In this document: piece after piece, positions 1-64,000 of the stretch
How the letters are laid out: each line of letters starts with the position of its first letter
Position numbering within the stretch: the stretch's first letter is position 1
DNA from: a virus
IMG/VR virus record: IMGVR_UViG_3300032322_001011
Coordinates: 1 to 64,000 of that record
Direction: 5' to 3' (one strand)
DNA: 64,000 bases
The notes under the pieces: model-generated
Told to the model about the DNA's origin: nothing
Databases searched by the model: none
What the model saw: only the letters and a program-made list of their open reading frames with translations
Position numbers and translations under genes: made by a program

Positions 1-423
1 ACCCTTAGTTGCGGCATGTGCATCATCAGTAGGTGTGCCAAACTTGGCTTGACCGTTAGCGTCACGGATAACAAGTTTGTTGGCGGTTGCTTCTGAAGTG
101 GCATCTGCCAACTTTGAGAAGTCGGAAGCAGACATCAAACCAGCACTTGCTGATGTGGCAAGGTTTGCTGTAATGGTGATAGCACCATTAGATTCGCTAA
201 TTGTAAGGGCATTGCTATATAGGCCAGCAGAACTTACGCCAGTAATCATCTTTCGCCATGCGGAAGCGGTTACATCGTAAACCTTAATAGTACCTTCAGT
301 ACTATTGAAAATCATCCGACCATCAAAGTTGCCCGTATTTGGGTCTGTGGCGACTACTTCAAAGGTAGCGTTGAGCAGTTGATTTTGATTAAGGTCAATA
401 CTAGTTAGAAATTTTTGAGCCAT
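1..423 (-). CDS. Tail-fibre-like virion protein, 3' end cut off by window edge
   Basis: Starts at the ATG at 423 (MAQKFLTSIDLNQNQLLNAT) and stays open to base 1, so about 141 N-terminal residues are present and the C-terminus is missing. The pattern of an N-terminal 'KFLTSIDLNQNQL' stretch followed by repeats ending in 'PTDDAHAATKG' is typical of phage tail fibre and appendage proteins. It is the most downstream of three consecutive virion-type genes (911-1624, 433-918, this one). I infer a role in host adsorption; the receptor-binding part would lie outside the window. Confidence 0.75.
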   Translation of the reverse strand, partial: MAQKFLTSIDLNQNQLLNATFEVVATDPNTGNFDGRMIFNSTEGTIKVYDVTASAWRKMITGVSSAGLYSNALTISESNGAITITANLATSASAGLMSASDFSKLADATSEATANKLVIRDANGQAKFGTPTDDAHAATKG

Positions 424-432
424 TAAAAATCC

Positions 433-918
433 TTACGTGAGATAGGCATAGCCTGAGAACGCTGATGTAAAGTTTACTACAACTTGTGTGGTGCTTATAT
501 ATGTAACTTCTCCGATAACCACTGTTTTAGCGCTGTCTACAATAGATACTGAAGGGTAACCACCTAAAGCATGGTTAATAGTCCATGTTGTAGCGACTGT
601 TCCTTGGGTGTGTACATGGCGAGATGCCGCAGGATAAACAAGATTTAGTACTTGGTTTGGGGAAATACCCGTAATGCTGGCACTTGCTGTTTCAGCAACA
701 GAAACTGTGCCAATAGTTAAATTGTTTGGGGGACCAGCAACACCTGGGTCACTAACAACGATTTCATAGGTTGAAGAATCGGCGCTTAAATTACCGTCAG
801 CAGATTCATCTACATAAACAGTACTATCGTCACCATCTAAAACTAAGGAGTATTCATCCCCATCAAGGATTAGTACTTGCTCATCATCCTCAGTTAGGGT
901 TAGGGTGTACTCAGGCAT
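433..918 (-). CDS. Putative tail appendage protein with a C-terminal virion beta-domain
   Basis: 161 aa. The N-terminal half (residues 1-55) is very acidic, with alternating D/E and S/T. The C-terminal ~70 residues carry the pattern H-x-Q-x5-TTWTINHALGGYPSV...GEVTYIS...FSGYAYLT, which I recognise from many tailed-phage fibre and minor tail proteins. The start overlaps the end of the upstream structural gene by 8 bases, suggesting coupled translation. The exact position in the virion is unknown. Confidence 0.65.
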   Translation of the reverse strand: MPEYTLTLTEDDEQVLILDGDEYSLVLDGDDSTVYVDESADGNLSADSSTYEIVVSDPGVAGPPNNLTIGTVSVAETASASITGISPNQVLNLVYPAASRHVHTQGTVATTWTINHALGGYPSVSIVDSAKTVVIGEVTYISTTQVVVNFTSAFSGYAYLT

Positions 919-1624
919 ACGGATTTGTCGCTACAGAAGCATCTACAACAATGGTTCCTGAAGAGATTCTCTCCCAGTCTCCAGCGCTATCTTGGACAAA
1001 AAGATCAAAAGTATGGTTACCTGCTGGAATAGTGTTTTTATCAGAAATGTGCATTTCTAGAGTTGCACCAGCCTTTGGAGCCAAATAACCACGGCGATTA
1101 CCTGCAAGGGCGATAATTGTTGCTTCGTTAGGTGCAGTTGAGTACCAGCGCAGGTCAAGGGTTGTAGTTCCTGCGGAGTTTACAGCCTGCAAATAAGCGT
1201 TGGAGACAGCCTGAAGTGCGCCATTTTTGTCCTTCCACGTAAATGTCTTACGGAAGTCTTCATGTTCGGACATACGCAGTTCCATTGCTTGCGCCTCATT
1301 TCCATCTGTTACGGTATCGTTTGTTTCTACCGCAATAACACCAGAACTTACCTTGTAGTACGTACCGTCATATTGGGCTAAAACATCATACTCTAAGTCA
1401 CCAATTGGTAATTCAGCAGTTTCTGCGCCTGTCAAAGACAGCAGGATTTCTCCAGATCCAGTGACTTCGGCATTAAGTTTTCGCTTAGATGTCGCTGTTG
1501 ATTGTATTTGTGCCTTGACAGCAGTTGGAACCATCAAACGATGGCGTTGCTTGCTTTTGACTACGATTATGCGCTTAAAAGGAATGCCTTGAGTGGCAAC
1601 ATAATTGACTGTACGAGCGCCCAT
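911..1624 (-). CDS. Virion protein made of two copies of a beta-rich domain
   Basis: 237 aa. Two similar halves are visible. Residues ~12-110 run from 'PFKRIIVVKSK' to 'YYKVSSGVIAVE', and ~120-232 from 'DFRKTFTWKDKNG' to 'WERISSGTIVVD'. Each ends with a V/I-S-S-G-x-I-x-V strand, as in repeated Ig-like or BppU-like phage appendage domains. The start at 1624 (MGARTVNY) has no obvious Shine-Dalgarno sequence. Position next to fibre genes supports an appendage or baseplate-periphery role. Confidence 0.65.
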   Translation of the reverse strand: MGARTVNYVATQGIPFKRIIVVKSKQRHRLMVPTAVKAQIQSTATSKRKLNAEVTGSGEILLSLTGAETAELPIGDLEYDVLAQYDGTYYKVSSGVIAVETNDTVTDGNEAQAMELRMSEHEDFRKTFTWKDKNGALQAVSNAYLQAVNSAGTTTLDLRWYSTAPNEATIIALAGNRRGYLAPKAGATLEMHISDKNTIPAGNHTFDLFVQDSAGDWERISSGTIVVDASVATNPYA

Positions 1625-1636
1625 TTACATAGTTTA

Positions 1637-1882
1637 CTACAGGTCTTGAGGCAACCTGTACGGCAAAATGTCGTTCATGCGAGACAATGCCGAGTCAAAC
1701 TCTTCCTCTGTGCTGAAGACACGAATGACATGCATGCAAGGATCTCCGCCCTCTTCCATCTCATTCTCTTCTTCCTCAGTGGAAGGTACACCATCGTGCA
1801 TGTAGCAGACTGGGTACATTGCCCATTTGCGGTCAACCCCATAGGCCAACCATGCGTCAAAATCCATCTCTTCTTTTGCCAT
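1637..1882 (-). CDS. Small acidic hypothetical protein
   Basis: 81 aa, strongly acidic, with a run of glutamates near residue 35 (TEEEENEMEEGG). Start MAKEEMDFDAW. No family recognised. It is the last gene before the fibre genes on this strand and the first of a run of small accessory genes. Confidence 0.6.
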   Translation of the reverse strand: MAKEEMDFDAWLAYGVDRKWAMYPVCYMHDGVPSTEEEENEMEEGGDPCMHVIRVFSTEEEFDSALSRMNDILPYRLPQDL

Positions 1883-1891
1883 GTTTCTTCC

Positions 1892-2050
1892 TTACTTTGA
1901 AACGATTACGGATACTTGGTATTCCCCGTATTCAGGCTGTTTTATATTGGAAACAACTACAGAACTGAATCCTTGGTTGTGAGCGAGTATAACAGCCTGT
2001 TGCTTTGCGTCAAGCATCGTAGGTGTATGAAATGTGTAGGTAATCAGCAT
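1892..2050 (-). CDS. Small hypothetical protein (52 aa)
   Basis: Reads MLITYTFHTPTMLDAK... to ...YQVSVIVSK. The composition, with alternating hydrophobic beta-like segments and a central helix (AKQQAVILAHNQG), suggests a compact alpha/beta fold. It fills the gap between neighbours on the same strand. No family recognised. Confidence 0.5.
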   Translation of the reverse strand: MLITYTFHTPTMLDAKQQAVILAHNQGFSSVVVSNIKQPEYGEYQVSVIVSK

Positions 2051-2064
2051 AAGTCAATCGTACC

Positions 2065-2220
2065 TTAGTAATCGTACTTAGAGAACTTCTTTATCTTCTT
2101 TTTGTCCCTACGGTCATGGGAATCCTTACGATTGTTCTTTCGGAAGTGCAAATCTTCGTAATGTCCTTCTTCCCCGTATTCTTCGTCAAACTGAGAACTA
2201 AGGCTCTTCTTATCCTCCAT
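2065..2220 (-). CDS. Small charged hypothetical protein (51 aa)
   Basis: Starts MEDKKSLSSQFDEEYG and ends in a basic tail (DRRDKKKIKKFSKYDY). It overlaps the end of the FmdB-like gene by 11 bases in another frame. An acidic N-terminus and a basic C-terminus are the only visible features. Function unknown. Confidence 0.5.
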   Translation of the reverse strand: MEDKKSLSSQFDEEYGEEGHYEDLHFRKNNRKDSHDRRDKKKIKKFSKYDY

Positions 2221-2383
2221 TGGAGTAAAAACCTCTTCCTACCAAGTTAACTGCTGGGGAGAAATAAACAGGGCGTAATTTCTCATTGCAGTCTGGACAA
2301 AAGATTGTTTTCTGCTCATCGTAAATGCTACGGGTTTCCTCGTGCCGATGATCGTTTTCACATTTGTAAGCATATGTTGGCAT
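2210..2383 (-). CDS. FmdB-like single zinc-ribbon protein
   Basis: 57 aa. Begins MPTYAYKCEN, has C8-x3-H12 and a C29-P-D-C32 knuckle, and ends in VNLVGRGFYSNGG. This matches the FmdB regulatory-protein family layout: MPTYxYxC, then CPxC, then a conserved 'GxGFY' end. The family occurs in bacteria and phages and binds one zinc; its function is poorly known. The gene is below the length many gene callers accept. Confidence 0.75.
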   Translation of the reverse strand: MPTYAYKCENDHRHEETRSIYDEQKTIFCPDCNEKLRPVYFSPAVNLVGRGFYSNGG

Positions 2384-2392
2384 ATTTGAATG

Positions 2393-2827
2393 TTAGCGTA
2401 TCTCGTGCTCTACGGGTAGTTCCCTATTCATGTCAGTGTCATACGCATACGCAAGGCGGTGATGGCCTTCAGTAATCAAAGTTTTTGTTTGGTCTGGGTG
2501 CATCTTTTTCTTTTTAAAATTGCTAATATATTTTTTATAATGAGTCAAAGTTATAGGTTCATTAATCCCATTTTCTGATAAGTCTTCTTCTAGGTTGCGA
2601 TACTTTGGGTTTGCGTAATCTTGATCTGCATAATACTCATTATCGTAAACGTCATCTAGTTTTGAGTTGTATGAATGGGTATCTGCAAATGGCCCATGTT
2701 CTCTTTTAATATCTTCGTCTTCACCAAAGCCAGCGTTAGAGATAGCGTCTTGTGATGAATATTCGGCTAGTTTATGAGCAGGCATAAACATCTGTAGTTG
2801 TTCTCCGTGAAGGTGCTGTTTACCCAC
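2393..2827 (-). CDS. ParB/sulfiredoxin-like domain protein
   Basis: 144 aa from a GTG start that overlaps the upstream TAG by one base (TAGTG). The C-terminal half has L-x-E-D-L-x-x-x-G-I-N-E-P-I, then 'ITEGHHRLAYA' (EGHHR at ~120-124), the ParB/Srx nuclease-domain signature also seen in free-standing phage proteins. The N-terminus (QHLHGEQLQMFMPAHKL) resembles the tag found on neighbouring genes. A later ATG at 2785 would give MPAHKLAEY. The domain may bind DNA or hydrolyse nucleotides; the activity is inferred only. Confidence 0.65.
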   Translation of the reverse strand: MGKQHLHGEQLQMFMPAHKLAEYSSQDAISNAGFGEDEDIKREHGPFADTHSYNSKLDDVYDNEYYADQDYANPKYRNLEEDLSENGINEPITLTHYKKYISNFKKKKMHPDQTKTLITEGHHRLAYAYDTDMNRELPVEHEIR

Positions 2828-3348
2828 TATTTAAGCCCTTTTAGGTTTCTTCTTGCTCTTATTCTGCCCTTATCACCAAGACCTGGAGCAGGTGCTTTCT
2901 TCCTTCGGCTTCCTTCGTCAAAGAATACTTCACCCTCTCCTTCATGCCCAATTCCAACAATGTGCTCACGAGGTACTAGGTATATATGCAAACGGTTGTT
3001 TTGTCCGTAGTGGTGGATACCAAACTCTTCACTATCTGGGTTACTACCTGTCCATTCAGGAAAAATTGAACCACTGCGTACTTTTGCCCCTTTAGGCACA
3101 TCACCTCTGTGGGTTACCTGAACCTGATCAGGTAGTTTAACCTCATCTCGTAGATGCTGTTGCATATTTTGGTAAGGCTCACCACGCCTATCTCTTACCT
3201 CTTGTAGATACGTTTTAGGCCACTTAGTGGTTCCGTACGACCATTGCTCCATGTCAGCCTCTGCCTCAGTACCTGCCAAATACGGAGCATGCCCCTGCTC
3301 ATAACTGTTGTAAAACTGATCCCAGTTAATACCTTCGTGCGCTGCCAT
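2827..3348 (-). CDS. Putative ADP-ribosyltransferase-like protein with N-terminal tag
   Basis: 173 aa beginning MAAHEGINWDQF, a tag shared with several neighbours. The order H80-R81-G82 (arginine strand), S92/S94, then E138-x-E140 in 'GHEGEGEVFF' fits the R-S-E layout of mono-ADP-ribosyltransferases with an ExE turn. The C-terminus is basic. If active it would modify host proteins, as phage Alt/Mod enzymes do. Fold assignment is by motif only. A TATACT box lies six bases before the ATG with no Shine-Dalgarno, suggesting leaderless expression. Confidence 0.5.
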   Translation of the reverse strand: MAAHEGINWDQFYNSYEQGHAPYLAGTEAEADMEQWSYGTTKWPKTYLQEVRDRRGEPYQNMQQHLRDEVKLPDQVQVTHRGDVPKGAKVRSGSIFPEWTGSNPDSEEFGIHHYGQNNRLHIYLVPREHIVGIGHEGEGEVFFDEGSRRKKAPAPGLGDKGRIRARRNLKGLK

Positions 3349-3354
3349 AAATCA

Positions 3355-3360
3355 AGTATA
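3355..3360 (-). promoter_or_regulatory. -10 box TATACT, likely leaderless promoter
   Basis: On the minus strand TATACT is followed by six bases and then the ATG at 3348. That spacing puts the expected transcription start on or next to the start codon. No clear -35 was seen. Confidence 0.55.
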
Positions 3361-3365
3361 GATTA

Positions 3366-3764
3366 TTAGTCAAAAGTAATAAATGGGTCATCTTCTTTTT
3401 TGACCACACGAACATAAGGAATATCAACATTTGCGTGAATAGCGGCTGCTACACGATGATGACCGTTATACATGAATGGGTTACCTGATTTAAACACCCT
3501 GGCGGATACTTGTACAGGCTCTTGGATGCCTTCTTTACTTACAGATTCTACAAGACTATTAAATGCTTCAGGATCTTTAGATTTGTGGGTTTCAACAACC
3601 TCATCCCAAGTTTGACCACCTTCACGAGGGTGTACCTGTTCTACAAACTGCTGTGGTGAAAGTGCTGGGTGCGCCCTTACTTTAACCCTTGAACCTAAAA
3701 CAGAAGACGTGAACGGCTTATCGGTAGATAAACCTTGTTCATACTTTTTACGTTCTGGGTTCAT
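3366..3764 (-). CDS. ParB/sulfiredoxin-like domain protein
   Basis: 132 aa. The sequence L-V-E-S-V-S-K-E-G-I-Q-E-P-V followed by 'MYNGHHRVAAAIH' (NGHHR ~100-104) is the ParB/Srx signature, second copy in this block. Residues 32-40 read HPALSPQQF, an internal version of the neighbouring N-terminal tag. The start ATG at 3764 follows TATACT by six bases. Probably a small DNA- or nucleotide-handling accessory protein. Confidence 0.65.
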   Translation of the reverse strand: MNPERKKYEQGLSTDKPFTSSVLGSRVKVRAHPALSPQQFVEQVHPREGGQTWDEVVETHKSKDPEAFNSLVESVSKEGIQEPVQVSARVFKSGNPFMYNGHHRVAAAIHANVDIPYVRVVKKEDDPFITFD

Positions 3765-3770
3765 AAAACA

Positions 3771-3776
3771 AGTATA
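3771..3776 (-). promoter_or_regulatory. -10 box TATACT, likely leaderless promoter
   Basis: TATACT on the minus strand, six bases, then ATG at 3764. Same layout as the neighbouring genes. Confidence 0.55.
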
Positions 3777-3781
3777 GAGGG

Positions 3782-4393
3782 TTACAAAGAAGTGTCTGGA
3801 GAAATAACCGTGTCAAAGGGGTCAGACACATCTAAGCCCTCTGGATACCAGATTTTAGTGTTTGTAATGTATTTAGGGCGCTCATCTGACAGTTTTACAA
3901 AAGACTCGTCAAACACGAGCATACGGTTTCCAGGCCAAGCACCTACACGACCACAATCTAAACGCACAAAGTTAAAGTGCTTGTGCTGATCAGGTGTTGA
4001 GGAATACATATCACCGTACGGGGCAGCCGTAAACATATACCTACCTGTTTCCCATATCCCTTCTTTCATATATACCTTCACGGATAGTTCAGACAACGCA
4101 CTGTACTCGTGGGTAGTGAAATCTTGCCCATAGCAACTCCATACCTGTAAATGGTCTAAAGGATGTTGGTGTACAGCAGGTGTATGAAAAGTCAAAGCAT
4201 GCAAGGGAACATGTTGCACTAGCGCACCGTTTTCTAAAAGTAGAGATACACCCCACGCCCTATTGGGGATTGCGGATAGACCATAAACTAAACAGGCGGT
4301 GTATTCACCAAACCCTTTTTCAAAGTTGTACAAAAACTCATTCTGGACATTACAGTAAAACGGTTTAGGGATATCTGTAATGTGTGTTGCCAT
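3782..4393 (-). CDS. Conserved phage protein of unknown function
   Basis: 203 aa. Contains 'IPKPFYCNVQNEFLYNF' near the N-terminus and 'HTPAVHQHPLDHLQVWSCYG' around residues 70-90. It resembles, from memory, a conserved protein of cyanophages and other aquatic phages with no assigned activity. The His/Asp/Tyr-rich central block (HQHPLDH) could be a metal site, but that is speculation. Start MATHITDIPK lies seven bases behind a TATACT box. Confidence 0.55.
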   Translation of the reverse strand: MATHITDIPKPFYCNVQNEFLYNFEKGFGEYTACLVYGLSAIPNRAWGVSLLLENGALVQHVPLHALTFHTPAVHQHPLDHLQVWSCYGQDFTTHEYSALSELSVKVYMKEGIWETGRYMFTAAPYGDMYSSTPDQHKHFNFVRLDCGRVGAWPGNRMLVFDESFVKLSDERPKYITNTKIWYPEGLDVSDPFDTVISPDTSL

Positions 4394-4400
4394 AGTGCTG

Positions 4401-4406
4401 AGTATA
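4401..4406 (-). promoter_or_regulatory. -10 box TATACT, likely leaderless promoter
   Basis: Minus-strand TATACT with a seven-base gap to the ATG at 4393; one base longer than its neighbours. Confidence 0.5.
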
Positions 4407-4411
4407 GATGG

Positions 4412-4750
4412 TTAGTCAAGTTCTCTCATTGTTCTGCGCCCAAAGTCAGTAATGGTGCAAACCCGTGCAGGGCGGTTACGGCTAGACATCTTTTCCCCAA
4501 CTTTCTGCACATACCCAGATTTAACCAACGATGTAATAACTCTCCACGGGCTGGATATATCTAGACCTGGAAACATCTGTTTAGCAATTTCATATAAATC
4601 TTCGTCTAATTTTGGTCTTTCCATTTGAAAACGATACGCTTCTAGCAGTTTCCACGGAGCAGTATCTTTTTCAATCGTTAGAAACGGCTCTTGATCGACA
4701 TGCTTTTTTGCATTGAAATGGTGTTGGCAATTTGGACAAGTTGTGTTCAT
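4412..4750 (-). CDS. Zinc-knuckle plus winged-helix DNA-binding protein
   Basis: 112 aa from the ATG at 4750 (MNTTCPNCQHHF). A longer reading to 4813 would run through the divergent promoter, so the inner start is preferred. The N-terminus has C5-P-N-C8 and HH. The C-terminal ~60 residues (SPWRVITSLVKSGYVQ...ICTITDFGRRTMREL pattern) look like a winged helix. It is divergently placed against the only plus-strand operon and shares overlapping -10 boxes with it, so it is a candidate local regulator. Confidence 0.55.
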   Translation of the reverse strand: MNTTCPNCQHHFNAKKHVDQEPFLTIEKDTAPWKLLEAYRFQMERPKLDEDLYEIAKQMFPGLDISSPWRVITSLVKSGYVQKVGEKMSSRNRPARVCTITDFGRRTMRELD

Positions 4751-4756
4751 AACCTC

Positions 4757-4762
4757 AGTATA
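4757..4762 (-). promoter_or_regulatory. -10 box for the minus-strand wHTH gene
   Basis: Minus-strand TATACT, six bases, ATG at 4750. It overlaps the plus-strand -10 box at 4761-4766 by two bases. Confidence 0.55.
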
Positions 4763-4766
4763 TACT
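4761..4766 (+). promoter_or_regulatory. -10 box for the plus-strand accessory operon
   Basis: TATACT, six bases (TGGAAG), then ATG at 4773. With the minus-strand box it forms the palindrome AAGTATATACTT-like core (4757-4767), so the two promoters probably compete for polymerase. Confidence 0.55.
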
Positions 4767-4772
4767 TGGAAG

Positions 4773-4946
4773 ATGCCAGCCCAAAACAACCTCAACGGAC
4801 AGCAGTTCCCCATTGAACCAGGAGCGTGGGTTGATGGTGAGCCTGTATCGCTAAAAGAAATCCATCAAGCAGCAGGCTTTACCAAGCGTGACCCTGCATA
4901 CCTTTTAGAGAAGCATAAAGCCAAACAAGCCAAAAGGAAGAAATAA
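4773..4946 (+). CDS. Small tag-bearing basic protein
   Basis: 57 aa. Begins MPAQNNLNGQQF, a variant of the block's N-terminal tag, and continues 'SLKEIHQAAGFTKRDPAYLL' and a Lys-rich tail (KHKAKQAKRKK). Its TAA overlaps the next ATG (TAATG), so translation of the Arr-like protein is coupled to it. It looks like a detached tag domain of the following enzyme. First gene of the plus-strand operon. Confidence 0.6.
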   Translation: MPAQNNLNGQQFPIEPGAWVDGEPVSLKEIHQAAGFTKRDPAYLLEKHKAKQAKRKK

Positions 4947-5413
4947 TGGGTAAAATCGTCTATCACGGCACGTTTAGTGATGAACCACCTCATGTTTATG
5001 GTAACCCTTTTCATACAGGTACGATGTCTGCTGCATATGAACGTATAGACGATGAAATGGATAACAATGGCGCTGGTGGACAATATGAACCAACTTATAA
5101 AATTCATAAATATGAAATCTCTGATAATGCTCCCACTTCCCGTAAGACTTGGGATGACCCAGGTGATTTCTTTGACCACGGTCCAAACCCTGTACCTGAG
5201 TTTAATCAGAAACGAATCTACCCATACAAAAACGAATATGAAGACAAAGGCTCAACTTCCTATGTCATTCCTTCTAACTTTGTAGGAAACCACGTAAAAC
5301 ACCTAGGAATACAATTCCAGCATTTCTCTCAAGGTGGGGACTATGGGCATGAAATTGGTGTAAACGCTATGTCTACTATGGTCGGTGGTAAACCACCATT
5401 TAAGGCTAAGTAA
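4946..5413 (+). CDS. Arr-like / 'YHGT...FHTGT' ADP-ribosyltransferase-fold protein
   Basis: 155 aa. Starts MGKIVYHGTF and has FHTGTMSAA at 22-30. The pair YHGT...FHxGTxxAA is shared with Arr-like and related ADP-ribosyltransferase-fold proteins common in actinophages. The rest is Tyr/His/Asp rich (DFFDHGPNP, YPYKNEYEDKG). Unlike its neighbours it has no N-terminal tag; the preceding overlapping gene carries one. Substrate unknown. Confidence 0.45.
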   Translation: MGKIVYHGTFSDEPPHVYGNPFHTGTMSAAYERIDDEMDNNGAGGQYEPTYKIHKYEISDNAPTSRKTWDDPGDFFDHGPNPVPEFNQKRIYPYKNEYEDKGSTSYVIPSNFVGNHVKHLGIQFQHFSQGGDYGHEIGVNAMSTMVGGKPPFKAK

Positions 5414-5940
5414 TGGCTGCACACGAGTCTATAAATCCCTGGGTACTTCGCCAACTAGCAACTCGTTATGAGAAAAAGAATGTTGCTATCAACTGGGATA
5501 ACCCAAACCGCAACGATCCTGAATCAAACCCTGATTTTAGTGATGAATCTGGCGTATGTTACGAATGTTCTGAGGATTTCGTGGAACGCAGCCATCTGGG
5601 TCACACAGGACTTAATCCAAAGCACGTTAAGCAAGTATCGCTAAACAATGATGCTCGTGGGATAGGACATTCGGCTGTAGAGGTAGGAACTACTCACGGC
5701 CCATATGTAGTGGATTTTACGTACAGGCAATACAACAATAAGGCTAAATCAGCCGTTGTTTTGCCCAAAAGAGGATATATACGCAAAATAGAAAAAGACA
5801 ACCCTGAAAACACTACTGAAGCAACAACATACAACAAAATAGGTATTGAAAAGCCTCGTATGGAAACTATACAAAACAACCCAGAAAACTGGAAACCACA
5901 GCAAACACCACCCGAAATGCGACCAAGTAGGAAGAAGTAA
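5413..5940 (+). CDS. Papain/transglutaminase-fold-like protein with N-terminal tag
   Basis: 175 aa, start MAAHESINPW overlapping the upstream TAA. C49 in 'SGVCYECS', H86 in 'GIGHSAVEVG' and D101 in 'YVVDFTYRQYN' stand in the order and context of the Cys-His-Asp triad of papain-like toxin and effector domains, including the VDFTxRQ strand. It could be a cysteine peptidase or deamidase acting on host proteins. The C-terminus is N/P/K-rich. Activity is inferred from the triad only. Confidence 0.5.
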   Translation: MAAHESINPWVLRQLATRYEKKNVAINWDNPNRNDPESNPDFSDESGVCYECSEDFVERSHLGHTGLNPKHVKQVSLNNDARGIGHSAVEVGTTHGPYVVDFTYRQYNNKAKSAVVLPKRGYIRKIEKDNPENTTEATTYNKIGIEKPRMETIQNNPENWKPQQTPPEMRPSRKK

Positions 5941-5973
5941 TCGCCCTTTACACGGCAAATTTTTTACTTAGCG

Positions 5974-5979
5974 TATAAT
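5974..5979 (+). promoter_or_regulatory. -10 box TATAAT, likely leaderless promoter
   Basis: TATAAT, six bases (TAGACA), ATG at 5986. A nearly identical string stands in front of the gene at 26592 on the other strand. Confidence 0.55.
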
Positions 5980-5985
5980 TAGACA

Positions 5986-6366
5986 ATGCCAGCCCACGAA
6001 AATCTAGGTGACCAGTTCAAGGTAGTCCATCAGAAACTAGGTGAAGGCGTGTCTGCTGGCAGGGGTTGGCATTCCCTCACGCTTCAAGACCCAAAAAAGG
6101 GTGTAGACCTCGCCCGTGTGTCTTTTGAACACTATAACGATCCAGATATGGAACCATCGTCAAGAATAGACATAGATTACCTAAAAAGCCACGTTGAGGG
6201 TCAAGGTCATGCTCAACGACTTATGGAACATATGTACAACCGCTACCCTAAATCACATATTGACTGGGGTTTGACAATCAACCCAGCATCAACCCATATT
6301 GCCTCAAAGTTTGAAAACAAGTACTACGACAGAACTTCATATCAACCAGAAGAGGATATGGACTAA
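5986..6366 (+). CDS. GNAT-like acetyltransferase with N-terminal tag
   Basis: 126 aa beginning MPAHENLGDQF. The segment 'IDIDYLKSHVEGQGHAQRLMEHMYNRYP' (~60-85) resembles GNAT motif A (Q/R-G-x-G-x-A). Following residues IDWGLTINPAS fit the next strand. Likely uses acetyl-CoA on an unknown substrate. Its stop overlaps the next start (TAATG). Confidence 0.55.
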   Translation: MPAHENLGDQFKVVHQKLGEGVSAGRGWHSLTLQDPKKGVDLARVSFEHYNDPDMEPSSRIDIDYLKSHVEGQGHAQRLMEHMYNRYPKSHIDWGLTINPASTHIASKFENKYYDRTSYQPEEDMD

Positions 6367-6683
6367 TGCCAGCATACGAGAGTCTTAGTCATCAATTTAC
6401 AGATAAAAAGGGTAAAGAACACACCATCCGTACAACCCCTTTTGGCGATGTTGAAGCCAGGAGTGGTAAAACGGTTACTGGTCGTTTAGGGGTCATGCTT
6501 GACTTTCAGCCTGAACAAGAACGAAAACACATGGTTTTTGGTATTGCTACAAACAAACGGTATCAAAACAGAGGTGTAGCCACAGCCATGTTTAACGCCG
6601 CCGAGTCACACTATGGCCCAATTGACATCGGTCCAACATCTTCTGATGAAGGTGAGAACTGGAAGAAGAAAATGGGTCAATAA
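6366..6683 (+). CDS. GNAT-like acetyltransferase with N-terminal tag
   Basis: 105 aa beginning MPAYESLSHQF. 'FGIATNKRYQNRGVATAMFNAAE' (~60-80) is a clear acetyl-CoA-binding motif A (Q-N-R-G-V-A). Shorter than a full GNAT domain, so possibly a minimal version. Coupled to both neighbours by overlapping stop/start codons. Confidence 0.6.
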   Translation: MPAYESLSHQFTDKKGKEHTIRTTPFGDVEARSGKTVTGRLGVMLDFQPEQERKHMVFGIATNKRYQNRGVATAMFNAAESHYGPIDIGPTSSDEGENWKKKMGQ

Positions 6684-7066
6684 TGGCTGCACACAAGAAC
6701 CTAAATGAATACCAATTCCGTTACCGACCCACTGGGGCTGTAAAAGACGAAGATGAAGAGTATTTTACTAGGCAAGGTAAAGAGGTTCCAACGGTGTATG
6801 ACCATAAGGTGACGGTAGTACACAAGCCAACAAAGGCTTTGGTTGGAGAAATGACATGGCCTAACGAGGGACCACTATACGGTATTGCAGTTGACGAGGA
6901 CCACGGGCGAAAAGGTATCGCTACCAACATGGTATTACATGCACAACGGGTATCTAGAGCATCTAAAGGTGCAATACCCCCACCTGAACGTGCTACCAAT
7001 GAAACAGAAGATGGTGAAGCGTGGGCTGACGCAATGGAAAGCAAAAGAATACCTGGTTGGTACTAA
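6683..7066 (+). CDS. GNAT-like acetyltransferase with N-terminal tag
   Basis: 127 aa beginning MAAHKNLNEYQF. 'LYGIAVDEDHGRKGIATNMVLHA' (~70-90) is GNAT motif A (G-R-K-G-I-A). Third GNAT in a row; the three are not close copies outside the tag and motif A. Last gene of the plus-strand operon. Confidence 0.6.
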   Translation: MAAHKNLNEYQFRYRPTGAVKDEDEEYFTRQGKEVPTVYDHKVTVVHKPTKALVGEMTWPNEGPLYGIAVDEDHGRKGIATNMVLHAQRVSRASKGAIPPPERATNETEDGEAWADAMESKRIPGWY

Positions 7067-7113
7067 ATTTAGAGCGAAATTTAGGTCTACTTAGGGCGAA
7101 AATGGGTGTGTAC

Positions 7114-7130
7114 CCCCAATTTTTTTGGGG
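7114..7130 (+). terminator. Possible terminator hairpin after the plus-strand operon
   Basis: CCCCAA, five T, TTGGGG; 6-bp stem, 48 bases after the last GNAT stop. The U-run lies in the loop and none follows, so it may be weak. Confidence 0.35.
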
Positions 7131-7218
7131 TGGGTCTATCTAGTGGGTGGGTGCTTATTGGCTAGTGGCCCCTCGCCCCCCTCTCAACCCTCACTTGAGA
7201 CTTAAGGGTGGGGGGTAT

Positions 7219-7239
7219 CCCTCTACCTCTACTAGAGGG
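7219..7239. other. Hairpin with loop CCTCTAC (copy 1)
   Basis: CCCTCTA - CCTCTAC - TAGAGGG, a perfect 7-bp stem with a 7-base loop. The same loop recurs 38 bases further on with a changed stem. Confidence 0.6.
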
Positions 7240-7256
7240 TTAGACATACAGCCATA

Positions 7257-7277
7257 CTCTATACCTCTACTATAGGG
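7257..7277. other. Hairpin with loop CCTCTAC (copy 2)
   Basis: CTCTATA - CCTCTAC - TATAGGG, 7-bp stem with one G-T wobble. The loop is identical to copy 1. Two paired stem positions are changed on both sides. Confidence 0.6.
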
Positions 7278-7428
7278 ATATACAGTATGCTGCCGAAGTG
7301 GTTTAGGGTTAGGGCAAACCCATATGGGCATTGGGTTTGGGCGTAGTTGAGGGTTTGTATTGCCCTGCACACTGGCTCATGGCATATCGATACCCCAGAG
7401 TGCCGCATTGCTCGAGTGATTACAGGCT

Positions 7429-7448
7429 CTAGGAGCGTCTAGGAGCGT
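7429..7448. repeat. Tandem 10-bp direct repeat
   Basis: CTAGGAGCGT twice without spacer, flanked on both sides (7385-7396 and 7458-7469) by similar 'atcgat-cccc' strings. Confidence 0.6.
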
Positions 7449-8009
7449 TTACCCACGTATCGATCCCCATCCAGCGTCTACCACGCTCTACGGGGCTTAC
7501 AGGGGCTTCTCCTGCCCTGCATTTGGGTCTATGGAATGGGCATGAATCGGTATCGGGGACTAGGGGGAGATTTACCCTCACTTCTCCACGTGGACTCATT
7601 GGTATTGGCTCACCAGACACGCTGTAATCGCTTCTCACGCCGCTTCTGGGATCACTCGGTGATCGGTGGCTCTACACACTCCAGAGTGCTCTACGTGCTT
7701 CCCTTCTCTTCCCTCTGGGTGAGTGATGAGTGAATACATCGGGCGATTTGCAGGCCACCAAAAAGACCCCAGTTTCATTGGGCAATTTGTAGTGCTGCTT
7801 TACTCCCAATTTCAGCTCGGAATGGCAATGCCGGCACAGTGCCGTTCTCAATCAATCCCAATTTCATTGATGAATTGCCTGCACCCAACACCCATAACCA
7901 CCTGGCTTCTCCTCTTAGATCGCTTCTCAATGCGTGGTTTTCTCAGTGAATGGTGGGTTTTTGGGTCTTTGGGCGAAAAGCAGCGTTCTGCACGTTTCGC
8001 ACGTGGGCA

Positions 8010-8043
8010 TAAAAAAATCCCCCAGCATTTCTGCTGAGGGATT
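8010..8043 (-). terminator. Rho-independent terminator (GAAA-loop family, copy 1)
   Basis: Minus-strand stem of 12 bp with one mismatch, GAAA loop, followed by six U. It lies just downstream of the gene ending at 8071. Core CAGCA-GAAA-TGCTG. Confidence 0.75.
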
Positions 8044-8070
8044 CTCTTCAGGGGGTCTGATTGATCTGGA

Positions 8071-8262
8071 CTACTTGGTGATCTTCTCCGCATCTGCCGA
8101 ATCTGCTTCCATCCACATATCGAACCCGTGATGATCCAGAAGCAGGGCTTTGGCATTGTCAATCGCTTGATCTTCAGTCTCGGCGGACAGGTGCATACTC
8201 AGCGAGAAGTAGTCCCCGTGAAATTGCACCTTCCACATCGTTTCTTTACGAGCGAGCCTCAC
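8071..8262 (-). CDS. Small hypothetical protein
   Basis: 63 aa from a GTG that overlaps the upstream TGA (GTGA). An internal ATG at 8238 would give MWKVQFHGDY and 55 aa. The pattern V-x-F-H...LSAETEDQAIDNAKALLLDHHGFDMW resembles small actinophage proteins of unknown role. Last gene of its operon, followed by a strong terminator. Confidence 0.55.
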   Translation of the reverse strand: MRLARKETMWKVQFHGDYFSLSMHLSAETEDQAIDNAKALLLDHHGFDMWMEADSADAEKITK

Positions 8263-8618
8263 TTGGATTCCTTTGCGATGTTCTCAGCGATCCAGTCACG
8301 CTTCAGCACTGCTTTGGCGAGATCATTCATCACTCCACGTAGCCCCATGTACTTCCACCACTCGTGCGGATTCTGGGTGAGCAATTCACGCTTGTCATCT
8401 CGGATCATTGTGTCCATCGCATCGTGCCACTGACGTAGTGCATTCCAAGCGGATTGAATCTCCATGTCTTCAATCGCTTCAATAGTGCCGCATTCACTGC
8501 AGATTTCGGTGGTGTTGTCACGGCGTGAGATTGCTCCTGCATACTCACCAGCGTGTTCTCGGTTTGGAATTGGCTCGCCACAGCGAGGGCAATCCTTGAT
8601 TTGATTCTGAACTGACAT
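8259..8618 (-). CDS. Zinc-ribbon phage protein
   Basis: 119 aa. CPRCG at ~10-14, then 'EYAGAISRRDNTTEICSECGTIEA' with the second CxxC. I recognise this as a conserved phage zinc-ribbon layout (…SRxDNxTxICSxCG…). The C-terminal part is helical (WHDAMDTMI...). It has its own promoter and a Shine-Dalgarno GGAAGG. Probably nucleic-acid binding. Confidence 0.6.
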   Translation of the reverse strand: MSVQNQIKDCPRCGEPIPNREHAGEYAGAISRRDNTTEICSECGTIEAIEDMEIQSAWNALRQWHDAMDTMIRDDKRELLTQNPHEWWKYMGLRGVMNDLAKAVLKRDWIAENIAKESK

Positions 8619-8669
8619 GGGTATTCCTTCCGTGTTGGGTTGATGCTGATCAAGCGACCAGCACCGCTC

Positions 8670-8698
8670 AATCTACGGCAAGGGTGTGCGAAGTGCAA
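8670..8698 (-). promoter_or_regulatory. Promoter TTGCAC-17-TAGATT
   Basis: -35 at 8693-8698, -10 at 8670-8675, spacer 17. It stands about 50 bases upstream of the ATG at 8618. The same TTGC -35 and 17-base spacer are seen at 18.1 and 19.3 kb. Confidence 0.5.
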
Positions 8699-8715
8699 TG
8701 ACCAATTTTGGGCAT

Positions 8716-8742
8716 GAAAAAACCCCAGCATTTCTGCTGGGG
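8716..8742 (-). terminator. Rho-independent terminator (GAAA-loop family, copy 2)
   Basis: Perfect 8-bp stem CCCCAGCA / TGCTGGGG with GAAA loop on the minus strand, then six U. Downstream of the DUF6011 gene. Confidence 0.8.
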
Positions 8743-8771
8743 CTTGATCACTTCTCTGGGGTGGCCTGAGA

Positions 8772-9596
8772 TCAACCGAGGTTCTTGGCACACTCGCTTC
8801 CCACTCCACGTGCTCGTGATGCATCATCGGTGAGTGTGCGATTGCAGATGTAACAACGTGACAGATTCTGGGCGAATTGCATTTGAGCCGCTTCCCACTC
8901 ATCCCACGACATTGCAGTGACCGTATCGATCACTCGCTTTGCTTCGGTCATTGACATCACTGGCGAATTGCTCACGAGATCAGCACCAACTGCTCCACCG
9001 ATTACACGCTTCAGTGTGTGAATCGCTCCTGCTTTACGCCTGCTCAACACGATGCCGTAGAAATCAAGATCATTGTTGCCAGTGTGCGAAGGCAATGCGA
9101 AGTATGCATCAGTGTCCATCTCTGAGCACTTCTGTGCAATGAACTCTTCAATTTGCTTCGCAAGAATTGATGCTGGTTTCGCTGGCTCAATGCATTCACC
9201 TTTGCAATGCCACGTAGACCAACCACTACGACTCAACACGGCAAGTCCAGAGTTGTAAGCGACATCGTGACCGCACAATTCGCATGGCTTTGCATACCTG
9301 TTTGCGATGATGCGTGTCATTCCCGTGATGCCTGCACCAACGATGTGTGAGCAGTCATGTGAGAAGGTCACTTCACCTTGCGATGCAGTGGTCACTTCAT
9401 CGGCTGGTTTTTCCTTCAACGTGCTGATCATCTGGCTGGCTCGTGACTTGGTGATGTTGCCGCTTTTCTCGGTGAGGTATGCACGTGCAGATTCAACATT
9501 TCGCTCAATGCCAAATATCGATGCACGTTCAACCATGAGTGACAGCAGGAACTTCATCTGGGCTTCTGTAATTGGTTCTTCAGTGTTGGTATTCAT
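8772..9596 (-). CDS. DUF6011-type zinc-binding protein
   Basis: 274 aa. N-terminal helical part 'ITEAQMKFLLSLMVERA...ITKSRASQMISTLKE' (phage 'search' domain type), a middle C-x2-C site (CELCGHD), and at the C-terminus 'CYICNRTLTDDASRARGVGSECAKNLG', the hallmark of DUF6011 (C-x2-C-x-R-x-L-T-D-x-x-S-x-x-x-G-x-G-x-x-C). Common in actinophages and their hosts; probably binds nucleic acid. It precedes its own terminator. Confidence 0.7.
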   Translation of the reverse strand: MNTNTEEPITEAQMKFLLSLMVERASIFGIERNVESARAYLTEKSGNITKSRASQMISTLKEKPADEVTTASQGEVTFSHDCSHIVGAGITGMTRIIANRYAKPCELCGHDVAYNSGLAVLSRSGWSTWHCKGECIEPAKPASILAKQIEEFIAQKCSEMDTDAYFALPSHTGNNDLDFYGIVLSRRKAGAIHTLKRVIGGAVGADLVSNSPVMSMTEAKRVIDTVTAMSWDEWEAAQMQFAQNLSRCYICNRTLTDDASRARGVGSECAKNLG

Positions 9597-9639
9597 GTCG
9601 TGATCTCCTAATCACTTGGGGTTTGGGTTACTGGTCACT

Positions 9640-11124
9640 CTACAGCCCGTACTGGCGAAGTACAGCCATTGCGATTGACTGAGCGTCATCGTTCACGAGT
9701 TCAACGGTCTTCCCGTCTAGCACCGACTCCACGACTCGGTTCTTATGCTCAATCAATGCATAGATTCGCTCATCAATCGTGGTCGCTCCATCAATGCCAG
9801 CGAGCATGATCGTGCTCACTGTTTCTCTGGTCTGACCGTTACGGCTCACACGTGCTTCCAGTTGTGTGAGATCAGTTGATGACCAAGGCAATTCAGCACT
9901 GATGTGAATACGGCCTGACGTGAGTGTCAGACCCACAGATGCGGCAACCACGTTGCCCACGAGTACACGTGCTTCACCACTTTGGAATGCATCAACTGAT
10001 TTCATTTTTTCGACATCGCTCATTCCACCAGCAATGCGAACTGGTGATGAGTCAGCGAATGCAGTCATGTATGCATTCATCACGTCAGTGTGTGACGTGC
10101 TGATGAACACCTGCTCGCCTGCTTCAATGAGTTCACGTGCATACGTGGTGACTGCATCAATTTTTCCACGACCAACTATTGCTCGTAGTTCGTTCAAGCG
10201 AATCAATGCTTCTGCTTTCCACACGTTCTCTGCTTTTTTCTCACCTTTGGTGATCTTGATCCACTCGTAGAGATTGTCCTCTGCTCGCTCGTATTGCTTT
10301 GCACGTGCAGAGTCCATCTCAACAGCGAGAACTGTTCTGCCGTGATTCGGCAACGTGAGCACCTCATCACGCCTCATTCGGAGCATGAATGAATCGCACA
10401 GCACTTGATTGAGTTCCTTCAAGTTCTGTGATCCACGTGTACCGAAATCATCGATACGTGGTGCGTAACGTGCCAAGAATCCACGCTCACCTTGTGGGAA
10501 TGTTGATTGACGATCAAGCATTCTGATGATCGGAATGAGATCAGTCGGGCGAGCAATAAGCGGCGTTCCCGACATTGCAATGCGAATACCAGACATCGGA
10601 ATGCTCGTGGCAAGGCGAAGAATTGCAGTGGAGCGTTGTGCTCGCTTGTCCTTGATTCTCTGGCATTCATCAACAATTATTCCGTTGATGTTTCCGATGA
10701 GAAGCGGCAACCAGCCCTTCACCTGTGTGTCACCACACAGCAATACATCGGCTTGTGGCAACTGCAATTTCATCTTCACTGGCATTGTTCCTTCAAGCGT
10801 TTGCACGTTCAACGATGGAGCGAAACGTGCGAACTCACGTGCGAATTGCAATCGCATTGATGGTGGACACACAACCAGAATTGGACTCATGCCTGCATCA
10901 ACTGCTGACAAGCAAATTGAAATTGCAGTTGCGGTCTTACCAGTTCCCATGTCAAGTGCCAACAATGCAGTGTTGCGATTGTCTTTGCGATTGATCACAA
11001 ACTCAACTGCTTTCACTTGGTGATCCATCAATGGAATTGCAGTTGGGATATATCGATACTGAACAGGCTCAACTTCGTTGAACAGATTCAGAATTGCTGA
11101 GTTGGATTGGGCTTGTGTGATCAT
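9640..11124 (-). CDS. SNF2/DEAD-like helicase (copy 1 of 2)
   Basis: 494 aa from ATG at 11124 (MITQAQSNS), which has AAAGGAG upstream; the open frame continues to 11190 but without a better start. Walker A DMGTGKT 58-64, motif II VDECQ 151-155, motif III MSGTPL 184-189, motif VI 'RVSRNGQT' near the C-terminus. SF2 ATPase that remodels or translocates on dsDNA. A second, distinct SNF2 gene is at 40271. Confidence 0.85.
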   Translation of the reverse strand: MITQAQSNSAILNLFNEVEPVQYRYIPTAIPLMDHQVKAVEFVINRKDNRNTALLALDMGTGKTATAISICLSAVDAGMSPILVVCPPSMRLQFAREFARFAPSLNVQTLEGTMPVKMKLQLPQADVLLCGDTQVKGWLPLLIGNINGIIVDECQRIKDKRAQRSTAILRLATSIPMSGIRIAMSGTPLIARPTDLIPIIRMLDRQSTFPQGERGFLARYAPRIDDFGTRGSQNLKELNQVLCDSFMLRMRRDEVLTLPNHGRTVLAVEMDSARAKQYERAEDNLYEWIKITKGEKKAENVWKAEALIRLNELRAIVGRGKIDAVTTYARELIEAGEQVFISTSHTDVMNAYMTAFADSSPVRIAGGMSDVEKMKSVDAFQSGEARVLVGNVVAASVGLTLTSGRIHISAELPWSSTDLTQLEARVSRNGQTRETVSTIMLAGIDGATTIDERIYALIEHKNRVVESVLDGKTVELVNDDAQSIAMAVLRQYGL

Positions 11125-11192
11125 GATTGTCTCCTTTGTTGGGTTCTGGCATCTTAGCCACGTCAATGCCCAATTCCACTGATGGTTCAATG

Positions 11193-11258
11193 CAAAAAAA
11201 ACGTGGGGCTGGAGTCCTGCAATGTGGGGGACATTACAGACTTTTCCAGCCCCACGTT
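11193..11258 (-). terminator. Long terminator hairpin with an inner inverted repeat
   Basis: 14-bp perfect stem (11200-11213 with 11245-11258) followed on the minus strand by eight U. The 31-base loop can itself pair through the octamers TGCAATGT and ACATTACA. Terminates the DUF932 gene. Confidence 0.75.
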
Positions 11259-11280
11259 CAGTGAGGTGAACCAGATGCGG

Positions 11281-12339
11281 CTACGCCGTGATCAGTTCAA
11301 GTTTCTGCATCACCAACTTGTCGTAGTCCGACTGCTGATTGGTGAGCAACTTGGTGTAGTTGCGGTTGTAGCGGTTCTTATCAGAGCCACTGAAGTGCTG
11401 GTGGAATGTGGTGGTGGCCTGAACAACACCAAGTGCTGTGTTCTTCCAAGGCGTTACTCGTGGGTCTGTTCGCCACAAACCATTGAGCAAGTCACGCTTT
11501 GGATTCTGCTTGCCAGCCGAACGTGTGTCCTGTGCATCAATCGTCTGGGTGATTGTCTTGCCACTTGGATCAACAAACGTCACTTCCTGCATTGAGATTG
11601 GGAACAAGTCCTTCACCAGCGCATCAAACTGATCGTCAGTCACCTTCCATGCGGTCAAGCGATCCAGTTCACGCATCATTTCATCGCCCATTGTGTAAAC
11701 GATTTCAAGTGCTTGGCGGATTGATTCCAAGCCCTGCACCTGATCGCCCTTGTGACGAATCCTCACGGTGTTGCTGTTCTCTGCCATTGCAATCGTGAGC
11801 GTGTTATCGCACACAACAGCCTGTGCAACTCGCTTGAAGTTCATTGACGTGTATCCGTCATGTGACGTTGTTCCGATCAATGTTGGGCGAATTGCGAACC
11901 CGTCTTGTGTGGTCAAGTTCTCTGGCACTGAGATTTGCACCCAAGCCTTTGCACCCTTCTGGAGCAGTCCTGCTGAGTCAATTCCCAAGTCTTTGGAATC
12001 AAGAATGTTTGACAGGTTGTCCAACAGTGCGGCATCAAACTGGTGAATCTTGTATCGATCAGACACAACACCGAACACATCGCCAGTGACGCTGTGTGTA
12101 ACTGCTTGTTTGCCTTCAATGATCTTGAATGAACCATCTGCGTTTTGTGCGTACACAGGCTTGCTCACTGCTTCAAAGTTGAAGAGTCTGCGCTTGACAT
12201 CCTCTACAGGAACGAATCCGTCATAGTGGTTTGACTCATCGCCTTGCTCTTCTGCTCGCCAGTGCCAAGCCTTGCCACGCTTGAGGGCATTCCCAATAAG
12301 GGTCATGCGGTTCAACCAACCGCTTGTTTCTGCTGACAT
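11281..12339 (-). CDS. DUF932 / phage-plasmid-like protein (TIGR03299 type)
   Basis: 352 aa. 'VVSDRYKIHQFDAALLDNL' near residue 90, 'TSHDGYTSMNFKRVAQAVVCDNTL' near 160-185 and the C-terminal 'WKNTALGVVQATTTFHQHF' match the DUF932 family (phage/plasmid-like protein). The family often sits next to helicases and DNA-metabolism genes; molecular role unknown. Own 5' region with an inverted repeat, own terminator. Confidence 0.8.
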   Translation of the reverse strand: MSAETSGWLNRMTLIGNALKRGKAWHWRAEEQGDESNHYDGFVPVEDVKRRLFNFEAVSKPVYAQNADGSFKIIEGKQAVTHSVTGDVFGVVSDRYKIHQFDAALLDNLSNILDSKDLGIDSAGLLQKGAKAWVQISVPENLTTQDGFAIRPTLIGTTSHDGYTSMNFKRVAQAVVCDNTLTIAMAENSNTVRIRHKGDQVQGLESIRQALEIVYTMGDEMMRELDRLTAWKVTDDQFDALVKDLFPISMQEVTFVDPSGKTITQTIDAQDTRSAGKQNPKRDLLNGLWRTDPRVTPWKNTALGVVQATTTFHQHFSGSDKNRYNRNYTKLLTNQQSDYDKLVMQKLELITA

Positions 12340-12399
12340 GATATTGCTTCTTTCTCCGCACGTTGGCGGTGTTTGGGTTTAGGACATAGATTCAATCAG

Positions 12400-12431
12400 A
12401 CGTGGGACTATAAAGCAACCTGCTCCCACGT
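12400..12431. promoter_or_regulatory. Inverted repeat ACGTGGGA...TCCCACGT upstream of the DUF932 gene
   Basis: Eight-bp arms (12400-12407, 12424-12431), 16-base centre. On the minus strand TATAGT at 12407-12412 overlaps one arm, fitting an operator over a -10. On the plus strand the element is followed by a T-run and could also act as a terminator. Confidence 0.4.
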
Positions 12432-12479
12432 TATTTTTTCAGCCTTATTTCGTAAGGGCGTGAGGGTGGCCGCATAAAT

Positions 12480-12508
12480 GAAAAAGCACCAGCATTTCTG
12501 CTGGTGCT
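12480..12508 (-). terminator. Rho-independent terminator (GAAA-loop family, copy 3)
   Basis: Perfect 10-bp stem AGCACCAGCA / TGCTGGTGCT with GAAA loop on the minus strand, then five U. Downstream of the gene ending at 12580. Confidence 0.8.
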
Positions 12509-12579
12509 CTCCATTCCCTGATTGGGGCGGATCGTCTGATCATTGCGGAGGCTTTGATCAAACTCCCAATCAGAAACCC

Positions 12580-12903
12580 TTATCGATTTTGGTACGTGGG
12601 CAAAGCATCTTCCAACGTGCGCTCGTACTCACCATTCCCTGCCGAGAATCCTTCTGGGCGAGCAATGACTGTCCACACAACGAATGGTGTGTAGTTGTTG
12701 TCTGGAAGAAAGCACAACGCTTTCCATGATGCGTACGTTTCACCAACAACACGTTCTCCTCGCCTTTCGCATTCAATGACAACTCCACCAGTTGTACCGA
12801 TGATGTCACCACGCTTCAGCACGTTGTACGTGTTGTCACGTGGTGGTGGTGTGTCCATGATTTGATCAACAAGCACTTTGAATGCTTGAAATTGACTGTC
12901 CAT
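12580..12903 (-). CDS. Hypothetical protein
   Basis: 107 aa from ATG at 12903 (MDSQFQAFKVL) with GAAGGAG in front; the longer frame upstream lacks support. Contains 'NVLKRGDIIGTTGGVVIECER' and 'KALCFLPDNNYTPFVVWTV', beta-rich. No family recognised. A GGGGACATTGCA box lies about 47-58 bases upstream. Confidence 0.55.
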   Translation of the reverse strand: MDSQFQAFKVLVDQIMDTPPPRDNTYNVLKRGDIIGTTGGVVIECERRGERVVGETYASWKALCFLPDNNYTPFVVWTVIARPEGFSAGNGEYERTLEDALPTYQNR

Positions 12904-12962
12904 TTTTGCTCCTTCGTTAGGTTTGGGGTAGTCAGGATATCTGCTGGTTGGGGACATTGCAA

Positions 12963-13034
12963 CTATTCCCACAGAAGATAAATAATCAATGCTGTGTAGA
13001 AGATGCACCAGCCCACTGTGGAGTAATTGATCAT
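12963..13034 (-). CDS. Micro-membrane protein (23 aa)
   Basis: ATG at 13034 overlaps the upstream TGA (ATGA). Reads MINYSTVGWCIFYTALIIYL and ends LWE: one hydrophobic helix and no charged segment until the end. The coupling suggests it is translated. Function unknown. Confidence 0.4.
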   Translation of the reverse strand: MINYSTVGWCIFYTALIIYLLWE

Positions 13035-13600
13035 CTCCATCCCTTGTCACGGTAGTAAAGCGGCGTGTTTGCATCCCACAGTTCCTTCAGCGTTTTCTGT
13101 GAGTTCTGATATCTGATTGATTGTTGTCGGACTGTGTTGAAGACCATGTGTGCAAACGCTGGTGATTCAAGCAAAGACATTACGATGTTTCTGAAGTTCT
13201 CAGGCTCAAGCATTTCAACTTGTGCTTCAAGCGCATCAATTCTGTTGCAAATGTTGTTCAACCATTCAGGTGCATCTTCAACTTCTTCATCTTGTGATGA
13301 TGAATCCTGATATCGAAATGCGTTGCCAATTTCTAAACGCTGAGAATACGTTTTGTCTGAGTCCAGTGTAAAAAACAAAATGTCATCGTTATCAACGTAC
13401 CCACGAATATTTCCGCATTTCGGAATGCGAATCAATGTGGTGTCATCGTCAGAATCGTCATCCAGCACATATGCACCTTCCAACATTTCTGCTGGTAGCC
13501 ATTGTGTCTCTTCACCAACAATGACTCTTATGCGACTTTTGACGTACAAGCGTTGGTGTGGGCGGTAACTGTCTGCGACATTCCAATCTTTTTCGCTCAT
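13031..13600 (-). CDS. Hypothetical protein
   Basis: 189 aa, start ATG at 13600 (MSEKDWNVADSY), one base after the upstream stop. N-terminal half beta-rich (RLYVKSRIRVIVGEE...), central acidic stretch (LDDDSDDDTT), C-terminal half helical (ICNRIDALEAQVEMLEPENF). No family recognised. Confidence 0.6.
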   Translation of the reverse strand: MSEKDWNVADSYRPHQRLYVKSRIRVIVGEETQWLPAEMLEGAYVLDDDSDDDTTLIRIPKCGNIRGYVDNDDILFFTLDSDKTYSQRLEIGNAFRYQDSSSQDEEVEDAPEWLNNICNRIDALEAQVEMLEPENFRNIVMSLLESPAFAHMVFNTVRQQSIRYQNSQKTLKELWDANTPLYYRDKGWR

Positions 13601-13601
13601 G

Positions 13602-14006
13602 TCACTCACCATCCTCATCGCACTCGCACTCTTCCATTGTCTCGCCGCATTCCATGCATTCTTCTTCATCCATGTCTGGGAAATCTGAGAAATAGATTGT
13701 CACTGAAGCAACACGCCCGTCTTCAATCGTTGCGTAAACAGGGTACGTTCCATCTCCCCATCCCGATGAAGTTGCAACTCCTAATCCAACTTGCCCACCT
13801 TGTGCTGGCTTGTTGATTGTGACATCGCACGTTGATGAATAACTGAACTTTGTTCCGTGACGGTTACCTACCCACTCTTGCCAGTTGTAATCATCGCTAT
13901 CGAAATCTTTGATGTAGCAAGGATCAACGAGCATTATCTGGCCTGAATCAACAGGACACTCTCCGATCTTGACTGTTCCGTTTTGGATTCTCTCTTGTGT
14001 TTTCAC
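13602..14006 (-). CDS. Conserved phage protein, 'VDSGQIMLVDPCYI' type
   Basis: 134 aa. 'CPVDSGQIMLVDPCYIKD' (~17-34), 'SGWGDGTYPVYATIEDGRVASVTIYF' (~80-106) and a Cys/Glu-rich end (ECMECGETMEECECDEDGE). The first two blocks recur in phage and bacterial small proteins of unknown role; the Cys-rich tail may bind a metal. Confidence 0.6.
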   Translation of the reverse strand: MKTQERIQNGTVKIGECPVDSGQIMLVDPCYIKDFDSDDYNWQEWVGNRHGTKFSYSSTCDVTINKPAQGGQVGLGVATSSGWGDGTYPVYATIEDGRVASVTIYFSDFPDMDEEECMECGETMEECECDEDGE

Positions 14007-14009
14007 TGC

Positions 14010-14570
14010 TTACTCTCCTTGTTTCTTGTTTGGGTATTTGAACTCATCTGATGGACTTGGAACACTATCAACAAACTCTGGCAACCACCACTCGTGGTAT
14101 GAACGATGTTTGTTTGGGTTACGTAATGGGAACATTGCAAAGTTTCCATGTGACTCAACGCTATTGACGATGAAATCAAATGCTTCTCCACCGTCAGCAA
14201 ATGATCCGTAGAACTTTCCTAACACATTGTCTGGAAGACTCAACATCACAATGCATTCCATTGGGCAATCTTCAAGTGCTTTTTTGCGGCTTGTTTCTCG
14301 GTTGCTCATGTTGAACTGTGGCTCACCAAAGAGAATGAAATCTTCACCGTTTGTTTCATCAAACAATGTTGGAAATGCTTCTCGTGATGCGTAGAAAAAG
14401 ATCATGTCATCTGGTATCCCAGTGAATGAACAACGATCATTTTGTTCATCGTATTCACCGAATGAAACGTAGACAGTTTTGTATTCCGATATCCCTAATT
14501 CAAGATCATCGAAATATGCACACTCAGCCCATGCTCCTGATGCACCTTCTGGAACGATTATGTCGCTCAT
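14010..14570 (-). CDS. Hypothetical protein
   Basis: 186 aa, start ATG at 14570 (MSDIIVPEGASG) with AAGGAA upstream. Acidic, with 'TVYVSFGEYDEQNDRCSFTGIPDDMIFFY' type beta segments and 'CPMECIVMLSLPDNVLG'. No family recognised. Tightly packed operon member. Confidence 0.55.
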   Translation of the reverse strand: MSDIIVPEGASGAWAECAYFDDLELGISEYKTVYVSFGEYDEQNDRCSFTGIPDDMIFFYASREAFPTLFDETNGEDFILFGEPQFNMSNRETSRKKALEDCPMECIVMLSLPDNVLGKFYGSFADGGEAFDFIVNSVESHGNFAMFPLRNPNKHRSYHEWWLPEFVDSVPSPSDEFKYPNKKQGE

Positions 14571-14572
14571 GT

Positions 14573-15052
14573 TTAGTTTCCTTCCCTTTGTGACCAAATG
14601 ATTTCAATTTCTTCTCTCATTGCCCGTGTGAATGTATCCCACATATGATCACTATTCAAGCACCCTGCAAACCATTGCAGTTTTTCTTCACCTGATTTAC
14701 CTTGAACAAGTGCTGTGAAATATTCTGCTTTTGCGGCATCCTCAGATTCTTCACCTTCTGGATCATCAACAGCCATTGGAAAATAGAACTCAATGTTCTC
14801 TTCAAGTTCTTGACGAATTGCATTTGGACTAAATGCAATGCAGTTTGAGTAATTCAAATCACCGTAACCGCACCCATCAAGCATTGGTCGCAATTCTTTT
14901 CCAACTTGATCTGCAATTTCTATTGCATCACCATCGCCACCTTCAAACAGTGTTTTCACTTCTTCTGCTGTTAGTTCGTTGGTATCAACAATGACACAAT
15001 GCTCCACGTACAGGATTGTTCCTGATTGTTGGCAAATGATTATTTTGGACAT
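14573..15052 (-). CDS. Hypothetical protein
   Basis: 159 aa from ATG at 15052 (MSKIIICQQSG) with AAAGGAG in front. 'SKIIICQQSGTILYVEHCVIVDT' then 'YGDLNYSNCIAFSPNAIRQELEENIEFYF'. Acidic. No family recognised. First gene after the four-hairpin element. Confidence 0.6.
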   Translation of the reverse strand: MSKIIICQQSGTILYVEHCVIVDTNELTAEEVKTLFEGGDGDAIEIADQVGKELRPMLDGCGYGDLNYSNCIAFSPNAIRQELEENIEFYFPMAVDDPEGEESEDAAKAEYFTALVQGKSGEEKLQWFAGCLNSDHMWDTFTRAMREEIEIIWSQREGN

Positions 15053-15130
15053 TTTCTCTCCTTTGTTGTTGGGACTCTCATTGAACCAGTTCGGAACACA
15101 CATTGCAACCTTTTTCCATAGAAATGCGAA

Positions 15131-15250
15131 AGTCCCCAGATGCCCCTCACAGGAAAGGCATTATCTGGGGACTCAATCCGCACCGAAACCCAAATCAGTG
15201 CGGCATTACCTCTGCTATTACTCAGAGGCTCGCTGACCACCCACTCAGCG
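15131..15250. other. Four hairpins in tandem in an intergenic region
   Basis: 11-bp stem 15131-15141/15163-15173; 6-bp stem CCGCAC 15178-15183/15198-15203; 6-bp stem CCTCTG 15209-15214/15223-15228 with 8-base loop; 6-bp stem CGCTGA 15231-15236/15245-15250 with 8-base loop. No coding potential. The first may terminate the gene ending at 15282; the other three have no such role. No cloverleaf could be closed. Confidence 0.6.
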
Positions 15251-15281
15251 AAAGGAGGAAAGAGAGTAGGTGATCAATCTT

Positions 15282-15497
15282 TTACCAAAGTGCTTTGACG
15301 TACTTGTGTGTTTCTTCTGCCACAGCATCTTTGTGAAATGGATCGTGCATTGATGAGCGAAGTGTTTCGGCAACATCAGATCGCACATTGGACAAAACAT
15401 TGAAATAGGCTTGACCGTATCTCCACGATGGTTTGAATTGGTGGTAATACTTATCAACACGTTCTAAAAACTCATCGTATGAAATCTTTTCTTTCAT
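15282..15497 (-). CDS. Small hypothetical protein
   Basis: 71 aa, MKEKISYDEFLERVDKYYHQ..., helical and charged, ending YVKALW. ATG overlaps the upstream stop (ATGA). No family recognised. Confidence 0.55.
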   Translation of the reverse strand: MKEKISYDEFLERVDKYYHQFKPSWRYGQAYFNVLSNVRSDVAETLRSSMHDPFHKDAVAEETHKYVKALW

Positions 15498-15928
15498 TGC
15501 ATCACCATTTGCATTGCGTACTGAACTGCTTCAAATATGTCATGGCAAGCGTACAACTTAGTTTTTGATTGAACTTCAATGACATCAAACCAAGGATTAT
15601 CGAGATATTCGTATTTCTTTTTCTCGTTTACCGCTTCGTCTAACTCTTCATCGTTGTTGATTCCCCATCTTTCTAAATCTTCCTCGTTCAGAATCAATGC
15701 TGATGTTGTGTATCCCGATTTCTTGTTTCGTGGGATGTCAATTCTCAAACTTCCCGACACCACAACTACTAACGGATTGATGTAGTCGTTGATCAACACC
15801 AATGTTTTGTTTGGTCTTCCGACATACCATTCCGCACCTGCTCGGTGAACATTTGGACTGATGTTCCACACAACATCGGGGACATTACAAAGATTTGTCC
15901 CATTGACAATGATGTTTCCAGTTTTCAT
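15494..15928 (-). CDS. Hypothetical protein
   Basis: 144 aa. Beta-rich N-terminus (IIVNGTNLCNVPDVVWNIS), 'LVVVVSGSLRIDIPR' in the middle and an acidic linker; helical end (HDIFEAVQYAMQMVMQ). A GGGGACATTACA box lies inside its first codons (15878-15889). Overlaps both neighbours by four bases. Confidence 0.55.
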   Translation of the reverse strand: MKTGNIIVNGTNLCNVPDVVWNISPNVHRAGAEWYVGRPNKTLVLINDYINPLVVVVSGSLRIDIPRNKKSGYTTSALILNEEDLERWGINNDEELDEAVNEKKKYEYLDNPWFDVIEVQSKTKLYACHDIFEAVQYAMQMVMQ

Positions 15929-16077
15929 TCTTTACCTGCTTTTTCCAATTCTGCTTCTAATTCTTTGATTCTTTCGTTCAACTCATCAACAACTAATTGC
16001 CATTTTTCGTCTGCAATTCTTGTTGCACGATTTGCCGCACCTATTTGTGCTTGCTTTGCTTGTTTATCGGTTGGCAT
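15925..16077 (-). CDS. Small coiled-coil protein (50 aa)
   Basis: MPTDKQAKQAQIGAANRATR then a heptad-like region WQLVVDELNERIKELEAELEKA. Overlaps the next ATG (ATGA). Likely a helical oligomer; function unknown. Confidence 0.5.
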   Translation of the reverse strand: MPTDKQAKQAQIGAANRATRIADEKWQLVVDELNERIKELEAELEKAGKE

Positions 16078-16379
16078 TACTCTTCTACCTTTTTTATTTC
16101 AAGACAAAGCAACGCAACACTGGCATCAGTGTTCATTTCTTCAAACATTCTTCCTTCGTGTTCAACATTGTGATAGGGGTACGCAGTTGCTCTCATGTAC
16201 GGTTCTCCATACACCGAAATGTTGATGTCCCATTCCCCACCGCCAAGTTCTTCAGGAATTGTCACACCTTGCCACTCATCAAAGTCATCGTGAAATACCT
16301 TCTCTTTACGAATTGCTTTTTCTGCAAAGTAAAGTGCTTCTTCTGTTAGGTACTTCACTAACTCTTCGCTTTTTGTCAT
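16077..16379 (-). CDS. Hypothetical protein
   Basis: 100 aa from ATG at 16379 (MTKSEELVKYL), chosen because it overlaps the upstream TGA; a start two codons earlier is possible. Helical N-terminus and a beta-rich middle (GEWDINISVYGEPYMRATAYPYHN). No family recognised. Confidence 0.55.
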   Translation of the reverse strand: MTKSEELVKYLTEEALYFAEKAIRKEKVFHDDFDEWQGVTIPEELGGGEWDINISVYGEPYMRATAYPYHNVEHEGRMFEEMNTDASVALLCLEIKKVEE

Positions 16380-16609
16380 GAACATACTTCCTCCAAGTAT
16401 TCCAAATCAATGTTGAATAAATAAACCACATGACCTTCAGGTGCGTAAAACTTTGCATACTCACCTGAGAAATCATCTTCAAATGCGCTGTCCACGTTAC
16501 CAATGTATTTGAGTTTTGCAACGTCTTCAACGTCATAAAACTGGTTGGTGTTTACGGCTGGGATCATCAGTGCGGCCTCAACCAAATCTCTGCGAATTGT
16601 TGGTGTCAT
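16376..16609 (-). CDS. Small hypothetical protein
   Basis: 77 aa from ATG at 16609 (MTPTIRRDLVEAAL), overlapping the upstream TAA. Ends FNIDLEYLEEVCS. No family recognised. Confidence 0.55.
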   Translation of the reverse strand: MTPTIRRDLVEAALMIPAVNTNQFYDVEDVAKLKYIGNVDSAFEDDFSGEYAKFYAPEGHVVYLFNIDLEYLEEVCS

Positions 16610-17109
16610 TAGAAGTGGAAGTCCCAAATGACTGCGTACTGATTCTCAGGCGCATTTGCAACACGGTCACGGAAGTACTTCAAATTAGACGTGTAAGTTT
16701 CAGTATCAAACACTTGTGAATGTGAGTCATATCCTGAGTTCTCAGACATTCTAAGAACTTTCATTGCTCTGTAAGAAGCCAAGTAATCGTCACCTTCAAG
16801 TTGCTTTTCTTTTCCAATGTTTGAGATGCTAACAAGTTCAGAAATTGTTAGATCACCGACTTGTTCAAGAAGACGATCAATTTCGTTCTGCATTGACGCT
16901 TGCCACATTGCAATCTTTTTATCGAAAAGTTCAGGATTGGTTTTGTAGCAGAGAATGTTTGAACCATCAAACTCTCCATCCCATCTTCCACCAATCTCAC
17001 TCCAGTCAGACCATCGGTCTTGGGCGCAGGAATCAACAAACTTGTACGCTTTTGATTCTGCTTCTTTTCCGCTAGTTGCTTCAACTAGCAAGATGTGTCC
17101 GATATGCAT
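16609..17109 (-). CDS. Conserved actinophage protein ('WSDWxEIGGRW')
   Basis: 166 aa from ATG at 17109 (MHIGHILLVEAT) behind AAGGAG. Early motif 'LLVEATSGKEAESKAYKFVD' and 'RWSDWSEIGGRWDGEF' (~35-50) are, from memory, shared by small proteins of many actinophages. The rest is helical and charged. Function unknown. Confidence 0.6.
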   Translation of the reverse strand: MHIGHILLVEATSGKEAESKAYKFVDSCAQDRWSDWSEIGGRWDGEFDGSNILCYKTNPELFDKKIAMWQASMQNEIDRLLEQVGDLTISELVSISNIGKEKQLEGDDYLASYRAMKVLRMSENSGYDSHSQVFDTETYTSNLKYFRDRVANAPENQYAVIWDFHF

Positions 17110-17137
17110 TTCTTTCTCCTTATTGGGTTTGTGTTTT

Positions 17138-17458
17138 TTACAGGGTTTCTTCTTCGTCAAAATCTTCGTAGATGTCTACTTGGATTTCAACAAAATCTTC
17201 TTCAAGTGGGTTCTCGGTAATAAAGTAGCCGATGCGATTGACCCAATGCAAGCCACTCATGAGCCACGTTCCTTCGTCACCATCCACCCATGTCCAAACA
17301 TTTGCTTCTGGTGCGGCTTGAACAAAAGTGAATTGCTCATCGTACGTTTCAAACATTGTCCCATTCCAACCATTATCCCCGAATGGGTTTTGAATTGGCT
17401 TGTATTTCTCTTCCCAAGCGGTGAGTGCCGCTTCCATCTGCTCTGTTACTTCAGCCAT
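17138..17458 (-). CDS. Conserved actinophage protein
   Basis: 106 aa. 'YKPIQNPF', 'MFETYDEQFTFV', 'VWTWVDGDEGTWLMSGLHWVNRIGYFITE': Trp/Tyr-rich pattern I recognise from small actinophage proteins of unknown function. Acidic tail. Overlaps the upstream membrane peptide. Confidence 0.6.
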   Translation of the reverse strand: MAEVTEQMEAALTAWEEKYKPIQNPFGDNGWNGTMFETYDEQFTFVQAAPEANVWTWVDGDEGTWLMSGLHWVNRIGYFITENPLEEDFVEIQVDIYEDFDEEETL

Positions 17459-17576
17459 TACGCTTCTCCTTTGCTTTGAAATAAAAAGTTGTTTGAATTA
17501 CTCCGTATGCAATACCAATCCACATCCAAATTGTTTCTGTTGGAAGTGTAATTGTTACGTCTGCAAATATCGACAT
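17451..17576 (-). CDS. Small single-pass membrane protein (41 aa)
   Basis: MSIFADVTITLPTETIWMWI followed by GIAYGVIQTTFYF and a basic tail KAKEKRNG. One hydrophobic segment with positive residues after it, so probably N-out/C-in. TAATG coupling upstream. Function unknown. Confidence 0.45.
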   Translation of the reverse strand: MSIFADVTITLPTETIWMWIGIAYGVIQTTFYFKAKEKRNG

Positions 17577-17716
17577 TATTCACTCTCCTCTTCTGATGAG
17601 TTCCAAGCATCTAAAAATGCTTTTGTCAAATCATCTAAAGTACCGTCATCTACAATCTGGTTACCTTTGATGTCACAAACTGTTTTGTCTTTTGTGTTGA
17701 TGTATACCGTTGCCAT
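17576..17716 (-). CDS. Small acidic protein (46 aa)
   Basis: MATVYINTKDKTVCDIKGNQ... ending SSEEESE. Coupled to both neighbours by TAATG overlaps. No family recognised. Confidence 0.45.
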   Translation of the reverse strand: MATVYINTKDKTVCDIKGNQIVDDGTLDDLTKAFLDAWNSSEEESE

Positions 17717-17895
17717 TACAAAGTTTTCCCTTCTTCAATCGCTTCTACTCTTAGCAACTCGCTAGTTTCCAGAATGAACTCACCTTTATCTGATGCGTGT
17801 TCTTCTGCTGTTGTTGGACTGTCTGCTTCAATTTCATACACAGTGGTTTGAATTGATGTGTAATACACACGATACCTCTGGAGTTTCATTGTCAT
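17716..17895 (-). CDS. Small conserved-type phage protein (59 aa)
   Basis: MTMKLQRYRVYYTSIQTTVY then 'EIEADSPTTAEEHASDKGEF', a beta-beta-helix pattern common in small phage proteins. ATG overlaps the upstream stop (ATGA). Function unknown. Confidence 0.5.
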   Translation of the reverse strand: MTMKLQRYRVYYTSIQTTVYEIEADSPTTAEEHASDKGEFILETSELLRVEAIEEGKTL

Positions 17896-18092
17896 CCTTC
17901 CATTGCGACAAGTATTTGCATAACTTCCCAGCCAAGTTCTATTGAACGGTCTGCCAAAGAACCACCAATTCTGTCAAGCAAGTCAAGACACTCATCTTTA
18001 GATAGTTCGGGGCGGAGTGACTGAACGTCTTCCCATGTCCACCTAATTATCACCATGTCATCTTCTTCGTTCTTCTTTAGTTTCTTAGCCAT
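17892..18092 (-). CDS. Small hypothetical protein
   Basis: 66 aa from ATG at 18092 (MAKKLKKNEEDD) behind AAAGGAG. Helical: VQSLRPELSKDECLDLLDRI. First gene of an eleven-gene run, with its own promoter at 18124-18152. Confidence 0.55.
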   Translation of the reverse strand: MAKKLKKNEEDDMVIIRWTWEDVQSLRPELSKDECLDLLDRIGGSLADRSIELGWEVMQILVAMEG

Positions 18093-18123
18093 TGATGTTC
18101 TCCTTTGTTCGTTGGTGTATGGA

Positions 18124-18152
18124 ACACTACAGACATCGAAATGGAATAGCAA
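18124..18152 (-). promoter_or_regulatory. Promoter TTGCTA-17-TAGTGT
   Basis: -35 at 18147-18152, -10 at 18124-18129, spacer 17 on the minus strand, about 30 bases before the ATG at 18092. Confidence 0.55.
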
Positions 18153-18169
18153 CCTTCATTCCAAACTTT

Positions 18170-18604
18170 TTACCCAGCCTTACCCCGTGTGGCTTTTCCT
18201 AGATACCCCTCTTTGCGAGACAGCATTACACGTTTAGCCGCAGTTGATTTAGAGATATTGAATGCTTTTGCAACGGCCTCAATCGGAGAAACTTTGTAAT
18301 TGACTGCATCCTTGTAAATAGTTGCAACCTCTTCCAACAGATCATCGGGCAAAGTAGAACCACGTTGTGCTCCTGTGAGTGTTGCGTTGAACTTTGGTTT
18401 CGGAAATGCTCGCACTGTTGCTTCTTTTGCCAATTTGATTAGAGGTATGCGCCGAGTCAATTCAACAGTAATTTGTGAATCATCAGTAGACGAAACGCCG
18501 TATCCAACAAAACGATTTTCACCTTCAACTGTGTTGAACTCTATTGACACAAAATACTTTTTGTCGGTAACTGGATCTTTCCATGAGAGAACTACTGCTG
18601 ACAT
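18170..18604 (-). CDS. Helix-turn-helix DNA-binding protein
   Basis: 144 aa. The C-terminal ~60 residues 'EEVATIYKDAVNYKVSPIEAVAKAFNISKSTAAKRVMLSRKEGYLG' form a helix-turn-helix of the kind found in actinobacterial and phage proteins (S-x-S-T-A-A-x-x-V-x-x-A/S-R). The N-terminal half is beta-rich. It overlaps the WhiB gene by 13 bases, so the two regulators are co-expressed. Confidence 0.65.
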   Translation of the reverse strand: MSAVVLSWKDPVTDKKYFVSIEFNTVEGENRFVGYGVSSTDDSQITVELTRRIPLIKLAKEATVRAFPKPKFNATLTGAQRGSTLPDDLLEEVATIYKDAVNYKVSPIEAVAKAFNISKSTAAKRVMLSRKEGYLGKATRGKAG

Positions 18605-18912
18605 TGTGCTTTTCTCTCTTTCACCATTTTTGATCTAATTGCGGCACGACCCCGTGTTGTAGTGCCACCCCAAATACCTATTTCAAAATTATCAATGGCA
18701 AAATTGAGACAACTTTGCTTGACGGGACAGGCATTACAATATTTTTCAATCACTGTTTTGTAATCGGTTTTTCCTGCTAATTTTTCAGGGAAGAATTGTT
18801 CTGCTGGTGCGTTTTTGCAAGTACCACGTTTCATCCATGTCATTGGCTCACGTAAAATAACTGGCTTGCGAATCTCTTCTTGTTGATTGATGTAAGCAGT
18901 TACTTCTATCAT
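18592..18912 (-). CDS. WhiB-family Fe-S transcription factor (1)
   Basis: 106 aa from ATG at 18912 (MIEVTAYINQQ), overlapping the upstream TGA. Four cysteines C32, C59-x2-C62-x5-C68 and the G-I-W-G-G turn (79-83) are the WhiB signature. Wbl proteins bind [4Fe-4S] clusters and act with the primary sigma factor in actinobacteria; phage members are known (for example WhiBTM4). This points to an actinobacterial host. Confidence 0.9.
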   Translation of the reverse strand: MIEVTAYINQQEEIRKPVILREPMTWMKRGTCKNAPAEQFFPEKLAGKTDYKTVIEKYCNACPVKQSCLNFAIDNFEIGIWGGTTTRGRAAIRSKMVKERKAQCQQ

Positions 18913-19238
18913 GCTTCCTCCATTTCCCAGAAGCCAAAGCAAGCACCATCGGAATCTAATGTTCCAAAGGTGCATCCTTCTGGTGCGATTGCATCCATCA
19001 CATTGAAGAGATGGTCTACGAGAAACATTTCTTGTTCCTCGTCACGAACTGCTTTGGGGTCAATCATTGCGAACAGGACATCAGTCCAATCGTCAAGGAT
19101 TGCTTCTTTGATTTTTGGGTCGTGTTCCCCGATGACTGTAAGGAAGGCTTTTGCCAAATCCTCGGTACGGAGTGTTCCTTCAGAAACGATGGAGTTTACC
19201 CACACATCTCCCAAAGGCTTGATATTTTCGTATGCCAT
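18909..19238 (-). CDS. Hypothetical protein
   Basis: 109 aa, MAYENIKPLGDVW. 'LRTEDLAKAFLTVIGEHDP' and 'FLVDHLFNVMDAIAPEGCTFGTLDSDGACFGFW'. Resembles small actinophage proteins from memory; no function. Clear Shine-Dalgarno AAAGGAG and promoter; heads the WhiB operon. Confidence 0.6.
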   Translation of the reverse strand: MAYENIKPLGDVWVNSIVSEGTLRTEDLAKAFLTVIGEHDPKIKEAILDDWTDVLFAMIDPKAVRDEEQEMFLVDHLFNVMDAIAPEGCTFGTLDSDGACFGFWEMEEA

Positions 19239-19262
19239 TGTTGCTCCTTTGTTAGGAGCATC

Positions 19263-19291
19263 ACATTACAGGTTCAGAATGGAAGTGGCAA
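19263..19291 (-). promoter_or_regulatory. Promoter TTGCCA-17-TAATGT
   Basis: -35 at 19286-19291, -10 at 19263-19268, spacer 17 on the minus strand; drives 18909-19238 and the WhiB gene behind it. The -10 lies in the recurrent TGTAATGT box. Confidence 0.6.
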
Positions 19292-19293
19292 CT

Positions 19294-19449
19294 CTATTCT
19301 GAGTCTTTTTTTCCGTGTTTGACCATTGGTATGTATTTTTCAGGCAAAGTACTCCCACCACATTGATGCATGGGTGGGTAGTTGGTTCGCACATACAAAA
19401 CAACTTTGTGGTTACACCAAGGGCATAAATATGTCGTACCTTTTGACAT
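19294..19449 (-). CDS. Small zinc-ribbon-like protein (51 aa)
   Basis: MSKGTTYLCPWCNHKVVLYV, then 'HQCGGSTLPEKYI'. C9-x2-C12 and C30 could bind zinc together with a His. ATG overlaps the lysozyme-like gene's TAA. No family name assigned. Confidence 0.5.
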   Translation of the reverse strand: MSKGTTYLCPWCNHKVVLYVRTNYPPMHQCGGSTLPEKYIPMVKHGKKDSE

Positions 19450-19982
19450 TACAAACTCCAGTGCCTCAATCCGCCATTATCAAGTAAATACTTGCTTACT
19501 TTTAGGTTGCAGTCAAGTGTTCTGAGAAGTTTTATTTCTCCACCACAAATGTTCCTTGTTACGGTCTGCCATGAAGAATTGACTTGTAGAAGGCCGCTAT
19601 CAAATGAACCGTTTTTATTTAGTGTCCAAACGATCTTTCCATTGGCGTTCCATCGGGCATTTACCGCATCTGGGTTGCAACGGCTTTCACGATATGCGAT
19701 ATACGAGAACACCTGTACGGGGACTAAACCGTAGTCACGAAATGCCTGCTCAAACTGAGGGCATCTCTTTGACTTATCTGCTGGGATTCTTGGGTCAATA
19801 GGTTCTGGAATCGTTGTGGTTGTAGTTGGCACAATCAAATATGGCTCAACTTGTATTGGGGTTTTTGGGTAAACAGATTCTGGTGTACTTGCTGTGTTTG
19901 GGGACATTACAGAAAAGATGGAAGCGAGAACAAGATTTCCTGTCAGCGCAACCGTTTTGAGTATTTCCGACAATCTAAGCAT
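19449..19982 (-). CDS. Membrane-anchored or secreted lysozyme-like protein
   Basis: 177 aa. The N-terminus has a hydrophobic segment (VALTGNLVLASIFSVMS, ~11-27) acting as signal or anchor, then a Thr/Pro linker (VPTTTTTIPEPIDP), then a lysozyme-like domain: E99 in 'AYRESRCNP', 'GSFDSGLLQVNSSW' (~124-137) and paired cysteines. This is the goose-type/SLT pattern. It may cleave peptidoglycan outside the membrane, at lysis or for superinfection control. It lies among regulators, not with tail genes. Confidence 0.65.
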   Translation of the reverse strand: MLRLSEILKTVALTGNLVLASIFSVMSPNTASTPESVYPKTPIQVEPYLIVPTTTTTIPEPIDPRIPADKSKRCPQFEQAFRDYGLVPVQVFSYIAYRESRCNPDAVNARWNANGKIVWTLNKNGSFDSGLLQVNSSWQTVTRNICGGEIKLLRTLDCNLKVSKYLLDNGGLRHWSL

Positions 19983-20005
19983 TCACTATCCTTTGTTCGG
20001 GTAAT

Positions 20006-20035
20006 AAAAAAGCCCCATCCATTGAAGTATGGGGC
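20006..20035 (-). terminator. Rho-independent terminator
   Basis: GCCCCAT (20012-20018) / ATGGGGC (20029-20035), 10-base loop, followed on the minus strand by six U. Ends the WhiB-2 transcript. Confidence 0.8.
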
Positions 20036-20075
20036 GCAAGGCTCGATATGGGGAGCACTACTAGTTTACACGATG

Positions 20076-20492
20076 TCAGCCCTCTAACAACCTCTTGAGC
20101 AACTTTTTTAGATCGGGCAATTTATCTCCAATATTGGGGATTTCTTCAATAAGCACATATTCTGTGTCTTCCATATCATCATGTGCTTCACAACAAATGG
20201 GGCAAATGCAGCCTTGACGATAACGTGTAACAGTCCCGTGTTCAGCAAGAAATTGTTGCTTTGAGTCTTTTTGCATTGGCAATCGTTCTTGTGGTGTTAG
20301 TCCACCCCACACTCCGTATATTTCTTTCTTACCGAACGACAAACAGTCTGCCCAAACTGGACAGACATTGCAGACTTTTTTTGCTATTGCGTAATTGATT
20401 TCTGGAGTTGTCGTTTCAAACGGTGGAAACCAAATGTCTCCGTGTTTTTTTCTACATAAAGAATCTGACATCCAGTCAGGTGTTGTTATCAT
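20076..20492 (-). CDS. WhiB-family protein (2) with a C-terminal 'HGT...GCxCxxC' extension
   Basis: 138 aa from ATG at 20492, overlapping the upstream TGA. WhiB core: C13, C41-x2-C44-x5-C50, G-V-W-G-G 60-64. The extension 'HGTVTRYRQGCICPICCEAH' (85-104) adds four more cysteines and matches an actinobacterial small-domain motif (HGTxxxYxxGCxCxxC) often found alone. It may be a DNA-contacting module fused to the Wbl domain. The C-terminus is charged and helical (LPDLKKLLKRLLEG). Confidence 0.85.
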   Translation of the reverse strand: MITTPDWMSDSLCRKKHGDIWFPPFETTTPEINYAIAKKVCNVCPVWADCLSFGKKEIYGVWGGLTPQERLPMQKDSKQQFLAEHGTVTRYRQGCICPICCEAHDDMEDTEYVLIEEIPNIGDKLPDLKKLLKRLLEG

Positions 20493-20881
20493 TCTGCTCC
20501 GTCTTCTACCCAATTTTGCAAGTCTCCTGATGACCAGAAGATTGGAAGACCTAAGCGTTGTGCTTCAGCAAGTTCATCAATATGCCAGTCAGCACCTTCA
20601 GCAATCTCATCAACAAAAACAGCATCGCATCGTTTCATTATCTGAAAGCAATACTCGTTGTAAAATTCGTAACCTCTTGGGTGACGCTTCTCCCAGTAGT
20701 AAGTGAGCGCAGGAATAACTGGCAAACAAATACCACTCGTGTATAAATCATCAGCAATGTCAATTGCTGTGTTCACGTTTTCTTCTGAATCGCTATGTAC
20801 GCAAGTACCAACGATGTATACGTGCGGCAAAAGGATGTGAGCAAGCGTTCTCATAAACTCTTTGTTTACTCCCTCTGCCAT
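20489..20881 (-). CDS. DUF4406-like / nucleoside deoxyribosyltransferase-fold protein
   Basis: 130 aa from ATG at 20881, with AGAGGA in front; a GTG at 20920 coupled to the upstream stop is the alternative. 'VYIVGTCVHSDSEENVNTAI' Rossmann-like start, 'MKRCDAVFVDEIAEGADWHIDELAEAQRLGLPIF' end, typical of DUF4406 and nucleoside 2-deoxyribosyltransferase-like folds. Could act on nucleotides or nucleotide signals. Confidence 0.55.
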   Translation of the reverse strand: MAEGVNKEFMRTLAHILLPHVYIVGTCVHSDSEENVNTAIDIADDLYTSGICLPVIPALTYYWEKRHPRGYEFYNEYCFQIMKRCDAVFVDEIAEGADWHIDELAEAQRLGLPIFWSSGDLQNWVEDGAE

Positions 20882-20919
20882 GATGTCCTCTGAGTAATTC
20901 CTCAGATGGAAGTCAGCCA

Positions 20920-20997
20920 CTACGAATTCCTATTCATATTAGAACGAATAGCCATGTAGTAGCAAGCAAGTGCAAAAACAATGAATACTTTTGTCAT
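20920..20997 (-). CDS. Micro-membrane protein (25 aa)
   Basis: Reads MTKVFIVFALACYYMAIRSN and ends MNRNS. One hydrophobic helix with a basic C-terminus, ATG overlapping the upstream TGA. Possibly real because of the coupling; function unknown. Confidence 0.4.
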   Translation of the reverse strand: MTKVFIVFALACYYMAIRSNMNRNS

Positions 20998-21218
20998 CAC
21001 TTTTCCTGTAACCATTTCAGACCATTACGAAGATATACGGTGGCGTAGCAGAAGGCCATGAATATAAATCCGTATTGCTTGGTTTGAACAGCAAAGATAA
21101 TCCAAAGCAATTCATTGACTGAAAGAAAAAAGAATGCGTGAGCGTGTTTCTTTCCCACGTACCACATTCCCGTAACGCCAAAGATGGCAAGCACCCATGA
21201 CCATATTTGTCCACTCAT
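20997..21218 (-). CDS. Small membrane protein
   Basis: 73 aa with two to three hydrophobic stretches (IWSWVLAIFGVTGMWYV, AFFFLSVNELLWIIFAV, YGFIFMAFCYATVYL), Lys-rich tail. AGGAG Shine-Dalgarno. Resembles small membrane proteins of actinophages; no function assigned. Confidence 0.6.
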   Translation of the reverse strand: MSGQIWSWVLAIFGVTGMWYVGKKHAHAFFFLSVNELLWIIFAVQTKQYGFIFMAFCYATVYLRNGLKWLQEK

Positions 21219-21261
21219 TGTGTACTCCTAATATCCGTATTAGGAATACCTTAGTACAGAT

Positions 21262-21501
21262 TTACTTCTCTGTACTCCAATGGTGAACTGATTGGATTAG
21301 GACACCCAAGACATCATCAGCATTTTCGTCTTCATTGACCAACGACTGGCAATACGAGGAAGCGGTCTTGGCAACAGATTCTGCCATTTCCAACTTCTTA
21401 GCCATTGCTTCAATCATCTGGCGAAGAGCCTGCTTGTCATCGTACGCACGAGCAAGCGATACTTGAAGGTCTTGAATTACTGCAAACTCAAATGACTCCA
21501 T
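21262..21501 (-). CDS. Small helical protein
   Basis: 79 aa, MESFEFAVIQDLQVSLA; coiled-coil-like middle (ALRQMIEAMAKKLEMAESVAKTA). Acidic end. Function unknown. Confidence 0.55.
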   Translation of the reverse strand: MESFEFAVIQDLQVSLARAYDDKQALRQMIEAMAKKLEMAESVAKTASSYCQSLVNEDENADDVLGVLIQSVHHWSTEK

Positions 21502-21553
21502 AAAACCCCATTTCCTAGGTTATGTACAAGCGTACAACCTATGAATGGTCTTG

Positions 21554-22990
21554 TCAAGCCTCATCCGAAAGATCAAGGATGTCTGCGTACATACTGTCAG
21601 CCTGGTTAGCATTCAAACCACCACCTGTAAGTTGCCTGGTGGCTTCGCCTACTTGAGCGCCAAAGATACGACTAAGTACCCCTGCACCGCCACGTGCTTC
21701 AACCTCAAGACGCATGACATCACGAGTATCTGAAATGTCTTTGAACTTCTCAACTAAAGCGAACAACCGCTCAACCTCATCGGACAATGCTGGGTCAAGA
21801 CCTTGACCTTCCAGTTCTTCGGCAAAGCGAGCGAACAACACTCGGCTCATTTGCATCTCCAATAATGCCCTCATCGCAGCCTGTAACTGATCTTTAGTTT
21901 TGATCTCTACGGGCAACTTGAATCCACAATCAGAATTCTCCTTGAATGCAGGACAACGGCTGGACAAATAACAATGATTGCACTGCCTCAAAAGGTTACT
22001 TTGATACTGCAAAACAGGTGTTGAAAAAGCCTCAGAATTGCCCTCATCCTCAAGTTCTGTAAGGTTTTCAGCAATTTGTGGTGTGATGTTCTGGATACCG
22101 ATAACTGGTAACAATACTTTTTCGTCTTCGTGCCGCTTGTCAGCACCCCTAATCATAATACTTGTACCCCCAGAAGCCACATTTTGGACATTACCAATAT
22201 TTTGCAAATCATTAGGATTTGTACTATTTTCCGATAGACCTATTTCTTGTTCGTCATCGTCATTTGCAGGGTCATAGACCCCAAAAGCACCCTGCTCCCA
22301 CGCTTGCCAAGACTTGATTGCCAACTTTGCAACCTCAGCATTATCGTCTTGGACTATCTGTTCATAGTCAATTCCTAACCGAATAATGTCGGCTCGGTGC
22401 TTCTTTCGGGCAGAATCTTTCTGCTGTGCTGGGTATCGGCGTAGACCGTGACCATCCCATACCTGAGTTTCCCCGTAACGCACAGCCGATGTCCACGACC
22501 CCACGACTACTGAATCCCAAGGTAGTGATTCAATGACATCTGGTTTAGATGACAACCCCACTAACTTGGCATCCCACCTCTGAATGAGGTTACGAATACG
22601 GGAAATGTTTTTACCGTTTACAGCCTTATCGCTGACTGCGGCCCTGCCATGACGTTGGCATAAATACGCCAAACGCTCTAAATCGTCACCATCATTCCAT
22701 AAAGGAATATACCGTTCGTTTAGCCATGCCCCATCATAATCAGGGCGACCAATGACCATTGCAATGTTTTCGTAGTGCTGACGTAGGAAATCATCGTAAC
22801 GAGTGACATCTTCGTCACTTTCTGAAGTATACAAAACGACCTCACCGCCATTGCACATTACAGATAAATCTAGTTCTTTTTTCTTAGGCACAGCCAAATG
22901 GGTGAGGTTTATGGCGTATCTGGTTACCCCAGAAGCGGACAGCAAAGATCGGTGAGAGGACTTTTCGGCATTAGCAAAATAGATTTTCAC
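21554..22990 (-). CDS. Phage protein with a DpdA/TGT-like N-terminal half (tentative)
   Basis: 478 aa. N-terminus 'MKIYFANAEKSSHRSLL..GVTRYAINL', later 'VGLSSKPDVIESLPWDSVVVGSWTSAVRYGETQVWDGHGL' (~145-185) and 'KKHRADIIRLGID'. The order resembles, from memory, DpdA/queuine-transglycosylase-like actinophage proteins. The expected active-site Asp context is not clear (VVLYTSES), so it may be a degenerate member. The C-terminal half carries a Cys cluster C-x2-C-x5-C-x9-C (CNHCYLSSRCPAF, DC), possibly metal- or Fe-S-binding. Confidence 0.4.
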   Translation of the reverse strand: MKIYFANAEKSSHRSLLSASGVTRYAINLTHLAVPKKKELDLSVMCNGGEVVLYTSESDEDVTRYDDFLRQHYENIAMVIGRPDYDGAWLNERYIPLWNDGDDLERLAYLCQRHGRAAVSDKAVNGKNISRIRNLIQRWDAKLVGLSSKPDVIESLPWDSVVVGSWTSAVRYGETQVWDGHGLRRYPAQQKDSARKKHRADIIRLGIDYEQIVQDDNAEVAKLAIKSWQAWEQGAFGVYDPANDDDEQEIGLSENSTNPNDLQNIGNVQNVASGGTSIMIRGADKRHEDEKVLLPVIGIQNITPQIAENLTELEDEGNSEAFSTPVLQYQSNLLRQCNHCYLSSRCPAFKENSDCGFKLPVEIKTKDQLQAAMRALLEMQMSRVLFARFAEELEGQGLDPALSDEVERLFALVEKFKDISDTRDVMRLEVEARGGAGVLSRIFGAQVGEATRQLTGGGLNANQADSMYADILDLSDEA

Positions 22991-23469
22991 TCGTCACCTC
23001 CATTAGTGCGGTACAACGACTGTACTTCAAGTTCACGAGTCAGGTCTGTCCAGACCTTTCTTTCCCTAGGCTTATCATTTCGCCATTCTGGGCGTACAAA
23101 GTTGGGCAAGCACATCAAAAGACAAGGAATAGCATCCTGCATCACCAAAGTCACAGTTTCAGGATTGGTGTCTACAAACCAGTCAATTTTTCCGTATACG
23201 GCGTTCAAATCTCGTACACGGTCACGCACATCTGAAGGTTTTCCAGACTTGGCTACCTCAACAGTGGCAAATTTATAACCTTCACGTTTTGCCCACTCTG
23301 TCAAAATCTCAGCGCCAACATCAGTACCCAAAATAATAAGCCTGCCGTTGTACCGTGCAAATAGCGCTTCGTACAGTTTTTGACCATCGGGAATAGGTTG
23401 TCTTGCACCAGGGGAGAACGCTTTGTCAGTATTTGCATACGCTAATACATCAAAAGTAACAACAAGCAT
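22987..23469 (-). CDS. HAD-like / conserved phage protein
   Basis: 160 aa. 'VVTFDVLAYANT' at the start, 'RLIILGTDVG' and 'IDWFVDTNPETVTLVMQDAIPCLLM' give an alternating beta-alpha pattern with aspartates at strand ends, reminiscent of HAD-like folds; catalytic residues are not complete. Overlaps the DpdA-like gene by four bases and is probably linked to it functionally. Confidence 0.45.
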   Translation of the reverse strand: MLVVTFDVLAYANTDKAFSPGARQPIPDGQKLYEALFARYNGRLIILGTDVGAEILTEWAKREGYKFATVEVAKSGKPSDVRDRVRDLNAVYGKIDWFVDTNPETVTLVMQDAIPCLLMCLPNFVRPEWRNDKPRERKVWTDLTRELEVQSLYRTNGGDE

Positions 23470-23927
23470 CAGTCGTACATGCCCATCGCTTTACGTTCTT
23501 TGGTTGCTACGTAACCTGAACCTACTGGGCAGAAATGGCATAGATATTGCCATTGTTCTTTTGGAACACCAGTCTTGCGACCAATCGTCTTAGATTCATC
23601 TTCCCAGTCAATACAACTACCTTTAGGAGCACCGTGGCGTTGGAAGCATTTGAGGGCTTCTACTTTGAGGTCATCACGAACTTCACGAACCTCAATCTCA
23701 TTCTTCATCAATTCTTTTTTGATCCCTGTCTCACCGTCAAGGGCATCATATGTTGCTTGGTCACAACGGAAGATTTGAGACAAGTGTGCTTCAGGGGAAG
23801 GGTTTTGAGCACGAGCAAGATGCATCTTGATAATTTCTTGCAACTCCATGTCATTATCTGCGTTACCGTCATAATCACGCATTTTGTGCATTGTTCCACA
23901 AGAATTGCAAACTAGAAGTCTTGGCAT
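23469..23927 (-). CDS. Conserved actinophage zinc protein ('MPRLLVCNSCGTMxKMRDYDG')
   Basis: 152 aa. C7-x2-C10 near the N-terminus and 'YLCHFCPVGSGYV' near the C-terminus give two CxxC pairs. The first 20 residues match, from memory, a conserved actinophage family. Middle part helical with Cys/His (KCFQRHG). Function unknown; operon partner of the two genes below it. Confidence 0.6.
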   Translation of the reverse strand: MPRLLVCNSCGTMHKMRDYDGNADNDMELQEIIKMHLARAQNPSPEAHLSQIFRCDQATYDALDGETGIKKELMKNEIEVREVRDDLKVEALKCFQRHGAPKGSCIDWEDESKTIGRKTGVPKEQWQYLCHFCPVGSGYVATKERKAMGMYD

Positions 23928-23951
23928 GTTGTACTACTTTCTATGAACTTG

Positions 23952-24386
23952 TTATTTAGTTGATGCTTTTAGTTGCCAACTCCACTTTGCATGCATATCG
24001 ATCCGATCAGCAAGGAAGTTGGCAATTCCTTGTTGATCTTCTTTTACTGCCAAATCAAATGCTACCTTGACTGACTTGGCAACTTCATCGTTGATACGCA
24101 GTAACTCTTTAGCCATTGCTTTAGGGTCTGGCTTTACTTCCTTGGATTCTACCGTACGGCTGTCCAAGAAGGTTTTGAGGCTAAACGGGGCGTAAACATC
24201 CAACTTGCGAAGGTTTTCAGCAAGAGGATCAATGCTCCCATAAACATCGCTGTAAATCTCTTCAAACAAAGCGTGATACTGGCTAAAGTCTGAACCTTCT
24301 ACGTTCCAGTGGTATCCGTGCGCTACGAAGTACTCCGTAACTACATCGGACATCAATGTTTTGAGAGAATCAGCAAGTTTAGCCAT
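23952..24386 (-). CDS. dps: Dps-like ferritin (DNA protection during starvation)
   Basis: 144 aa from ATG at 24386, overlapping the upstream TAA. 'HGYHWNVEGSDFSQYHALFEEIYSDVYGSIDPLAE': H26, H38, D53, E57 show the exact spacing (12, 15, 4) of the Dps ferroxidase ligands. Dps 12-mers oxidise and store iron and can coat DNA. A phage copy could limit oxidative damage to DNA in the infected cell. It sits beside a cluster of Lys-rich small proteins. Confidence 0.9.
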   Translation of the reverse strand: MAKLADSLKTLMSDVVTEYFVAHGYHWNVEGSDFSQYHALFEEIYSDVYGSIDPLAENLRKLDVYAPFSLKTFLDSRTVESKEVKPDPKAMAKELLRINDEVAKSVKVAFDLAVKEDQQGIANFLADRIDMHAKWSWQLKASTK

Positions 24387-24667
24387 TAGCAATCCCACGC
24401 TCTAAGTGATTTATTGATACGACTATCAGGGTCATTAGCGGTTTTGGATGAAGTGTTTTTCTTCTTCATACCTTCCATACGGGCGCAAAAAGAATCACGG
24501 CGAGCAGCAGACTTCTTAGATTTAGCGGCCTGCTCTTTTTTAACAGGAGGCTTGAGGTCAGAACCAGGGTTTGCTCTTTCGTAGGACTTACGACCTTTTT
24601 CGTTGAGTCCACCCTTTTCGTTCTTGCCCTCTTTGCGTTGCCACGCTTCTGATTTTTTAGTTGCCAT
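24386..24667 (-). CDS. DUF6321-type basic protein
   Basis: 93 aa. 'AWQRKEGKNEKGGLNEKGRKSYERANPGSDLKPPV' then 'RRDSFCARMEGMKKK' and 'DPDSRINKSLRAWDC' match the DUF6321 layout (phage and bacterial small protein). Very basic, glycine- and lysine-rich, likely nucleic-acid binding. Confidence 0.75.
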   Translation of the reverse strand: MATKKSEAWQRKEGKNEKGGLNEKGRKSYERANPGSDLKPPVKKEQAAKSKKSAARRDSFCARMEGMKKKNTSSKTANDPDSRINKSLRAWDC

Positions 24668-24831
24668 TACTTTTTACCTTTTTTACTGACAGCCATATTG
24701 TCAACTAAGTTTGGGTAGGGGCGACCAGCAGCCTTAGCACGAGCCTTTGCCTCTGATTTTTGTTCAGGGGACAATTTAGTTGATTTCTTTTTAGGATTTG
24801 GTTTATCCCAAACGTCTTTTTTAGAAGCCAT
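24667..24831 (-). CDS. Small Lys-rich protein (54 aa)
   Basis: MASKKDVWDKPNPKKKSTKL, then 'SEAKARAKAAGRPYPNLVDN' and KKGKK. The 'KAxGRPYPNLVDN' string recurs in phage small proteins. Coupled by TAATG. Probably nucleic-acid binding. Confidence 0.55.
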   Translation of the reverse strand: MASKKDVWDKPNPKKKSTKLSPEQKSEAKARAKAAGRPYPNLVDNMAVSKKGKK

Positions 24832-24884
24832 TATTTCTTCTTCTTTTTGTCCTTACAAGAACAACCACATGATTTGCAAGCCAT
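24831..24884 (-). CDS. 17-aa Cys-rich, Lys-tailed peptide
   Basis: MACKSCGCSCKDKKKKK. Four cysteines (C3, C6, C8, C10) then six Lys in the last seven residues. Its stop overlaps the next ATG (TAATG). If translated it could be a metal-binding micro-peptide. Very short, so only its place and codon overlap support it. Confidence 0.35.
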   Translation of the reverse strand: MACKSCGCSCKDKKKKK

Positions 24885-24886
24885 AG

Positions 24887-24991
24887 TTATTTCTTCTTCT
24901 TCTTAACGGCTTTTTTAGCGGCTTTCTTTTTGCCCTTGCCATAACCTGGTGCTTTTTTATCTGTCATCATGCAACCACATTCTGCACACAT
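24887..24991 (-). CDS. 34-aa Cys-rich, Lys-tailed protein
   Basis: MCAECGCMMTDKKAPGYGKG then a run of Lys and Ala. C2-x2-C5-x-C7 at the N-terminus as in the neighbour. Same architecture, different length, so the two look like relatives. Confidence 0.4.
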   Translation of the reverse strand: MCAECGCMMTDKKAPGYGKGKKKAAKKAVKKKKK

Positions 24992-24992
24992 A

Positions 24993-25172
24993 TTACTTAC
25001 CTGCCTTTTTCTTGGTTTGCTTTTTGGATTGACCTGCTTCAGACAATGCTATCGCAATTGCCTGCTTCTTGGAAGTAACCGTAGGGCCTTCTTTAGAACC
25101 TGAATGAAGATCGCCTTTGGCATATTCTTTCATTACTTTGGCAACCTTCTTTGCACTTTTTTTATCACTCAT
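24993..25172 (-). CDS. DUF6496-type small protein
   Basis: 59 aa. 'KVMKEYAKGDLHSGSKEGPTVTSKKQAIAIALSEAG' matches DUF6496 (K-V-M-x-E-x-K-x-G-x-L-x-S-G-S-x-x-G-P-x-V...QAIAIALSEA). Common in bacteria and phages; thought to be nucleic-acid related, unproven. Confidence 0.75.
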   Translation of the reverse strand: MSDKKSAKKVAKVMKEYAKGDLHSGSKEGPTVTSKKQAIAIALSEAGQSKKQTKKKAGK

Positions 25173-25485
25173 TATCAGTGTCCTTAAATGCTTGACCTAA
25201 TGTGTAATGAAAATCTGGATTCATTGCTAAATCCCACCGAACAGTATCATAGTCTACAGTCTTTGTTTGCTTTGGAATATGACCAAAACCAGAACCCAAT
25301 TCGTGAATTGTGGAATCTGGAAATCCCTTCAAAAGATCAAAAGTCTTTTGATGAAACAGTCTTTCATCAATTTGTCTTTTAGCATCACCAAACAACCCTT
25401 GACCAGCAGGGTGAAACTGGCGTTGATTTAGTTGCCGTTCAGCCTTCTTCTTGCGGAAATCCGCCATGTCAACGATGTCACCCAC
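25165..25485 (-). CDS. Hypothetical protein
   Basis: 106 aa from GTG at 25485 (ATG at 25467 is the alternative, MADFRKKKAE). 'RKKKAERQLNQRQFHPAGQGLFGDAKRQIDERLF' and an acidic end. Overlaps the DUF6496 gene by 8 bases. No family recognised. Confidence 0.5.
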   Translation of the reverse strand: MGDIVDMADFRKKKAERQLNQRQFHPAGQGLFGDAKRQIDERLFHQKTFDLLKGFPDSTIHELGSGFGHIPKQTKTVDYDTVRWDLAMNPDFHYTLGQAFKDTDNE

Positions 25486-25495
25486 ATTACAACCT

Positions 25496-25696
25496 TTATA
25501 GGCTAATTACTGGCTCAGTTGCCTCAGCAAGTGGGCTACGAGGGGTAACCCCGTATTGAGGTTGGAGAACCATATTGCGCTTGGTTACATACTCCATCTC
25601 AACAGCACCACCACGGCCTGGGGTAAGCGATTTATATGTTCCATCCATGATTCCTTTACGGAGATCATCGTTGGCAGAGCGTTCCATGTTTTGCAT
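25496..25696 (-). CDS. Small hypothetical protein
   Basis: 66 aa, MQNMERSANDDLRKG, with AAGGA six bases before the ATG. 'TKRNMVLQPQYGVTPRSPLAEATEPVISL' at the end. No family recognised. Confidence 0.5.
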   Translation of the reverse strand: MQNMERSANDDLRKGIMDGTYKSLTPGRGGAVEMEYVTKRNMVLQPQYGVTPRSPLAEATEPVISL

Positions 25697-25710
25697 AAAG
25701 ATCCTTTTAC

Positions 25711-26592
25711 TCAGTAGATATTAATTCTATCAAAATCAGCACCTTGTGCTGAAGCACCACCAGATTGTGCGTTTCCACCACGCATTCCACCAATTGAAAT
25801 AAATGGGTTGCCTGGAGAACCAGAAGTACCTGTTGAAGCACCACCATTTTTGGGGGCGTAAATTTGTGGAGCGTTGTTTACGTTTGCGCTGGTGTTTGTA
25901 TTGGTGGCAGCAGGTGGTTGCATCGCAGGCGTAGATTGTGCAGCAGTTTTAGGTTGACGTGGTTGACGAACCCTACCACCAGCAACACCTTGCGTTTGAA
26001 TACGCTGTTGTTGATCTGGGGTTCCATTCTTTGAAATGTCCGTAGCAAGAGCACGGCGAGCACGAGCAGTAGCGTTTCTACGATCCCTTTGCTCTTGGGT
26101 TAACTGTGGGCGTTGCCTGGGAGTTTGTCCTGCTGGATTTTGCCCTACTGGTTGCTGACCTGTTGGTTGTTGAAATTGAACTCCAGCAGATCCTCCACCA
26201 AAATCACCACGCCCAAGGTTTTCTTGGCTACCAAAAGTTGCTCGTTGGTCAAGGTTGAACGTATATGTAGTTGTTGGGCTTTGTGGACCTTGCTGTTGCT
26301 GTTGCTGTTGCTGTTGTTTTCTTCCACGACCCCAGAAACCACGACCACCACTACGACCAGCACGATAGTTGTAAAAGTTATTTCGGTTTGCAGGATTCAT
26401 CATCCATGCGTTCATACCTTGTGCAAGCATGCTGTCTTGTTGTGGTGGGCCAGAAGTTGCACCCCAATTACGTTGCATAGAACCAGCACCAGCGTTGTAT
26501 GGTTGTGGGGCTGCAAAGTTTCCACCTTGAATCTGCCCAGTTGGGGCAGACATATTCTGTTGAGGGACACCACCGAAAGGGTTATTAGCCAT
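25711..26592 (-). CDS. Disordered Gln/Pro/Gly-rich protein with shared phage motifs
   Basis: 293 aa, low-complexity throughout. A nine-Gln run at 93-101, then motif TFGSQENLGRGDFGGG (119-134), a basic stretch (QRDRRNATARARRALA) and TSANVNNAPQIYAPKN (234-249). The first motif recurs in the protein at 27992-30286 and the second in the tape measure. The ATG lies five bases behind TATAAT. Likely a virion-associated or assembly protein; inferred from the shared motifs. Confidence 0.55.
   Translation of the reverse strand: MANNPFGGVPQQNMSAPTGQIQGGNFAAPQPYNAGAGSMQRNWGATSGPPQQDSMLAQGMNAWMMNPANRNNFYNYRAGRSGGRGFWGRGRKQQQQQQQQQGPQSPTTTYTFNLDQRATFGSQENLGRGDFGGGSAGVQFQQPTGQQPVGQNPAGQTPRQRPQLTQEQRDRRNATARARRALATDISKNGTPDQQQRIQTQGVAGGRVRQPRQPKTAAQSTPAMQPPAATNTNTSANVNNAPQIYAPKNGGASTGTSGSPGNPFISIGGMRGGNAQSGGASAQGADFDRINIY
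26291..26314. repeat. Hexanucleotide microsatellite (TGCTGT)4
   Basis: Four perfect copies encode part of the poly-Gln run with alternating CAA and CAG codons. Length could vary by slippage. Confidence 0.7.
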
Positions 26593-26597
26593 GTCTA

Positions 26598-26603
26598 ATT
26601 ATA
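26598..26603 (-). promoter_or_regulatory. -10 box TATAAT close to the start codon
   Basis: Minus-strand TATAAT, five bases (TAGAC), ATG at 26592. Almost the same string as at 5974-5988 on the plus strand. It overlaps the upstream stop codon. Confidence 0.45.
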
Positions 26604-26922
26604 CCCAAAGACTTTGCATTGAGTATCGCCCAGAACCACTGAACTTATCATCGTTCATTTGTGCTCTCTGGAACATCACAGGAGCACCTGAAACCCATGA
26701 ACGGTATTGGGGTGTCCAACGATCCACTGACAAAATGTCCACAATCCCAAGTTCCTGCTTTAAAAACCCACGTGATTGTGGAAATGCTTGCTGTGGGACA
26801 ACAGGGCGAGTAGCACGAATAGTTTCTGGGTCAGAAATAGCAGACTGCAAAGCAATATCGGTAAGCAACTCTTCACGAGACTGCCACGGGCGTGTGCTTC
26901 TGTGGTTATCTACAGTAGGCAT
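26599..26922 (-). CDS. Hypothetical protein
   Basis: 107 aa, MPTVDNHRSTRPWQSREELL. Helical N-terminus, 'VVPQQAFPQSRGFLKQELGIVDILSVDRWTPQYRSWVSG' in the middle. Overlaps the upstream stop. No family recognised. Confidence 0.5.
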   Translation of the reverse strand: MPTVDNHRSTRPWQSREELLTDIALQSAISDPETIRATRPVVPQQAFPQSRGFLKQELGIVDILSVDRWTPQYRSWVSGAPVMFQRAQMNDDKFSGSGRYSMQSLWV

Positions 26923-27188
26923 TAGTGCTCTGGTGGGTAAAAGTTAGGGTCATAACTTGACCAATTTTCAGGTGCTTCAGGATGGTATTGTTCATCATTT
27001 GATTTAGCAACACCATCGTTGCCGTAAGCATCCAAATACGCTTCAAACTCTTCATCATTTTGCGTATGTTTTCTAGCCTGACGTTCACGAGATTCCATTT
27101 GCATTTCTTTTATTTCGTTATGCATGTCCATAGCATCACGCCCAACTTGGCGACCCATGTGATGACGAGTGTCTTGTCCTCTAGGCAT
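26922..27188 (-). CDS. MPRGEDT-tag protein (copy 1)
   Basis: 88 aa beginning MPRGQDTRHHMGRQVGRDA. After the tag: helical, charged ('EIKEMQMESRERQARKHTQND'), then Tyr/Pro-rich end. The first ~15 residues are shared by five proteins in this block; the rest is not. Confidence 0.55.
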   Translation of the reverse strand: MPRGQDTRHHMGRQVGRDAMDMHNEIKEMQMESRERQARKHTQNDEEFEAYLDAYGNDGVAKSNDEQYHPEAPENWSSYDPNFYPPEH

Positions 27189-27496
27189 TATTTGATTGGC
27201 TTTCCTCTAAATGATGGGTTATTGTTTTCATCCCATGAGAATAGCGGTTTCTTTTCAACTCTTCCAGTACCACCCTTGGCTTTATCAATCAAGTTGCGAG
27301 GAGCAATGTCAGACAGACGGGCTTCTTGACCTGTGTACTCAGGTGTGTTTGGATCATCCAAGTCAGGGTTTCCTGGAGGCCCAATCAATGCATCTTTAAT
27401 GCGTGACATCATTGAAGGCTTTGCCTTTTTAGCACGATGTGCATCAAGACTTACGATGCGAGCACCGTGGTGTCGGGTGTCTTCACCTCTAGGCAT
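27188..27496 (-). CDS. MPRGEDT-tag protein (copy 2)
   Basis: 102 aa beginning MPRGEDTRHHGARIVSLDA. Then 'KKAKPSMMSRIKDALIGPPGNPDLDDPNTPEYTGQEARLSDIAPRNLID'. TAATG coupling with both neighbours. Confidence 0.55.
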   Translation of the reverse strand: MPRGEDTRHHGARIVSLDAHRAKKAKPSMMSRIKDALIGPPGNPDLDDPNTPEYTGQEARLSDIAPRNLIDKAKGGTGRVEKKPLFSWDENNNPSFRGKPIK

Positions 27497-27702
27497 TATT
27501 GATACCTACTTTCTGGTCCAAGCACTTTACCGACAAAAGAACGCTGAACAGAAGGTTCATCTAGTTCAGAAACATGTTCAGCAATATCTGCTGGGTTGAT
27601 ACTTCCCCACACTGCTGTTTGCTGTTGGATAATACGATCAAGAATGGCTTCTTTGTCAACCCTACGTTTCTCGTGATTACGAGTATCTTCACCTCTAGGC
27701 AT
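27496..27702 (-). CDS. MPRGEDT-tag protein (copy 3)
   Basis: 68 aa beginning MPRGEDTRNHEKRRVDKEA. Then helical 'ILDRIIQQQTAVWGSINPADIAEHVSELDEP'. Coupled to the downstream gene by TAATG. Confidence 0.55.
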   Translation of the reverse strand: MPRGEDTRNHEKRRVDKEAILDRIIQQQTAVWGSINPADIAEHVSELDEPSVQRSFVGKVLGPESRYQ

Positions 27703-27713
27703 AAACTATTCCT

Positions 27714-27992
27714 TTATTGTGGTGTGTTTGACCACGTGTTTGTAATTGGGTCAATTAGGATGTTCCCAGTACCTTTTCGGCGTGGTGCTCCCTTAACATC
27801 ACCAGGATGCCCAATTTCACCTTCTGGTATTTGGTATGACGGGTGGTCACCGCTACCAGGACTTGTAAATTTGTCAGAACCTGATGTCTGGCGATCAATA
27901 AAAGTAGGAAGTCTTTCTGAAGACCTCGCAGCAAACCCTGAACGGTCAACCCTGCGGTTAGGGTGGTTATTTGTGTTTTCTCCTCTAGGCAT
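27714..27992 (-). CDS. MPRGEDT-tag protein (copy 4)
   Basis: 92 aa beginning MPRGENTNNHPNRRVDRSG. Then Ser/Pro/Gly-rich: 'SERLPTFIDRQTSGSDKFTSPGSGDHPSYQIPEG'. Start overlaps the stop of the large disordered protein. Confidence 0.55.
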   Translation of the reverse strand: MPRGENTNNHPNRRVDRSGFAARSSERLPTFIDRQTSGSDKFTSPGSGDHPSYQIPEGEIGHPGDVKGAPRRKGTGNILIDPITNTWSNTPQ

Positions 27993-30286
27993 TATGGCTT
28001 CTTTCTACGTGGGTTTTTTGGTTCAGAAGCAGGTGCTGGTGCTGGTGCAGAAGCAGGTGCTGTATTGTTTGTTGTTGGGCGACCTGCACTCTGTGCATTT
28101 TTTGCACGTGGGTGTGAAGGCTGACCAGAACTTGCAGGGCCACCCGTTGAAAGAACGGTTGCTCCCCTGTTTGTTGATGTTGCACGACCAGCAGTGCTCG
28201 CCACTGTTGGGGTAGTGTTAACAGTTCCACCAGTGATGTTTCCAAATGTGGATTCACCAATTACTTGTGGGGCAAAGTTTATGTTTGCGCTGTTATTAAC
28301 ATTGATTCCACCGCCGTTGCCACCACCAAAATCACCACGACCAAGGTTTGTTTGATCACCAAAAGTAACTGGTCCTGAAATGTTATAGAACGAACCAGAA
28401 CGACTTGATGGAGCAGACGGAGCAGGCGCTGAAGAACTTGGACCTGCTGGTGCTGGCATTGCACTTGGTTTTCCACCACCTGATACCGATGGGGGTGTCA
28501 TTGGTGTATTAGTTGCAGGAGTTGGTGTACCTCCAGCACGACCACCTTTTCCACCACCAAAGAACGTACGCATACGACCACCTAAACCTGGTTTTGAGGG
28601 TGAAGCAGGTGATGCAGGAGTTGGTTCTGTTTCCGAACCCCAATCATAGAAGTTCCCATCAGCAGGGCGTGGAGCACTCTCCGAAGTCCGCATTGTTCCG
28701 CCTTCACGAGCAGTACGAATTTGGCGAATACGCTCTGCGTTTGCCTTAGCCTCTGACGCAGTTCCGTAAACAGGTTCACTCGTTCCGCTCTTGTCAGTGT
28801 TAAGAATGAACTTACTGCCACCGCCAGTTGATGCTTTTGGAGTAGCACGTTCTGCTTCATCAGCATCAGAGCCAAAGCGAATTACACCGACCTCATCTCC
28901 GTAGGCATCAGCATCCAGTGCTGCTTCTTCTTTATCCCTAACAGCAGCCATTCCTGCTTCGCTCATTGCTTTTTCTTCTGGTGTCATTGAGTCAAGAAGT
29001 GCGCCGTACTTTTCTCGGTAATAACCTGGCTTGTTTTTGTCAGGTGCAGCAGTCTCAGCAGCAGTTTCTGCCGCAGTTGGCTTACTAACATTTGGAAAGT
29101 TGCGCTTCTTTTTAGTTTCGGCAGGTGCTTCCATTGCAGCATCTATCTCAGCCTGCTTCTGTGCAGTTTTTTCTGGGTCGTTAATATCTGCCATGTACTG
29201 TTCTATTGCGGTCTTCTTTGGTTCTTCTGGTGGTCGTGGCTTCTCACGTTGGGCAGAACGCCCTGTAGCAAGTTCTTCTTCAACTGCCTCTGGTGAACCC
29301 ACGGCAGGAGCGGAAGGCTTCTTTTTACCCTTACCTTTTGCTTTTGGAGCAGGAGCATCTGCTTCACCATCAGCCACTTCTCTAGTCCCACGGAAGTCAG
29401 GATGTGCTTCAATTTCTGCTTGAAGTTTTTCTCTAGCCTTACCAGTTGCTCTGCGAGTGTTTGATTTACGTGCTTTATCAAGCGCTGCTGCGGCTTCTGC
29501 TTCAGTTCCAGTAATGCCAGGCATTCGGCCTGCGGCAAAATCCTTTTCACTTTGTGAAGGAATGTATTCTGATTCGTTTTTCTTTTTCTTAGCCACAGGC
29601 TTCTCCGATGCTGAAGGTAATGCAGGTTCTTCTACTTTACCAGTTTTATTAGAAGTATTGAGAAGTGAATCTCTAGAATTCTCGTATGTTTCTTTTACCT
29701 TTAGTCTGTTTGCTTCTCTTTTTTTAGTTTCTTCTGCACCAGCCTTTGTAGGTTTGTGTTCATACAATGGTGTAGTTGGTGGGGGAGTAGGAAATCCAGT
29801 GCGATAAGAATTAACAGCATTTCCTATCCAGTCTGGGATTTCTCCACCTCTATGATCGTTTTGACCATATAGTTCATGGCCTGGTCCTTCACGAGTATCG
29901 TGTATGTCTAGTCCGTAACTGTAATAGTCATCAGGCCATTGATCAGGATTAACAGGGGTTGTTCGGTGTCCGTGTTCATTGACATTGTATTTTATGAAGT
30001 TACCTTCTTCATCAATTGGACCTGGACCAACACTACCAAGTGTTCCCCATTGGTACGGTGTTACCATTCCTTTTTCTAAAAGATCGGCTCGTCTGTCCCA
30101 TTTTGTTTTAAGCATGTCTTCTTCACCATGCCCTTTTGATTTCCAATATTCATCATGTGATGCACCAGACCTACGATGACGCATACCTAAGAGTTTGTTA
30201 ACTTCTGGTACGGGCATAAGGTCTGAAGGATCAACATCAAACCGTGTAAGGTTCGCTAATGGGTTATCTTGTTTTTTCTTAACCAT
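27992..30286 (-). CDS. Large disordered Ala/Pro/Lys-rich protein with shared phage motifs
   Basis: 764 aa. Residues 1-170 are more ordered, with 'MPVPEVNKLLGMRHRRSGASHDEYWKSKGHGEE' and 'IHDTREGPGHELYGQNDHRGGEIPDWIGNAV'. Residues ~170-600 are Lys/Glu/Ala-rich linkers. From ~640 comes TFGDQTNLGRGDFGGG and then NNSANINFAPQV, and the tail is PAPAPAS-rich. The motifs match the protein at 25711-26592 and partly the tape measure. Probably a virion or assembly scaffold; I do not recognise the family. Confidence 0.55.
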   Translation of the reverse strand: MVKKKQDNPLANLTRFDVDPSDLMPVPEVNKLLGMRHRRSGASHDEYWKSKGHGEEDMLKTKWDRRADLLEKGMVTPYQWGTLGSVGPGPIDEEGNFIKYNVNEHGHRTTPVNPDQWPDDYYSYGLDIHDTREGPGHELYGQNDHRGGEIPDWIGNAVNSYRTGFPTPPPTTPLYEHKPTKAGAEETKKREANRLKVKETYENSRDSLLNTSNKTGKVEEPALPSASEKPVAKKKKNESEYIPSQSEKDFAAGRMPGITGTEAEAAAALDKARKSNTRRATGKAREKLQAEIEAHPDFRGTREVADGEADAPAPKAKGKGKKKPSAPAVGSPEAVEEELATGRSAQREKPRPPEEPKKTAIEQYMADINDPEKTAQKQAEIDAAMEAPAETKKKRNFPNVSKPTAAETAAETAAPDKNKPGYYREKYGALLDSMTPEEKAMSEAGMAAVRDKEEAALDADAYGDEVGVIRFGSDADEAERATPKASTGGGSKFILNTDKSGTSEPVYGTASEAKANAERIRQIRTAREGGTMRTSESAPRPADGNFYDWGSETEPTPASPASPSKPGLGGRMRTFFGGGKGGRAGGTPTPATNTPMTPPSVSGGGKPSAMPAPAGPSSSAPAPSAPSSRSGSFYNISGPVTFGDQTNLGRGDFGGGNGGGINVNNSANINFAPQVIGESTFGNITGGTVNTTPTVASTAGRATSTNRGATVLSTGGPASSGQPSHPRAKNAQSAGRPTTNNTAPASAPAPAPASEPKNPRRKKP

Positions 30287-30294
30287 ATACAGCC

Positions 30295-30909
30295 TTAGTC
30301 AAATAAAGATGGTTGTTGAAATACAGGAAATTGTTGAGCAGAAATATGAGTTTTAGCGTTTGCTACAGAGTTATCACTTATGGATTTTGTTACTGGTCCA
30401 TATTTTTTAGATCCTTCAAGTTCTTCTTTTGGCTTTAACAAATCACCTGCTGGTTCATACGTTCCAGGAGATGTTTCTTTAAAGTTCCATTCACCATTCC
30501 CACGCATTCCCCACCAACTACGCATACCGTGTGGTTTAAGTTGCTTTATGATTTCAGCACCTTTGCGCTCTGCCATACTTTCAAAATCTGAAAAAGGAAC
30601 ACCATTTTCTTTGTGCATCCTTGTTGCCATATCTTCTAAATGAAGTTGGTTTTCACGGTGAGTGCTGTATTTTTCCCAAAAGTCATCGTCTGAACCATCA
30701 CCAATAAATGCGCTATTTGATTTACTGACTGCTTCCATTGCATTTTTATACTCAGGATTAACTTTGCTAAATGCTTGATCCCGTAATTCAGTTGCCAACC
30801 ATAGTTTGTGGCTTTTACCCCAAGAATCTTCTTGTTCTTGTGTTTTTGAAGGAGTCCAATATGCGGCTTCGCCAGTACCCTTTTTAGACCGTTTTTTCTT
30901 TTCAGCCAT
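30295..30909 (-). CDS. Hypothetical protein ending in a clamp-binding-like motif
   Basis: 204 aa, basic N-terminus (MAEKKKRSKKGTGEA), helical centre, 'LKPHGMRSWWGMRGNGEWNF' in the middle. The C-terminus reads ISAQQFPVFQQPSLFD; QPSLF resembles the DnaN-binding pentapeptide QLxLF. No family recognised. Confidence 0.5.
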   Translation of the reverse strand: MAEKKKRSKKGTGEAAYWTPSKTQEQEDSWGKSHKLWLATELRDQAFSKVNPEYKNAMEAVSKSNSAFIGDGSDDDFWEKYSTHRENQLHLEDMATRMHKENGVPFSDFESMAERKGAEIIKQLKPHGMRSWWGMRGNGEWNFKETSPGTYEPAGDLLKPKEELEGSKKYGPVTKSISDNSVANAKTHISAQQFPVFQQPSLFD

Positions 30910-30912
30910 TAT

Positions 30913-31413
30913 TTATCTCCAAGAAGGGCGAAGCGATTGGAGTTTGGCACGGCGTTCAGCGTCAATATAGTCTTGATTAGGTTGGTCAATAACCCGTGGG
31001 ATTCCTTTAGGACCAACTTTTCCGTCATTAGTCAATTGTACAGGCACTGCGCCTGGGGGTGCGAATTTCTGACCTCGTGACTCATGGGCGATCCCAGTCC
31101 AAAGATTGAACTCGTTAGGCCATAGGTAATCGCCTTGGTTAATACGCTCACCTTTGTGGACACCACGAGAATATTGACGGGCGTTATTGCGACTAAGCGT
31201 TCCAAGAATCTTGTCTTGTCGGCGGTTAGACGACATTGTTCCAAGGTATCCGTCTGGATACGTAGTATCTGAGATAGTCCGATAACCAGCAAGTTGATAA
31301 TCCTTGTTGTTACGGAAAACAGGAGCAGGACCAAATTGGTTTTGGGTTGCACCACCAGAAGCCTCAGATGGGCCTTGCCAATGGTTAAACGAGGTCTGCG
31401 AAGACCCAGCCAT
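30913..31413 (-). CDS. Hypothetical protein
   Basis: 166 aa, Gly/Asn/Gln/Arg-rich, with 'YQLAGYRTISDTTYPDGYLGTMSSNRRQDKILGTLSRNNARQYSRG' and 'RVIDQPNQDYIDAERRAKLQSLRPSWR'. Composition like virion-associated or assembly proteins. Coupled to copy 5 of the tag genes. Confidence 0.5.
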   Translation of the reverse strand: MAGSSQTSFNHWQGPSEASGGATQNQFGPAPVFRNNKDYQLAGYRTISDTTYPDGYLGTMSSNRRQDKILGTLSRNNARQYSRGVHKGERINQGDYLWPNEFNLWTGIAHESRGQKFAPPGAVPVQLTNDGKVGPKGIPRVIDQPNQDYIDAERRAKLQSLRPSWR

Positions 31414-31625
31414 TAGTTGTACCAGCCGTTCCTGTACCTATTTTCACGAGACTCTTCATATGATTCTTGATACTCAAAAGGCTTTCTAGGTGGCTGCTCG
31501 TTATCGCCATACCCACCAGTCTTAGTTCCTGGTTTCTTAGGTGGAGTCGTACCACTACCACCAGTAGAAGTTTGTGGACCTACTTGGCGCTTAGGGTGAT
31601 TGCGAGTATCTTGTCCTTTAGGCAT
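31413..31625 (-). CDS. MPRGEDT-tag protein (copy 5)
   Basis: 70 aa beginning MPKGQDTRNHPKRQVGPQT. Rest is Gly/Thr/Pro-rich, then 'FEYQESYEESRENRYRNGWYN'. Separated from the other four copies by about 3.4 kb but with the same start. Confidence 0.55.
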   Translation of the reverse strand: MPKGQDTRNHPKRQVGPQTSTGGSGTTPPKKPGTKTGGYGDNEQPPRKPFEYQESYEESRENRYRNGWYN

Positions 31626-31747
31626 TAAATTGTTCCGATGCTAGTAATGAACCCACCAGCCGCACCTGCCGCAGAGGTGATGGGGCGTGGGGCATCCTTT
31701 TTAGGAGCAACTTTCTTTTTAGCAGCCTTTTTCTTCTTAGCAGCCAT
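31625..31747 (-). CDS. Small Lys/Ala-rich protein (40 aa)
   Basis: MAAKKKKAAKKKVAPKKDAP followed by a Gly/Ala/Ile tail. Histone-tail-like composition; TAATG coupling on both sides. Confidence 0.45.
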   Translation of the reverse strand: MAAKKKKAAKKKVAPKKDAPRPITSAAGAAGGFITSIGTI

Positions 31748-31926
31748 TAGTAACCTTGACTATCGGACCATCTATTATCTCGGAAACGTAAAGCAGCATC
31801 ACGTGCATCTCTTGCCGTATCAGTCGTGTTTATTGGGGCAGATGTATTATGCGCTTGGTCAACTTGGCGGCGAGCCTTACGACCACCGTACTTAAGTGTT
31901 TCAGCAGTTCTTGGGCGATTACGCAT
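31747..31926 (-). CDS. Small basic protein (59 aa)
   Basis: MRNRPRTAETLKYGGRKARR then 'QVDQAHNTSAPINTTDTARDARDAALRFRDNRW'. Arg-rich. Coupled by TAATG. No family recognised. Confidence 0.5.
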   Translation of the reverse strand: MRNRPRTAETLKYGGRKARRQVDQAHNTSAPINTTDTARDARDAALRFRDNRWSDSQGY

Positions 31927-32486
31927 TACTTTCCCATTCGCCCACGGTTTTGACCTTGACGGTACTTTTGTTCACCCTTAGCACCACCTGCAAGGTACGC
32001 AGATTCGCTACCAGATGGTTTTTCCGCAAAGGAATCACCGTCTTTAAGACCAAGCATTTTGTTATTTTTCATGCGCCTTGTTTCGTCTGCTTTAGCAACA
32101 TCAAATGATTGTCCTGCGGCTTTTGACTCAGCCATTACTTTAGGACTGTTTACGTTCTTCAAAGCCTTTGCAGTCTTTTTCTTGTCTTTAAGAATTGCCT
32201 TACCTTCTGGGGAACCTGGTTCATGGTAAGTGGTGTATTCAGCACCAATCTTTACCCTCTCCCTTGGATTCATTGCATCTGAACCATCTGGTTTGATGTA
32301 GCCAGAGTGTGCTGGTTTTGGTGCAGCATCACGGTCTGCACGGCGCTGGGTCATTGCCTGTGTAGTGTTTTGGCTGTCGTCACGCACCGTGTGGGTATCT
32401 ACTTTTGCACCCACTCGTGGGCGGTGTGCGCCACTGTTTGCGTACGGGGTGATCCCGTTTACCTTGTCACGATTAAACCAGCCCAT
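31926..32486 (-). CDS. Basic disordered protein
   Basis: 186 aa, MGWFNRDKVNGITPYANSGA; rich in Lys, Arg, Gly, Asp. 'HRPRVGAKVDTHTVRDDSQNTTQAMTQRRADRDAAPKP' and 'KQRQGQNRG'-like tail. No family recognised. Confidence 0.5.
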   Translation of the reverse strand: MGWFNRDKVNGITPYANSGAHRPRVGAKVDTHTVRDDSQNTTQAMTQRRADRDAAPKPAHSGYIKPDGSDAMNPRERVKIGAEYTTYHEPGSPEGKAILKDKKKTAKALKNVNSPKVMAESKAAGQSFDVAKADETRRMKNNKMLGLKDGDSFAEKPSGSESAYLAGGAKGEQKYRQGQNRGRMGK

Positions 32487-32489
32487 GTT

Positions 32490-32780
32490 CTACCTCACTA
32501 CGGGTTTGAAGGATATAGCGGAGATATTCTCTCCATTCTCTCCAATAATATCATCAAAGCCAACAACAAAAGATAGGTCAATGCCACGTGGGGCAACAAA
32601 GCCTCGTGCGATAGCACAGGCTTTAGCGGCTTGATTTACAGCGCTTGCGCCAATAGCCCGAATCTTGGGCAAATGACCAGCCACAATAGAACGAGCAAGG
32701 ATAGAACCCACACTCTGGGGGTTACTTGATCCTGATACTTTCAGGACATCTTCAACTTTTGTATTCAATTCTTGGGACAT
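32490..32780 (-). CDS. spoVS: SpoVS-like protein
   Basis: 96 aa. 'VSGSSNPQSVGSILARSIVAGHLPKIRAIGASAVNQAAKACAIARGFVAPRGIDL' follows the stage V sporulation protein S family almost motif by motif. SpoVS is an Alba-like fold with a role in sporulation and septation; its phage role is unknown. It sits at the junction of the tag block and the DNA-metabolism genes. Confidence 0.9.
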   Translation of the reverse strand: MSQELNTKVEDVLKVSGSSNPQSVGSILARSIVAGHLPKIRAIGASAVNQAAKACAIARGFVAPRGIDLSFVVGFDDIIGENGENISAISFKPVVR

Positions 32781-32822
32781 ATTGACTCCTAGTTAGGTAA
32801 ACAGTTGTCCCAATAATATCAT

Positions 32823-33194
32823 TTATGCGTAACCAGCATCCTTGAGCAATTTAAGCATGTCTTCTAACGGCATAATTGCATAGGATTCACCAACAGCAGC
32901 AGCACCTTTTCCTGGTCGTTTAACCACCAATAGAGGTACTCCACAAGTCAATCTAGATGCCTGCTCCACAGTGGCATTGAGCCATTCACTTAGTTTGAAT
33001 GACTTCTGATTCTTGCACTGAATGGCAAGTTCTTTGGCAGGTATCTCACGAGCCTGAACCACACCGTGGATGTCACCAGCATCATTCTCCCCAGCAAGGG
33101 CTGTGCGGCGAGCATTACAGAAATCTTGCTCTTTGAGGTAGTTAACAATAAGGGTTTCAAACGATGTCCCTTTTGCTTTGTGTTTATTTCCCAT
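32823..33194 (-). CDS. Putative Holliday-junction resolvase-like nuclease
   Basis: 123 aa. 'KGTSFETLIVNYLKEQ' (E), 'RTALAGENDAGDIHGV' (D) and 'ELAIQCKNQKSFKLSEWL' (Q-x-K) follow the E...D...(E/Q)xK order of PD-(D/E)XK nucleases of the HJR type. Likely resolves or nicks branched DNA during replication and recombination. Confidence 0.65.
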   Translation of the reverse strand: MGNKHKAKGTSFETLIVNYLKEQDFCNARRTALAGENDAGDIHGVVQAREIPAKELAIQCKNQKSFKLSEWLNATVEQASRLTCGVPLLVVKRPGKGAAAVGESYAIMPLEDMLKLLKDAGYA

Positions 33195-33235
33195 CTGGGT
33201 CTATCTCCGAATTTTGGTGTGTGGGTACAAACTTT

Positions 33236-33706
33236 TTATGGCGTAAATCTGTGTTGGCGAAGTTCCTTGCCTGACATACCAATGCGGCGTGACAGTTCAC
33301 GGGAAACTACTTGAGCACCACGTTCGCAGCGATCAAACACAGTGTCTACCAACTTACGGTACGCACGTTTCTGTGTGTGTACTTCAATCTGATCTTGGAT
33401 CTTTGGGTCAACATCTCGCTTGGCTTTAGCCACGGTAACCAGATCACCCTTAGCCTTGTCACCCCACTGCTCAATCAATACAGATGACTGTAGGTACTCA
33501 AGGATGTTGCGCTCACGTTCTTCTGAAATCTCAGCCTGAACTAGTTGAGCCTTGGCATAGACCAACCATGCCATAAAGTCGGTGTACAACTCCATAAGAT
33601 CGGAGTCTCCGATGTCTCCAATGTTACGAGGAAGTTCGGGGAGTAGTCCCTTTGGCTTTTCTGGTAACGGGAAGTTTTGTTTGAACAGTTCCATCTCTGG
33701 ATTCAT
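33236..33706 (-). CDS. Conserved-type phage protein, overlaps the Cas4-like nuclease gene
   Basis: 156 aa, MNPEMELFKQNF; long helices (ELYTDFMAWLVYAKAQLVQAEISEERERNILEYLQ) and a basic C-terminus (RRIGMSGKELRQHRFTP). GGAG nine bases before the ATG. Its first 83 bases lie inside the end of the neighbouring nuclease gene. May be a recombination partner; unproven. Confidence 0.6.
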   Translation of the reverse strand: MNPEMELFKQNFPLPEKPKGLLPELPRNIGDIGDSDLMELYTDFMAWLVYAKAQLVQAEISEERERNILEYLQSSVLIEQWGDKAKGDLVTVAKAKRDVDPKIQDQIEVHTQKRAYRKLVDTVFDRCERGAQVVSRELSRRIGMSGKELRQHRFTP

Positions 33707-34574
33707 CGTCTAGTCTCCAACATGTGTTTTTATAAGGACAGTATTTGCAACCATTGCATGTGGGTTCTTCTGCCCACATTGGTCGCATTGGTGGAATATC
33801 TCCGTTCAATGCTGACATAAGTCGCTTGCAGTTGTCAAGCATTGGTTGCACTAATTCTGGAGTAAACCCAACTACAAACTCTTTGACTTCTTGTGTTGGT
33901 TTCCATTCGTATAGAAATGTCATTTGGTGGATACCAGTGCAATACATATACAACAAACCTTGACGTATATGGCTTGCAAAAGGTTGACGAATCTTTTTCC
34001 ACAAACCATCAAGTGTTATTTCACCCTTTTGATATGCGTAATACAAATCGGGGGCTTCAAAACGAACTGAACCAAGGCCAACTGATTTAATCTCAATCAA
34101 GGTACGACCTTGCTTATCGTTAACAATACCGTCAGCATGACCAAGAATGTGGTGTTCTTCGTTACTAATTGGAACTTCACGGTAAATAGGTTTTGGAGTT
34201 CCGCATGATGGACACTTCTCTGGACTCACCGCTTCCCATTTGTGGTTACAAATATCGTTCTTACATTGCCACAAACCTTCAAGAACACCAGCGTTGTTCA
34301 ACCAGTCCTGCCATTTAGCGTGAATGTAGTGACCCTCAGCAAACACATTCAAGCGCTGAAACGAAAAGTTGTCTGGGTCTTTAGGATGCTTCTTAATGGT
34401 GTACCAATTAGAACGTGGACACCAATCACGCTTTGCTAAATCGCTTGGGTGAATGTGATCTGTATCCCGTGTGGACTCCTTGACATTACGATCTTTTAGG
34501 ATCTGCATAGCCACAGTAGGAAGCACACGACCATTCATGGTCAGCAACTTCTTGTAGTCATGCATCTCACTCAT
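33624..34574 (-). CDS. Cas4/RecB-like exonuclease (PD-(D/E)XK, Fe-S cysteines)
   Basis: 316 aa, ATG at 34574 inside the upstream stop region. An N-terminal Cys (RDWCPRS ~50), a zinc ribbon (C-x4-C...C-x2-C), 'LGHADGIVND' (D) and 'TLIEIKSVG' (ExK), then a C-terminal cluster 'CNGCKYCPYKNTCW'. This is the layout of Cas4-like 5' to 3' exonucleases that make recombination ends. The C-terminal ~28 codons overlap the next gene. Confidence 0.75.
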   Translation of the reverse strand: MSEMHDYKKLLTMNGRVLPTVAMQILKDRNVKESTRDTDHIHPSDLAKRDWCPRSNWYTIKKHPKDPDNFSFQRLNVFAEGHYIHAKWQDWLNNAGVLEGLWQCKNDICNHKWEAVSPEKCPSCGTPKPIYREVPISNEEHHILGHADGIVNDKQGRTLIEIKSVGLGSVRFEAPDLYYAYQKGEITLDGLWKKIRQPFASHIRQGLLYMYCTGIHQMTFLYEWKPTQEVKEFVVGFTPELVQPMLDNCKRLMSALNGDIPPMRPMWAEEPTCNGCKYCPYKNTCWRLDDESRDGTVQTKLPVTRKAKGTTPRTSS

Positions 34575-34905
34575 CAATCATCTCCAAGAAATCGTCTTCG
34601 GGTATAACTACATAGCGTCTGCCGCCAATATCAAACTGCAACACAGGAACTCTTTCTTCAATGATCGCTCGCTCACGTAACTCAACAAGGTCAAGAGCCT
34701 TAATAGTTATTTGAGTTAATCCTGTCGTGAGTTTGTTTTCAATGAGGAAGTTTTCCGAACGAACATCATTCTTGCGAAGCCAACCAGCACCAGAGCGAGC
34801 ATTACGAGATCCCTTATACGCAGTAGCGGTTCGCTTCTCTTGTTTAACAGACGCTTTATTAATGTTTCTTCGGTCATCTGCTGGGTCCTTTCCTATAATC
34901 TTCAC
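34567..34905 (-). CDS. Small PD-(D/E)XK-like phage nuclease
   Basis: 112 aa. 'GSRNARSGAGWLRKNDVRSENFLIENKLTT' with D-x2-S-E...IENK is a minimal Holliday-junction-resolvase-like site; 'IIEERVPVLQFDIGGRRYVVIPEDDFLEM' is the closing part. Overlaps recA by four bases (GTGA) and the Cas4-like gene by eight. Recombination module. Confidence 0.6.
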   Translation of the reverse strand: MKIIGKDPADDRRNINKASVKQEKRTATAYKGSRNARSGAGWLRKNDVRSENFLIENKLTTGLTQITIKALDLVELRERAIIEERVPVLQFDIGGRRYVVIPEDDFLEMIDE

Positions 34906-35924
34906 CGTGCAACACCGTAGTGGGCTTCAACCTTGGCAATCAAATCTTTCTGCATGTCAAGGTCTTCACGGAATGCATCAAGCATCTTGTCTTTACCTTG
35001 CCAGCGACCCTCACCAAATGAATAGTACGCACCAGCACGAGTAATGATGTCAATAGCAATACCGATATTCAACATGTCTTTGAGAGTGTCGTAGTCACCT
35101 TTCTCAAACCCTTGTGTGTCTGCAAAATAAAAGTCAATGATCGCACTTTGGTTAGGGCGATAAGTCTTGTTCTTGAGTGTACGAGCCTTGATGGTTTGAC
35201 CAACAACTTCATCTTTGTCTTTTAGCCATTCGTCACGCTTTACTTCAACACGGCAGAAGTAAGCAAAGTTCTTTGCCAGCCCACCTGGTGTTGTGCGTGG
35301 GTCACCCCACATAACACCAATCTTTTGTCTCCATTGGTTGATCATCAATCCAGTGCAGTTGCGCTCATCGGTAATAAGTGAACGCTTCTGTGCCTCTGAT
35401 GACTTGCGGAAGAACTTAGATGTAAGACGAGCACCAAGACCTACAGTGAACTCTTCCATCATCTTTTCAGATTCATCGTCTGGAACAAGTGCAGGTAGTG
35501 AGTCAATAACAATCATGTCAACAGCACGATTAGCCATGACATTGATAACCAAGTTGTACGCCTGCTCCATGATGTTGGTTTCAACAATCCACAGACGTTC
35601 TAGGTCAACACCTATAGACTCTGCATAATCAGGAACAAACTCTTCGGCAGCAATCCACAAAGCAATAAAGTCTGGGTTGAGTGCTTGGTTAGTTGCAATA
35701 GTTTTAAACGCAAGAGCGGTTTTACCAGATGACTCTTCACCAATGATTTCGCTCCATTGGTTTACGGGCCAACCACCACCAAGCATGAGGTCGTAGGACA
35801 AGATACCTGTAGAGATACGCTCTAACTTGCCACGGGTTTCACTACCCTTAACAATTGTTCCTGCACCATATTGTTTGTTAACCGAATTAATGATTGAAGA
35901 CAGACTGTCCCAATTGTTTTCCAC
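34902..35924 (-). CDS. recA: RecA/UvsX-like recombinase
   Basis: 340 aa from GTG at 35924, with AGGAG five bases upstream. Walker A G-E-E-S-S-G-K-T (62-69), Walker B 'VDMIVIDSLPAL' (~137-146) and 'CTGLMINQWRQKIG' L2-like region. Catalyses strand exchange on ssDNA with ATP. Clustered with its nucleases, it supports recombination-dependent replication and repair. Confidence 0.9.
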   Translation of the reverse strand: MENNWDSLSSIINSVNKQYGAGTIVKGSETRGKLERISTGILSYDLMLGGGWPVNQWSEIIGEESSGKTALAFKTIATNQALNPDFIALWIAAEEFVPDYAESIGVDLERLWIVETNIMEQAYNLVINVMANRAVDMIVIDSLPALVPDDESEKMMEEFTVGLGARLTSKFFRKSSEAQKRSLITDERNCTGLMINQWRQKIGVMWGDPRTTPGGLAKNFAYFCRVEVKRDEWLKDKDEVVGQTIKARTLKNKTYRPNQSAIIDFYFADTQGFEKGDYDTLKDMLNIGIAIDIITRAGAYYSFGEGRWQGKDKMLDAFREDLDMQKDLIAKVEAHYGVAR

Positions 35925-35932
35925 GTATACTC

Positions 35933-36310
35933 CTATACCCAGTTTGATTGTTCACCTTGATCATACAGGGAGTTCCACCCACATTGAAAGCATCTTGGAG
36001 CAGGAACTTTTCCACCTGCTGATGCATTTGATCTACTAAATACGTTACTACTTCCGCATCGTGGACAAGTTTGGTTACCATCAACACGATGTGCTTCTCC
36101 ACCTTTCCAAGAACGAATGGCAGTACCCATGTCAGTTTGACCGTTAGGATCAGCCTGTTGAGCAACCTGTGTTTGATGCTGTAACGGCGACTGCATTACA
36201 CGTTGTTGCGCTTGCTGTTGTAGTGCAGGCAAAACTACTCGCTCAGACGGTAACGCCCTACGTTCTTCTTGGGGTGCGTTGTTTAACTTCCTATCCCACC
36301 AACTGCTCAT
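35933..36310 (-). CDS. Gln-rich protein with C-terminal zinc ribbon
   Basis: 125 aa. MSSWWDRKLN start, a Gln-rich middle (LQQQAQQRVMQSPLQHQTQ), then CPRCGSSNVF...CFQCGW (C-x2-C x2). The start and the end are seen in proteins of other actinophages, from memory. Function unknown. Confidence 0.6.
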   Translation of the reverse strand: MSSWWDRKLNNAPQEERRALPSERVVLPALQQQAQQRVMQSPLQHQTQVAQQADPNGQTDMGTAIRSWKGGEAHRVDGNQTCPRCGSSNVFSRSNASAGGKVPAPRCFQCGWNSLYDQGEQSNWV

Positions 36311-36320
36311 TATTGTTTCC

Positions 36321-36671
36321 TTATTCTAACGGAGAGATTATCGCAATCATTTGATTTTCTAATAGTTTTTGAACAAGTGCCATTCCATAAGAAATTAACA
36401 CATTCTTTGAACTTTCAACCGCAGCCAAAGGTGGTAATTCCTCGTCATCTAGGCTAGTGGTTAGAACCTCTGTAAACCAATCAACTGACTCAGCAATCTC
36501 ATCAAAGATTCCAAAGTCATGTAGGAGTTCCCACTGCTCATCAATCTGTTGTTGCTCTAATTCCTGAACATCTTCAGAAGATGGGGTAAAGCCTAACTTT
36601 ACAGCAACGTCTTGCCCTGATGGAATGGAAAGCATAAGACAGAAGTTTCTTTTCTCAGTAATAAGATTCAT
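36321..36671 (-). CDS. Hypothetical protein
   Basis: 116 aa, MNLITEKRNFCLMLSIPSGQ; acidic, helical. Overlaps the DNA polymerase stop by four bases (ATGA), so co-translated with it. No family recognised. Confidence 0.55.
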   Translation of the reverse strand: MNLITEKRNFCLMLSIPSGQDVAVKLGFTPSSEDVQELEQQQIDEQWELLHDFGIFDEIAESVDWFTEVLTTSLDDEELPPLAAVESSKNVLISYGMALVQKLLENQMIAIISPLE

Positions 36672-38719
36672 TTTCCTTTTGCCTCCGACCAGTTAGTTGC
36701 TGCATGACACGACACTTTAAGTGTGACCCCCATAATACTCCTATCGTGACCCATCGCAGTAACTAGGGTGGACATTGCAGAGATTTCGTCTTCTTCTGGG
36801 GCAATTGCTACAAGTTCGTCATGCACTTGTACAAGCATCCTTGCCTGTGTCCCTGTAAAAGCCTTGTCCACATCAATCATGGCTTGCTTACAGATATCTG
36901 CGGCGCTTCCCTGAATAATGGCGTTAATGGCTTGGCGTTGTGCTCGTGACTGTGTAAACGAATCTTTTGATAACAACTCTGGAAGCCTACGCCTGCGACC
37001 ACTAATCGTGGACACATACCCAGAACGAACAGCCTTGGTAATAGCAATCTGCTTCCACCTAGTCAACCCAGCAAAACTCTTGTAGTAGTTATCAAGTATC
37101 GACATAGCGTGTTCTTCTTCAATACCTGTTTGTAGGGCAAGTTTCTTATGACCACCACCGTATGCGGTGAGGAAGTTAACACCTTTACCAATCTGTCGTT
37201 CTTCAGACGTTACCTCTTCTAAAGGCTTCTTAAACACGGCAGCCGCAGTAGCGGCGTGAATGTCTTCGTTGTGTTTAAAAATATGAAGCAACCGTTCATC
37301 TTGACTAAACATTGCCATGACTCGGAGTTCAATCTGGTCGTAGTCAGCCACCAACATGGTGTACTTATCTGGTGGTACAAACAAACTACGGATGGTGGAG
37401 TCTCGTGGGATGTTCTGCAAGTTTGGATTAGATGAAGACAACCGACCAGTGGCGGCTCGGTGCATGTTAAACGATGGGTGCAACTTACCGTTGTTTAACT
37501 TAGGTATAAGACCATCAACATATGTTGATTTCATCTTCCCAAGTTCTGACCATTGCAATAAAAGTGGGATCAAGGGATGCTTGCCTTTAAGTTTCTCAAG
37601 AGCATCCGCATCAACTGATGGAACTCCCTTAGCGGTCTTCTTAGTTGGCTTAAGACCTAGGCCACCTGCTCGCTTACCTGTAAACAAGTACGTTTGTTTG
37701 TCCTTATTAGAGTCTGGGTTAAACCCTGCGTAGGAGTTGTCTACAATGTCCAGTAGGCACTCACGCATCTTGGCATCCAGTTCTTTCCTCAATAACTTAA
37801 GTGAGGCTGAGTTAACTGTAATCCCTTCTTCTTCCATACACATGAGCACCCGAAGAACTTCAGACTCTTGCTGAACGGCTGGCTGTAAATCTTCAATAAG
37901 GTTTAACTTAGAACGCAACTTAGAGTAAAGCAACCATGTCCAACGAGCATCTAAGTGAACGTACTTAGCCGCAGAACTAAAAGGAACAGTGTTAATAACA
38001 GCACCAAGTTTTCCTTCCTTGGCGTAAGCATCATGCCCACCAAAGTTCTGGGCAATTAAGTTAGTCAACGAAAACGATTGTGAGTTCTCATTCTCTAGAT
38101 GTTGAAGAATCATCGTGTCCATGTATGGACCTGGTGGTAACTCTCCGTAGTACTTCTTAATAGAGCGAGCGTCAAACTTTACGTTGTGACCAACCTTTAC
38201 AAGGTCGCTAAAGAATATTGGGCGCAACGCTTCAAAAACTTCATAGCGAGATAACTGCGCTGGTGGGTCTGAATAGACACCTGGAATCACATACTTGGCT
38301 TTAGCCATTGACTCCTTACCGCTTGCTGTTACCTTGCGATATCCAGATGGTGGGATGGTTGTACCGTCACCACGTTCTTCTGGAATAACTATCTCACCAA
38401 GCAAATGACCCATAGGTATAGCCCATGAGTGACCGTAGGTAGCAATGCCAATCCAAAACACCTCGTTACGTAGAGGGTCTAGCGCTAAATCTTTTAGGTA
38501 TCGTTGGCGAATTGCTTCCGTTGATGAGGCAACAATTGAATCCGTAGGGTTCTTGAGCGTTGCAATGTGATCTTTACACTCTTTCAAAAAAAGTGTATTG
38601 ATATCATCATGGCGCTCAATAACCCCACGGGACTCAATGTCAAAGGCAAATTCCCCTGCCTTTGTAACTATCTCAACAAGTTTGTGCAACTCTTCAACGG
38701 TGTGAACCGTCTGTTGCAT
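36668..38719 (-). CDS. DNA polymerase, family A (3'-5' exonuclease + polymerase)
   Basis: 683 aa. N-terminal exonuclease: FDIES (D27, E29), 'VKVGHNVKFDARSI' and a later Y-x3-D-type site. Polymerase: motif A 'ADYDQIELR' (~458), motif B R-x3-K-x3-F-x3-YG in 'RQIGKGVNFLTAYG', motif C 'VHDE'. No N-terminal 5'-flap domain, as usual in phage enzymes. Main replicative polymerase of this phage. Confidence 0.95.
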   Translation of the reverse strand: MQQTVHTVEELHKLVEIVTKAGEFAFDIESRGVIERHDDINTLFLKECKDHIATLKNPTDSIVASSTEAIRQRYLKDLALDPLRNEVFWIGIATYGHSWAIPMGHLLGEIVIPEERGDGTTIPPSGYRKVTASGKESMAKAKYVIPGVYSDPPAQLSRYEVFEALRPIFFSDLVKVGHNVKFDARSIKKYYGELPPGPYMDTMILQHLENENSQSFSLTNLIAQNFGGHDAYAKEGKLGAVINTVPFSSAAKYVHLDARWTWLLYSKLRSKLNLIEDLQPAVQQESEVLRVLMCMEEEGITVNSASLKLLRKELDAKMRECLLDIVDNSYAGFNPDSNKDKQTYLFTGKRAGGLGLKPTKKTAKGVPSVDADALEKLKGKHPLIPLLLQWSELGKMKSTYVDGLIPKLNNGKLHPSFNMHRAATGRLSSSNPNLQNIPRDSTIRSLFVPPDKYTMLVADYDQIELRVMAMFSQDERLLHIFKHNEDIHAATAAAVFKKPLEEVTSEERQIGKGVNFLTAYGGGHKKLALQTGIEEEHAMSILDNYYKSFAGLTRWKQIAITKAVRSGYVSTISGRRRRLPELLSKDSFTQSRAQRQAINAIIQGSAADICKQAMIDVDKAFTGTQARMLVQVHDELVAIAPEEDEISAMSTLVTAMGHDRSIMGVTLKVSCHAATNWSEAKGK

Positions 38720-38724
38720 AAAGA

Positions 38725-39405
38725 TTATTGAGCGTCAAGAATGTCTGTTGCTACTTCCAACAGTTCTGTGCGAGTAGGGATCTTGATGATGCTTGGATCG
38801 TAAGCATTGTTGTTCAACACCTTCATGGTGTCTTCATCAAATGCTTTGAGATTCCATTCTTCAAGGTCACGCTCACGTACCATCTGCAAAATGGTTTGTG
38901 TCTGTGCTCCCTTACCAGTCTTGGATACTGCCCAATAATTCTTGGACAGAGGTCCTTGACGTGGGTCAAGGTGGAAGTTCTTTAGTTGGTCAATCAGACG
39001 AACGCCAACTTCAAACGACTTAACAATTGCTTCTTCTTCATTGCTAAGGACTGCAATGTTGAATGCAAACTTCGTGCTTGGGCGATTGCCTGCATCACAA
39101 AGTGGGCAACCATTTGGATCGTCATGCAAGCAGACAAAAGACTTCTGGCCTTGACGACCATCAATCCAGTGTGTGCGGAACGATGCGTATGGTTCGTCTT
39201 CCAAGAACTTGATGACTTGTGTGTCTTCAGTTACCTTGAAGCGCTGTGCGTACGGTGAGGATGCTTCCTGAACACGGTCTGCTGCACCCCAACCACGCTT
39301 GATTGATCGTGCTGCTGGTGCTTCAGTTGCGTCTGTTTGCTTTGCTTTTACTGGCGATGCAATTTCTTGCTCGTCATCTTCATATTCGTCATAACGGTTT
39401 GACAT
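38725..39405 (-). CDS. ssDNA-binding protein-like
   Basis: 226 aa. N-terminal acidic linker (EYEDDEQEIAS), an OB-like core with 'QVIKFLEDEPYASFRTHWI', a zinc knuckle 'CLHDDPNGCPLCDAG', and 'AFNIAVLS...FEVG' strands. Resembles gp32/T7 2.5-type SSBs of actinophages. Lies directly upstream of the polymerase gene. Confidence 0.6.
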   Translation of the reverse strand: MSNRYDEYEDDEQEIASPVKAKQTDATEAPAARSIKRGWGAADRVQEASSPYAQRFKVTEDTQVIKFLEDEPYASFRTHWIDGRQGQKSFVCLHDDPNGCPLCDAGNRPSTKFAFNIAVLSNEEEAIVKSFEVGVRLIDQLKNFHLDPRQGPLSKNYWAVSKTGKGAQTQTILQMVRERDLEEWNLKAFDEDTMKVLNNNAYDPSIIKIPTRTELLEVATDILDAQ

Positions 39406-39427
39406 GATGTACCTTGCTTTCGTGTGT

Positions 39428-39868
39428 TTAATTTGACCAGTGTGTATGTATGTGTTTTTTGAATGCTACCCAATCTACATTTTGTCCTCGTGCTTTATTG
39501 AGTCCAAAATGATCAACTGCGTATAGCAGTAACTCTACCTGACTTCGGCTGTAAAGCCTACGCCCCTTGGAACTTTTTCCAGGAATTTGATTCCCCTCTG
39601 GAGGAGAAGTCCGAAACTTTGGAACAGGAATAATTCCATCATGTTCCCAGTGTCGTAATGTATCTGGTTTTCTTCCAAGTGCTTTGGCAACCTCCCCAAT
39701 TGTGTAGAAGGCCACCTTTTCCCCACGCACCTGGTAGTACGTTGCGTGAAGAAATTCAAAAGGATCTTCTTCCTTACTCTTTTTAGTTTCCGCCCTGTTT
39801 TTAGGCGGCTTCTTTCCAGGGTAGTTAGGAAGATCCTCAAGAAAACTATCTAAGCCTTGAGCGCCCAT
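39428..39868 (-). CDS. MerR-like helix-turn-helix protein
   Basis: 146 aa. 'YTIGEVAKALGRKPDTLRHWEHDGIIP' (~54-80) is a MerR-type HTH with its R-x-W-E-x-x-G-x-I-P wing; 'GRRLYSRSQVELL' follows. Regulator or excisionase-like architectural protein. Confidence 0.7.
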   Translation of the reverse strand: MGAQGLDSFLEDLPNYPGKKPPKNRAETKKSKEEDPFEFLHATYYQVRGEKVAFYTIGEVAKALGRKPDTLRHWEHDGIIPVPKFRTSPPEGNQIPGKSSKGRRLYSRSQVELLLYAVDHFGLNKARGQNVDWVAFKKHIHTHWSN

Positions 39869-40269
39869 GTTTCTTTCTCAACATAAAACGTCTTAACTTT
39901 CTCTTGAATGTTTTCGTCATTCCAAGCAAGACCAAGCAACTTGTCCTCACTAAGAACTTCAATAACTTCTTTTACAGTGTCCCAATGACCGTTCTCCTTA
40001 GCCCATGCTTCAGCAGCACTGGTGTTAAACGATTTGGATACACGGCGCTCACGCTTAAGTTCTACATCTCCCAAGTCAATCCAGATGTTTCCCTTTTCAT
40101 CTGGGTTACCGTGAGCAACAAGCATCTCAGTTAGTTCTGCTTTAAGAGCGTCTGCTCTTTTCTGAACTTGGTCAAGCATTGACTTGTGGTTCTTGTAATC
40201 CTCAACCACTCGCCGTGCATGCGCTTCATTAAATTCTGATGCTGGTGTTTCTCTTACAATCTTTGCCAT
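39850..40269 (-). CDS. Conserved phage protein in the replication module
   Basis: 139 aa. Coiled-coil N-terminus (RVVEDYKNHKSMLDQVQKRADALKAELTEMLVAHG), then 'IWIDLGDVELKRERRVSKSFNTSAAEAWAKENGHWDTVKEV'. Found, from memory, next to helicase/primase genes in many actinophages. Function unknown. Confidence 0.55.
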   Translation of the reverse strand: MAKIVRETPASEFNEAHARRVVEDYKNHKSMLDQVQKRADALKAELTEMLVAHGNPDEKGNIWIDLGDVELKRERRVSKSFNTSAAEAWAKENGHWDTVKEVIEVLSEDKLLGLAWNDENIQEKVKTFYVEKETWALKA

Positions 40270-40270
40270 G

Positions 40271-41815
40271 TTATACCTCGCTGTTTGTTAAGAACGAAGA
40301 CAATGCGCCTAAGTTCAGTTGAAAGTTTCCTTTGTGGTCGTGACCACCATCAACAAATGCTTTGTTGATGTTCCTTTTCTCTTGCAACATTTCGTATTGC
40401 CTCTCTTCAATACTCCCCTTCATTACGAATGAGATTATGTTAACGTGCGGAAACTCAGATGACAACCTGATAATTCTGGCTTCTCGTTGGTCTAGTTTTC
40501 CAGCGCTCCAAGGAAGGTCATAGGAAATCAAATAGTTAGCCACAGGTAAGTCCACACCGTAGCCACCAGCATCCGATGATAAGAACAAACGGGTGTTTGG
40601 ATCGTTAGCAAACTGTTGTTTTGCTCTGTCTCTAGACATCATATCCATGCCACCCATAAACAAAACGCTGTTGGTTAGCCCTTTTGTAGCGTTTTGAATT
40701 AGTCGTAAATTGTTTTTAAAGAACGAAAACAATACAACTTTATTCTTTGGATCTTCATTTAAAACGTCTTCAATGTACTGAAGCACCGCATCTAACTTGG
40801 GGGTGTTAAACCTCTCTGGAATAAGACCCTGTGCTACAACTTGAGAAGCATGCTTACTACCTTGATCGTTGTTGTCGTCTAGGTATTGCTCTGCGGATAT
40901 CTTTACCAGTTCTGGATTATCACAGAACATACGTAGGGTAGTCAATCGGGACATGACATCCCCTTGTGCTTCCATGTTCTTATTGTTTCCGTAATAGTGC
41001 GCCCACAAATCAAACCCTCTGCCATGTTGGGTTATTGCTTTTTGAATAGAATCAAGCAAGTCATTAGACAACTTCCTATACACAGCAGCACCTGCGGAAT
41101 CAAATGGTACTGGAATGAAGTGGTTGATTACTTGGGGCAACTGATCCTGAATATCTTCACGAGTTTTGCGGACCATTACGTCTTGCATACTTTCATTTAG
41201 AGCCTTAAGATTTCGATATCTGCTTGGCTTACCAAAATGATCACGCACAATAAAGGTGCGGTCAAACACTTCAAACTTCCCAAGTACTGCTGGGTCAACA
41301 AACTCCATAATAGAAAACAATTCTTCTGGGCGATTCTCAATAGGCTGACCAGTGAGCGCAAACCTGTAATGGTATTTCTTACCTATGCGTTTGATAAGCC
41401 TAGAACGCTTGGCTCTTGGGGTCTTAATCATGGTTGCTTCGTCAACCACAATTGCATCAAACTTATGTTTTTCAAAATGAGCCAAGTCGTTAACTAATGA
41501 TTCAGGGTTAACAACAACGTACTTTGCGCTGAGTGCGTTACGCCATTCTTTCTTTCTAGCGGCAGCAGAACCATCAATAACAACGACATCAGAATCAGTA
41601 AACTTTTTAATTTCTCTAGCCCATTGATACTTCAATGCAGATGGGACTACCACAATTACTTTCTTTATCTCACCAGACTCAAACAACTTTTCTAGTGCAG
41701 CAATAGTAGTAACAGTTTTACCAGCACCCATCACTAGGGCTAACAACATTTGACCACGGTCAACCATGAGTTCGGTTGCCTCTTCTTGAAACGGATAAAG
41801 TTTCCCTTTAAACAT
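40271..41815 (-). CDS. SNF2/DEAD-like helicase (copy 2 of 2)
   Basis: 514 aa. Walker A MGAGKT (29-34), motif II VDEAT (124-128), motif III 'ALTGQPIENRPEELFSIMEF', C-terminal 'LLIS-YDLPWSAGKLDQREARIIRL' with motif VI R-x-x-R. SF2 ATPase acting on dsDNA in replication or recombination. Overlaps the primase gene by 8 bases. Confidence 0.9.
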   Translation of the reverse strand: MFKGKLYPFQEEATELMVDRGQMLLALVMGAGKTVTTIAALEKLFESGEIKKVIVVVPSALKYQWAREIKKFTDSDVVVIDGSAAARKKEWRNALSAKYVVVNPESLVNDLAHFEKHKFDAIVVDEATMIKTPRAKRSRLIKRIGKKYHYRFALTGQPIENRPEELFSIMEFVDPAVLGKFEVFDRTFIVRDHFGKPSRYRNLKALNESMQDVMVRKTREDIQDQLPQVINHFIPVPFDSAGAAVYRKLSNDLLDSIQKAITQHGRGFDLWAHYYGNNKNMEAQGDVMSRLTTLRMFCDNPELVKISAEQYLDDNNDQGSKHASQVVAQGLIPERFNTPKLDAVLQYIEDVLNEDPKNKVVLFSFFKNNLRLIQNATKGLTNSVLFMGGMDMMSRDRAKQQFANDPNTRLFLSSDAGGYGVDLPVANYLISYDLPWSAGKLDQREARIIRLSSEFPHVNIISFVMKGSIEERQYEMLQEKRNINKAFVDGGHDHKGNFQLNLGALSSFLTNSEV

Positions 41816-42743
41816 TTATCCACCAAGGTATTACTGATGCTTGCTTTATTGCCGTTAGCGTTTCGTCTTGAGTCATTTCACCGATGTCTTTTGCGTTCGT
41901 GTGTGCGTAGTGTATATATTTTACACCATACCTAAACGCTGGTAACTGCTTTGTAATACGTTTTGCAGACTCAATCCCTGCCTCATCATTATCCATAGCA
42001 ATAATTAACCCGTCAGCATGTTCGGATAGAAGACGTATCTGGGCCTTACTTACGTGTGCTCCAAAAGTTGCCACGGCACTTACCCCATCCATAACAGTGT
42101 CAACCCTGACTACATCTAACGGGGACTCAACAACCATTACAATCTTTTGAGAAACTTTGTCTAGGCCAAATAACGTATCTGACTTCTTAATCCCGATTGG
42201 ATAGTTGCGAACCTGTGACGGTTCTTTCTCTTGCCACCCAAGCAATTCACCAAAAGAAGAAACTATGGGAAGAATCCATGCTTGTTTCTTCTCATCAAAC
42301 CTAACTCCGTACTTCCTTGCAGATGCTCTATCAAGACCACGAGTCCACAACCAGTTGTCAGAGGGCGCTGGAAAAGAACTAAACACTTTCCAATCTACTT
42401 CTGGCTTTAACTCAGCAACAGGTTCTGCTGTCAATCTTTCAAGACCAGAATTAATCAAGAAAGTATGTACAGCAATAATACTGTCTGGCTCACCAGTAAG
42501 TTCTGAAACAAGGGTTGACAATGTTCCTTTAGCACCACAGGAATAACAAATCCACAAGCCAGTGTTTGCATTCATTGACCACGATGGTGACCTATCTTCT
42601 TTACCAGTTCGTGATGCGTGTACAGGGCAACACCCAGATATTTCCTTCTCACCTACACGCTTTACGGTTACTCCTAACTGAGTTAGGACACCAGCAATAT
42701 CAGTAGTACCAGTTGTCATTGTCCGAGTCATTATCATCCCCAT
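41808..42743 (-). CDS. DNA primase (DnaG-like, zinc finger + Toprim)
   Basis: 311 aa. CHC2-type zinc site 'GCCPVHAS...WICYSCGAKG', then Toprim: 'VVESPLDVVRV' (E) and 'LIIAMDNDEAGI' (D-x-D). Starts at 42743, 42734 or 42719 are possible; an AGGAG fits 42734 best. Synthesises RNA primers. Overlaps the helicase gene by about 44 bases. Confidence 0.85.
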   Translation of the reverse strand: MGMIMTRTMTTGTTDIAGVLTQLGVTVKRVGEKEISGCCPVHASRTGKEDRSPSWSMNANTGLWICYSCGAKGTLSTLVSELTGEPDSIIAVHTFLINSGLERLTAEPVAELKPEVDWKVFSSFPAPSDNWLWTRGLDRASARKYGVRFDEKKQAWILPIVSSFGELLGWQEKEPSQVRNYPIGIKKSDTLFGLDKVSQKIVMVVESPLDVVRVDTVMDGVSAVATFGAHVSKAQIRLLSEHADGLIIAMDNDEAGIESAKRITKQLPAFRYGVKYIHYAHTNAKDIGEMTQDETLTAIKQASVIPWWINV

Positions 42744-43965
42744 CTTCTCCTACCTCTGTAAAGTCCATGTTGTTCCAGTCCCAGTTAATTCTGATCTCTC
42801 CTTGTGGGGCTGAACGTGCAATGACTACACGAATGATTCCTTGGTTCTCAATATCTGGATCAGACTCAACTGCAATAACAAGGTCTGAGTCTTGAGCAAA
42901 TGACGAGGTGTAACCAATTGAGTCAACCGTTACCTTGCGTGACTTCTTGTTACCCAACTTCCATGAAAGAACCTGGGTAGTACCAACAATTGGAATGTCA
43001 GCAGTCTGTGCAAGACGCTTTAAAGACCGAGTGATGTTTGTGAGCGCCTGTGGCGAACCCTTTGGTTCTCCTTGCTCGTCATCCATTAGATACACACCGT
43101 CAACAAAAAGAATGTCTGGCTTGTACTCTTGCACCTTTGCCGCAAGTGAACTAACGGTGGTGAGTGATGATGTGTCCTCAGTGATAACAAACGGATGCAT
43201 GTTCTTACGCATACGCAAAGTATTACGAACACGCTCAAACTCTTCGTCAGAAAGACTTGCTCGCAAGATGTTGCTGTATGGAACTTTGGCAACAATCGCA
43301 TCGTAACGTGCCGCTTGTTCTTCTGCTGACATTTCAAACGAAACAAAGAGTGGGCGTTTACCGTGGATGTGGGCTGCGTTAGCCATCATCAACGTCATCA
43401 ACGACTTACCTTTCTTTGCTTCACCAACAAATGTAATCAACTGTTGTGGGCGAAGACCCGAAGTGATTCTGTCAAGACCTTGAATACCTGTAGGAATACC
43501 ACGAATAGCATTAGGCATCTTACGTAGTTCGTCATATTTTGAAACACGTTCTTCCCACTGCTCAATAAGGTTTACATCTCGTAGGCGAGCAACATCTGCT
43601 CCAGCCTTCTGTACACCTGCGGCAAGCAACTTAAACGCTTCACTTGTGTCCCCAGCATTGAGTGCAGGCATCGCTGCTGACATGGCCTCAACAAGATTGC
43701 GCTGGCGGTAACTTGCATAAAGTTCATCTACCAATGCGGTAAACGGTTCTGGTTTAGCATCAATTACTTTGATGTCTCCAAACTCCATACCAAGCGCACG
43801 TTCAGTTGGAACTGACCCATGATTACGCCAGTATGAAGTAATCCATGTCCAGACATTCCCCCACTCTTTAGTGAAGTGCTCAGTCTTTACGCCATGCTTT
43901 AACGGAAAGGAAATGTCTTGGTCTTGAATGACCTTACTGATTAGTAATTGTTCTGCACTAGCCAT
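42700..43965 (-). CDS. DnaB-type replicative helicase
   Basis: 421 aa from ATG at 43965, overlapping the upstream TAA. N-terminal helical domain (1-130), linker, then RecA-like core: 'IPTGIQGLDRITSGLRPQQL', Walker A 'GEAKKGKS' (181-188), 'PLFVSFEMSAEE' motif, Walker B 'DILFVDGVYLM'. Hexameric 5'-3' helicase. Highly acidic end (GEDGDDNDSDNDN). Confidence 0.9.
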   Translation of the reverse strand: MASAEQLLISKVIQDQDISFPLKHGVKTEHFTKEWGNVWTWITSYWRNHGSVPTERALGMEFGDIKVIDAKPEPFTALVDELYASYRQRNLVEAMSAAMPALNAGDTSEAFKLLAAGVQKAGADVARLRDVNLIEQWEERVSKYDELRKMPNAIRGIPTGIQGLDRITSGLRPQQLITFVGEAKKGKSLMTLMMANAAHIHGKRPLFVSFEMSAEEQAARYDAIVAKVPYSNILRASLSDEEFERVRNTLRMRKNMHPFVITEDTSSLTTVSSLAAKVQEYKPDILFVDGVYLMDDEQGEPKGSPQALTNITRSLKRLAQTADIPIVGTTQVLSWKLGNKKSRKVTVDSIGYTSSFAQDSDLVIAVESDPDIENQGIIRVVIARSAPQGEIRINWDWNNMDFTEVGEDGDDNDSDNDNWYY

Positions 43966-44405
43966 TAGGAAGACCACGCAGTCTTTGGTGAGACTACGGT
44001 TGCCCTAAGCCCAATAAGTTTGTAGTGCTCCTGATCTGCAACATATATCTGCGTGATACCACGATTGATGCTGAGGTCATAAGCAAGTTCTTTGATGTCT
44101 TGAAATGAAACCACGTTAGTTGAAATCCCCTTCTTAATTAACCACCTGTCAATCGCATCAGCGACTGGCGGAGGAAGCAGTGTATAAACCTCTGTACCGA
44201 TACCCAACCTGTTTATTGAATCACTAAGAGATTTGATTGGGAGAGTATTTGGTTCCCACATTCTTAGGTACTGATCCCATTTTTCATTTCTCAAAAAGTA
44301 TGCGGCTTTTATCTTTGCGATACCTTCAGGCTCTGAAGCAAGCACACCTTCAAACATTGTTGCTTGCGACTTTTGTGAAAACGATGACAGGTCATTTCGT
44401 TCCAT
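43965..44405 (-). CDS. Unknown protein between loader and helicase
   Basis: 146 aa from ATG at 44405 (MERNDLSSFSQKS). Ends 'HYKLIGLRATVVSPKTAWSS'. Pattern 'ITQIYVADQEHYKLIGLRA' could be a Toprim-like or Rossmann-like C-terminal half. Sits between a DnaC-like loader and DnaB-like helicase, overlapping both; a replication-accessory role is likely. Confidence 0.5.
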   Translation of the reverse strand: MERNDLSSFSQKSQATMFEGVLASEPEGIAKIKAAYFLRNEKWDQYLRMWEPNTLPIKSLSDSINRLGIGTEVYTLLPPPVADAIDRWLIKKGISTNVVSFQDIKELAYDLSINRGITQIYVADQEHYKLIGLRATVVSPKTAWSS

Positions 44406-45039
44406 ACTGAGTAATTCGGTAATCCTTTCCTTCAAATGGAATCTGCAATGTTGAGTCCTGGAGTATTGAAGATAGCCGTGGACCATAAATTTTAGACAAC
44501 GAAGCAATGCTGTACTCCGATGTAACGATTGTGATCAGTTTCTGCTCGTACCTACTGTTAAACAATGATACAAGAGCACCCTTTGTAAATTCAGTCTTCT
44601 TCTCGCTACCAAGCCCGTCAATAACTACAACGTCATAGACAGCGTTTAAGTACTTTAGCAAGTACTCATCACCGTATTCCATCGGGAGTTCACCATCATT
44701 GCGAATCTCATCGTAAGATGCCTCAACAAACTTCTCAGCAGTAATAAAGAAACCACCAAGTTTGTGCTTCTCCAATAACTCAGATAGCAAACCTGCGGCA
44801 AGATGAGTCTTACCAGTACCAGTGGAACCGCACAGATACAAACCTTCACCGTTCAAACGGTTCTCTTCAAAGTTTCCCATCCATCCACGAATGGCTTTAA
44901 CAACTCCCCAACTACCTACTTCTTCATCGTAGTTGTCTAAAGTTTTTTCAATGTATCGGCGTGGTATGTGTGCGTTATCCACACGTTCTTTTGGTTGTCG
45001 GTTGCGCCAGTACCGAGAACCGTGCCACTCAGTATTCAT
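44392..45039 (-). CDS. DnaC/IstB-type helicase loader (AAA+)
   Basis: 215 aa (ATG at 45039; 45045 also possible). Walker A G-S-T-G-T-G-K-T (71-78), Walker B 'YDVVVIDGLGSEK' (~135-147), sensor region 'ITIVTSEYSIASL'. N-terminal 'IPRRYIEKTLDNYD' is typical of the family. Loads the DnaB-type helicase encoded downstream. Confidence 0.8.
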   Translation of the reverse strand: MNTEWHGSRYWRNRQPKERVDNAHIPRRYIEKTLDNYDEEVGSWGVVKAIRGWMGNFEENRLNGEGLYLCGSTGTGKTHLAAGLLSELLEKHKLGGFFITAEKFVEASYDEIRNDGELPMEYGDEYLLKYLNAVYDVVVIDGLGSEKKTEFTKGALVSLFNSRYEQKLITIVTSEYSIASLSKIYGPRLSSILQDSTLQIPFEGKDYRITQYGTK

Positions 45040-45217
45040 CGTCATCAATCAAAGTCCTTTCAACGCTCTTCTTATTTTCTTTGTAATACTTTTTTACGTA
45101 GTCTTTCATTGCTTGCAAATCAACTTGTGTTTGAACAAGCCAAGTCTCTGCTGATTCCCAATCACGCCACTGAAGAGCGATGTCGTACTCATGTCGTGAT
45201 TCAAGATAATCAACCAT
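45029..45217 (-). CDS. Small helical protein
   Basis: 62 aa from ATG at 45217 (MVDYLESRHEYD). A longer frame begins with TTG at 45271. Helical: 'ALQWRDWESAETWLVQTQVDLQAMKDYVKKYY'. Acidic end (LIDDDEY). Between initiator-side genes and the loader. Confidence 0.5.
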   Translation of the reverse strand: MVDYLESRHEYDIALQWRDWESAETWLVQTQVDLQAMKDYVKKYYKENKKSVERTLIDDDEY

Positions 45218-45236
45218 GATGTTGATTGCTTTCTTT

Positions 45237-45644
45237 TCACCCCTCAAGGTACTTCTCCAATCGTGGATCAAACTTCATCTCTTCAGAAGTGGACTGCACT
45301 GTACTACCTTGAACACGCTTAAACAACTCACCTCGTCTGGCAGCAAACGCTCTCCAAGGTGTCTCTTGTTCTTTTAACGGTGTGCGCTTAATGTCATCAG
45401 CAAACAAATCAATCATCTGATATATCTGATCATGTGTAACTGAATCTGCAATCATGGTGCTAAAGATTTTCATCATGGCTGGTCCGTTAACTGGAGCGTT
45501 TAAAGACATGGACATACCAGTCGTGCGGTCTTGAAGGTACATAACTAACTTTTTGAGGCTTGGACCTTTTTGTGGTTCAACCTTCGGCTTGTCTTCGTCA
45601 GCGCCGATTACCTTGACATCCCAGTCATCGTGTTTCTTTTTCAT
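45237..45644 (-). CDS. Hypothetical protein of the replication module
   Basis: 135 aa from ATG at 45644, overlapping the initiator's TGA (ATGA). 'LKKLVMYLQDRTTGMSMSLNAPVNGPAMMKIFSTMIADSV' helical domain, basic N-terminus (MKKKHDDWDVK), end 'MKFDPRLEKYLEG'. No family recognised. Confidence 0.5.
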   Translation of the reverse strand: MKKKHDDWDVKVIGADEDKPKVEPQKGPSLKKLVMYLQDRTTGMSMSLNAPVNGPAMMKIFSTMIADSVTHDQIYQMIDLFADDIKRTPLKEQETPWRAFAARRGELFKRVQGSTVQSTSEEMKFDPRLEKYLEG

Positions 45645-46156
45645 TCCGACTCCAAGTTTTTTATCTGGCGCATCCACCTAGGGTCTTGAAGCATAAACGT
45701 AGGAATTTTTCCATCCTTTTTTCTGGCCCCCTCTAGAGAATGATTAGTCTCTATAGATTGGGTGTCACGGGAGTCACCCTCCGAGGGTGTCCCTGGAGTC
45801 ACTAGGGGGGTGACACTGGAGACACTATGGGGGGTGTCCCTGGAGACACCCTCCCTTGATTTAGGGTTGTTGAAATCCACGGTGTACAAGTTGGTTTTAT
45901 TGTTGCCGCCTTTAGCCCTGCGAATGGTCTTTCGTAGTACCCCAGAAGACTCAATGCGCTTCATGGCACGGAGTATTGTTCTCCTGTTTAATCCAGTCTT
46001 TTCAGCCAGATGGTCGTAAGACGTTGTGAACTGTTGAGTCTCATTGTCCATGTATTTCATTGCGTTTATCAATACGCATAAAGCAATTGGATCATTTCCA
46101 ATGTATTCCATGACCCAACTTGGGATCGGGATAAATGTTCCACTAAACTTTGCCAT
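45641..46156 (-). CDS. Replication initiator-like winged-helix protein, contains iterons
   Basis: 171 aa. N-terminal domain: 'ALCVLINAMKYMDNETQQFTTSYDHLAEKTGLNRRTILRAMKRIESSGVLRKTI' is a winged helix of the initiator / lambda-O / DnaD type. Residues ~100-135 (Ser/Thr/Pro/Arg-rich) are encoded by four about 20-bp iterons. The C-terminus is basic. Directly followed by genes for accessory proteins, a loader, helicase and primase, as lambda O is by P. Likely binds its own coding region as origin. Confidence 0.65.
   Translation of the reverse strand: MAKFSGTFIPIPSWVMEYIGNDPIALCVLINAMKYMDNETQQFTTSYDHLAEKTGLNRRTILRAMKRIESSGVLRKTIRRAKGGNNKTNLYTVDFNNPKSREGVSRDTPHSVSSVTPLVTPGTPSEGDSRDTQSIETNHSLEGARKKDGKIPTFMLQDPRWMRQIKNLESE
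45760..45851. repeat. Four tandem iterons, candidate origin
   Basis: Units start at 45760, 45785, 45808 and 45832 (period 23-25). Core GGGTGTC-CCTGGA-GTCACC, each an imperfect palindrome with GGTG(T/A)C at one end and G(T/A)CAC at the other. All lie inside the initiator-like gene. Flanking inverted repeat TAGAGA...TCTCTA at 45733-45752. Confidence 0.65.
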
Positions 46157-46195
46157 ACTTGTCTCCTCTTGTTTGTTGTGTTACGCTTTGTTTAC

Positions 46196-46296
46196 GGAAG
46201 GAAACCTTCATCCTTCCTGCCATTCCGCTCCCCTTTCTGGCGGAATTGGCTTTATGGGATTGAGGGCGGTGGGTTTTTCTCTTCTTTGCCCACCGC
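46196..46296. other. Three hairpins in tandem upstream of the initiator gene
   Basis: GGAAGG 46196-46201/CCTTCC 46212-46217; ATTCCGC 46222-46228/GCGGAAT 46240-46246; GCGGTGGG 46266-46273/CCCACCGC 46289-46296. No U-run follows, and no coding sequence. Between the stop at 46303 and the start at 46156. Confidence 0.55.
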
Positions 46297-46302
46297 TCTC
46301 TC

Positions 46303-46875
46303 CTATAACTGTTTGGTTTTGATAGACCCGTCAGAATAGACGGTAATCTGCATTACAGGCTCTACAACGCTCAATACTTTCTCCATGCGTGGGGTAGACA
46401 CCACCTCTGGTTTTGGTGCATCCTGGGGCTTCCTAGGGGCCTCTGGGGTGCTATCTACGGTCAGTGGGGCAAGACCATTGGTCAACTCCAAGCAACTCAG
46501 GTTGCGGTCATGCGCTCCAAAAACTAAACTCTGAGTAAGGTCTGTTGCTTCCTTAGTCTCATCTTCGTCATACAGGACAAGGACTGCTAGTGAATTCTCT
46601 GAACGAGTTTGGGCTTGAAAAAAAGCGTCTTCTACAAGGCTGTCTACCTTGACAATTGAATCGGAAGCCTGACCAACTGCTGGGGGGACTTTTCCAGATT
46701 CTGTATAGACCGTGAACTTTGCACTGTGGTCAATCATCCAGTCAAGGACTCGTGCCTGACCTGCGGTTGGTTTACCTGTCCACAAGATGTGAAACCAACT
46801 TCCTTTAAGGTCACTAAGACCAGATTCAATTACGTTTGCTGATGCGTTACCAGTACCACCGATTAAGTAATCCAT
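46303..46875 (-). CDS. Hypothetical protein
   Basis: 190 aa. 'GSWFHILWTGKPTAGQARVLDWMIDHSAKFTVYTESG' and 'LAVLVLYDEDETKEATDLTQSLVFGAHDRNLSCLELTNGLAP', then a Pro-rich linker and a short C-terminal strand. Looks like an alpha/beta domain with a linker. Found, from memory, in actinophage replication regions. Function unknown. Confidence 0.5.
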   Translation of the reverse strand: MDYLIGGTGNASANVIESGLSDLKGSWFHILWTGKPTAGQARVLDWMIDHSAKFTVYTESGKVPPAVGQASDSIVKVDSLVEDAFFQAQTRSENSLAVLVLYDEDETKEATDLTQSLVFGAHDRNLSCLELTNGLAPLTVDSTPEAPRKPQDAPKPEVVSTPRMEKVLSVVEPVMQITVYSDGSIKTKQL

Positions 46876-46884
46876 GTTCTTTCC

Positions 46885-47139
46885 TTATTTGATTGAGCGT
46901 TTAAACGACATGTCCCCCATTAGAGTCAGCAAGCGTAGCAGGGTGTGTACCGTTCCTGCAAGTGTCGCTACTGCTAAACCTGCTAACCATCGGTCATCAA
47001 AAGGAACGATAAAGATTGAAGCGTAAGACAAAACTGTTCCTACCAATACCTTGACCCACGGCATTGCTTCCCGTGGAGAAATTGCTTCAAGTATTTGAAC
47101 TGCTTTGTAAACGGCTAATGCACAGATTATGTAGTTCAT
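46885..47139 (-). CDS. Small membrane protein, possible holin
   Basis: 84 aa from ATG at 47139, overlapping the tail-gene stop (ATGA). Three hydrophobic stretches (YIICALAVYKAVQ, WVKVLVGTVLSYASIFIV, WLAGLAVATLAGTVHTLLRLL) and a basic end. Position right after the tail genes and length suggest a holin-like protein; no motif proves it. Confidence 0.5.
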   Translation of the reverse strand: MNYIICALAVYKAVQILEAISPREAMPWVKVLVGTVLSYASIFIVPFDDRWLAGLAVATLAGTVHTLLRLLTLMGDMSFKRSIK

Positions 47140-48764
47140 TCTTTTCCTGGAATCCAATCGTATATAACTTCGTATCCTGTAAGACCTTTAATCAATACTG
47201 TAACTGGAATGAGGGTTGGCAACAACTTGTTAATTGCGTTTTTTGTTTTCTGTTTGTTTGTAGTGTACAAAGAATAAGAAGCGTATTGACTACCACTCCA
47301 AGCGTAGTCAGCAAAGTTGTTTTGATAAATAAACCCACCAAAGTCTGAGTCACCGTTGAAGAATGTTCCATAAGTTTTTGGTTCAACCATCCACTCTGAA
47401 ACTGTCATGGTTTGCCCAGCGTTTAACTTAAACAGCATTACTGGATATGCCATAGCACTAGCGCTATCTGGCATAAGAGTTACACGGCGGCCTGTGGGTG
47501 AAAGGTTCACTGGGATCAAAGAATCAGTTTGTTCGGCTGTGTTCCATGTTGCCCACCCAGCAGATGCTGACCAGTATGAACCGTACACAGATCCATTACC
47601 AGATACTTTCATAGAAGACCAGTAATCTGTTTCTGCATCTACAGGTACGGCTACCATTGAGGTAAGGGCAAATTGTGCTGAAGCACCGCTTGTGTTTGTA
47701 ACTGTGAGAACTTCATTTGATTTGGTGTACGAGCATGATGCAGTAGAAGAACTAAATTCCCATTTTTTAACCCCTGTTTCAATTACAAACAATGAGTCAG
47801 CAACAAGGTTTACCTTTTCGGAGTACACACGGAAGGTGTATCGGGGGTCTGTAGTGTTTTCAACTACATCAACTTGGCAACCACTTAGCGCCGTAATGTA
47901 TTGTGCTGCTGCTTCAATAGTTCCTTTACGTAAACGGTAGTAACCAATGTCTTGGATGATCTGGCGGATACGTGAAGTACCGATTTCTTCTGGTGTTATT
48001 TCCAAACCAAGCATGTTTGTTAGATGAGAAATTGATGTTGATTCATTTAACGAAGGGTCATACCCAGTCATAACTGCATCAATAAGGGTTTGTGTTCTAT
48101 CCATTTCAAAACCAAAAATTGAAATGAACCTACGGAATTGTCCTTGACCTTGGTTGTACGGGTCAATATCTGCCCCAGATGTATCCGAAGAACGAAGATA
48201 CTCAGGAATTCTTTTCCATAACTTGTCAGTTGATCCGTGGTTATAAGGAACTAATTCTTGTAATGTCGCTACACGTTCGTACCAACTAACACCAGTAGGT
48301 CCAGTTCCATTTTGGTTCCAATGCAAGAACAATGAATAGTAAGCCCATCTGCCTTGAGGAAGATCATGGTGTTCCACAGCCCAAACAATGTCGTCATACT
48401 GTTGTGCTTTAATTACGACACCATCAGCGACAGTTTCTGGAGCACCATTTTTTCCGTAGACAACTACAATTTCATATATTCCAGACTCACCAGATCCATT
48501 TTCAGAAGGGTTGTTCATTCCAAATTGTGACCATTCCAAATTAATTGTTGCGTAGTCAACCGCAGTAGCAGTAAAAGTTGCGTTGACAACTAGTTCTCCA
48601 GTTGCTGCAATGAACCCATCAGCACGTAGTGCGTTATCTGATGTATCTCTAGTTAGTCCAGTTGGTGCTGTTGTATCCGTACCACGAAGGTACGAACCAA
48701 ATGGGTTAGAGTCAGGCGCACCAACGGTGTCTTGCCTACGAACACGGAACGAGGTGTATGCCAT
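47136..48764 (-). CDS. P2 gpI-like tail/baseplate protein
   Basis: 542 aa. 'LWKRIPEYLRSSD', 'QFRRFISIFGFEMDRTQTLID' and 'LTNMLGLEITPEEIGTSRIRQIIQDIGYYRLRKGT' (~185-285) match the P2 gpI / phage tail protein family. N- and C-terminal parts are beta-rich, likely adhesin-like. Baseplate component that connects to fibres. Confidence 0.8.
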   Translation of the reverse strand: MAYTSFRVRRQDTVGAPDSNPFGSYLRGTDTTAPTGLTRDTSDNALRADGFIAATGELVVNATFTATAVDYATINLEWSQFGMNNPSENGSGESGIYEIVVVYGKNGAPETVADGVVIKAQQYDDIVWAVEHHDLPQGRWAYYSLFLHWNQNGTGPTGVSWYERVATLQELVPYNHGSTDKLWKRIPEYLRSSDTSGADIDPYNQGQGQFRRFISIFGFEMDRTQTLIDAVMTGYDPSLNESTSISHLTNMLGLEITPEEIGTSRIRQIIQDIGYYRLRKGTIEAAAQYITALSGCQVDVVENTTDPRYTFRVYSEKVNLVADSLFVIETGVKKWEFSSSTASCSYTKSNEVLTVTNTSGASAQFALTSMVAVPVDAETDYWSSMKVSGNGSVYGSYWSASAGWATWNTAEQTDSLIPVNLSPTGRRVTLMPDSASAMAYPVMLFKLNAGQTMTVSEWMVEPKTYGTFFNGDSDFGGFIYQNNFADYAWSGSQYASYSLYTTNKQKTKNAINKLLPTLIPVTVLIKGLTGYEVIYDWIPGKE

Positions 48765-48765
48765 A

Positions 48766-50577
48766 TTATGCCGTTACAATTCCGCCACTAGATGTAATTA
48801 CCAACGAAGATAACAATAAAAGTGTTCCAGTTGTAGTTGTAACACCTTTAACGCTTGGGCTAATCCCAACAGTGTCAATTGTGTTTGGACTACTTGTTGT
48901 GGTGAATTGATTAATGGTTACGTAATCAACTCCAGATACATCAAGTATTGTCCTATACAAAGTTCCTAAAGTTACCACCTGGTCAAATGAAACATTTGAA
49001 AAAGAGAACAAATCTTTAATTGCGTTTGTTACATCATCTTCAACGCTTTGTTTAACATATGTTGGCATTACGTTTAATGTAATGTCAATATTTACAGGTG
49101 TTAAAGTCACTGTTGGCATAACTACAGAGTTAACACCAATCATTTGACGTGGATTGATGTAGTCATATACTTGCGTACGAGTAAACGCATCTACATAAAG
49201 TGGTGATGTTGTTGGTGATACATCTAGTGTTCCGTCATAAATTGCTTGGTCAGTGAGTGCGTATATTCTAATGTTGTCGTTACGCCATAAAGCAGTAGCA
49301 GAGTTAACTGCAATAGATGCGGTGTTTGAGTACCCATCATCTATTGCATAAGCCAATGTTGTTGCTGATGCCGTAGTTAGTTGGAAAGAACCATCGTATG
49401 GTTCTCCTAACCCAGAAACTCCAATAATATTAGAAACTGTAAGTCCATGTGCTGATGCTGTCTTAAGAATTACATAGTCATTAGTAATTTGTTTAGACGT
49501 AATAAGACCCTGGTAGGAAACACTTGCACTCACAGCAGCAGTTGCTTTTACAACGCTAGGAACACGAAGAGTTAAATCGCTGTAGTCGTTTAAGGACACA
49601 GCACGGTCTTGTGAACGGAACGATGCTGGGATGTTATTTTGAAGTGATGCAATGCTTTCACTATCAGAACCACCAAATGCTTTAGTTGTGTTTGGAGTAA
49701 TTTCAATACCATCATAGGTAGGTCCATAAATGTTGTTAAGTGATTCAAAACCTTGTACAGCGTTTACGTCTACGTTTCCAGCAGCACCACGACTACGCCT
49801 GTACACAATACGAACAAGTGCGTTTGTGGTTGGGATTTTTCCGTGTACTGAGTTACCAAATACAATTGTGGATGAATCATCAGCAGCAAGAGATACAGCA
49901 AATACTAAGTCTGAGTTTGTTGTCTCAATTAAACGATCAACTTTGCTATAAGTTACTTCAGCGCCGTTAGTTCCTTCAGCAATATATACTTCAACCGAAG
50001 AGTCAATTACACCCGTGTATGACAATGTGTATTGTTGTGATACCCGACCATCACTGGTAAATGATTCCTCAAATAACTCACCTTCAGTAAGGTTTAGATT
50101 TACTGGTTCTGTTTTTTGGTATGTTGCATACCCAGATATAGCAGCACCAGTTGAGTTAAATGCAATAGCAGTATCAGATGTAAACACAACATCGTCAGCA
50201 GTATCCAACAGTGGTTTAGCCAAAAACCGTGTGTACTTTGGTATAAGAATGGGGGTAGCGTCTGTGGCCGAAGAATTTGTTGCGTCTAAAACAATGTTTG
50301 TTGCTGCTGCGGTCCTACCTGCTGGTGTGTAGTCCAACAAGTTAGCAATTGCCAAAATACTTTCACGTTGTGTTGCTGTTTCTAAGAACGATTCTTGAGC
50401 AGCACGATCAATATAGTAATGAAGAATGTCTCCCATATAAGCCCAAAGGTCTACAAGTAACATACCGAAGTCAGATGAATCACGGGATGTCCATTCTGGT
50501 AGAACTTGTTCAGCACGTGCCAAAAGGTCAGTTTTAATTGAGAAGTAATCTCGGCTTGTGTAATCAAATGTGGTCAT
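48766..50577 (-). CDS. Baseplate J-like protein
   Basis: 603 aa. 'FDYTSRDYFSIKTDLL', 'WTSRDSSDFGMLLVDLWAYMGDILHYYIDRAAQESFLETATQRESI' is the baseplate J/gp47 signature; the rest is beta-rich with 'INPRQMIGVNSVVMPTVTLTPVNIDITL'. Wedge protein of contractile tails. Overlaps the gp25-like gene. Confidence 0.9.
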   Translation of the reverse strand: MTTFDYTSRDYFSIKTDLLARAEQVLPEWTSRDSSDFGMLLVDLWAYMGDILHYYIDRAAQESFLETATQRESILAIANLLDYTPAGRTAAATNIVLDATNSSATDATPILIPKYTRFLAKPLLDTADDVVFTSDTAIAFNSTGAAISGYATYQKTEPVNLNLTEGELFEESFTSDGRVSQQYTLSYTGVIDSSVEVYIAEGTNGAEVTYSKVDRLIETTNSDLVFAVSLAADDSSTIVFGNSVHGKIPTTNALVRIVYRRSRGAAGNVDVNAVQGFESLNNIYGPTYDGIEITPNTTKAFGGSDSESIASLQNNIPASFRSQDRAVSLNDYSDLTLRVPSVVKATAAVSASVSYQGLITSKQITNDYVILKTASAHGLTVSNIIGVSGLGEPYDGSFQLTTASATTLAYAIDDGYSNTASIAVNSATALWRNDNIRIYALTDQAIYDGTLDVSPTTSPLYVDAFTRTQVYDYINPRQMIGVNSVVMPTVTLTPVNIDITLNVMPTYVKQSVEDDVTNAIKDLFSFSNVSFDQVVTLGTLYRTILDVSGVDYVTINQFTTTSSPNTIDTVGISPSVKGVTTTTGTLLLLSSLVITSSGGIVTA

Positions 50578-50984
50578 AATGGGCTTTCCTCAGTCAATGA
50601 AAGGGGGGATACAAGGTCTATTTGGATACTTCGCACCCCACCAATTGGCAATTTATACTGTACATCAATAAGCATTGTGTTCTCGTTTGAGCCATTACGC
50701 TCAGAGTACCCACCAGGGATCATACGCATATCAAGTATTGCTGCCCCAGAAATATGCTTTTGTAATTCTCGTAATGTCTCCATTTTAAATTCAGAAAATA
50801 TCATTGAATCAAAGTTTTCATATACAAGCATTTGGCTGTTAGCACCATAAGCAGATGACATAGGCCGTTCATACGTGTTTGTCAATATATAGTTTGCTAC
50901 CTTTTGTGAGGTAACAGACGATGCCTCAGTAACTACTGCAACTTTTCCAGAGGGTGCTATTGAAAATGGTTCTTTAATAATCAT
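50574..50984 (-). CDS. gp25-like baseplate wedge protein
   Basis: 136 aa. 'VANYILTNTYERPMSSAYGANSQMLVYENF' and 'TLRELQKHI..AAILDMRMIP' match the gp25/IraD-like lysozyme-related wedge family in order and length. It sits between baseplate J and the hub-spike gene, the standard order. Confidence 0.85.
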   Translation of the reverse strand: MIIKEPFSIAPSGKVAVVTEASSVTSQKVANYILTNTYERPMSSAYGANSQMLVYENFDSMIFSEFKMETLRELQKHISGAAILDMRMIPGGYSERNGSNENTMLIDVQYKLPIGGVRSIQIDLVSPLSLTEESPL

Positions 50985-50986
50985 AA

Positions 50987-51214
50987 CTATCCTGTCGGTT
51001 TTATATTAATAATAAATACGTTTGTAAAGTGTTCGTCATCTGCGCCAACTACAACTTGGTTACCAACTGCTGGGACATCCCAAGGTGCTGACCTACCGTA
51101 ATACGAGATTGGAACAGTTACATCTGGTCCAAACTTTGAAGGTATACGGACTTTTATTTCTCCAGTACTTGCATTTGAATACGCAACTACAGCACGGTAC
51201 AAATTAGTAGACAT
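50987..51214 (-). CDS. Tail spike/OB-fold protein (gpV/gp5-like)
   Basis: 75 aa. 'LYRAVVAYSNASTGEIKVRIPSKFG' and 'VPAVGNQVVVGADDEHFTNVFII' show the OB-fold of short baseplate spike proteins. No separate lysozyme domain; tape measure carries the hydrolases. Confidence 0.7.
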   Translation of the reverse strand: MSTNLYRAVVAYSNASTGEIKVRIPSKFGPDVTVPISYYGRSAPWDVPAVGNQVVVGADDEHFTNVFIINIKPTG

Positions 51215-52367
51215 AAGAAAATTCCTTTTGGGTTATCCATGTGTTATTAACCAATCGTGACCCTGGATGTTTTTTATACGTTCTTCCAGAACCAAGGGTC
51301 ATAGAAGCAGCGTTAGTTGAATCTGTTTTTATATGTAAATGTGTTAAGTAATGATCAGTATTTATTACATGCCTTACTTCTTCTACAAACCAGTAACCAT
51401 CAAATTCCGATTGGTATTTATTAACAATAACAAGTGACCCAGGGAATACTGTAGAAATACCCAGTGCAGTAACATCAGCATGTAGAGGCACGGATTGTTT
51501 TATGTATCCGTCTGCGTATTGTCGCAACGCTTCTTTAGATACAGCGTTCATGGTTACCTCTTGAGTAAACCTACGGTTTACTTTTTTACCTAAACCACTT
51601 CCAACATTGTTTTTAGTTGAATACTCAACATTCTTTCCTTTTGCATCTAATGTTTTTATAACATAGTTATGGCTAGAACCGTGTGGTGTAACATCACCAA
51701 ATGTTCCTTTAAACTCCAAAATGTTTCCTGGGTTCCGTTCTGAACCTTTGTCTGCTTCTAATGAATTTAAAATAGTGACTGGCAAGGAACGATAATACGA
51801 AGAAAAGGGGTCGTATACAGATATATGTGTATCAGTAACTGTGACGTAATAACCAAGTTGCTTTGCTGTACTTACAAGAACTTCCCAATCTGATTTAGAA
51901 GATTGATCTATTGATGGAATTACAAAGTTATTGTTTGGTACTGAGTAAGAAAAGTTATATCGGTTGGCAATAGTTTTAACTAACTTAGGCAAAGTAATAT
52001 CTTTATAAACAATAGACCTAGTTGGCTTCATGTTATAACTAACACCAAAGCAAACCACTTTTGCTTCTTGAATGCGTGAGTCGTTTACAAGGCCCATACG
52101 TGTATATGAGTTAGCCTCAACGTAGGCAACATACCCATGAAACTCTTTAATGTTTGCTTCGTTATTTCCAAACTTAATGTATACAGGTAATCCTGAGTAC
52201 GCAGTTACAGCCTGTGGAGGAAACCCTGAATAAGTTAAGGTAGCCATATCGTGTTTGTTTTCAGAGAAAACAATTTCTGTAGAAACAACGTCAGCAACTG
52301 GTACTGTTCCGCCAACCACTTCAATCTCAATGATTGGGGCATCTTTATACGCATCCCTTCTAATCAT
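51204..52367 (-). CDS. Tail hub protein (late control gpD-like)
   Basis: 387 aa. 'STEIVFSENKHDMATLTYSGFPP', 'PKLVKTIANRYNFSYSVPNNN', 'SDWEVLVSTAKQLGYYVTVTDTHISVYDP' are characteristic of phage late-control D/hub proteins. Forms the trimeric hub under the tube. Overlaps the LysM gene. Confidence 0.8.
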   Translation of the reverse strand: MIRRDAYKDAPIIEIEVVGGTVPVADVVSTEIVFSENKHDMATLTYSGFPPQAVTAYSGLPVYIKFGNNEANIKEFHGYVAYVEANSYTRMGLVNDSRIQEAKVVCFGVSYNMKPTRSIVYKDITLPKLVKTIANRYNFSYSVPNNNFVIPSIDQSSKSDWEVLVSTAKQLGYYVTVTDTHISVYDPFSSYYRSLPVTILNSLEADKGSERNPGNILEFKGTFGDVTPHGSSHNYVIKTLDAKGKNVEYSTKNNVGSGLGKKVNRRFTQEVTMNAVSKEALRQYADGYIKQSVPLHADVTALGISTVFPGSLVIVNKYQSEFDGYWFVEEVRHVINTDHYLTHLHIKTDSTNAASMTLGSGRTYKKHPGSRLVNNTWITQKEFSYVY

Positions 52368-52612
52368 TGCGGAATACGGATAACCATCCCTGGTTCTAAA
52401 TCTAAAGGAAATTGTACTTGTGGATTAAGGTCTGCGATTCTCCACCACAATGATGAATCACCATAGATTTCTGCTGCAATAGATTCAATTGTGTCTCTCA
52501 TTCTTACTGTGTACTTCTGAACATAGACATCACGGACTTCTTTACGTTCAGCAGTACGCAATCCATTTAAGTTGACATCTGCGTAGGTATAACGAGAAAG
52601 AACTGTAATCAT
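52364..52612 (-). CDS. LysM tail protein
   Basis: 82 aa. 'KYTVRMRDTIESIAAEIYGDSSLWWRIADLNPQ...PGMVIRIP' is a single LysM repeat (gpX/gp53-like). Binds at the hub-tube junction in contractile tails. Confidence 0.85.
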   Translation of the reverse strand: MITVLSRYTYADVNLNGLRTAERKEVRDVYVQKYTVRMRDTIESIAAEIYGDSSLWWRIADLNPQVQFPLDLEPGMVIRIPQ

Positions 52613-54438
52613 CAGTTAATCCTTTTCTTTTCAAGGTACGCAGGGGACAATGAAACTGATTTCCATAGTTGTTCGTCATCTGCTTGAAGACCCCTGTATG
52701 ACTTAACTATTTTCTGTGGAGCGTACAAGGTTTGACCACCACGTGTTACTTTAATGTTTATTTCAAGATCAACATTAAACTTGTCTTGGTTAAATGGTAT
52801 TGGCAAGTTAGCAATTGGGCGTTCCCATTTATAGTGCGCTTCGTAATCATCATCACTTGCCAAACCAAAATAACAAGTGTCTGAGAAAGTATTACTTACA
52901 TCATATTTTGTATGAAAGTCTTGACAACTTAATGTAAATGGAGAACTAGACGTACCCCAAGACGATAGTGATATGCCACCAGTTGCTGCTGACGGTGGAG
53001 CACCAGTTTTGTATGTCCAACTACCACCAGCACTTGTTGGAATTGTTGACCTAGAGTTTGAAGCACCATCTACGTAAGAATGCCACCAAATCTTTATTCT
53101 TCCAGAAAAAGTAATTGATAATCCACCACCAGTTTTACCTTTTGCAGTTGCTGCTTGGTAGAAGTCATGTCCTTTTTGTGAAACTTCAGAAGTGAAGTTA
53201 AAGATTTGGTCATTCTTTGCATTGTTAAAGATTGAGTCAATCAGACTTCTAGGTCCATTTTTTCCTTCTTGCCAATAAACTGTTCTAAAGAAGTTTTCCA
53301 TTCCTTGTTGGGTTTGGGCAACAATTGCTTTGTCTGCTGCTGTCTGTGTCCCAGTAACAACTGGAGCACCAGTCCCTGGGTCTGATGAAACATCCAGTGT
53401 TGACAAGAACGTATTCTTTTGGGCAAAGCCAAAGTACAGTGCTTGTATTTGCAAACCTACAAGAGCCTGAGTAGGAACCATGTTTGGTGTGAACTTGTTA
53501 AATACGACCTGGCTACTCATTACAAAGCCTTCAATCATAAACAATTCAGATATCAATAAACGAATAGGTGTTGGAACCAAGAACGCCTTGTTACCCATGT
53601 TTGAAGCAAACGGTCCTAATTTTGCAGAATTAAATCCTGACGCAGCATCAGTGCTTGATGTATCTGTTTCATCTTTTCCTGTAGTGCTATTACCAGTTGA
53701 GGTAGTTTTAAATGCTGATGCATTTTCAATTAAGTCTTGTGCTATACCTTGACCAATAATGTCATCAAGAATTTTAAGGTCTGCAAGAACACCTATTTCT
53801 GTAACCCATTTTGGATCATACTGTTCTGTAATGTAGGCTGCTGGATTAGTTGCAATGTTACTTGTTTCGTAAGAATTACCTTTAAGTAACTTCCCATCTT
53901 CCCCACGGTACATATTTGTAGCAACTTCTGCTTCACGGTTAAATAGCAATTCAATTGAGAATGTTGATTGACCAGGAATAGGTTGAGCAAGTTGGTCTGG
54001 GCTTTGGTTAAAAAAGAACTGCATGTCGTAGTTTGCTTGAACACTGCGACTAATTGTTTGTGGGTTGAATTGAAAGTTGCAACGCAAGGTGTCTAAGGTT
54101 GGAGAACCTTTGACATGGTTGTAGTACTCAGTAAGTCTACGAATATACCCACGTTTAATTCCAAGTTTTGTTGAGTCTGTATTACTGTCATTTAAGGTAG
54201 CAATACGCTCTGCTGGTGTTGGGTATATGAATGGGGGATTTTTCTTTGAATATTGTGTATCTTCAGTAGCCTGTTCTCCCCATTTGATATCACTTTTAAC
54301 ACCAGCAGAGGGTGGTGGCGATGGTGATGTGACCTTACCAGCAGCCTTAATTGCGGCAGGGCCTTTACCTTGTGCTTTTGCAGCGATGGATGCCCAACGT
54401 GCTGCTTGTGCATCAATTGCTTTTTGATTGTCAGACAT
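52612..54438 (-). CDS. CIS-tube-like tail protein (Afp7/PVC7-like)
   Basis: 608 aa. 'LRCNFQFNPQTISRSVQANYDMQFF' (~110-135) carries the F-x-F-N-P motif of CIS tube/initiator proteins adjacent to a LysM gene in contractile systems. Long disordered N-terminus and a C-terminal domain 'YDVSNTFSDTCYFGLASDDDYE...WERP'. Ala/Pro/Ser-rich N-end (GKVTSPSPPPSAGVK). Connects tape measure and hub. Confidence 0.65.
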   Translation of the reverse strand: MSDNQKAIDAQAARWASIAAKAQGKGPAAIKAAGKVTSPSPPPSAGVKSDIKWGEQATEDTQYSKKNPPFIYPTPAERIATLNDSNTDSTKLGIKRGYIRRLTEYYNHVKGSPTLDTLRCNFQFNPQTISRSVQANYDMQFFFNQSPDQLAQPIPGQSTFSIELLFNREAEVATNMYRGEDGKLLKGNSYETSNIATNPAAYITEQYDPKWVTEIGVLADLKILDDIIGQGIAQDLIENASAFKTTSTGNSTTGKDETDTSSTDAASGFNSAKLGPFASNMGNKAFLVPTPIRLLISELFMIEGFVMSSQVVFNKFTPNMVPTQALVGLQIQALYFGFAQKNTFLSTLDVSSDPGTGAPVVTGTQTAADKAIVAQTQQGMENFFRTVYWQEGKNGPRSLIDSIFNNAKNDQIFNFTSEVSQKGHDFYQAATAKGKTGGGLSITFSGRIKIWWHSYVDGASNSRSTIPTSAGGSWTYKTGAPPSAATGGISLSSWGTSSSPFTLSCQDFHTKYDVSNTFSDTCYFGLASDDDYEAHYKWERPIANLPIPFNQDKFNVDLEINIKVTRGGQTLYAPQKIVKSYRGLQADDEQLWKSVSLSPAYLEKKRIN

Positions 54439-57173
54439 TAGTTAGTCCTCATTGCTTGTTTTTTAAGTTCCGTTTCAACCATCTTGATGATGTATTCAGA
54501 CAACTTACGTGCATCCCTTTCCGAACCACCACCACCAGTTAAGTTAATTACTGGGGCAATACTTATGTGGGTATCTCCACCTACTGCAACACTGGTTGAA
54601 CCAGAACGAGTTGGTGCTCCCATTGGCATAGGGTCGCCTTTATCCACACCAGCAGATTTTGCGGCAGCCTGTGCTCGTGGCATCCAATCACCAGTTTTTG
54701 CTAAAGCATCACCCTTAATACCCCAAGGCGCTAGGTTCTTACTAACACCACCACTAAGAATCCATGCTGCTTTTACGTTTGTTTCTGGGTCAAACAAATC
54801 TTCGTATTTGCTAATATTAAATTTCTTTAGACGATCAGGTCCAAGTTTTCCAAGCATGTTGATTTGGAAAAGACCATATGAGTTATCTGGTGGTTTTCCG
54901 TTGTGTGCTCTTGGCTTCCAATTGGATTCACGACCAGCAATAGCAAGCATGTTTACTAGATGATCGCCACGGAACCCTCTCTTATACAAGAGTTTTGCAA
55001 GGTCTTCTCCCTTCATTGATCCAGCAGAAAGGGTATAACTTGTTTGGTTAGTTTGTAATGTTGAATCAACATTAGTATTCCCAGAATACTTTGAGTACTT
55101 AGTACTAACACTAGTTACTTGGTTTCTGCTTTGGAGAACACTCATTTGCTCAACAGTACCAAGCCCTTGATATGCATCATACGTTGTTGGCTTGTTTGAA
55201 ACGCTTTGTGATTGGTATTTATCTCCAACAACATCAGAACCAATTGGTTGTCCTGTAGCGTTATCTATTGCTACAGCACCACGAGAAGAACCAGCAGGCA
55301 TACCCCATTGAGCGCCACCTTTTTCATAATCAAATCGTGAGTTAGGAAGTTCTGCTGGTTGTACGTGCCAAGGTTCACCGTTTACACCAGCAAATGTTTT
55401 AAGACCGTATCTTCCAGCATTTTCTTGTACCCAATCAAGATCACCTACAAGGTCAGCAGCAAGACCAATTTCGTGCATAGAGTGTCCTGGGGGAGTTGCA
55501 GGAGCACCAGATACACGCTTCCAGTTTTCACCTTCCCAATTAACTTCACCGTTAGGGTCTTTCTTGTATCGTGACAAGAACAATTGACGCTGTTCTGATT
55601 CAGAACGAGAACCTTGACCAATACCTACGTTTGGGTTGTCTGCGATCATTTGGAACAAACGATCCCTAAACTTAGAATTCAAACCACGTACAGTACTGCT
55701 ATTTTGCATTTGGCTAAACGAGATTCGGCTCTTTCCATATGTTGGAACCATCGTGTCACCAGCAGGCATGCTTCCGTCACCCATAGCCAGTTGTCCACCA
55801 AGCATCATTAGTGGGACACCAAATGCTGCGCCAGCACCAGTCATTGAAGCAATACCACCACCAAGCATCATGGCAGCGCCAAGTCCTTTTCGTGCTAGTC
55901 CACCTTTAGTACTAATTCCAACACCAATTATTCCACGGAGTTTGTGTTCAAAATCTGCCAATGCTTTTGTTGTTGCTTGAATACCCTTTTCCATTTTGGC
56001 GTAGTTATCAGCCTGATCTTTATAAAACTGCTCATCACGCTTATCTTTAACCATTGTGGTCTTCTCTGCTTGAGTAGCAAAGTTATCCTCAATGCCCATC
56101 AACTTACGTTGGGCGGCGCTTGATGGGTCGTAATCACCTTTTCCACCCTTACTGCGGTAGGTGTTATTTCCTTCAGCATAATCAAATACCAAGTTTTGAA
56201 TGTCTTCACTAACACCCATTGCAGACAAACGAGTACGGGTTACCGAACCACTTTGCCTTGCGCCTTTAACTAACGTAGGGTTAGAAAGCAGACCAGAGTT
56301 TCTTGCAATGTCTTTTACAACTTGGTCTATTGAACGCTGTTTGCCACCAGGCCCATAAAGACCAGTACCAAGCATCATGGTCATTCGGTTGTTGGTTTGT
56401 GCAGAGCCAAGGTTTTGAGCCATACCTGCAATGTCACCTGTGCTTAGTGAGAACCCAGACAACGCACGAAGACCTTCAACTCCAGCCACGTTTTGTTGGG
56501 CGTTAATACCAGTTTGTGCTTGCAACGCAAGTAGTGTGTTAATTCCACCTTCACCAAGCATTCTTCCAGTCATTGGTTGGCGAACTTGGGATTGGTATTG
56601 CTGTTGACTAATACCCATCACTTGCTGATAATAAACACCTAACTTGTCAGCACTCTGTGCTTTTGCATAACCAGAGTTGGCACGAGTATCCATTGCTTGT
56701 AGTGCTGTTGATAGTATTTGGGTTAGCCCAGCAAATGCTCCAGAACCACGCACTGGTCCATCATCTACTCCACCGTATCCACCACCACTAGGGGCTGTTG
56801 GAGATGGAAGTACAAACGTATTTCGTGGAGCATAAATTTGTGGAGCAGAGATTGCGTTTGCGCTGGTGTTGTTTAGAAATGGGTTTACAGCAGCACTGTA
56901 TTGAGTCTTACCCCCACCAGCAGCAGCACCACCTGAAAGGTTTGAAAGGTTTAGTCCTGCAATCTTGGCAAGTGTTCTGTAAGTAGTATCTAACTTAGTG
57001 TTAATTGAAGAAAGGTTTTGATTCAAATACATAAAAGACGATTTGATATCTTTTACGTTTGTAGACATTTCCTTTAAAGATTGGTTGTCTATTTTAAAGC
57101 GAGCACGAATATCGGCAGCAGCGCTGCCTCGTGGGATTGACCCTCGCCCTCCAGTTAAATCATTTTCAGCCAT
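54438..57173 (-). CDS. Tape measure protein with M15 peptidase and SLT lysozyme domains
   Basis: 911 aa. N-terminal coiled coil (~30-75), then motif TSANAISAPQIYAPRN (103-118). Middle Gly/Ala-rich hydrophobic part 'GLGAAMMLGGGIASMTGAGAA' (membrane-insertion candidate). M15/VanY-like peptidase: 'GHSMHEIGLAADL' (~565) and 'GEPWHVQ' (~605). SLT: 'IAGRESNWKP' (E ~749), 'YGLFQIN'. Cuts peptidoglycan during injection. Coupled to the chaperone by TAATG. Confidence 0.9.
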   Translation of the reverse strand: MAENDLTGGRGSIPRGSAAADIRARFKIDNQSLKEMSTNVKDIKSSFMYLNQNLSSINTKLDTTYRTLAKIAGLNLSNLSGGAAAGGGKTQYSAAVNPFLNNTSANAISAPQIYAPRNTFVLPSPTAPSGGGYGGVDDGPVRGSGAFAGLTQILSTALQAMDTRANSGYAKAQSADKLGVYYQQVMGISQQQYQSQVRQPMTGRMLGEGGINTLLALQAQTGINAQQNVAGVEGLRALSGFSLSTGDIAGMAQNLGSAQTNNRMTMMLGTGLYGPGGKQRSIDQVVKDIARNSGLLSNPTLVKGARQSGSVTRTRLSAMGVSEDIQNLVFDYAEGNNTYRSKGGKGDYDPSSAAQRKLMGIEDNFATQAEKTTMVKDKRDEQFYKDQADNYAKMEKGIQATTKALADFEHKLRGIIGVGISTKGGLARKGLGAAMMLGGGIASMTGAGAAFGVPLMMLGGQLAMGDGSMPAGDTMVPTYGKSRISFSQMQNSSTVRGLNSKFRDRLFQMIADNPNVGIGQGSRSESEQRQLFLSRYKKDPNGEVNWEGENWKRVSGAPATPPGHSMHEIGLAADLVGDLDWVQENAGRYGLKTFAGVNGEPWHVQPAELPNSRFDYEKGGAQWGMPAGSSRGAVAIDNATGQPIGSDVVGDKYQSQSVSNKPTTYDAYQGLGTVEQMSVLQSRNQVTSVSTKYSKYSGNTNVDSTLQTNQTSYTLSAGSMKGEDLAKLLYKRGFRGDHLVNMLAIAGRESNWKPRAHNGKPPDNSYGLFQINMLGKLGPDRLKKFNISKYEDLFDPETNVKAAWILSGGVSKNLAPWGIKGDALAKTGDWMPRAQAAAKSAGVDKGDPMPMGAPTRSGSTSVAVGGDTHISIAPVINLTGGGGSERDARKLSEYIIKMVETELKKQAMRTN

Positions 57174-57343
57174 TACGACTCCTGTTTACGCCATCTACTC
57201 ATTGCTGACCAGTAAGTTCTTTGTCTTACAGTCATCGTTTTTATATCGTTGAGCGAGAAGCCCTTGTAGACAGATGCAATTGAATCGTATTCCCAATATG
57301 TTACTACTAAATTAGCCGAATAGAAGTGAGGCCCAGTTGAGCA
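57173..57343 (-). CDS. Frameshifted C-terminal extension of the tail assembly chaperone
   Basis: An open frame without a usable start (only a late ATG) runs from 57343 to the TAA at 57173-57175, in the +1 (equivalently -2) frame relative to the upstream chaperone gene, which ends at 57312. It reads HFYSANLVVTYWEYD... to ...SRWRKQES. The placement directly before the tape measure is the classic chaperone-frameshift site. The slip must occur within 57312-57343. Confidence 0.7.
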   Translation of the reverse strand, partial: CSTGPHFYSANLVVTYWEYDSIASVYKGFSLNDIKTMTVRQRTYWSAMSRWRKQES

Positions 57344-58106
57344 TTACAGGGAATTGCTTTTCGCAATGGGCGCAGTGGGCTTCCACCTCCTTGATTTCTG
57401 GGCCAGGTTGTGCTTCTAATAGGGCTTCAATAATCTTTGCTCGGTCCTTCATACCTAACTTTTTTGCCCAAGCCAATGGGTTTGCTGGCTTGTTACCGTC
57501 TTCCCAAACGGCACAACGGGAAATAAGAATGGTATTTTGCTCAGGTACTGTCTTAGCCTTAACGCTTACATATTGTGTATCTGCACCAGAAACCAATCGG
57601 AAACTTTGTGATGTCCCATCACGCATAACAATTGTTACACCGTCATGCGTTGAATTTGATCCTTGTTTAATTGGGAATTCAGAGACATTGATATGGACAT
57701 CGTTTGACTTTTCACAGTGTGGGCAAAACATTTGATACTCACGGTTTTCACCGTACGTTGCTTTCACCGTAGCCAAGAACAGCATGTCTCGGTCACCAAT
57801 AATTAGGTTGTCAATAACCGATGGGTTATCTTCAATTTTGATGTTTCCGATACTGGCAACACTGCGCTTAAGCAATGCTGACATGTACTTAGCGTACAAG
57901 TAGTCATCATCGGACTCCATTGAAGCAAGGGCTTCCTCGTCTTCACCAGTAAGTTCTTTTACTGTAGCGAGTGTTTCCCACTCCTTAGTTTCAGGGTTTT
58001 GAACACCCCTGAACAACTCAATGGTCGTTTCAGGGGCGTTCTCAATCCGTGGAACTGGGTCCGTCATTGCGGCGTTTACTGCTGCTGCTTCCGATTGTGT
58101 AGACAT
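57312..58106 (-). CDS. Tail assembly chaperone, upstream frame
   Basis: 264 aa. Two zinc knuckles: 'FCPHCEKSN' (~130) and 'CAHCEKQF' near the end; 'LTGEDEEALASMESDDDYLYAKYMSALLKRS' helical centre. Similar proteins lie before the tape measure in actinomyophages. It would be made alone or, after frameshift, fused to the 57173-57343 frame; it chaperones the tape measure. Confidence 0.7.
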   Translation of the reverse strand: MSTQSEAAAVNAAMTDPVPRIENAPETTIELFRGVQNPETKEWETLATVKELTGEDEEALASMESDDDYLYAKYMSALLKRSVASIGNIKIEDNPSVIDNLIIGDRDMLFLATVKATYGENREYQMFCPHCEKSNDVHINVSEFPIKQGSNSTHDGVTIVMRDGTSQSFRLVSGADTQYVSVKAKTVPEQNTILISRCAVWEDGNKPANPLAWAKKLGMKDRAKIIEALLEAQPGPEIKEVEAHCAHCEKQFPVMLNWASLLFG

Positions 58107-58134
58107 TTATTCTCCTAGTTATTAAATATGTTAT

Positions 58135-58779
58135 TTAGTTATATGCGTCAATATTTGCAATCTCATCTTGCTTCCATGCAACATGGAAACCTTCGTGGTG
58201 CATAACCATTGACTGTACCATGATTCCGTTGTCACCAGCGTTGAGATCGCTAAGTGCATACGTTCCAGGCCATGCGTTGAACAATTTGTAAGCCAACTTT
58301 ACGTTTCCTGGCTTAATGTTTACTGAGCCACCATCGCCACTGTCGTACGAGTAGTTGGTGTCTCCACCTTGTACTTGACCAGTAAATGGGTGATCGTAAA
58401 TCTTTACAATGATGTTGCAACGGTAATTAGCGTCATCACCAATTGATCCGCCATCAAATCCACCTACACCACCGCTAACCCATGCATGCATGAACTTTTG
58501 CCATTTCCAAAGAGCATCTTGGTTAGCAAACGCACCTCGTGCAAATGATACTGGTGGGAAGTCAGTAAGACCGATCATCTTGTGGGTGTGTGTATTCATA
58601 CCACCCTCACGGTAAGGGATTACTTCGTTGTTAACGGCAAGACCGCCCATTGAAGCGAATCCTAGGTCACCAATGCCAGTTACCAACTGCTTGAGTCGGT
58701 CATCCAACGGAACAAAGTTAACAGTGAACTTAAAGTTACGTAGTGGATCAGTGCGTGTTGTTTTTGCTTGTAATGCCAT
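58135..58779 (-). CDS. Tail tube protein (T4 gp19-like)
   Basis: 214 aa. 'DPLRNFKFTVNFVPLD', 'VTGIGDLGFASMGGLAVNNEVIPYREGGMNTHTHKMIGLTDFPPVSFARGAF' match the T4-like tail tube family (gp19/Hcp-like beta barrel). AGGAG Shine-Dalgarno. Follows the sheath gene as usual. Confidence 0.9.
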   Translation of the reverse strand: MALQAKTTRTDPLRNFKFTVNFVPLDDRLKQLVTGIGDLGFASMGGLAVNNEVIPYREGGMNTHTHKMIGLTDFPPVSFARGAFANQDALWKWQKFMHAWVSGGVGGFDGGSIGDDANYRCNIIVKIYDHPFTGQVQGGDTNYSYDSGDGGSVNIKPGNVKLAYKLFNAWPGTYALSDLNAGDNGIMVQSMVMHHEGFHVAWKQDEIANIDAYN

Positions 58780-58787
58780 GATTTCTC

Positions 58788-60335
58788 CTAGGCGTTAGTA
58801 GTTACGGATGAACCACCAGTCCACTGACTGATAGTAATTACAATGAATTCAGCAGGAGACTGCAAAGCGACTCCGATAGTTACGTTTACTTTTCCGTCTT
58901 CAATATCTGCTTGCGTGTTGTTTGTTGAGTTACAGATTACGTAGAATGCTTCGCTAGTCGTCTTACCTTTAAGACCCCCAGTTCCCCAGAAGGTGGTAAG
59001 AAGAGCCGAAACACGAACAGTGATGTCTGACCACAAACGCTGATCGTTTGGCTCAAACAAAGCAAACTGTGTCTTAGCCTTAACAGCATCCTTAAGGTAG
59101 TTCAACGAACGGCGAACCGTGATGTACTTTTCAGAAGTGTTACGGGCAAGTGTACGTGAACCATTGATGATTACACCAACACCAGGTACTACGTTAAACA
59201 AGTTAATTTGACTTTCCTTGTAAACAGTTCCTTGCTGAGTCTCGGTGAGGTTTCCAACAAGACCGTATACGTTACGGATGTCCAATGAGTAACCAGCAGG
59301 TGCTTTTGAAACACCACGGGCGATCTCTGAGCGAACCATTGCACCAACTACTGCACCACCAGCATAGGTGTTGCGGATTGCAGCAGCACCAGTCTTCTTA
59401 GGATCAAACATCTTAAGTGCTGGTCCGTAAACTGCTGCGTAACTTGACTTGGTGTATCCCGATACAGCACTCTGCAATTGGTCTGCTGTTGTAGCGGTAA
59501 GTGGGGTGTCAACAATAAGCATTGAGTTTCCACGTGTTTGCATTACCGTAATGGCATTGTTAATAATTGTTGATGAGGTTTGACCCACCAAGTTAAACAA
59601 TAGTCCAGATGTAATTGTTTCATGAGACTCAACAGCGTTTTCCCAGTCAGTTGCGTCAATTGCGCCTCCACCCTCAGAACCGTTTGTAAAGGATGTTGTT
59701 GCAACATAGTCGTTAGCAGCAATCCCAGTTACGGTAAGGGCGGCTCCAGCAGCAACAGTTGCTACTGTTGATGCACTTACGTATGATGAGTAAAGATCAA
59801 GAACTGTATCAATGTACCGAACATTTTCTGGATCAACGGACAGGTTGTTCCAGCGTTCTACTTCAACACTGTTCAACTTTACAGTAAGGGTAAACAACGA
59901 ATCCTTGGTGACCTTTGGGGTTGTTTCTGGGGTAGTTAATGTTTCTGGATCAAAGGTGTAATCAACAGTTAGGTCGTTACCCCATGAACCTGCTGATTTA
60001 GTTACCAACAGAACAAGGTTTCCAAGACTTCCACCAGTTGGCGTGGCAGTCAATGCACTCTGTGCAATTGTTGCGGTTGCGTCAATAACACGAGTAACGT
60101 ATGCAGTTTGACCACCGTTAGCGAAGTAGTGGTAAACGGCGTAACCTAGATCATAGGCATTGCTCAAATCACCGAACAAACTTGTGTACTGGTTCCATGA
60201 CGTAATCAGTGTTGGGGTGGTCGGACCACGGTCTGCAAGACCAACAAATGCAGCAGCAGTTGGTCCGTTGGTTGTTTGAATGTTAGTTGCAAACGTACCT
60301 TCCTGTACGTATACTCCTGGGCGTTCGTATGCCAT
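58788..60335 (-). CDS. Contractile tail sheath protein
   Basis: 515 aa. N-terminal 'YERPGVYVQEGTFATNIQTTNGPTAAAFVGLADRGP' and C-terminal 'YITVRRSLNYLKDAVKAKTQFALFEPNDQRLWSDITVRV...FWGTGGLKG' are the tail sheath hallmarks. A variable beta-rich insert occupies ~110-300. Defines the phage as a myovirus. Confidence 0.95.
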   Translation of the reverse strand: MAYERPGVYVQEGTFATNIQTTNGPTAAAFVGLADRGPTTPTLITSWNQYTSLFGDLSNAYDLGYAVYHYFANGGQTAYVTRVIDATATIAQSALTATPTGGSLGNLVLLVTKSAGSWGNDLTVDYTFDPETLTTPETTPKVTKDSLFTLTVKLNSVEVERWNNLSVDPENVRYIDTVLDLYSSYVSASTVATVAAGAALTVTGIAANDYVATTSFTNGSEGGGAIDATDWENAVESHETITSGLLFNLVGQTSSTIINNAITVMQTRGNSMLIVDTPLTATTADQLQSAVSGYTKSSYAAVYGPALKMFDPKKTGAAAIRNTYAGGAVVGAMVRSEIARGVSKAPAGYSLDIRNVYGLVGNLTETQQGTVYKESQINLFNVVPGVGVIINGSRTLARNTSEKYITVRRSLNYLKDAVKAKTQFALFEPNDQRLWSDITVRVSALLTTFWGTGGLKGKTTSEAFYVICNSTNNTQADIEDGKVNVTIGVALQSPAEFIVITISQWTGGSSVTTNA

Positions 60336-60370
60336 TATTGCTCCTAAAAGTTAGAGGGAATTAAAAAAAC

Positions 60371-61057
60371 TTACGGGTTAAAAACATAGGTCTGAGGGAT
60401 AATTGTACTACTAATTTCTTGCACGGATTGAGTTCCTTGCAGTTGATCAAGCGTTAGATGCGTGATCTCTGCTGACATCTTGAGAGTTAATACCTTACGG
60501 AATATGCGCTTTCGGTAACCCGACTCCATATCCAGTAAGTCTGCGTTGGTCCAGTCAAGTAGGTCAAAACGGCGAACCGTATTGTCTGCTTGTATTTGGA
60601 TAGAGTTCCAACGAAATGGGGCAACCCTAGACATGATCCCAGCAGATAACTGACGGTCATGTAGGGCAGAACGTGAATAAATAGACACCTGGTAGAGTAA
60701 GTCTACGGGGATAAAATCATCTGCTATAACAAACTGCCCAGCCGATGCAGAGGTAGCACTTGCTGAAATGTGATCAGCCTCGCTAGGCCAGTAGTCAAAG
60801 AATGCTGGGTGGTCTACGAACATGTCGCTTTCTGTGGTGTCTGCGTAGATAAGGACATCAGAATGCTGACGCTCGGTAGCGTGAAGAACGTCAATAAGTT
60901 CAATAGTGACAAATGGATATTCTCGCTCTGTTTCCCCTTCTGGGTATCGGAAGAAAACCTTTACTGGGCGGCGAGCATTACGATCATCGGTTACGTATAA
61001 GCCACTAAAACGAAGTTTAATAGCCTCGTCTTCGGCAAGGAGAAAACCAGTTCTCAT
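60371..61057 (-). CDS. Tail terminator/neck protein
   Basis: 228 aa. 'GLYVTDDRNARRPVKVFFRYPEGETEREYPFVTIELID' and 'DLLYQVSIYSRSALHDRQLSAGIM' fit tail-completion/neck proteins that sit before the sheath. Overlaps the next gene by four bases (ATGA). Confidence 0.6.
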   Translation of the reverse strand: MRTGFLLAEDEAIKLRFSGLYVTDDRNARRPVKVFFRYPEGETEREYPFVTIELIDVLHATERQHSDVLIYADTTESDMFVDHPAFFDYWPSEADHISASATSASAGQFVIADDFIPVDLLYQVSIYSRSALHDRQLSAGIMSRVAPFRWNSIQIQADNTVRRFDLLDWTNADLLDMESGYRKRIFRKVLTLKMSAEITHLTLDQLQGTQSVQEISSTIIPQTYVFNP

Positions 61058-61470
61058 ATTCCGCCGTTTGTTCCTGTGAGTTTATCTAGGTCTTTGTTGA
61101 TGCGCTTGGTCAAACGGGCAGCACCTTGAATGCATTGTTTACGCAGTATTGACCTAGCAGGGGGGCCAAACTCTAAAGCCGTGGCTTTTTGTCTAGATTC
61201 TCCAGTTACCTTATAGGAAAAGGTTTTATCTGATTTGTTGTAAGTGATATTAAAGTCATTTACTAATTCAGCATACTGGGCTTCATCGGTAATCAAGGCT
61301 TCTTTGGCTACCTTGACTTCAGCCTCAACTGCTCGGTTTACAATCTCGCCTAAGTATTCTTCTAGATTTAGCATTAAATCACCGTAAAAAGCAATGGGTG
61401 AAGCGGTTCCCTGAACGTACTTATGCGTAGCAGAACTAAGGTTAATCTTGGTTTTAGGTTTGCCAGCCAT
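61054..61470 (-). CDS. Neck protein, HK97 gp10-like
   Basis: 138 aa from ATG at 61470 with GGAG in front (MAGKPKTK). 'LEYLGEIVNRAVEAEVKVAKEALITDEAQYAELVNDFNI' helix and 'YKVTGESRQKATALEFGPPARSILR' core resemble HK97-gp10-type head-tail joining proteins. Position supports it. Confidence 0.55.
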   Translation of the reverse strand: MAGKPKTKINLSSATHKYVQGTASPIAFYGDLMLNLEEYLGEIVNRAVEAEVKVAKEALITDEAQYAELVNDFNITYNKSDKTFSYKVTGESRQKATALEFGPPARSILRKQCIQGAARLTKRINKDLDKLTGTNGGI

Positions 61471-61498
61471 AGGCACTCCTTAGTTCTAGGCGATGTTT

Positions 61499-61516
61499 GC
61501 ATGCCGCACGGCATGC
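61499..61516 (-). terminator. Intergenic palindromic hairpin
   Basis: GCATGCC - GCAC - GGCATGC. A 7-bp perfect stem between the neck genes, downstream of the gene that ends at 61521; no long U-run on the minus strand. May be a weak terminator or an RNA processing site. Confidence 0.45.
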
Positions 61517-61520
61517 TTTA

Positions 61521-62054
61521 TTAGTTTACCAGGAATGTAGGGAGTGTTGAAGGCCAAGGAAGATCATTGACTGACATCTCCTCTGGACCTGGATCAAAAG
61601 GCATTTCTTGATCAATATAAACTTCAATGCCTTCAACAACGATTAGTACATCGTCAGTTGCACGACCACGAACTCGGTACATTGACACTGCGTAATAACG
61701 ACCATCATAAAAGAACATGTCATTTAAATGGTTTTGGTATTCAAATGGATTAGTTAGACCAGCATCACGAGCATCTTGAATAGACAATACGGCGTTTACA
61801 ATTTGAACAGGCTGGCGACCTTCAGGGATTGCTCTCTTGGTGTCTTCAGTTTCTGTAACCATAAGTACAGGAAGGGTTATCCCTTTTGCGTAAGTCTTTC
61901 CACCTGCCCCAGCATTTCCTTCGTCATAGATATCGTCAATAGTGCTTCCAGATTCAAAGTCAATAAACTCAAACCAGGTGATGTGCTCACCTACATGGCG
62001 GTGGTATTGCCGATAATGCTTTCGTATTTGCCCAAGTTCTCTACGGGAGTCCAT
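61521..62054 (-). CDS. Head-tail connector-region protein
   Basis: 177 aa, MDSRRELGQIRKHYRQ; 'HITWFEFIDFESGSTIDDIYDEG', then beta-rich 'VNAVLSIQDARDAGL' and 'VLIVVEGIEVYIDQE'. Resembles head-tail adaptor/neck proteins by place. No exact family. Confidence 0.55.
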   Translation of the reverse strand: MDSRRELGQIRKHYRQYHRHVGEHITWFEFIDFESGSTIDDIYDEGNAGAGGKTYAKGITLPVLMVTETEDTKRAIPEGRQPVQIVNAVLSIQDARDAGLTNPFEYQNHLNDMFFYDGRYYAVSMYRVRGRATDDVLIVVEGIEVYIDQEMPFDPGPEEMSVNDLPWPSTLPTFLVN

Positions 62055-62057
62055 GAG

Positions 62058-62894
62058 TTACCAGCCAACGACTGCTGCGGTTGAATTCCCCTGTGGAGGT
62101 TCTAGTTCAAGGTATACGTTTTCACGCATAGGTTCTTGAGTATCTTCAATAACAATATCTCCATGATTAATTTCAGGCCATTGACGCTCAAGTGGGTTCA
62201 TGTCGCCAAGTTCACGAGCACGGTAGATAGGTACAAGGTATCCAGTTGTGCGAGATACACGGCGAAGATTCATGATCTCAATACGCTCAAGACCGATGTT
62301 TAGAGCACGAGCCTGCTGCTGATAGTTACGGGTCCAATAATCCAACATGGATTGAACCATTCGGAAACGCTGGCTGGCAGGGATATGCACGGACTCTGAA
62401 GTCGTTACGTCAATGTCACGGCTGTATTCAGTAAGCAAACCCCATAAGGTTTCAACCACAGTAGCCATTCCAATGGTGTCATAAATAATTGGCGTAAAGT
62501 TCTCTAAGTGAACATCAATGTTGTAGGTGTGCTGCTCAATAGCATGTGCAGCAAAATACTCAAGGTCTTTAGGGAGTACCCATTCAAAGTAATACCCTTC
62601 AACCATTACCTTTGTATTTGCTGGAAGTGAGCGGTTAAAACGAAGAATACCGTTACGCTCATCTAACGAATAATAGGTTGATGCACTAGTATTTGAGGTA
62701 ACTTCTACAGGGTCATTTCCTGATGTATATGTAGCCACCCATAGGCTTTCAGCCTGGATGTTTGGGCTACCTAGTTCGTAAGTACGCCCAATGGCATCAA
62801 AAGATACTTGGAAGAATTTAGGGTAATCACGAAGGAACGTACGAGCAATTCTCGTAATCTTATCCATTGTCTCTTGGGTGTAGTTAGCGTACAT
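62058..62894 (-). CDS. Head-tail connector-region protein
   Basis: 278 aa, MYANYTQETMDKITRIARTFLRDYPKF. 'YYSLDERNGILRFNRSLPANTKVMVEGYYFEWVLPKDLEYFAAHAIEQHTYN' suggests a virion adaptor with helical and beta parts. No Shine-Dalgarno seen at the ATG. Function by place only. Confidence 0.55.
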   Translation of the reverse strand: MYANYTQETMDKITRIARTFLRDYPKFFQVSFDAIGRTYELGSPNIQAESLWVATYTSGNDPVEVTSNTSASTYYSLDERNGILRFNRSLPANTKVMVEGYYFEWVLPKDLEYFAAHAIEQHTYNIDVHLENFTPIIYDTIGMATVVETLWGLLTEYSRDIDVTTSESVHIPASQRFRMVQSMLDYWTRNYQQQARALNIGLERIEIMNLRRVSRTTGYLVPIYRARELGDMNPLERQWPEINHGDIVIEDTQEPMRENVYLELEPPQGNSTAAVVGW

Positions 62895-62906
62895 AGATAA
62901 AGTTTA

Positions 62907-63074
62907 CTATTGATCCGCAGAGCCTGTGCCAGGAACTGTCTTCTGCAAGTCTTGACCAATCGCAGGTTGTTGTTCACGAAAACGTGGAATGTGAACTCTA
63001 CGAATTTTTGTAATGTCTAATACAGAACCAGCAGGTTTAGGTAACTCTGATACGTAAGGCTCTCTTTCAGCCAT
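62907..63074 (-). CDS. Small virion-region protein (55 aa)
   Basis: MAEREPYVSELPKPAGSVLD then 'ITKIRRVHIPRFREQQPAIG'. Pro/Arg-rich, no fold recognised. ATG overlaps the upstream TAA (TAATG). Confidence 0.5.
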   Translation of the reverse strand: MAEREPYVSELPKPAGSVLDITKIRRVHIPRFREQQPAIGQDLQKTVPGTGSADQ

Positions 63075-63718
63075 TAGATACCTGCAAACAAAAATGGGTG
63101 AAGTGGATCTTCACGTACTCCTTCATACTTAGCAAGGTTTTGCCAAGCGCTATCTACGTATACGTATAACGATGATTGTTCAGTTGCAGGTGCTGTACCT
63201 GTACGAATGTACAAGTCACCTTGATCTGCTGCTTCAGATGGGATACCAGTACCAGTTCTATGTGCCATGTTTAAGAACATGCGCTTATCAACAACACTCA
63301 ATGTATTAAGTGTTAAACCAGACTTCCTGTAGATTGCATACAAAGGAAGTTGGCTAGATGAAAGTGTTGGGAAGATTGGGTTAGTTGAACTAGCCGTTCC
63401 TTTAACTACACCATATTGGAAAGTGTTTGCATCAATACGGGTTACAACAAGTATGTCAAATCTTGCATCTGCTTCAGGGGCATCAAAAACTACGGTGCTT
63501 GCTGACACATACCCGTAATGATTATTTACATAAACATATGAAGCAGTTAACGCAGCAGAACCGTTGTCTGCTGAATAGACAGTAATGTCTGCACCAGAAA
63601 GTACACCGTAGTTGTGATTACCAAGGATTTTAAAATCAAGAGAATCTGGTTCTGCTTGATCAAGGCTCTGGATTGTTACTCCGTACTCGCTTGCATTAGG
63701 TACTGTAAATCCAGCCAT
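63074..63718 (-). CDS. Virion surface/fibre-like protein
   Basis: 214 aa. Beta-rich 'DFKILGNHNYGVLSGADITVYSADNGSAALTASYVYVNNHYGYVSASTVVF' and end 'GDLYIRTGTAPATEQSSLYVYVDSAWQNLAKYEG' typical of head fibre or tail fibre proteins. Confidence 0.6.
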   Translation of the reverse strand: MAGFTVPNASEYGVTIQSLDQAEPDSLDFKILGNHNYGVLSGADITVYSADNGSAALTASYVYVNNHYGYVSASTVVFDAPEADARFDILVVTRIDANTFQYGVVKGTASSTNPIFPTLSSSQLPLYAIYRKSGLTLNTLSVVDKRMFLNMAHRTGTGIPSEAADQGDLYIRTGTAPATEQSSLYVYVDSAWQNLAKYEGVREDPLHPFLFAGI

Positions 63719-63725
63719 TTAAACC

Positions 63726-63983
63726 TCAGAGGGTGTCGTAGATGTTGCCGTTCTTCTTTAGGTATTCAAACAATCCACGAGGAAGTTTATAACGATGACC
63801 GTCATTAAAGATCCAAGTGTCTTGACCCCAAAACATTGTCCAAGAACCTTTAACACGAGCGCTAACTTCACTGCTCTTTAATGAGGTTTCTTTTACTTCT
63901 GTATCAGGGATTTCCGAAACAAAAAGAACATCTTCTTCTTGCTCTACAAATTCTTGAACTACTGATTTCTTACGTGCTGCCAT
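63726..63983 (-). CDS. Small virion-region protein
   Basis: 85 aa from ATG at 63983 with GGAGA six bases upstream (MAARKKSVVQEF). Acidic/basic N-half, then 'SARVKGSWTMFWGQDTWIFNDGHRYKLPRGLFEYLKKNG'. Resembles small head-completion or decoration proteins; unconfirmed. Confidence 0.5.
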   Translation of the reverse strand: MAARKKSVVQEFVEQEEDVLFVSEIPDTEVKETSLKSSEVSARVKGSWTMFWGQDTWIFNDGHRYKLPRGLFEYLKKNGNIYDTL

Positions 63984-64000
63984 TTTATTCTCCAATTGAA

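Follow-up and report, generated by a model that had tools for sequence, protein, structure and literature searches.

A short N-terminal tag shared by unrelated small proteins in a hypervariable phage gene cassette

The tagged genes and their neighbours

On the minus strand of a phage record of 84.7 kb, five genes encode proteins that start with a common N-terminal tag and continue into unrelated bodies. The window analysed here comprises positions 1-64000 of this 84,695-base IMG/VR record and has a G+C content of 0.439. Tagged protein 1 (26922..27188, 88 aa) carries the tag MPRGQDTRHHMGRQVGR at 27138-27188, tagged protein 2, of the 'ARIV' family (27188..27496, 102 aa), carries MPRGEDTRHHGARIVSL at 27446-27496, and tagged protein 3 (27496..27702, 68 aa) carries MPRGEDTRNHEKRRVDK at 27652-27702. 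In tagged protein 4 (27714..27992, 92 aa) the tag MPRGENTNNHPNRRVDR occupies 27942-27992, and in tagged protein 5 (31413..31625, 70 aa) the tag MPKGQDTRNHPKRQVGP occupies 31575-31625. An earlier note had described five proteins with a common N-terminus and nothing else obvious in common, starting at 27188, 27496, 27702, 27992 and 31625; these starts were confirmed on the minus strand. At positions 2-15, 7-10 of 14 residues agree in all ten pairs, whereas the other 103 ORFs in a greedy gene set of the window (108 ORFs) agree at no more than 6/14 across 5253 pairs. Only four of these pairs reach 6/14, and three of them belong to another leader family, MxAHExLN. No significant similarity was observed between the bodies of the five (best E 0.31), in agreement with the note.

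Nearly all tagged genes are located in a single hypervariable cassette whose neighbours on both sides are conserved. A Holliday junction resolvase, a SpoVS-like protein and a 166 aa protein make up one flank, and proteins of 107 and 66 aa the opposite one; in the window all of these are encoded on the minus strand. The RusA-like resolvase (32823..33194) matches phrog_244 (E 8e-25). The protein upstream of the locus at 32490..32780 matches phrog_35646, 'sporulation protein' (E 1.6e-16), which we take to be SpoVS-like. The 166 aa neighbour (30913..31413), for which AF2 gave no usable fold (pLDDT 51), is also present in Streptomyces phages BRock, LuckySocke, GiJojo, pSt2308 and Alone3. The 107 aa neighbour (26599..26922) has a BRock-group counterpart by eye; a tblastn search of a relative gave none. 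By eye, the 66 aa neighbour (25496..25696) corresponds to an 82 aa protein of the BRock group. The cassette of the window also contains two minus-strand genes without the tag, which encode a 764 aa low-complexity protein (27992..30286) and a 204 aa protein (30295..30909). The locus lies downstream of the replication genes, apart from the head gene module, and is co-directional with the structural genes. Two further features were observed nearby. Two otherwise different low-complexity proteins (25711-26592 and 27992-30286) have in common the motif NLGRGDFGG with its similar flanks, and a DNA-binding protein at 23952-24398 matches phrog_3636 (E 1e-26) and is presumably Dps-like.

The tail sheath is most similar to that of BRock and its relatives (32-34% identical). 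A published account classes BRock as a virulent myovirus (PMC7453282). The host is probably an actinobacterium, because WhiB-like residues were seen by eye at 20076-20513 and Streptomyces is the host of the relatives. The available part of one report (PMC10202952) concerns different phages, of 39 kb, from freshwater Nanopelagicales. The BRock group shares with the tag phages the tail sheath, the SpoVS-like protein, the 166 aa protein and, by eye, the 107 aa and 66 aa flanks, but has no tagged cassette between its counterparts of the 166 aa and 107 aa proteins. The profile search in actinophages proposed in the earlier note was carried out on four cultured Streptomyces relatives and returned no tag except one weak match in BRock (E 0.008).

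Boundary, spread and exchange of the tag

The tag has the consensus M[AP][RK]GxDTxxHPxRxVx[RK] and ends sharply after 17 residues. Its information content is 1.6-4.5 bits at positions 1-15, 0.6 and 1.6 bits at positions 16 and 17, and at most 0.33 bits from position 18 onwards, so the length of about 15 residues assigned earlier was nearly exact. A second subtype reads GNDERHNPxRRP or GNDESRNGARIV. The family extends beyond the five proteins first recognized and comprises 149 proteins from 50 populations of related phages (repeats removed, with identical 30-residue starts within one population dropped); the five of the earlier note belong to a far larger set. Removal of proximal homologues within a population left 137 proteins for the selection tests. 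At least 46 body families follow the tag (single linkage, E<1e-3), and this count is conservative because shared small modules merge families.

These proteins were collected in several ways. Degenerate DNA patterns for the tag matched 10 and 12 viral stretches, and relatives were found through the conserved neighbours (215 and 90, of which 80/215 and 80/90 were kept). The reference alignment of tagged proteins comprised 107 of 129. Over 95,133 possible starts in the relatives' loci (repeats included, L001 and L002 set aside), the scores of the tag profile were two-peaked, with 416 starts above 5 and few just below 0. In whole records, the profile found tag matches in 15/15, the record studied here included, and in 20 of 24 further ones, where 48 of the 50 matches fell within or bordered the single locus. 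The tag is fixed behind the start codon (133 ATG and 4 GTG among the 137 proteins). A survey of internal tags and variant leaders, from which L001, L002 and L020-L049 were dropped as repeats of the same contigs, revealed a few tags that are preceded by an IVDMxEYRxRK-like motif and start roughly 20 residues into the protein. In the window, a protein at 25165-25485 starts with MGDIVDMADFRKKKAERQ, resembling the IVDMxxFRxRK motif that precedes the internal tags of relatives.

The tag is restricted to this one phage group in the collections searched. The pattern HHPNRKV occurs in 83 stretches of viral contigs, and outside the group only chance matches were found. No known family matching the tag was found, a PDB profile search gave no match up to E 1, and tblastn of the consensus tag peptide against the phages collection gave one match (E 6), which was taken as chance. 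A literature search found no description of this tag. Mimicry of a host peptide was considered and rejected: a pattern scan of bacterial and archaeal genomes returned four stretches, none of them a start-linked tag, and the one that scored above 9 with the tag profile has no start codon and was taken as chance.

The tag is exchanged between bodies. Similar bodies may follow the tag, a variant leader or a different leader, or lack a leader altogether. The body SxNSHMEExYQGKDPAEIV follows the tag in L011 and a MPTDHRGRPIGDP leader in L017 (30/41 identical), and the body of the window protein starting at 27702 has a counterpart in L236 behind the variant leader MAGPRDDGTSPEDKAHHQGRKV (26/48). L189 and L120 have in common the stretch ENFxSGPPAGWTMNNMVKGLVG, preceded by two leaders and followed by two different C-termini. 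L107 and L236 encode proteins that are 69% identical over 121 aa, with the tag in L107 only. In L012 an extra segment separates the tag from a body that directly follows the tag in L025. A weaker case is the window protein starting at 27496, in which the stretch after the tag is similar to that of L112 behind a different leader (15/29). The edges of the swaps lie near the tag in the exchanged leaders. The variant leader, M(A/S)G(H/P)RDDGTxAEDKAHHPNRxVSR, replaces the first residues of the tag in L112, L117, L120, L129, L160, L236 and L242. A further leader, M(A/P)xxHRGxxI(A/G)DP, was observed on several proteins adjoining the cassette (L018 12138-12724, L107 6932-7533, L150, L157 and L017 583-789).

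Since conservation ends at residue 17 over 46 body families and leaders are swapped, the tag is not a fragment of a longer homologous domain, the possibility that would have spoken against the earlier note. The same boundary and the occurrence of similar bodies without the tag or behind another leader make it highly unlikely that the five are ordinary paralogues whose bodies have diverged beyond recognition, even though the genes are adjacent in an operon-like run and in 72 of 137 tagged genes the start is overlapped by a stop codon. We regard the first 17 residues as a transferable recognition peptide, a conclusion that is well supported.

Selection on the tag

Within one phage, tags on unrelated bodies agree at 0.596 of positions (171 pairs), compared with 0.479 between phages (8873 pairs). 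None of 5000 permutations reached this level (null 0.481, sd 0.011); the permutations ignore phylogeny except for merging contigs with a shared exact 300-mer, so that shared tag ancestry within a clade may contribute. Between phages, close orthologues, identified by direct matches that begin close to the tag, have an agreement of 0.705 (133 pairs). A lower agreement of tags on the same body across genomes (0.504) than on unrelated bodies of the same genome (0.582) was dismissed as an artefact of loose single-linkage families.

The earlier note stated that the codons of the tag vary and concluded that selection acts on the protein. In the five tags of the window the first statement holds at most positions and fails at codon 2, which is CCT in 5/5, and at codon 3, where all four Arg residues are encoded by AGA (4/4). 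For unrelated pairs within a phage, residues 4-15, where shared, have a codon identity of 0.48, while codon usage predicts 0.42 (the excess has a 95% interval of 0.014 to 0.105). The identity rises to 0.54 (0.43 expected) in 82 pairs with at least nine agreeing tag positions and to 0.62 (0.43 expected) in the 26 most similar tag pairs; no excess was observed in the 89 least similar pairs. In unrelated pairs from different genomes, codons 4 and 6-15 are close to the usage expectation. Because codons stay near this expectation while the residues are kept, selection acts mainly on the protein, which bears out the second statement. Codons 2, 3 and 5 differ in this respect: their identity within a genome is 0.79, 0.69 and 0.90 (expected 0.34, 0.37 and 0.62) and exceeds expectation between phages as well. 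This excess may represent ordinary preferences near start codons.

Some recent copying of the tag has taken place alongside conservation at the residue level, and could account for part of the similarity of tags within a genome. This copying, the identity of codons 2, 3 and 5 and the swap edges near the tag would all fit a DNA element, such as a translation start signal or a recombination site, that is translated by chance. The behaviour of codons 4 and 6-15 across genomes, where residues and not bases are conserved, largely refutes this explanation, and we consider it very improbable.

Possible functions of the leader

The bodies behind the tag are short, with a median whole-protein length of 83 aa (n=137), and the fraction of disorder-promoting residues is 0.645 in tagged proteins compared with 0.518 in 11 control proteins. 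AF2 gave no usable fold for the tagged 'ARIV' protein (pLDDT 58). Among 107 tagged proteins, Pfam recognized double zinc ribbons in two, C2H2 in one and, spuriously, a hormone peptide in another, PHROGs gave three weak matches, and neither collection revealed a known anti-defence or anti-restriction family. Short motifs recur within the bodies (DxxPxGIPRP, HPSxxP and NPDLDDPNTPEYTG), and the C-terminus LDPWDPEDIxEEQTLKEERLKKGHY recurs on different bodies.

A precedent for such an arrangement exists in phage T4. As far as the available parts of two sources show, the T4 internal proteins have no homology except in an N-terminal leader that directs packaging, and their bodies block different GmrSD nucleases (PMC12373910, PMC3012670). 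According to the same texts, these proteins (Ip1-Ip3, with a capsid targeting sequence) are small, hypervariable and encoded in a hotspot, as are the tagged proteins here (PMC12373910, PMC3012670). A leader common to otherwise unrelated small proteins (46 body families, boundary at residue 17) and a hypervariable accessory locus between conserved genes were both found in the tag phages. The presumed difference between the T4 leader and the tag lies in the sequence itself. Because a leader on unrelated, fast-changing small proteins in a hotspot reproduces the anatomy of the T4 internal proteins, we favour, tentatively and at somewhat less than an even chance, the reading that the tag is a capsid-loading leader for injected accessory proteins. 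On this view the tag would bind one partner and bring to it a varying collection of small accessory proteins, most of them disordered. The partner may be a head component, in which case the peptide would dock these proteins into the forming head. The docked proteins would then enter the host along with the DNA, and their variable bodies might act early on the host as anti-defence proteins, for example against restriction. Greater likeness of tags within than between phages is what docking of all of them on a single, phage-specific partner would predict. The position of two tagged genes outside the locus, within the MxAHExLN cluster with its GNAT- and ParB-like members, also counts in favour.

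For phage P1, the available part of the source states that 30 residues from the N-terminus of DarB are enough for capsid loading but 9 are too few, so that there, too, an accessory protein is marked for the head by a short segment at its N-terminus (PMC9024508). The Dar proteins are described in that text as having no consensus N-terminus, unlike the one tag found here on dozens of bodies (PMC9024508). The comparison with T4 also has its limits, in that T4 internal proteins are packaged and injected, whereas the tagged proteins are known from sequence alone, and the tag phages, unlike T4, use more than one type of leader and in some proteins carry the tag internally. Several observations count against capsid loading: the cassette lies outside the head gene module, some tags are internal, no known anti-defence family was recognized among the 107 tagged proteins scanned, recent copying may explain part of the likeness of tags within a genome, no cleavage motif was identified, and no T4-type prohead protease was detected among 10 head-region proteins scanned, where an HslV-family peptidase was the only such match. 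This peptidase (L003 5028-5660, record 68028-68660; phrog_1040, E 1e-23) is encoded directly upstream of the portal gene and is a possible head protease. A literature search found no proteomics paper on member phages. A link to the scaffold was considered, as a 259 aa scaffold-like protein between the portal and the major head protein starts with MAKGNDE, like one tag subtype; its orthologues start with MAKQSNDE, MAKRETDE, MPKTVEDT or MSEQ (N-termini from 76 of 80 loci), and the resemblance was attributed to chance.

The position downstream of replication genes rather than among head genes could instead indicate a motif that docks onto a partner inside infected cells, either a phage assembly or a host protein, with rotating takeover factors that gather at one hub and are never packaged. 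The short, disorder-rich bodies, the lack of a fold in the member modelled with AF2 and the short motifs shared between bodies agree with this explanation. No candidate hub was found, however, and the genome pattern scan described above gave no start-linked tag. We consider such a docking motif doubtful and less probable than capsid loading.

The co-direction of the locus with the structural genes and the short disordered bodies are also compatible with a tag that anchors proteins on the virion exterior as capsid or tail decoration. This is unlikely, since the very high turnover of bodies and the presence of zinc ribbons would be unusual for decoration proteins, and no PHROGs similarity to decoration families was observed. 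Removal of the leader as a propeptide, or its use as a degradation signal that sets protein stability, would suit its fixed position behind the start codon and the HslV-family peptidase beside the portal. No conserved cleavage motif is apparent after residue 17, and an internal tag does not fit a removable leader; we judge this explanation more improbable still.

Phage accessory genes are mostly small, evolve fast and resist interpretation by homology. A marker leader allows such genes to be listed by motif across a large group of uncultured phages, as with the T4 internal proteins. If capsid loading is correct, the tag would provide a compact cargo signal and point to many candidate injected proteins; should it prove wrong, the swaps between leaders and bodies still illustrate a modular construction of new phage proteins.

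The window contains another leader family, MxAHExLN, at 2827-7066, with members at 3348 on the minus strand and at 5413, 5986, 6366 and 6683 on the plus strand. One of them (6366-6683) matches GNAT in Pfam (E 4e-4), relatives in L372 and L373 match ParB-like families, and two proteins of the cluster gave no match in the phages collection. Like the tag, MxAHExLN is an N-terminal leader on mixed bodies, but its sequence is unrelated and some of its bodies have GNAT- or ParB-like domains. Among the best N-terminal pairs listed, none joins the two families, and the earlier description of the tag as a second, independent one is upheld. It is possible, if speculative, that exchangeable leaders (the tag, the GHRDDGTxAEDKAHHPNR variant, HRGxxIADP and MxAHExLN) act as barcodes that direct shuffled, motif-bearing small proteins to specific sites within the virion or the infected cell, with the leaders of each phage co-adapting with its own receptors. 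The earlier note had suggested a different destination for each of the two tags. Two tagged genes were found outside the locus, MARGKNEAHNLNRKVGR (L372 4651-4833, minus strand) and MAKGKPEENNPKRRP (L373 4726-5001), in two of the 24 further records searched. Both lie among MxAHExLN-type genes, which speaks mildly against different destinations.

Follow-up and report, generated by a model that had tools for sequence, protein, structure and literature searches.

Introduction

For lambda and the Stx phages, the replication origin is known to lie within the gene of the initiator (PMC7466680), and the iterons of lambda are bound by dimers of the O protein (PMC5043065). At oriL of phage SPP1, the initiator gp38 binds direct repeats in its own gene, with gp39 as the loader and gp40 as a DnaB-type helicase (PMC6316719). 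The replisome organisers of the lactococcal phages TP901-1 and Tuc2009 likewise bind direct repeats in their own genes, and these repeats constitute the origin (PMC8965321). In RepA_N plasmids, the winged-helix N-terminal domain binds Rep boxes in the middle of the rep gene, where the linker is encoded (PMC5703833).

Here, we analyzed a 64,000-nucleotide stretch of viral DNA (the window; positions 1 to 64,000 of the 84,695-bp IMG/VR record IMGVR_UViG_3300032322_001011), in which four repeats lie within the gene of an O-like replication initiator. Very probably, this phage starts copying its DNA at these repeats, which makes them a predicted origin. An origin inside an initiator gene is of an already-known kind; less expected are the generality of the arrangement among O-like genes and the wide recurrence of the palindrome. 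For a group of uncultured myoviruses that, by the rest of their genes, would seem to replicate through recombination, the locus also provides a testable origin.

Initiator gene and iteron array

The initiator gene (45641..46156, minus strand) encodes a protein of 171 aa with a winged helix (residues ~13–93), a disordered linker (102–145), and a C-terminal helix/motif region (154–169). Its profile matches were to replication-initiation and O-like families (phrog_270, 1.5e-16; phrog_391, 2.3e-11; also phrog_428), and its N-terminal part matched HTH_36 in Pfam. In the structure model, helices at residues 13–19, 23–33, 47–54, and 58–71 and strands at 74–80 and 87–93 formed the winged helix, residues 102–145 were of very low confidence (linker pLDDT <50), and a C-terminal helix spanned residues 159–169. 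A DPRW..Q motif at the C-terminus (45641-45700) was kept in nearly all of 15 aligned relatives, down to 46% identity, and the predicted helix carrying it is a candidate docking peptide that may contact the loader or the helicase. The non-coding segment upstream of the gene (46157-46302) contains a hairpin (CCATTCCGC...GCGGAATTGG, ~46219-46250), a possible regulatory site.

Four 20-bp units start at 45760, 45785, 45808, and 45832, as an earlier note on this DNA had reported, with spacings of 25, 23, and 24 bp on the plus strand; read in the direction of the gene, which is encoded on the minus strand, the spacings are 24, 23, and 25. In gene order, and with the units written on the plus strand, the first iteron (GGGTGTCCCTGGAGACACCC; 45832..45851) is at gene position 306 in frame 0, the second (45808..45827) at position 330, also in frame 0, the third (45785..45804) in a different reading frame (frame 2), and the fourth (GGGTGTCACGGGAGTCACCC; 45760..45779) at position 378, again in frame 0. 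Tandem Repeats Finder reported a 24-bp array at 45785-45849, whose score of 102 was by far the highest in the window (runner-up, 61). A scan for the iteron consensus allowing three or fewer mismatches gave 3 matches in the window versus 0.01 expected. The array occurs only once in the 84,695-bp record, where no second array was found.

The four units matched their reverse complements at 14, 10, 10, and 12 of 18 positions. They are thus imperfect palindromes, as the note had proposed, but the palindromicity of the window's own units alone was not significant, since 58 of 300 synonymous recodings equalled the initiator gene. Relatives make the palindrome clear (e.g., GGTGTCACGGGTGACACC in L047). 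The iterons encode residues 102–133, within the low-confidence linker, and the encoded peptides are GVSRDTP, SVSSVTP, LVTPGTP, and GDSRDTQ. The proposed coding of the repeats in a flexible Ser/Thr/Pro part after a winged helix agrees with the HTH_36 match, the structure model, and the linker pLDDT.

The locus resembles lambda O in combining a winged-helix initiator with four iterons of ~18–20 bp that lie where the gene encodes the linker following the DNA-binding domain. The lambda iterons start at codons 116–138, compared with residues 102–133 here, and are spaced 20/24/23 rather than 24/23/25, with shifting frames in both; an AT-enriched flank on the C-terminal side and a loader gene that follows the initiator gene are also common to the two. 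Conversely, the iteron sequence differs, the initiator is 171 aa long instead of ~300 aa, and the AT flank is weaker, while the loader here is a DnaC-like AAA+ protein, the helicase, primase, and polymerase are phage-encoded, and the phage is a myovirus with UvsX. The assertion that the iterons are placed "exactly as" in lambda O goes too far, given the differences in iteron sequence and protein length and the weak AT flank.

Judged by its published description rather than by repeat sequence, SPP1 is alike in its repeats within the initiator gene, its loader, and its phage DnaB-type helicase, but it has a second origin, oriR, whereas the record studied here has no second array that we could find. 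TP901-1 and Tuc2009 are similar, again by published description, in using repeats inside the initiator gene as the origin. RepA_N initiators (pSK41, pTZ2162) share the winged helix and the repeats in the linker and were among the top fold matches of the initiator model. The best PDB matches included 4pql, 5kbj, and 4pt7, which we take to be RepA_N plasmid Rep initiators, with moderate TM values (0.34–0.45); winged helices are common, which limits the weight of such matches. Unlike those proteins, the window's initiator has HTH_36 and lacks both the RepA_N domain (no match to PF06970 in the Pfam scan) and the DnaD-like C-terminal domain.

Gene neighbourhood

The genes that follow the initiator gene on the minus strand are mostly those of a replication module. 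A 146-aa gene without a family match (45237..45677) overlaps the end of the initiator gene, followed by a small 80-aa gene with no known function in ORF and family searches (45029..45271) and a gene for a DnaC-like AAA+ helicase loader (44392..45048; phrog_50, 3e-40; IstB and Bac_DnaA ATPase matches), whose position is conserved in relatives. After a 180-aa gene, also with no known function in ORF and family searches, come a DnaB-like replicative helicase (42700..43977; PF03796, 7.9e-31; phrog_19, 5.8e-63), a DnaG-type primase recognized by family matches to its CHC2 zinc finger and Toprim domains (41808..42743), and, downstream of the primase, an SNF2-type helicase (40271-41815; phrog_62). 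Further along are a PolA-type DNA polymerase (36668..38719; phrog_17, 2.3e-122) and a UvsX-like recombinase (34902..35924; phrog_97, 9.4e-60), and this side also encodes an SSB-like protein and a Cas4/RecE-like exonuclease. Baseplate and tail-sheath genes lie on the other side of the initiator. Profile matches therefore bear out the loader, helicase, and primase genes named in the earlier note, and its picture of a myovirus otherwise of recombination type was fair in view of the sheath and baseplate genes, the UvsX-like recombinase, the DNA polymerase, and the Cas4/RecE-like nuclease.

Gene order was assessed in eight records including the window's own, the other initiators being 46–88% identical to that of the window. 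The loader and the DnaB-like helicase were encoded within ~3.5 kb after the initiator in all eight, and UvsX was ~10–12 kb away, also in all eight. A sheath gene was present in six; the remaining two records were fragments of 47 and 29 kb. These relatives are a coherent group of uncultured myoviruses.

Two genes elsewhere in the window also drew our attention. A second SNF2-type helicase gene is located at 9640-11190, and it matches phrog_62, as does the one beside the primase. The gene at 21554-22990 matches phrog_887 (queuine tRNA-ribosyltransferase-like, 5.9e-32), which hints that tRNA or phage DNA may receive a deazaguanine modification.

Genome-wide skew

The earlier note had named cumulative GC skew as a check on the origin. 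After detrending, the record's cumulative GC skew reached its minimum at 45,733, at the initiator gene and 27 bp from the nearest unit, and the excursion was reached in none of 2000 block shuffles. The minimum of the third-codon-position skew was at 45,643-45,677 (p = 0.001). By contrast, the raw cumulative skew was discarded as an origin marker, since an overall C bias puts its minimum at 80,206. On the coding strand, GC3 skew was mostly positive on one side of the initiator gene and mostly negative on the other. Since nearly all genes are on one strand (minus fraction, 0.95), this sign change fits G-rich leading strands diverging from the initiator gene.

Similar minima were found in related contigs. 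In five contigs of the family, the total GC-skew minimum was 0.15 kb or less from the array and the GC3 minimum at or beside the initiator gene, and in three contigs of a sister family the skew minimum was within ~1.2 kb, the agreeing contigs being syntenic and not independent. Two more distant relatives with the array and gene order of the window deviate: in G009, the array is near 19568 and the skew minimum at ~52–60 kb, and in G010 (after orientation) the array is near 26642 and the minimum at ~39 kb. In local contrasts over 10 or 15 kb, the array ranked among about the top 3–20% of positions, and the skew break coincides with the border between the replication and tail genes.

Flank of the array and the origin model

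AT content was 61% in the 70 bp that flank the array on its C-terminal side (45691..45760), compared with 54% for the gene and 36% for the iterons; the corresponding flank of lambda O is 67% AT versus 52%. This flank was richer in AT than the gene average in each of the 21 O-like genes measured, among them lambda O. The segment is a weak candidate unwinding element, and the duplex stability of 45700-45749 (60% AT) was not extreme, with ~15% of 50-bp window positions being less stable. An inverted repeat, CTCTAGAGA-ATGATTAG-TCTCTATAG (45731..45756), adjoins the fourth iteron within this flank and is possibly a site for unwinding or for an accessory protein.

As a whole, 45691-45851 is best explained as an intragenic replication origin of the lambda/SPP1 type with the initiation steps outlined below, a reading to which we assign a probability of roughly 0.86. 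The lambda-type origin predicted earlier is thus supported, as the initiation profiles, the linker-coded repeats, the order of the loader, helicase, and primase genes, and the sign change in GC3 skew agree. Initiation would begin with the binding of initiator dimers, through the winged helix encoded by the same gene, to the four ~20-bp iterons. Because the iterons are about two helical turns apart, we propose that the dimers would stack on one face of the DNA and form an O-some-like complex, which may strain and melt the AT-enriched flank described above. The C-terminal helix of the initiator, or a small downstream protein, could then recruit the DnaC-like loader, which would place the DnaB-like helicase and the primase and so lead to bidirectional theta replication. 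UvsX-type recombination-dependent replication probably takes over later.

The best surviving alternative, although an improbable one, is that the array is an operator, at which the winged-helix protein would control transcription of the downstream replication operon, possibly by autoregulation, rather than the start of replication. Winged-helix folds are common to transcription regulators such as CodY, and a promoter-like match (45768-45740, minus strand) overlaps the fourth unit, with two such sites in the region versus 2.6 expected. However, the initiator matches initiation profiles and not repressor profiles, and the array is within the coding region, distant from the gene start. The four helically phased units, the skew switch, and the adjacent loader and helicase genes also fit an origin. 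Origin binding and autoregulation may co-exist.

Still less probable is that the array acts as RNA, with hairpins in the mRNA attenuating transcription or regulating translation of the operon. The minus-strand array did fold somewhat better than shuffled sequences (z = −2.5, DNA energy parameters), but palindromic protein-binding sites fold by construction, and units spaced evenly at about two helical turns are what DNA binding, and not hairpin formation in RNA, would predict. The terminator-like stem at 45829-45854 is on the plus strand, opposite the genes, and the three terminator-like sites compare with 2.2 expected; as these signals were not in excess, we rejected an attenuator or terminator.

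Constraint on the repeats at the DNA level

We compared the observed repeats with 1000 synonymous recodings that preserve the protein. The four-site score was 51, compared with 41.2 ± 1.9 (maximum, 48) in the recodings, none of which reached the observed value. In 1000 synonymous recodings, internal repeat pairs of the initiator gene averaged 15.8 (maximum, 44), compared with 78 observed.

Synonymous variation was examined in seven distinct full-length sequences, the window included; nine IMG/VR relatives had been found. The rate of synonymous differences was 0.30–0.49 in each ten-codon block through residue 100, and fell to 0.14, 0.06, 0.006 (codons 121–130), and 0.07 in the successive blocks of codons 101–140. 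Iteron codons averaged 0.068 synonymous differences, compared with 0.33 outside the iterons and flank (permutation p <5e-5). Synonymous differences among relatives are also reduced next to the array, where the inverted repeat CTCTAGAGA...TCTCTATAG lies. The iterons are therefore conserved as DNA beyond the needs of the protein.

These results bear directly on the explanation that nothing more than a Ser/Thr/Pro-rich protein repeat is involved, with a DNA likeness arising from amino-acid repetition and codon bias. The encoded peptides listed above are repetitive, and many VTP or collagen-like repeats of bacteria match the DNA pattern, but the likeness was not reproduced by recoding, the synonymous sites are frozen, the units are in different frames, and the same unit occurs in non-coding DNA (see below). 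As a complete explanation it is refuted by the recoding, the frozen synonymous sites, and the mixed frames, and we consider it highly improbable.

Repeats in O-like genes chosen by protein similarity

We then asked how general intragenic repeats are among O-like initiators. As tblastn of the initiator against cultured phages gave just two weak matches, wider winged-helix queries were used, one of which had no match. Twenty O-like genes of cultured phages were picked by similarity of the winged-helix protein only, avoiding selection by repeats (19 from the wider queries and one from tblastn with the initiator). Their hosts were Curtobacterium, Arthrobacter, Bifidobacterium, Pseudomonas, Escherichia, Vibrio, Sphingopyxis, Thermus, and Sporosarcina, in addition to uncultured ones.

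Intragenic repeats beyond those of synonymous-codon shuffles (p ≤ 0.03) were detected in 18 of the 20 genes; those of Arthrobacter phage Abidatro and Sporosarcina phage Lietuvens had no repeats. In the background set, 7.7% of 337 phage genes reached p ≤ 0.03, and 5 of the 12 matches at p < 0.005 were initiator genes themselves. The shuffle test recovered the annotated iterons of lambda O, the positive control, with a spacing of 20/24/23 and frames 0,2,2,1. The repeats were mainly directly after the winged helix, mostly 22–24 bp apart, and in shifting frames, with a unit that differed by family. A GGTGTC-type unit was present in a minority of the set, indicating that the general trait is the arrangement and not the sequence. 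It also follows that the window's case is less exceptional than the earlier note implied. A partition or incompatibility function, with the array serving as centromere-like repeats while the prophage is kept in a plasmid-like state, is scarcely credible: partition systems also use iteron arrays and TubR was among the weak fold matches, but no partition gene was recognized among the proteins searched, the neighbours are a loader, a helicase, and a primase, and O-like genes of many phages have the same arrangement.

Intragenic iterons, as in lambda, SPP1, and the lactococcal phages, thus appear close to a rule for O-like initiators, so that in many phages origins could be read from sequence alone. 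A practical search would look for repeats ~22–24 bp apart, in shifting frames, directly after the winged helix.

Occurrence of the same unit in other phages and genomes

Unrelated phages and prophages also carry arrays of GGTGTCNCNNGNGACACC in their O-like genes, where all three reading frames are represented. In a single-unit scan of IMG/VR, many contigs among the matches listed had three or four units in winged-helix ORFs. The frames were always 0,0,2,0 and the spacing 24/23/25 or 30/23/25 in the family closest to the window, compared with frames 2,2,0,1 in L103, 0,1,2 in L181, and 1,2,1,0,1,0 in L162, which belong to other families. Apparent prophage copies were found in bacterial genomes of Streptomyces, Candidatus Lumbricidophila, Gemmata, Sulfuriferula, and Rhodobacterales, and further ones in Ancylobacter, Vicinamibacterales, and a Chloroflexi MAG. 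Our literature search found no description of a GGTGTCNCNNGNGACACC-type motif.

Two Geobacillus phages have previously unannotated, non-coding arrays of a GATGTCACCAGTGTCACC-type unit, at 4950-5065 in PK2.1 (L188) and 2985-3078 in TP-84 (L189). The neighbours of both arrays are genes for an HTH_36 protein, a helicase loader/inhibitor, and a helicase, and AT-rich DNA comes after the array. These arrays are probably the origins of the two phages, and their non-coding position indicates that the element does not depend on being coding sequence. With more doubt than confidence, we suggest that related winged-helix initiators, in phages and prophages of several bacterial phyla, recognize a single iteron "code" (GGTGTCNCNNGNGACACC at a spacing of ~23–25 bp) whether it lies in non-coding DNA or in any reading frame of a gene. 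Such a portable origin might be cross-recognized between unrelated phages, including myoviruses that pair a lambda-type start with UvsX recombination.

In the pattern scan of bacterial genomes, visual inspection led us to set aside many matches as low-complexity repeats of the VTP or collagen-like type. Such coding repeats, found in L080, L095, L097, and L052 as well as in many of the bacterial-genome matches, fit the palindrome by chance and are a trap for motif scans.
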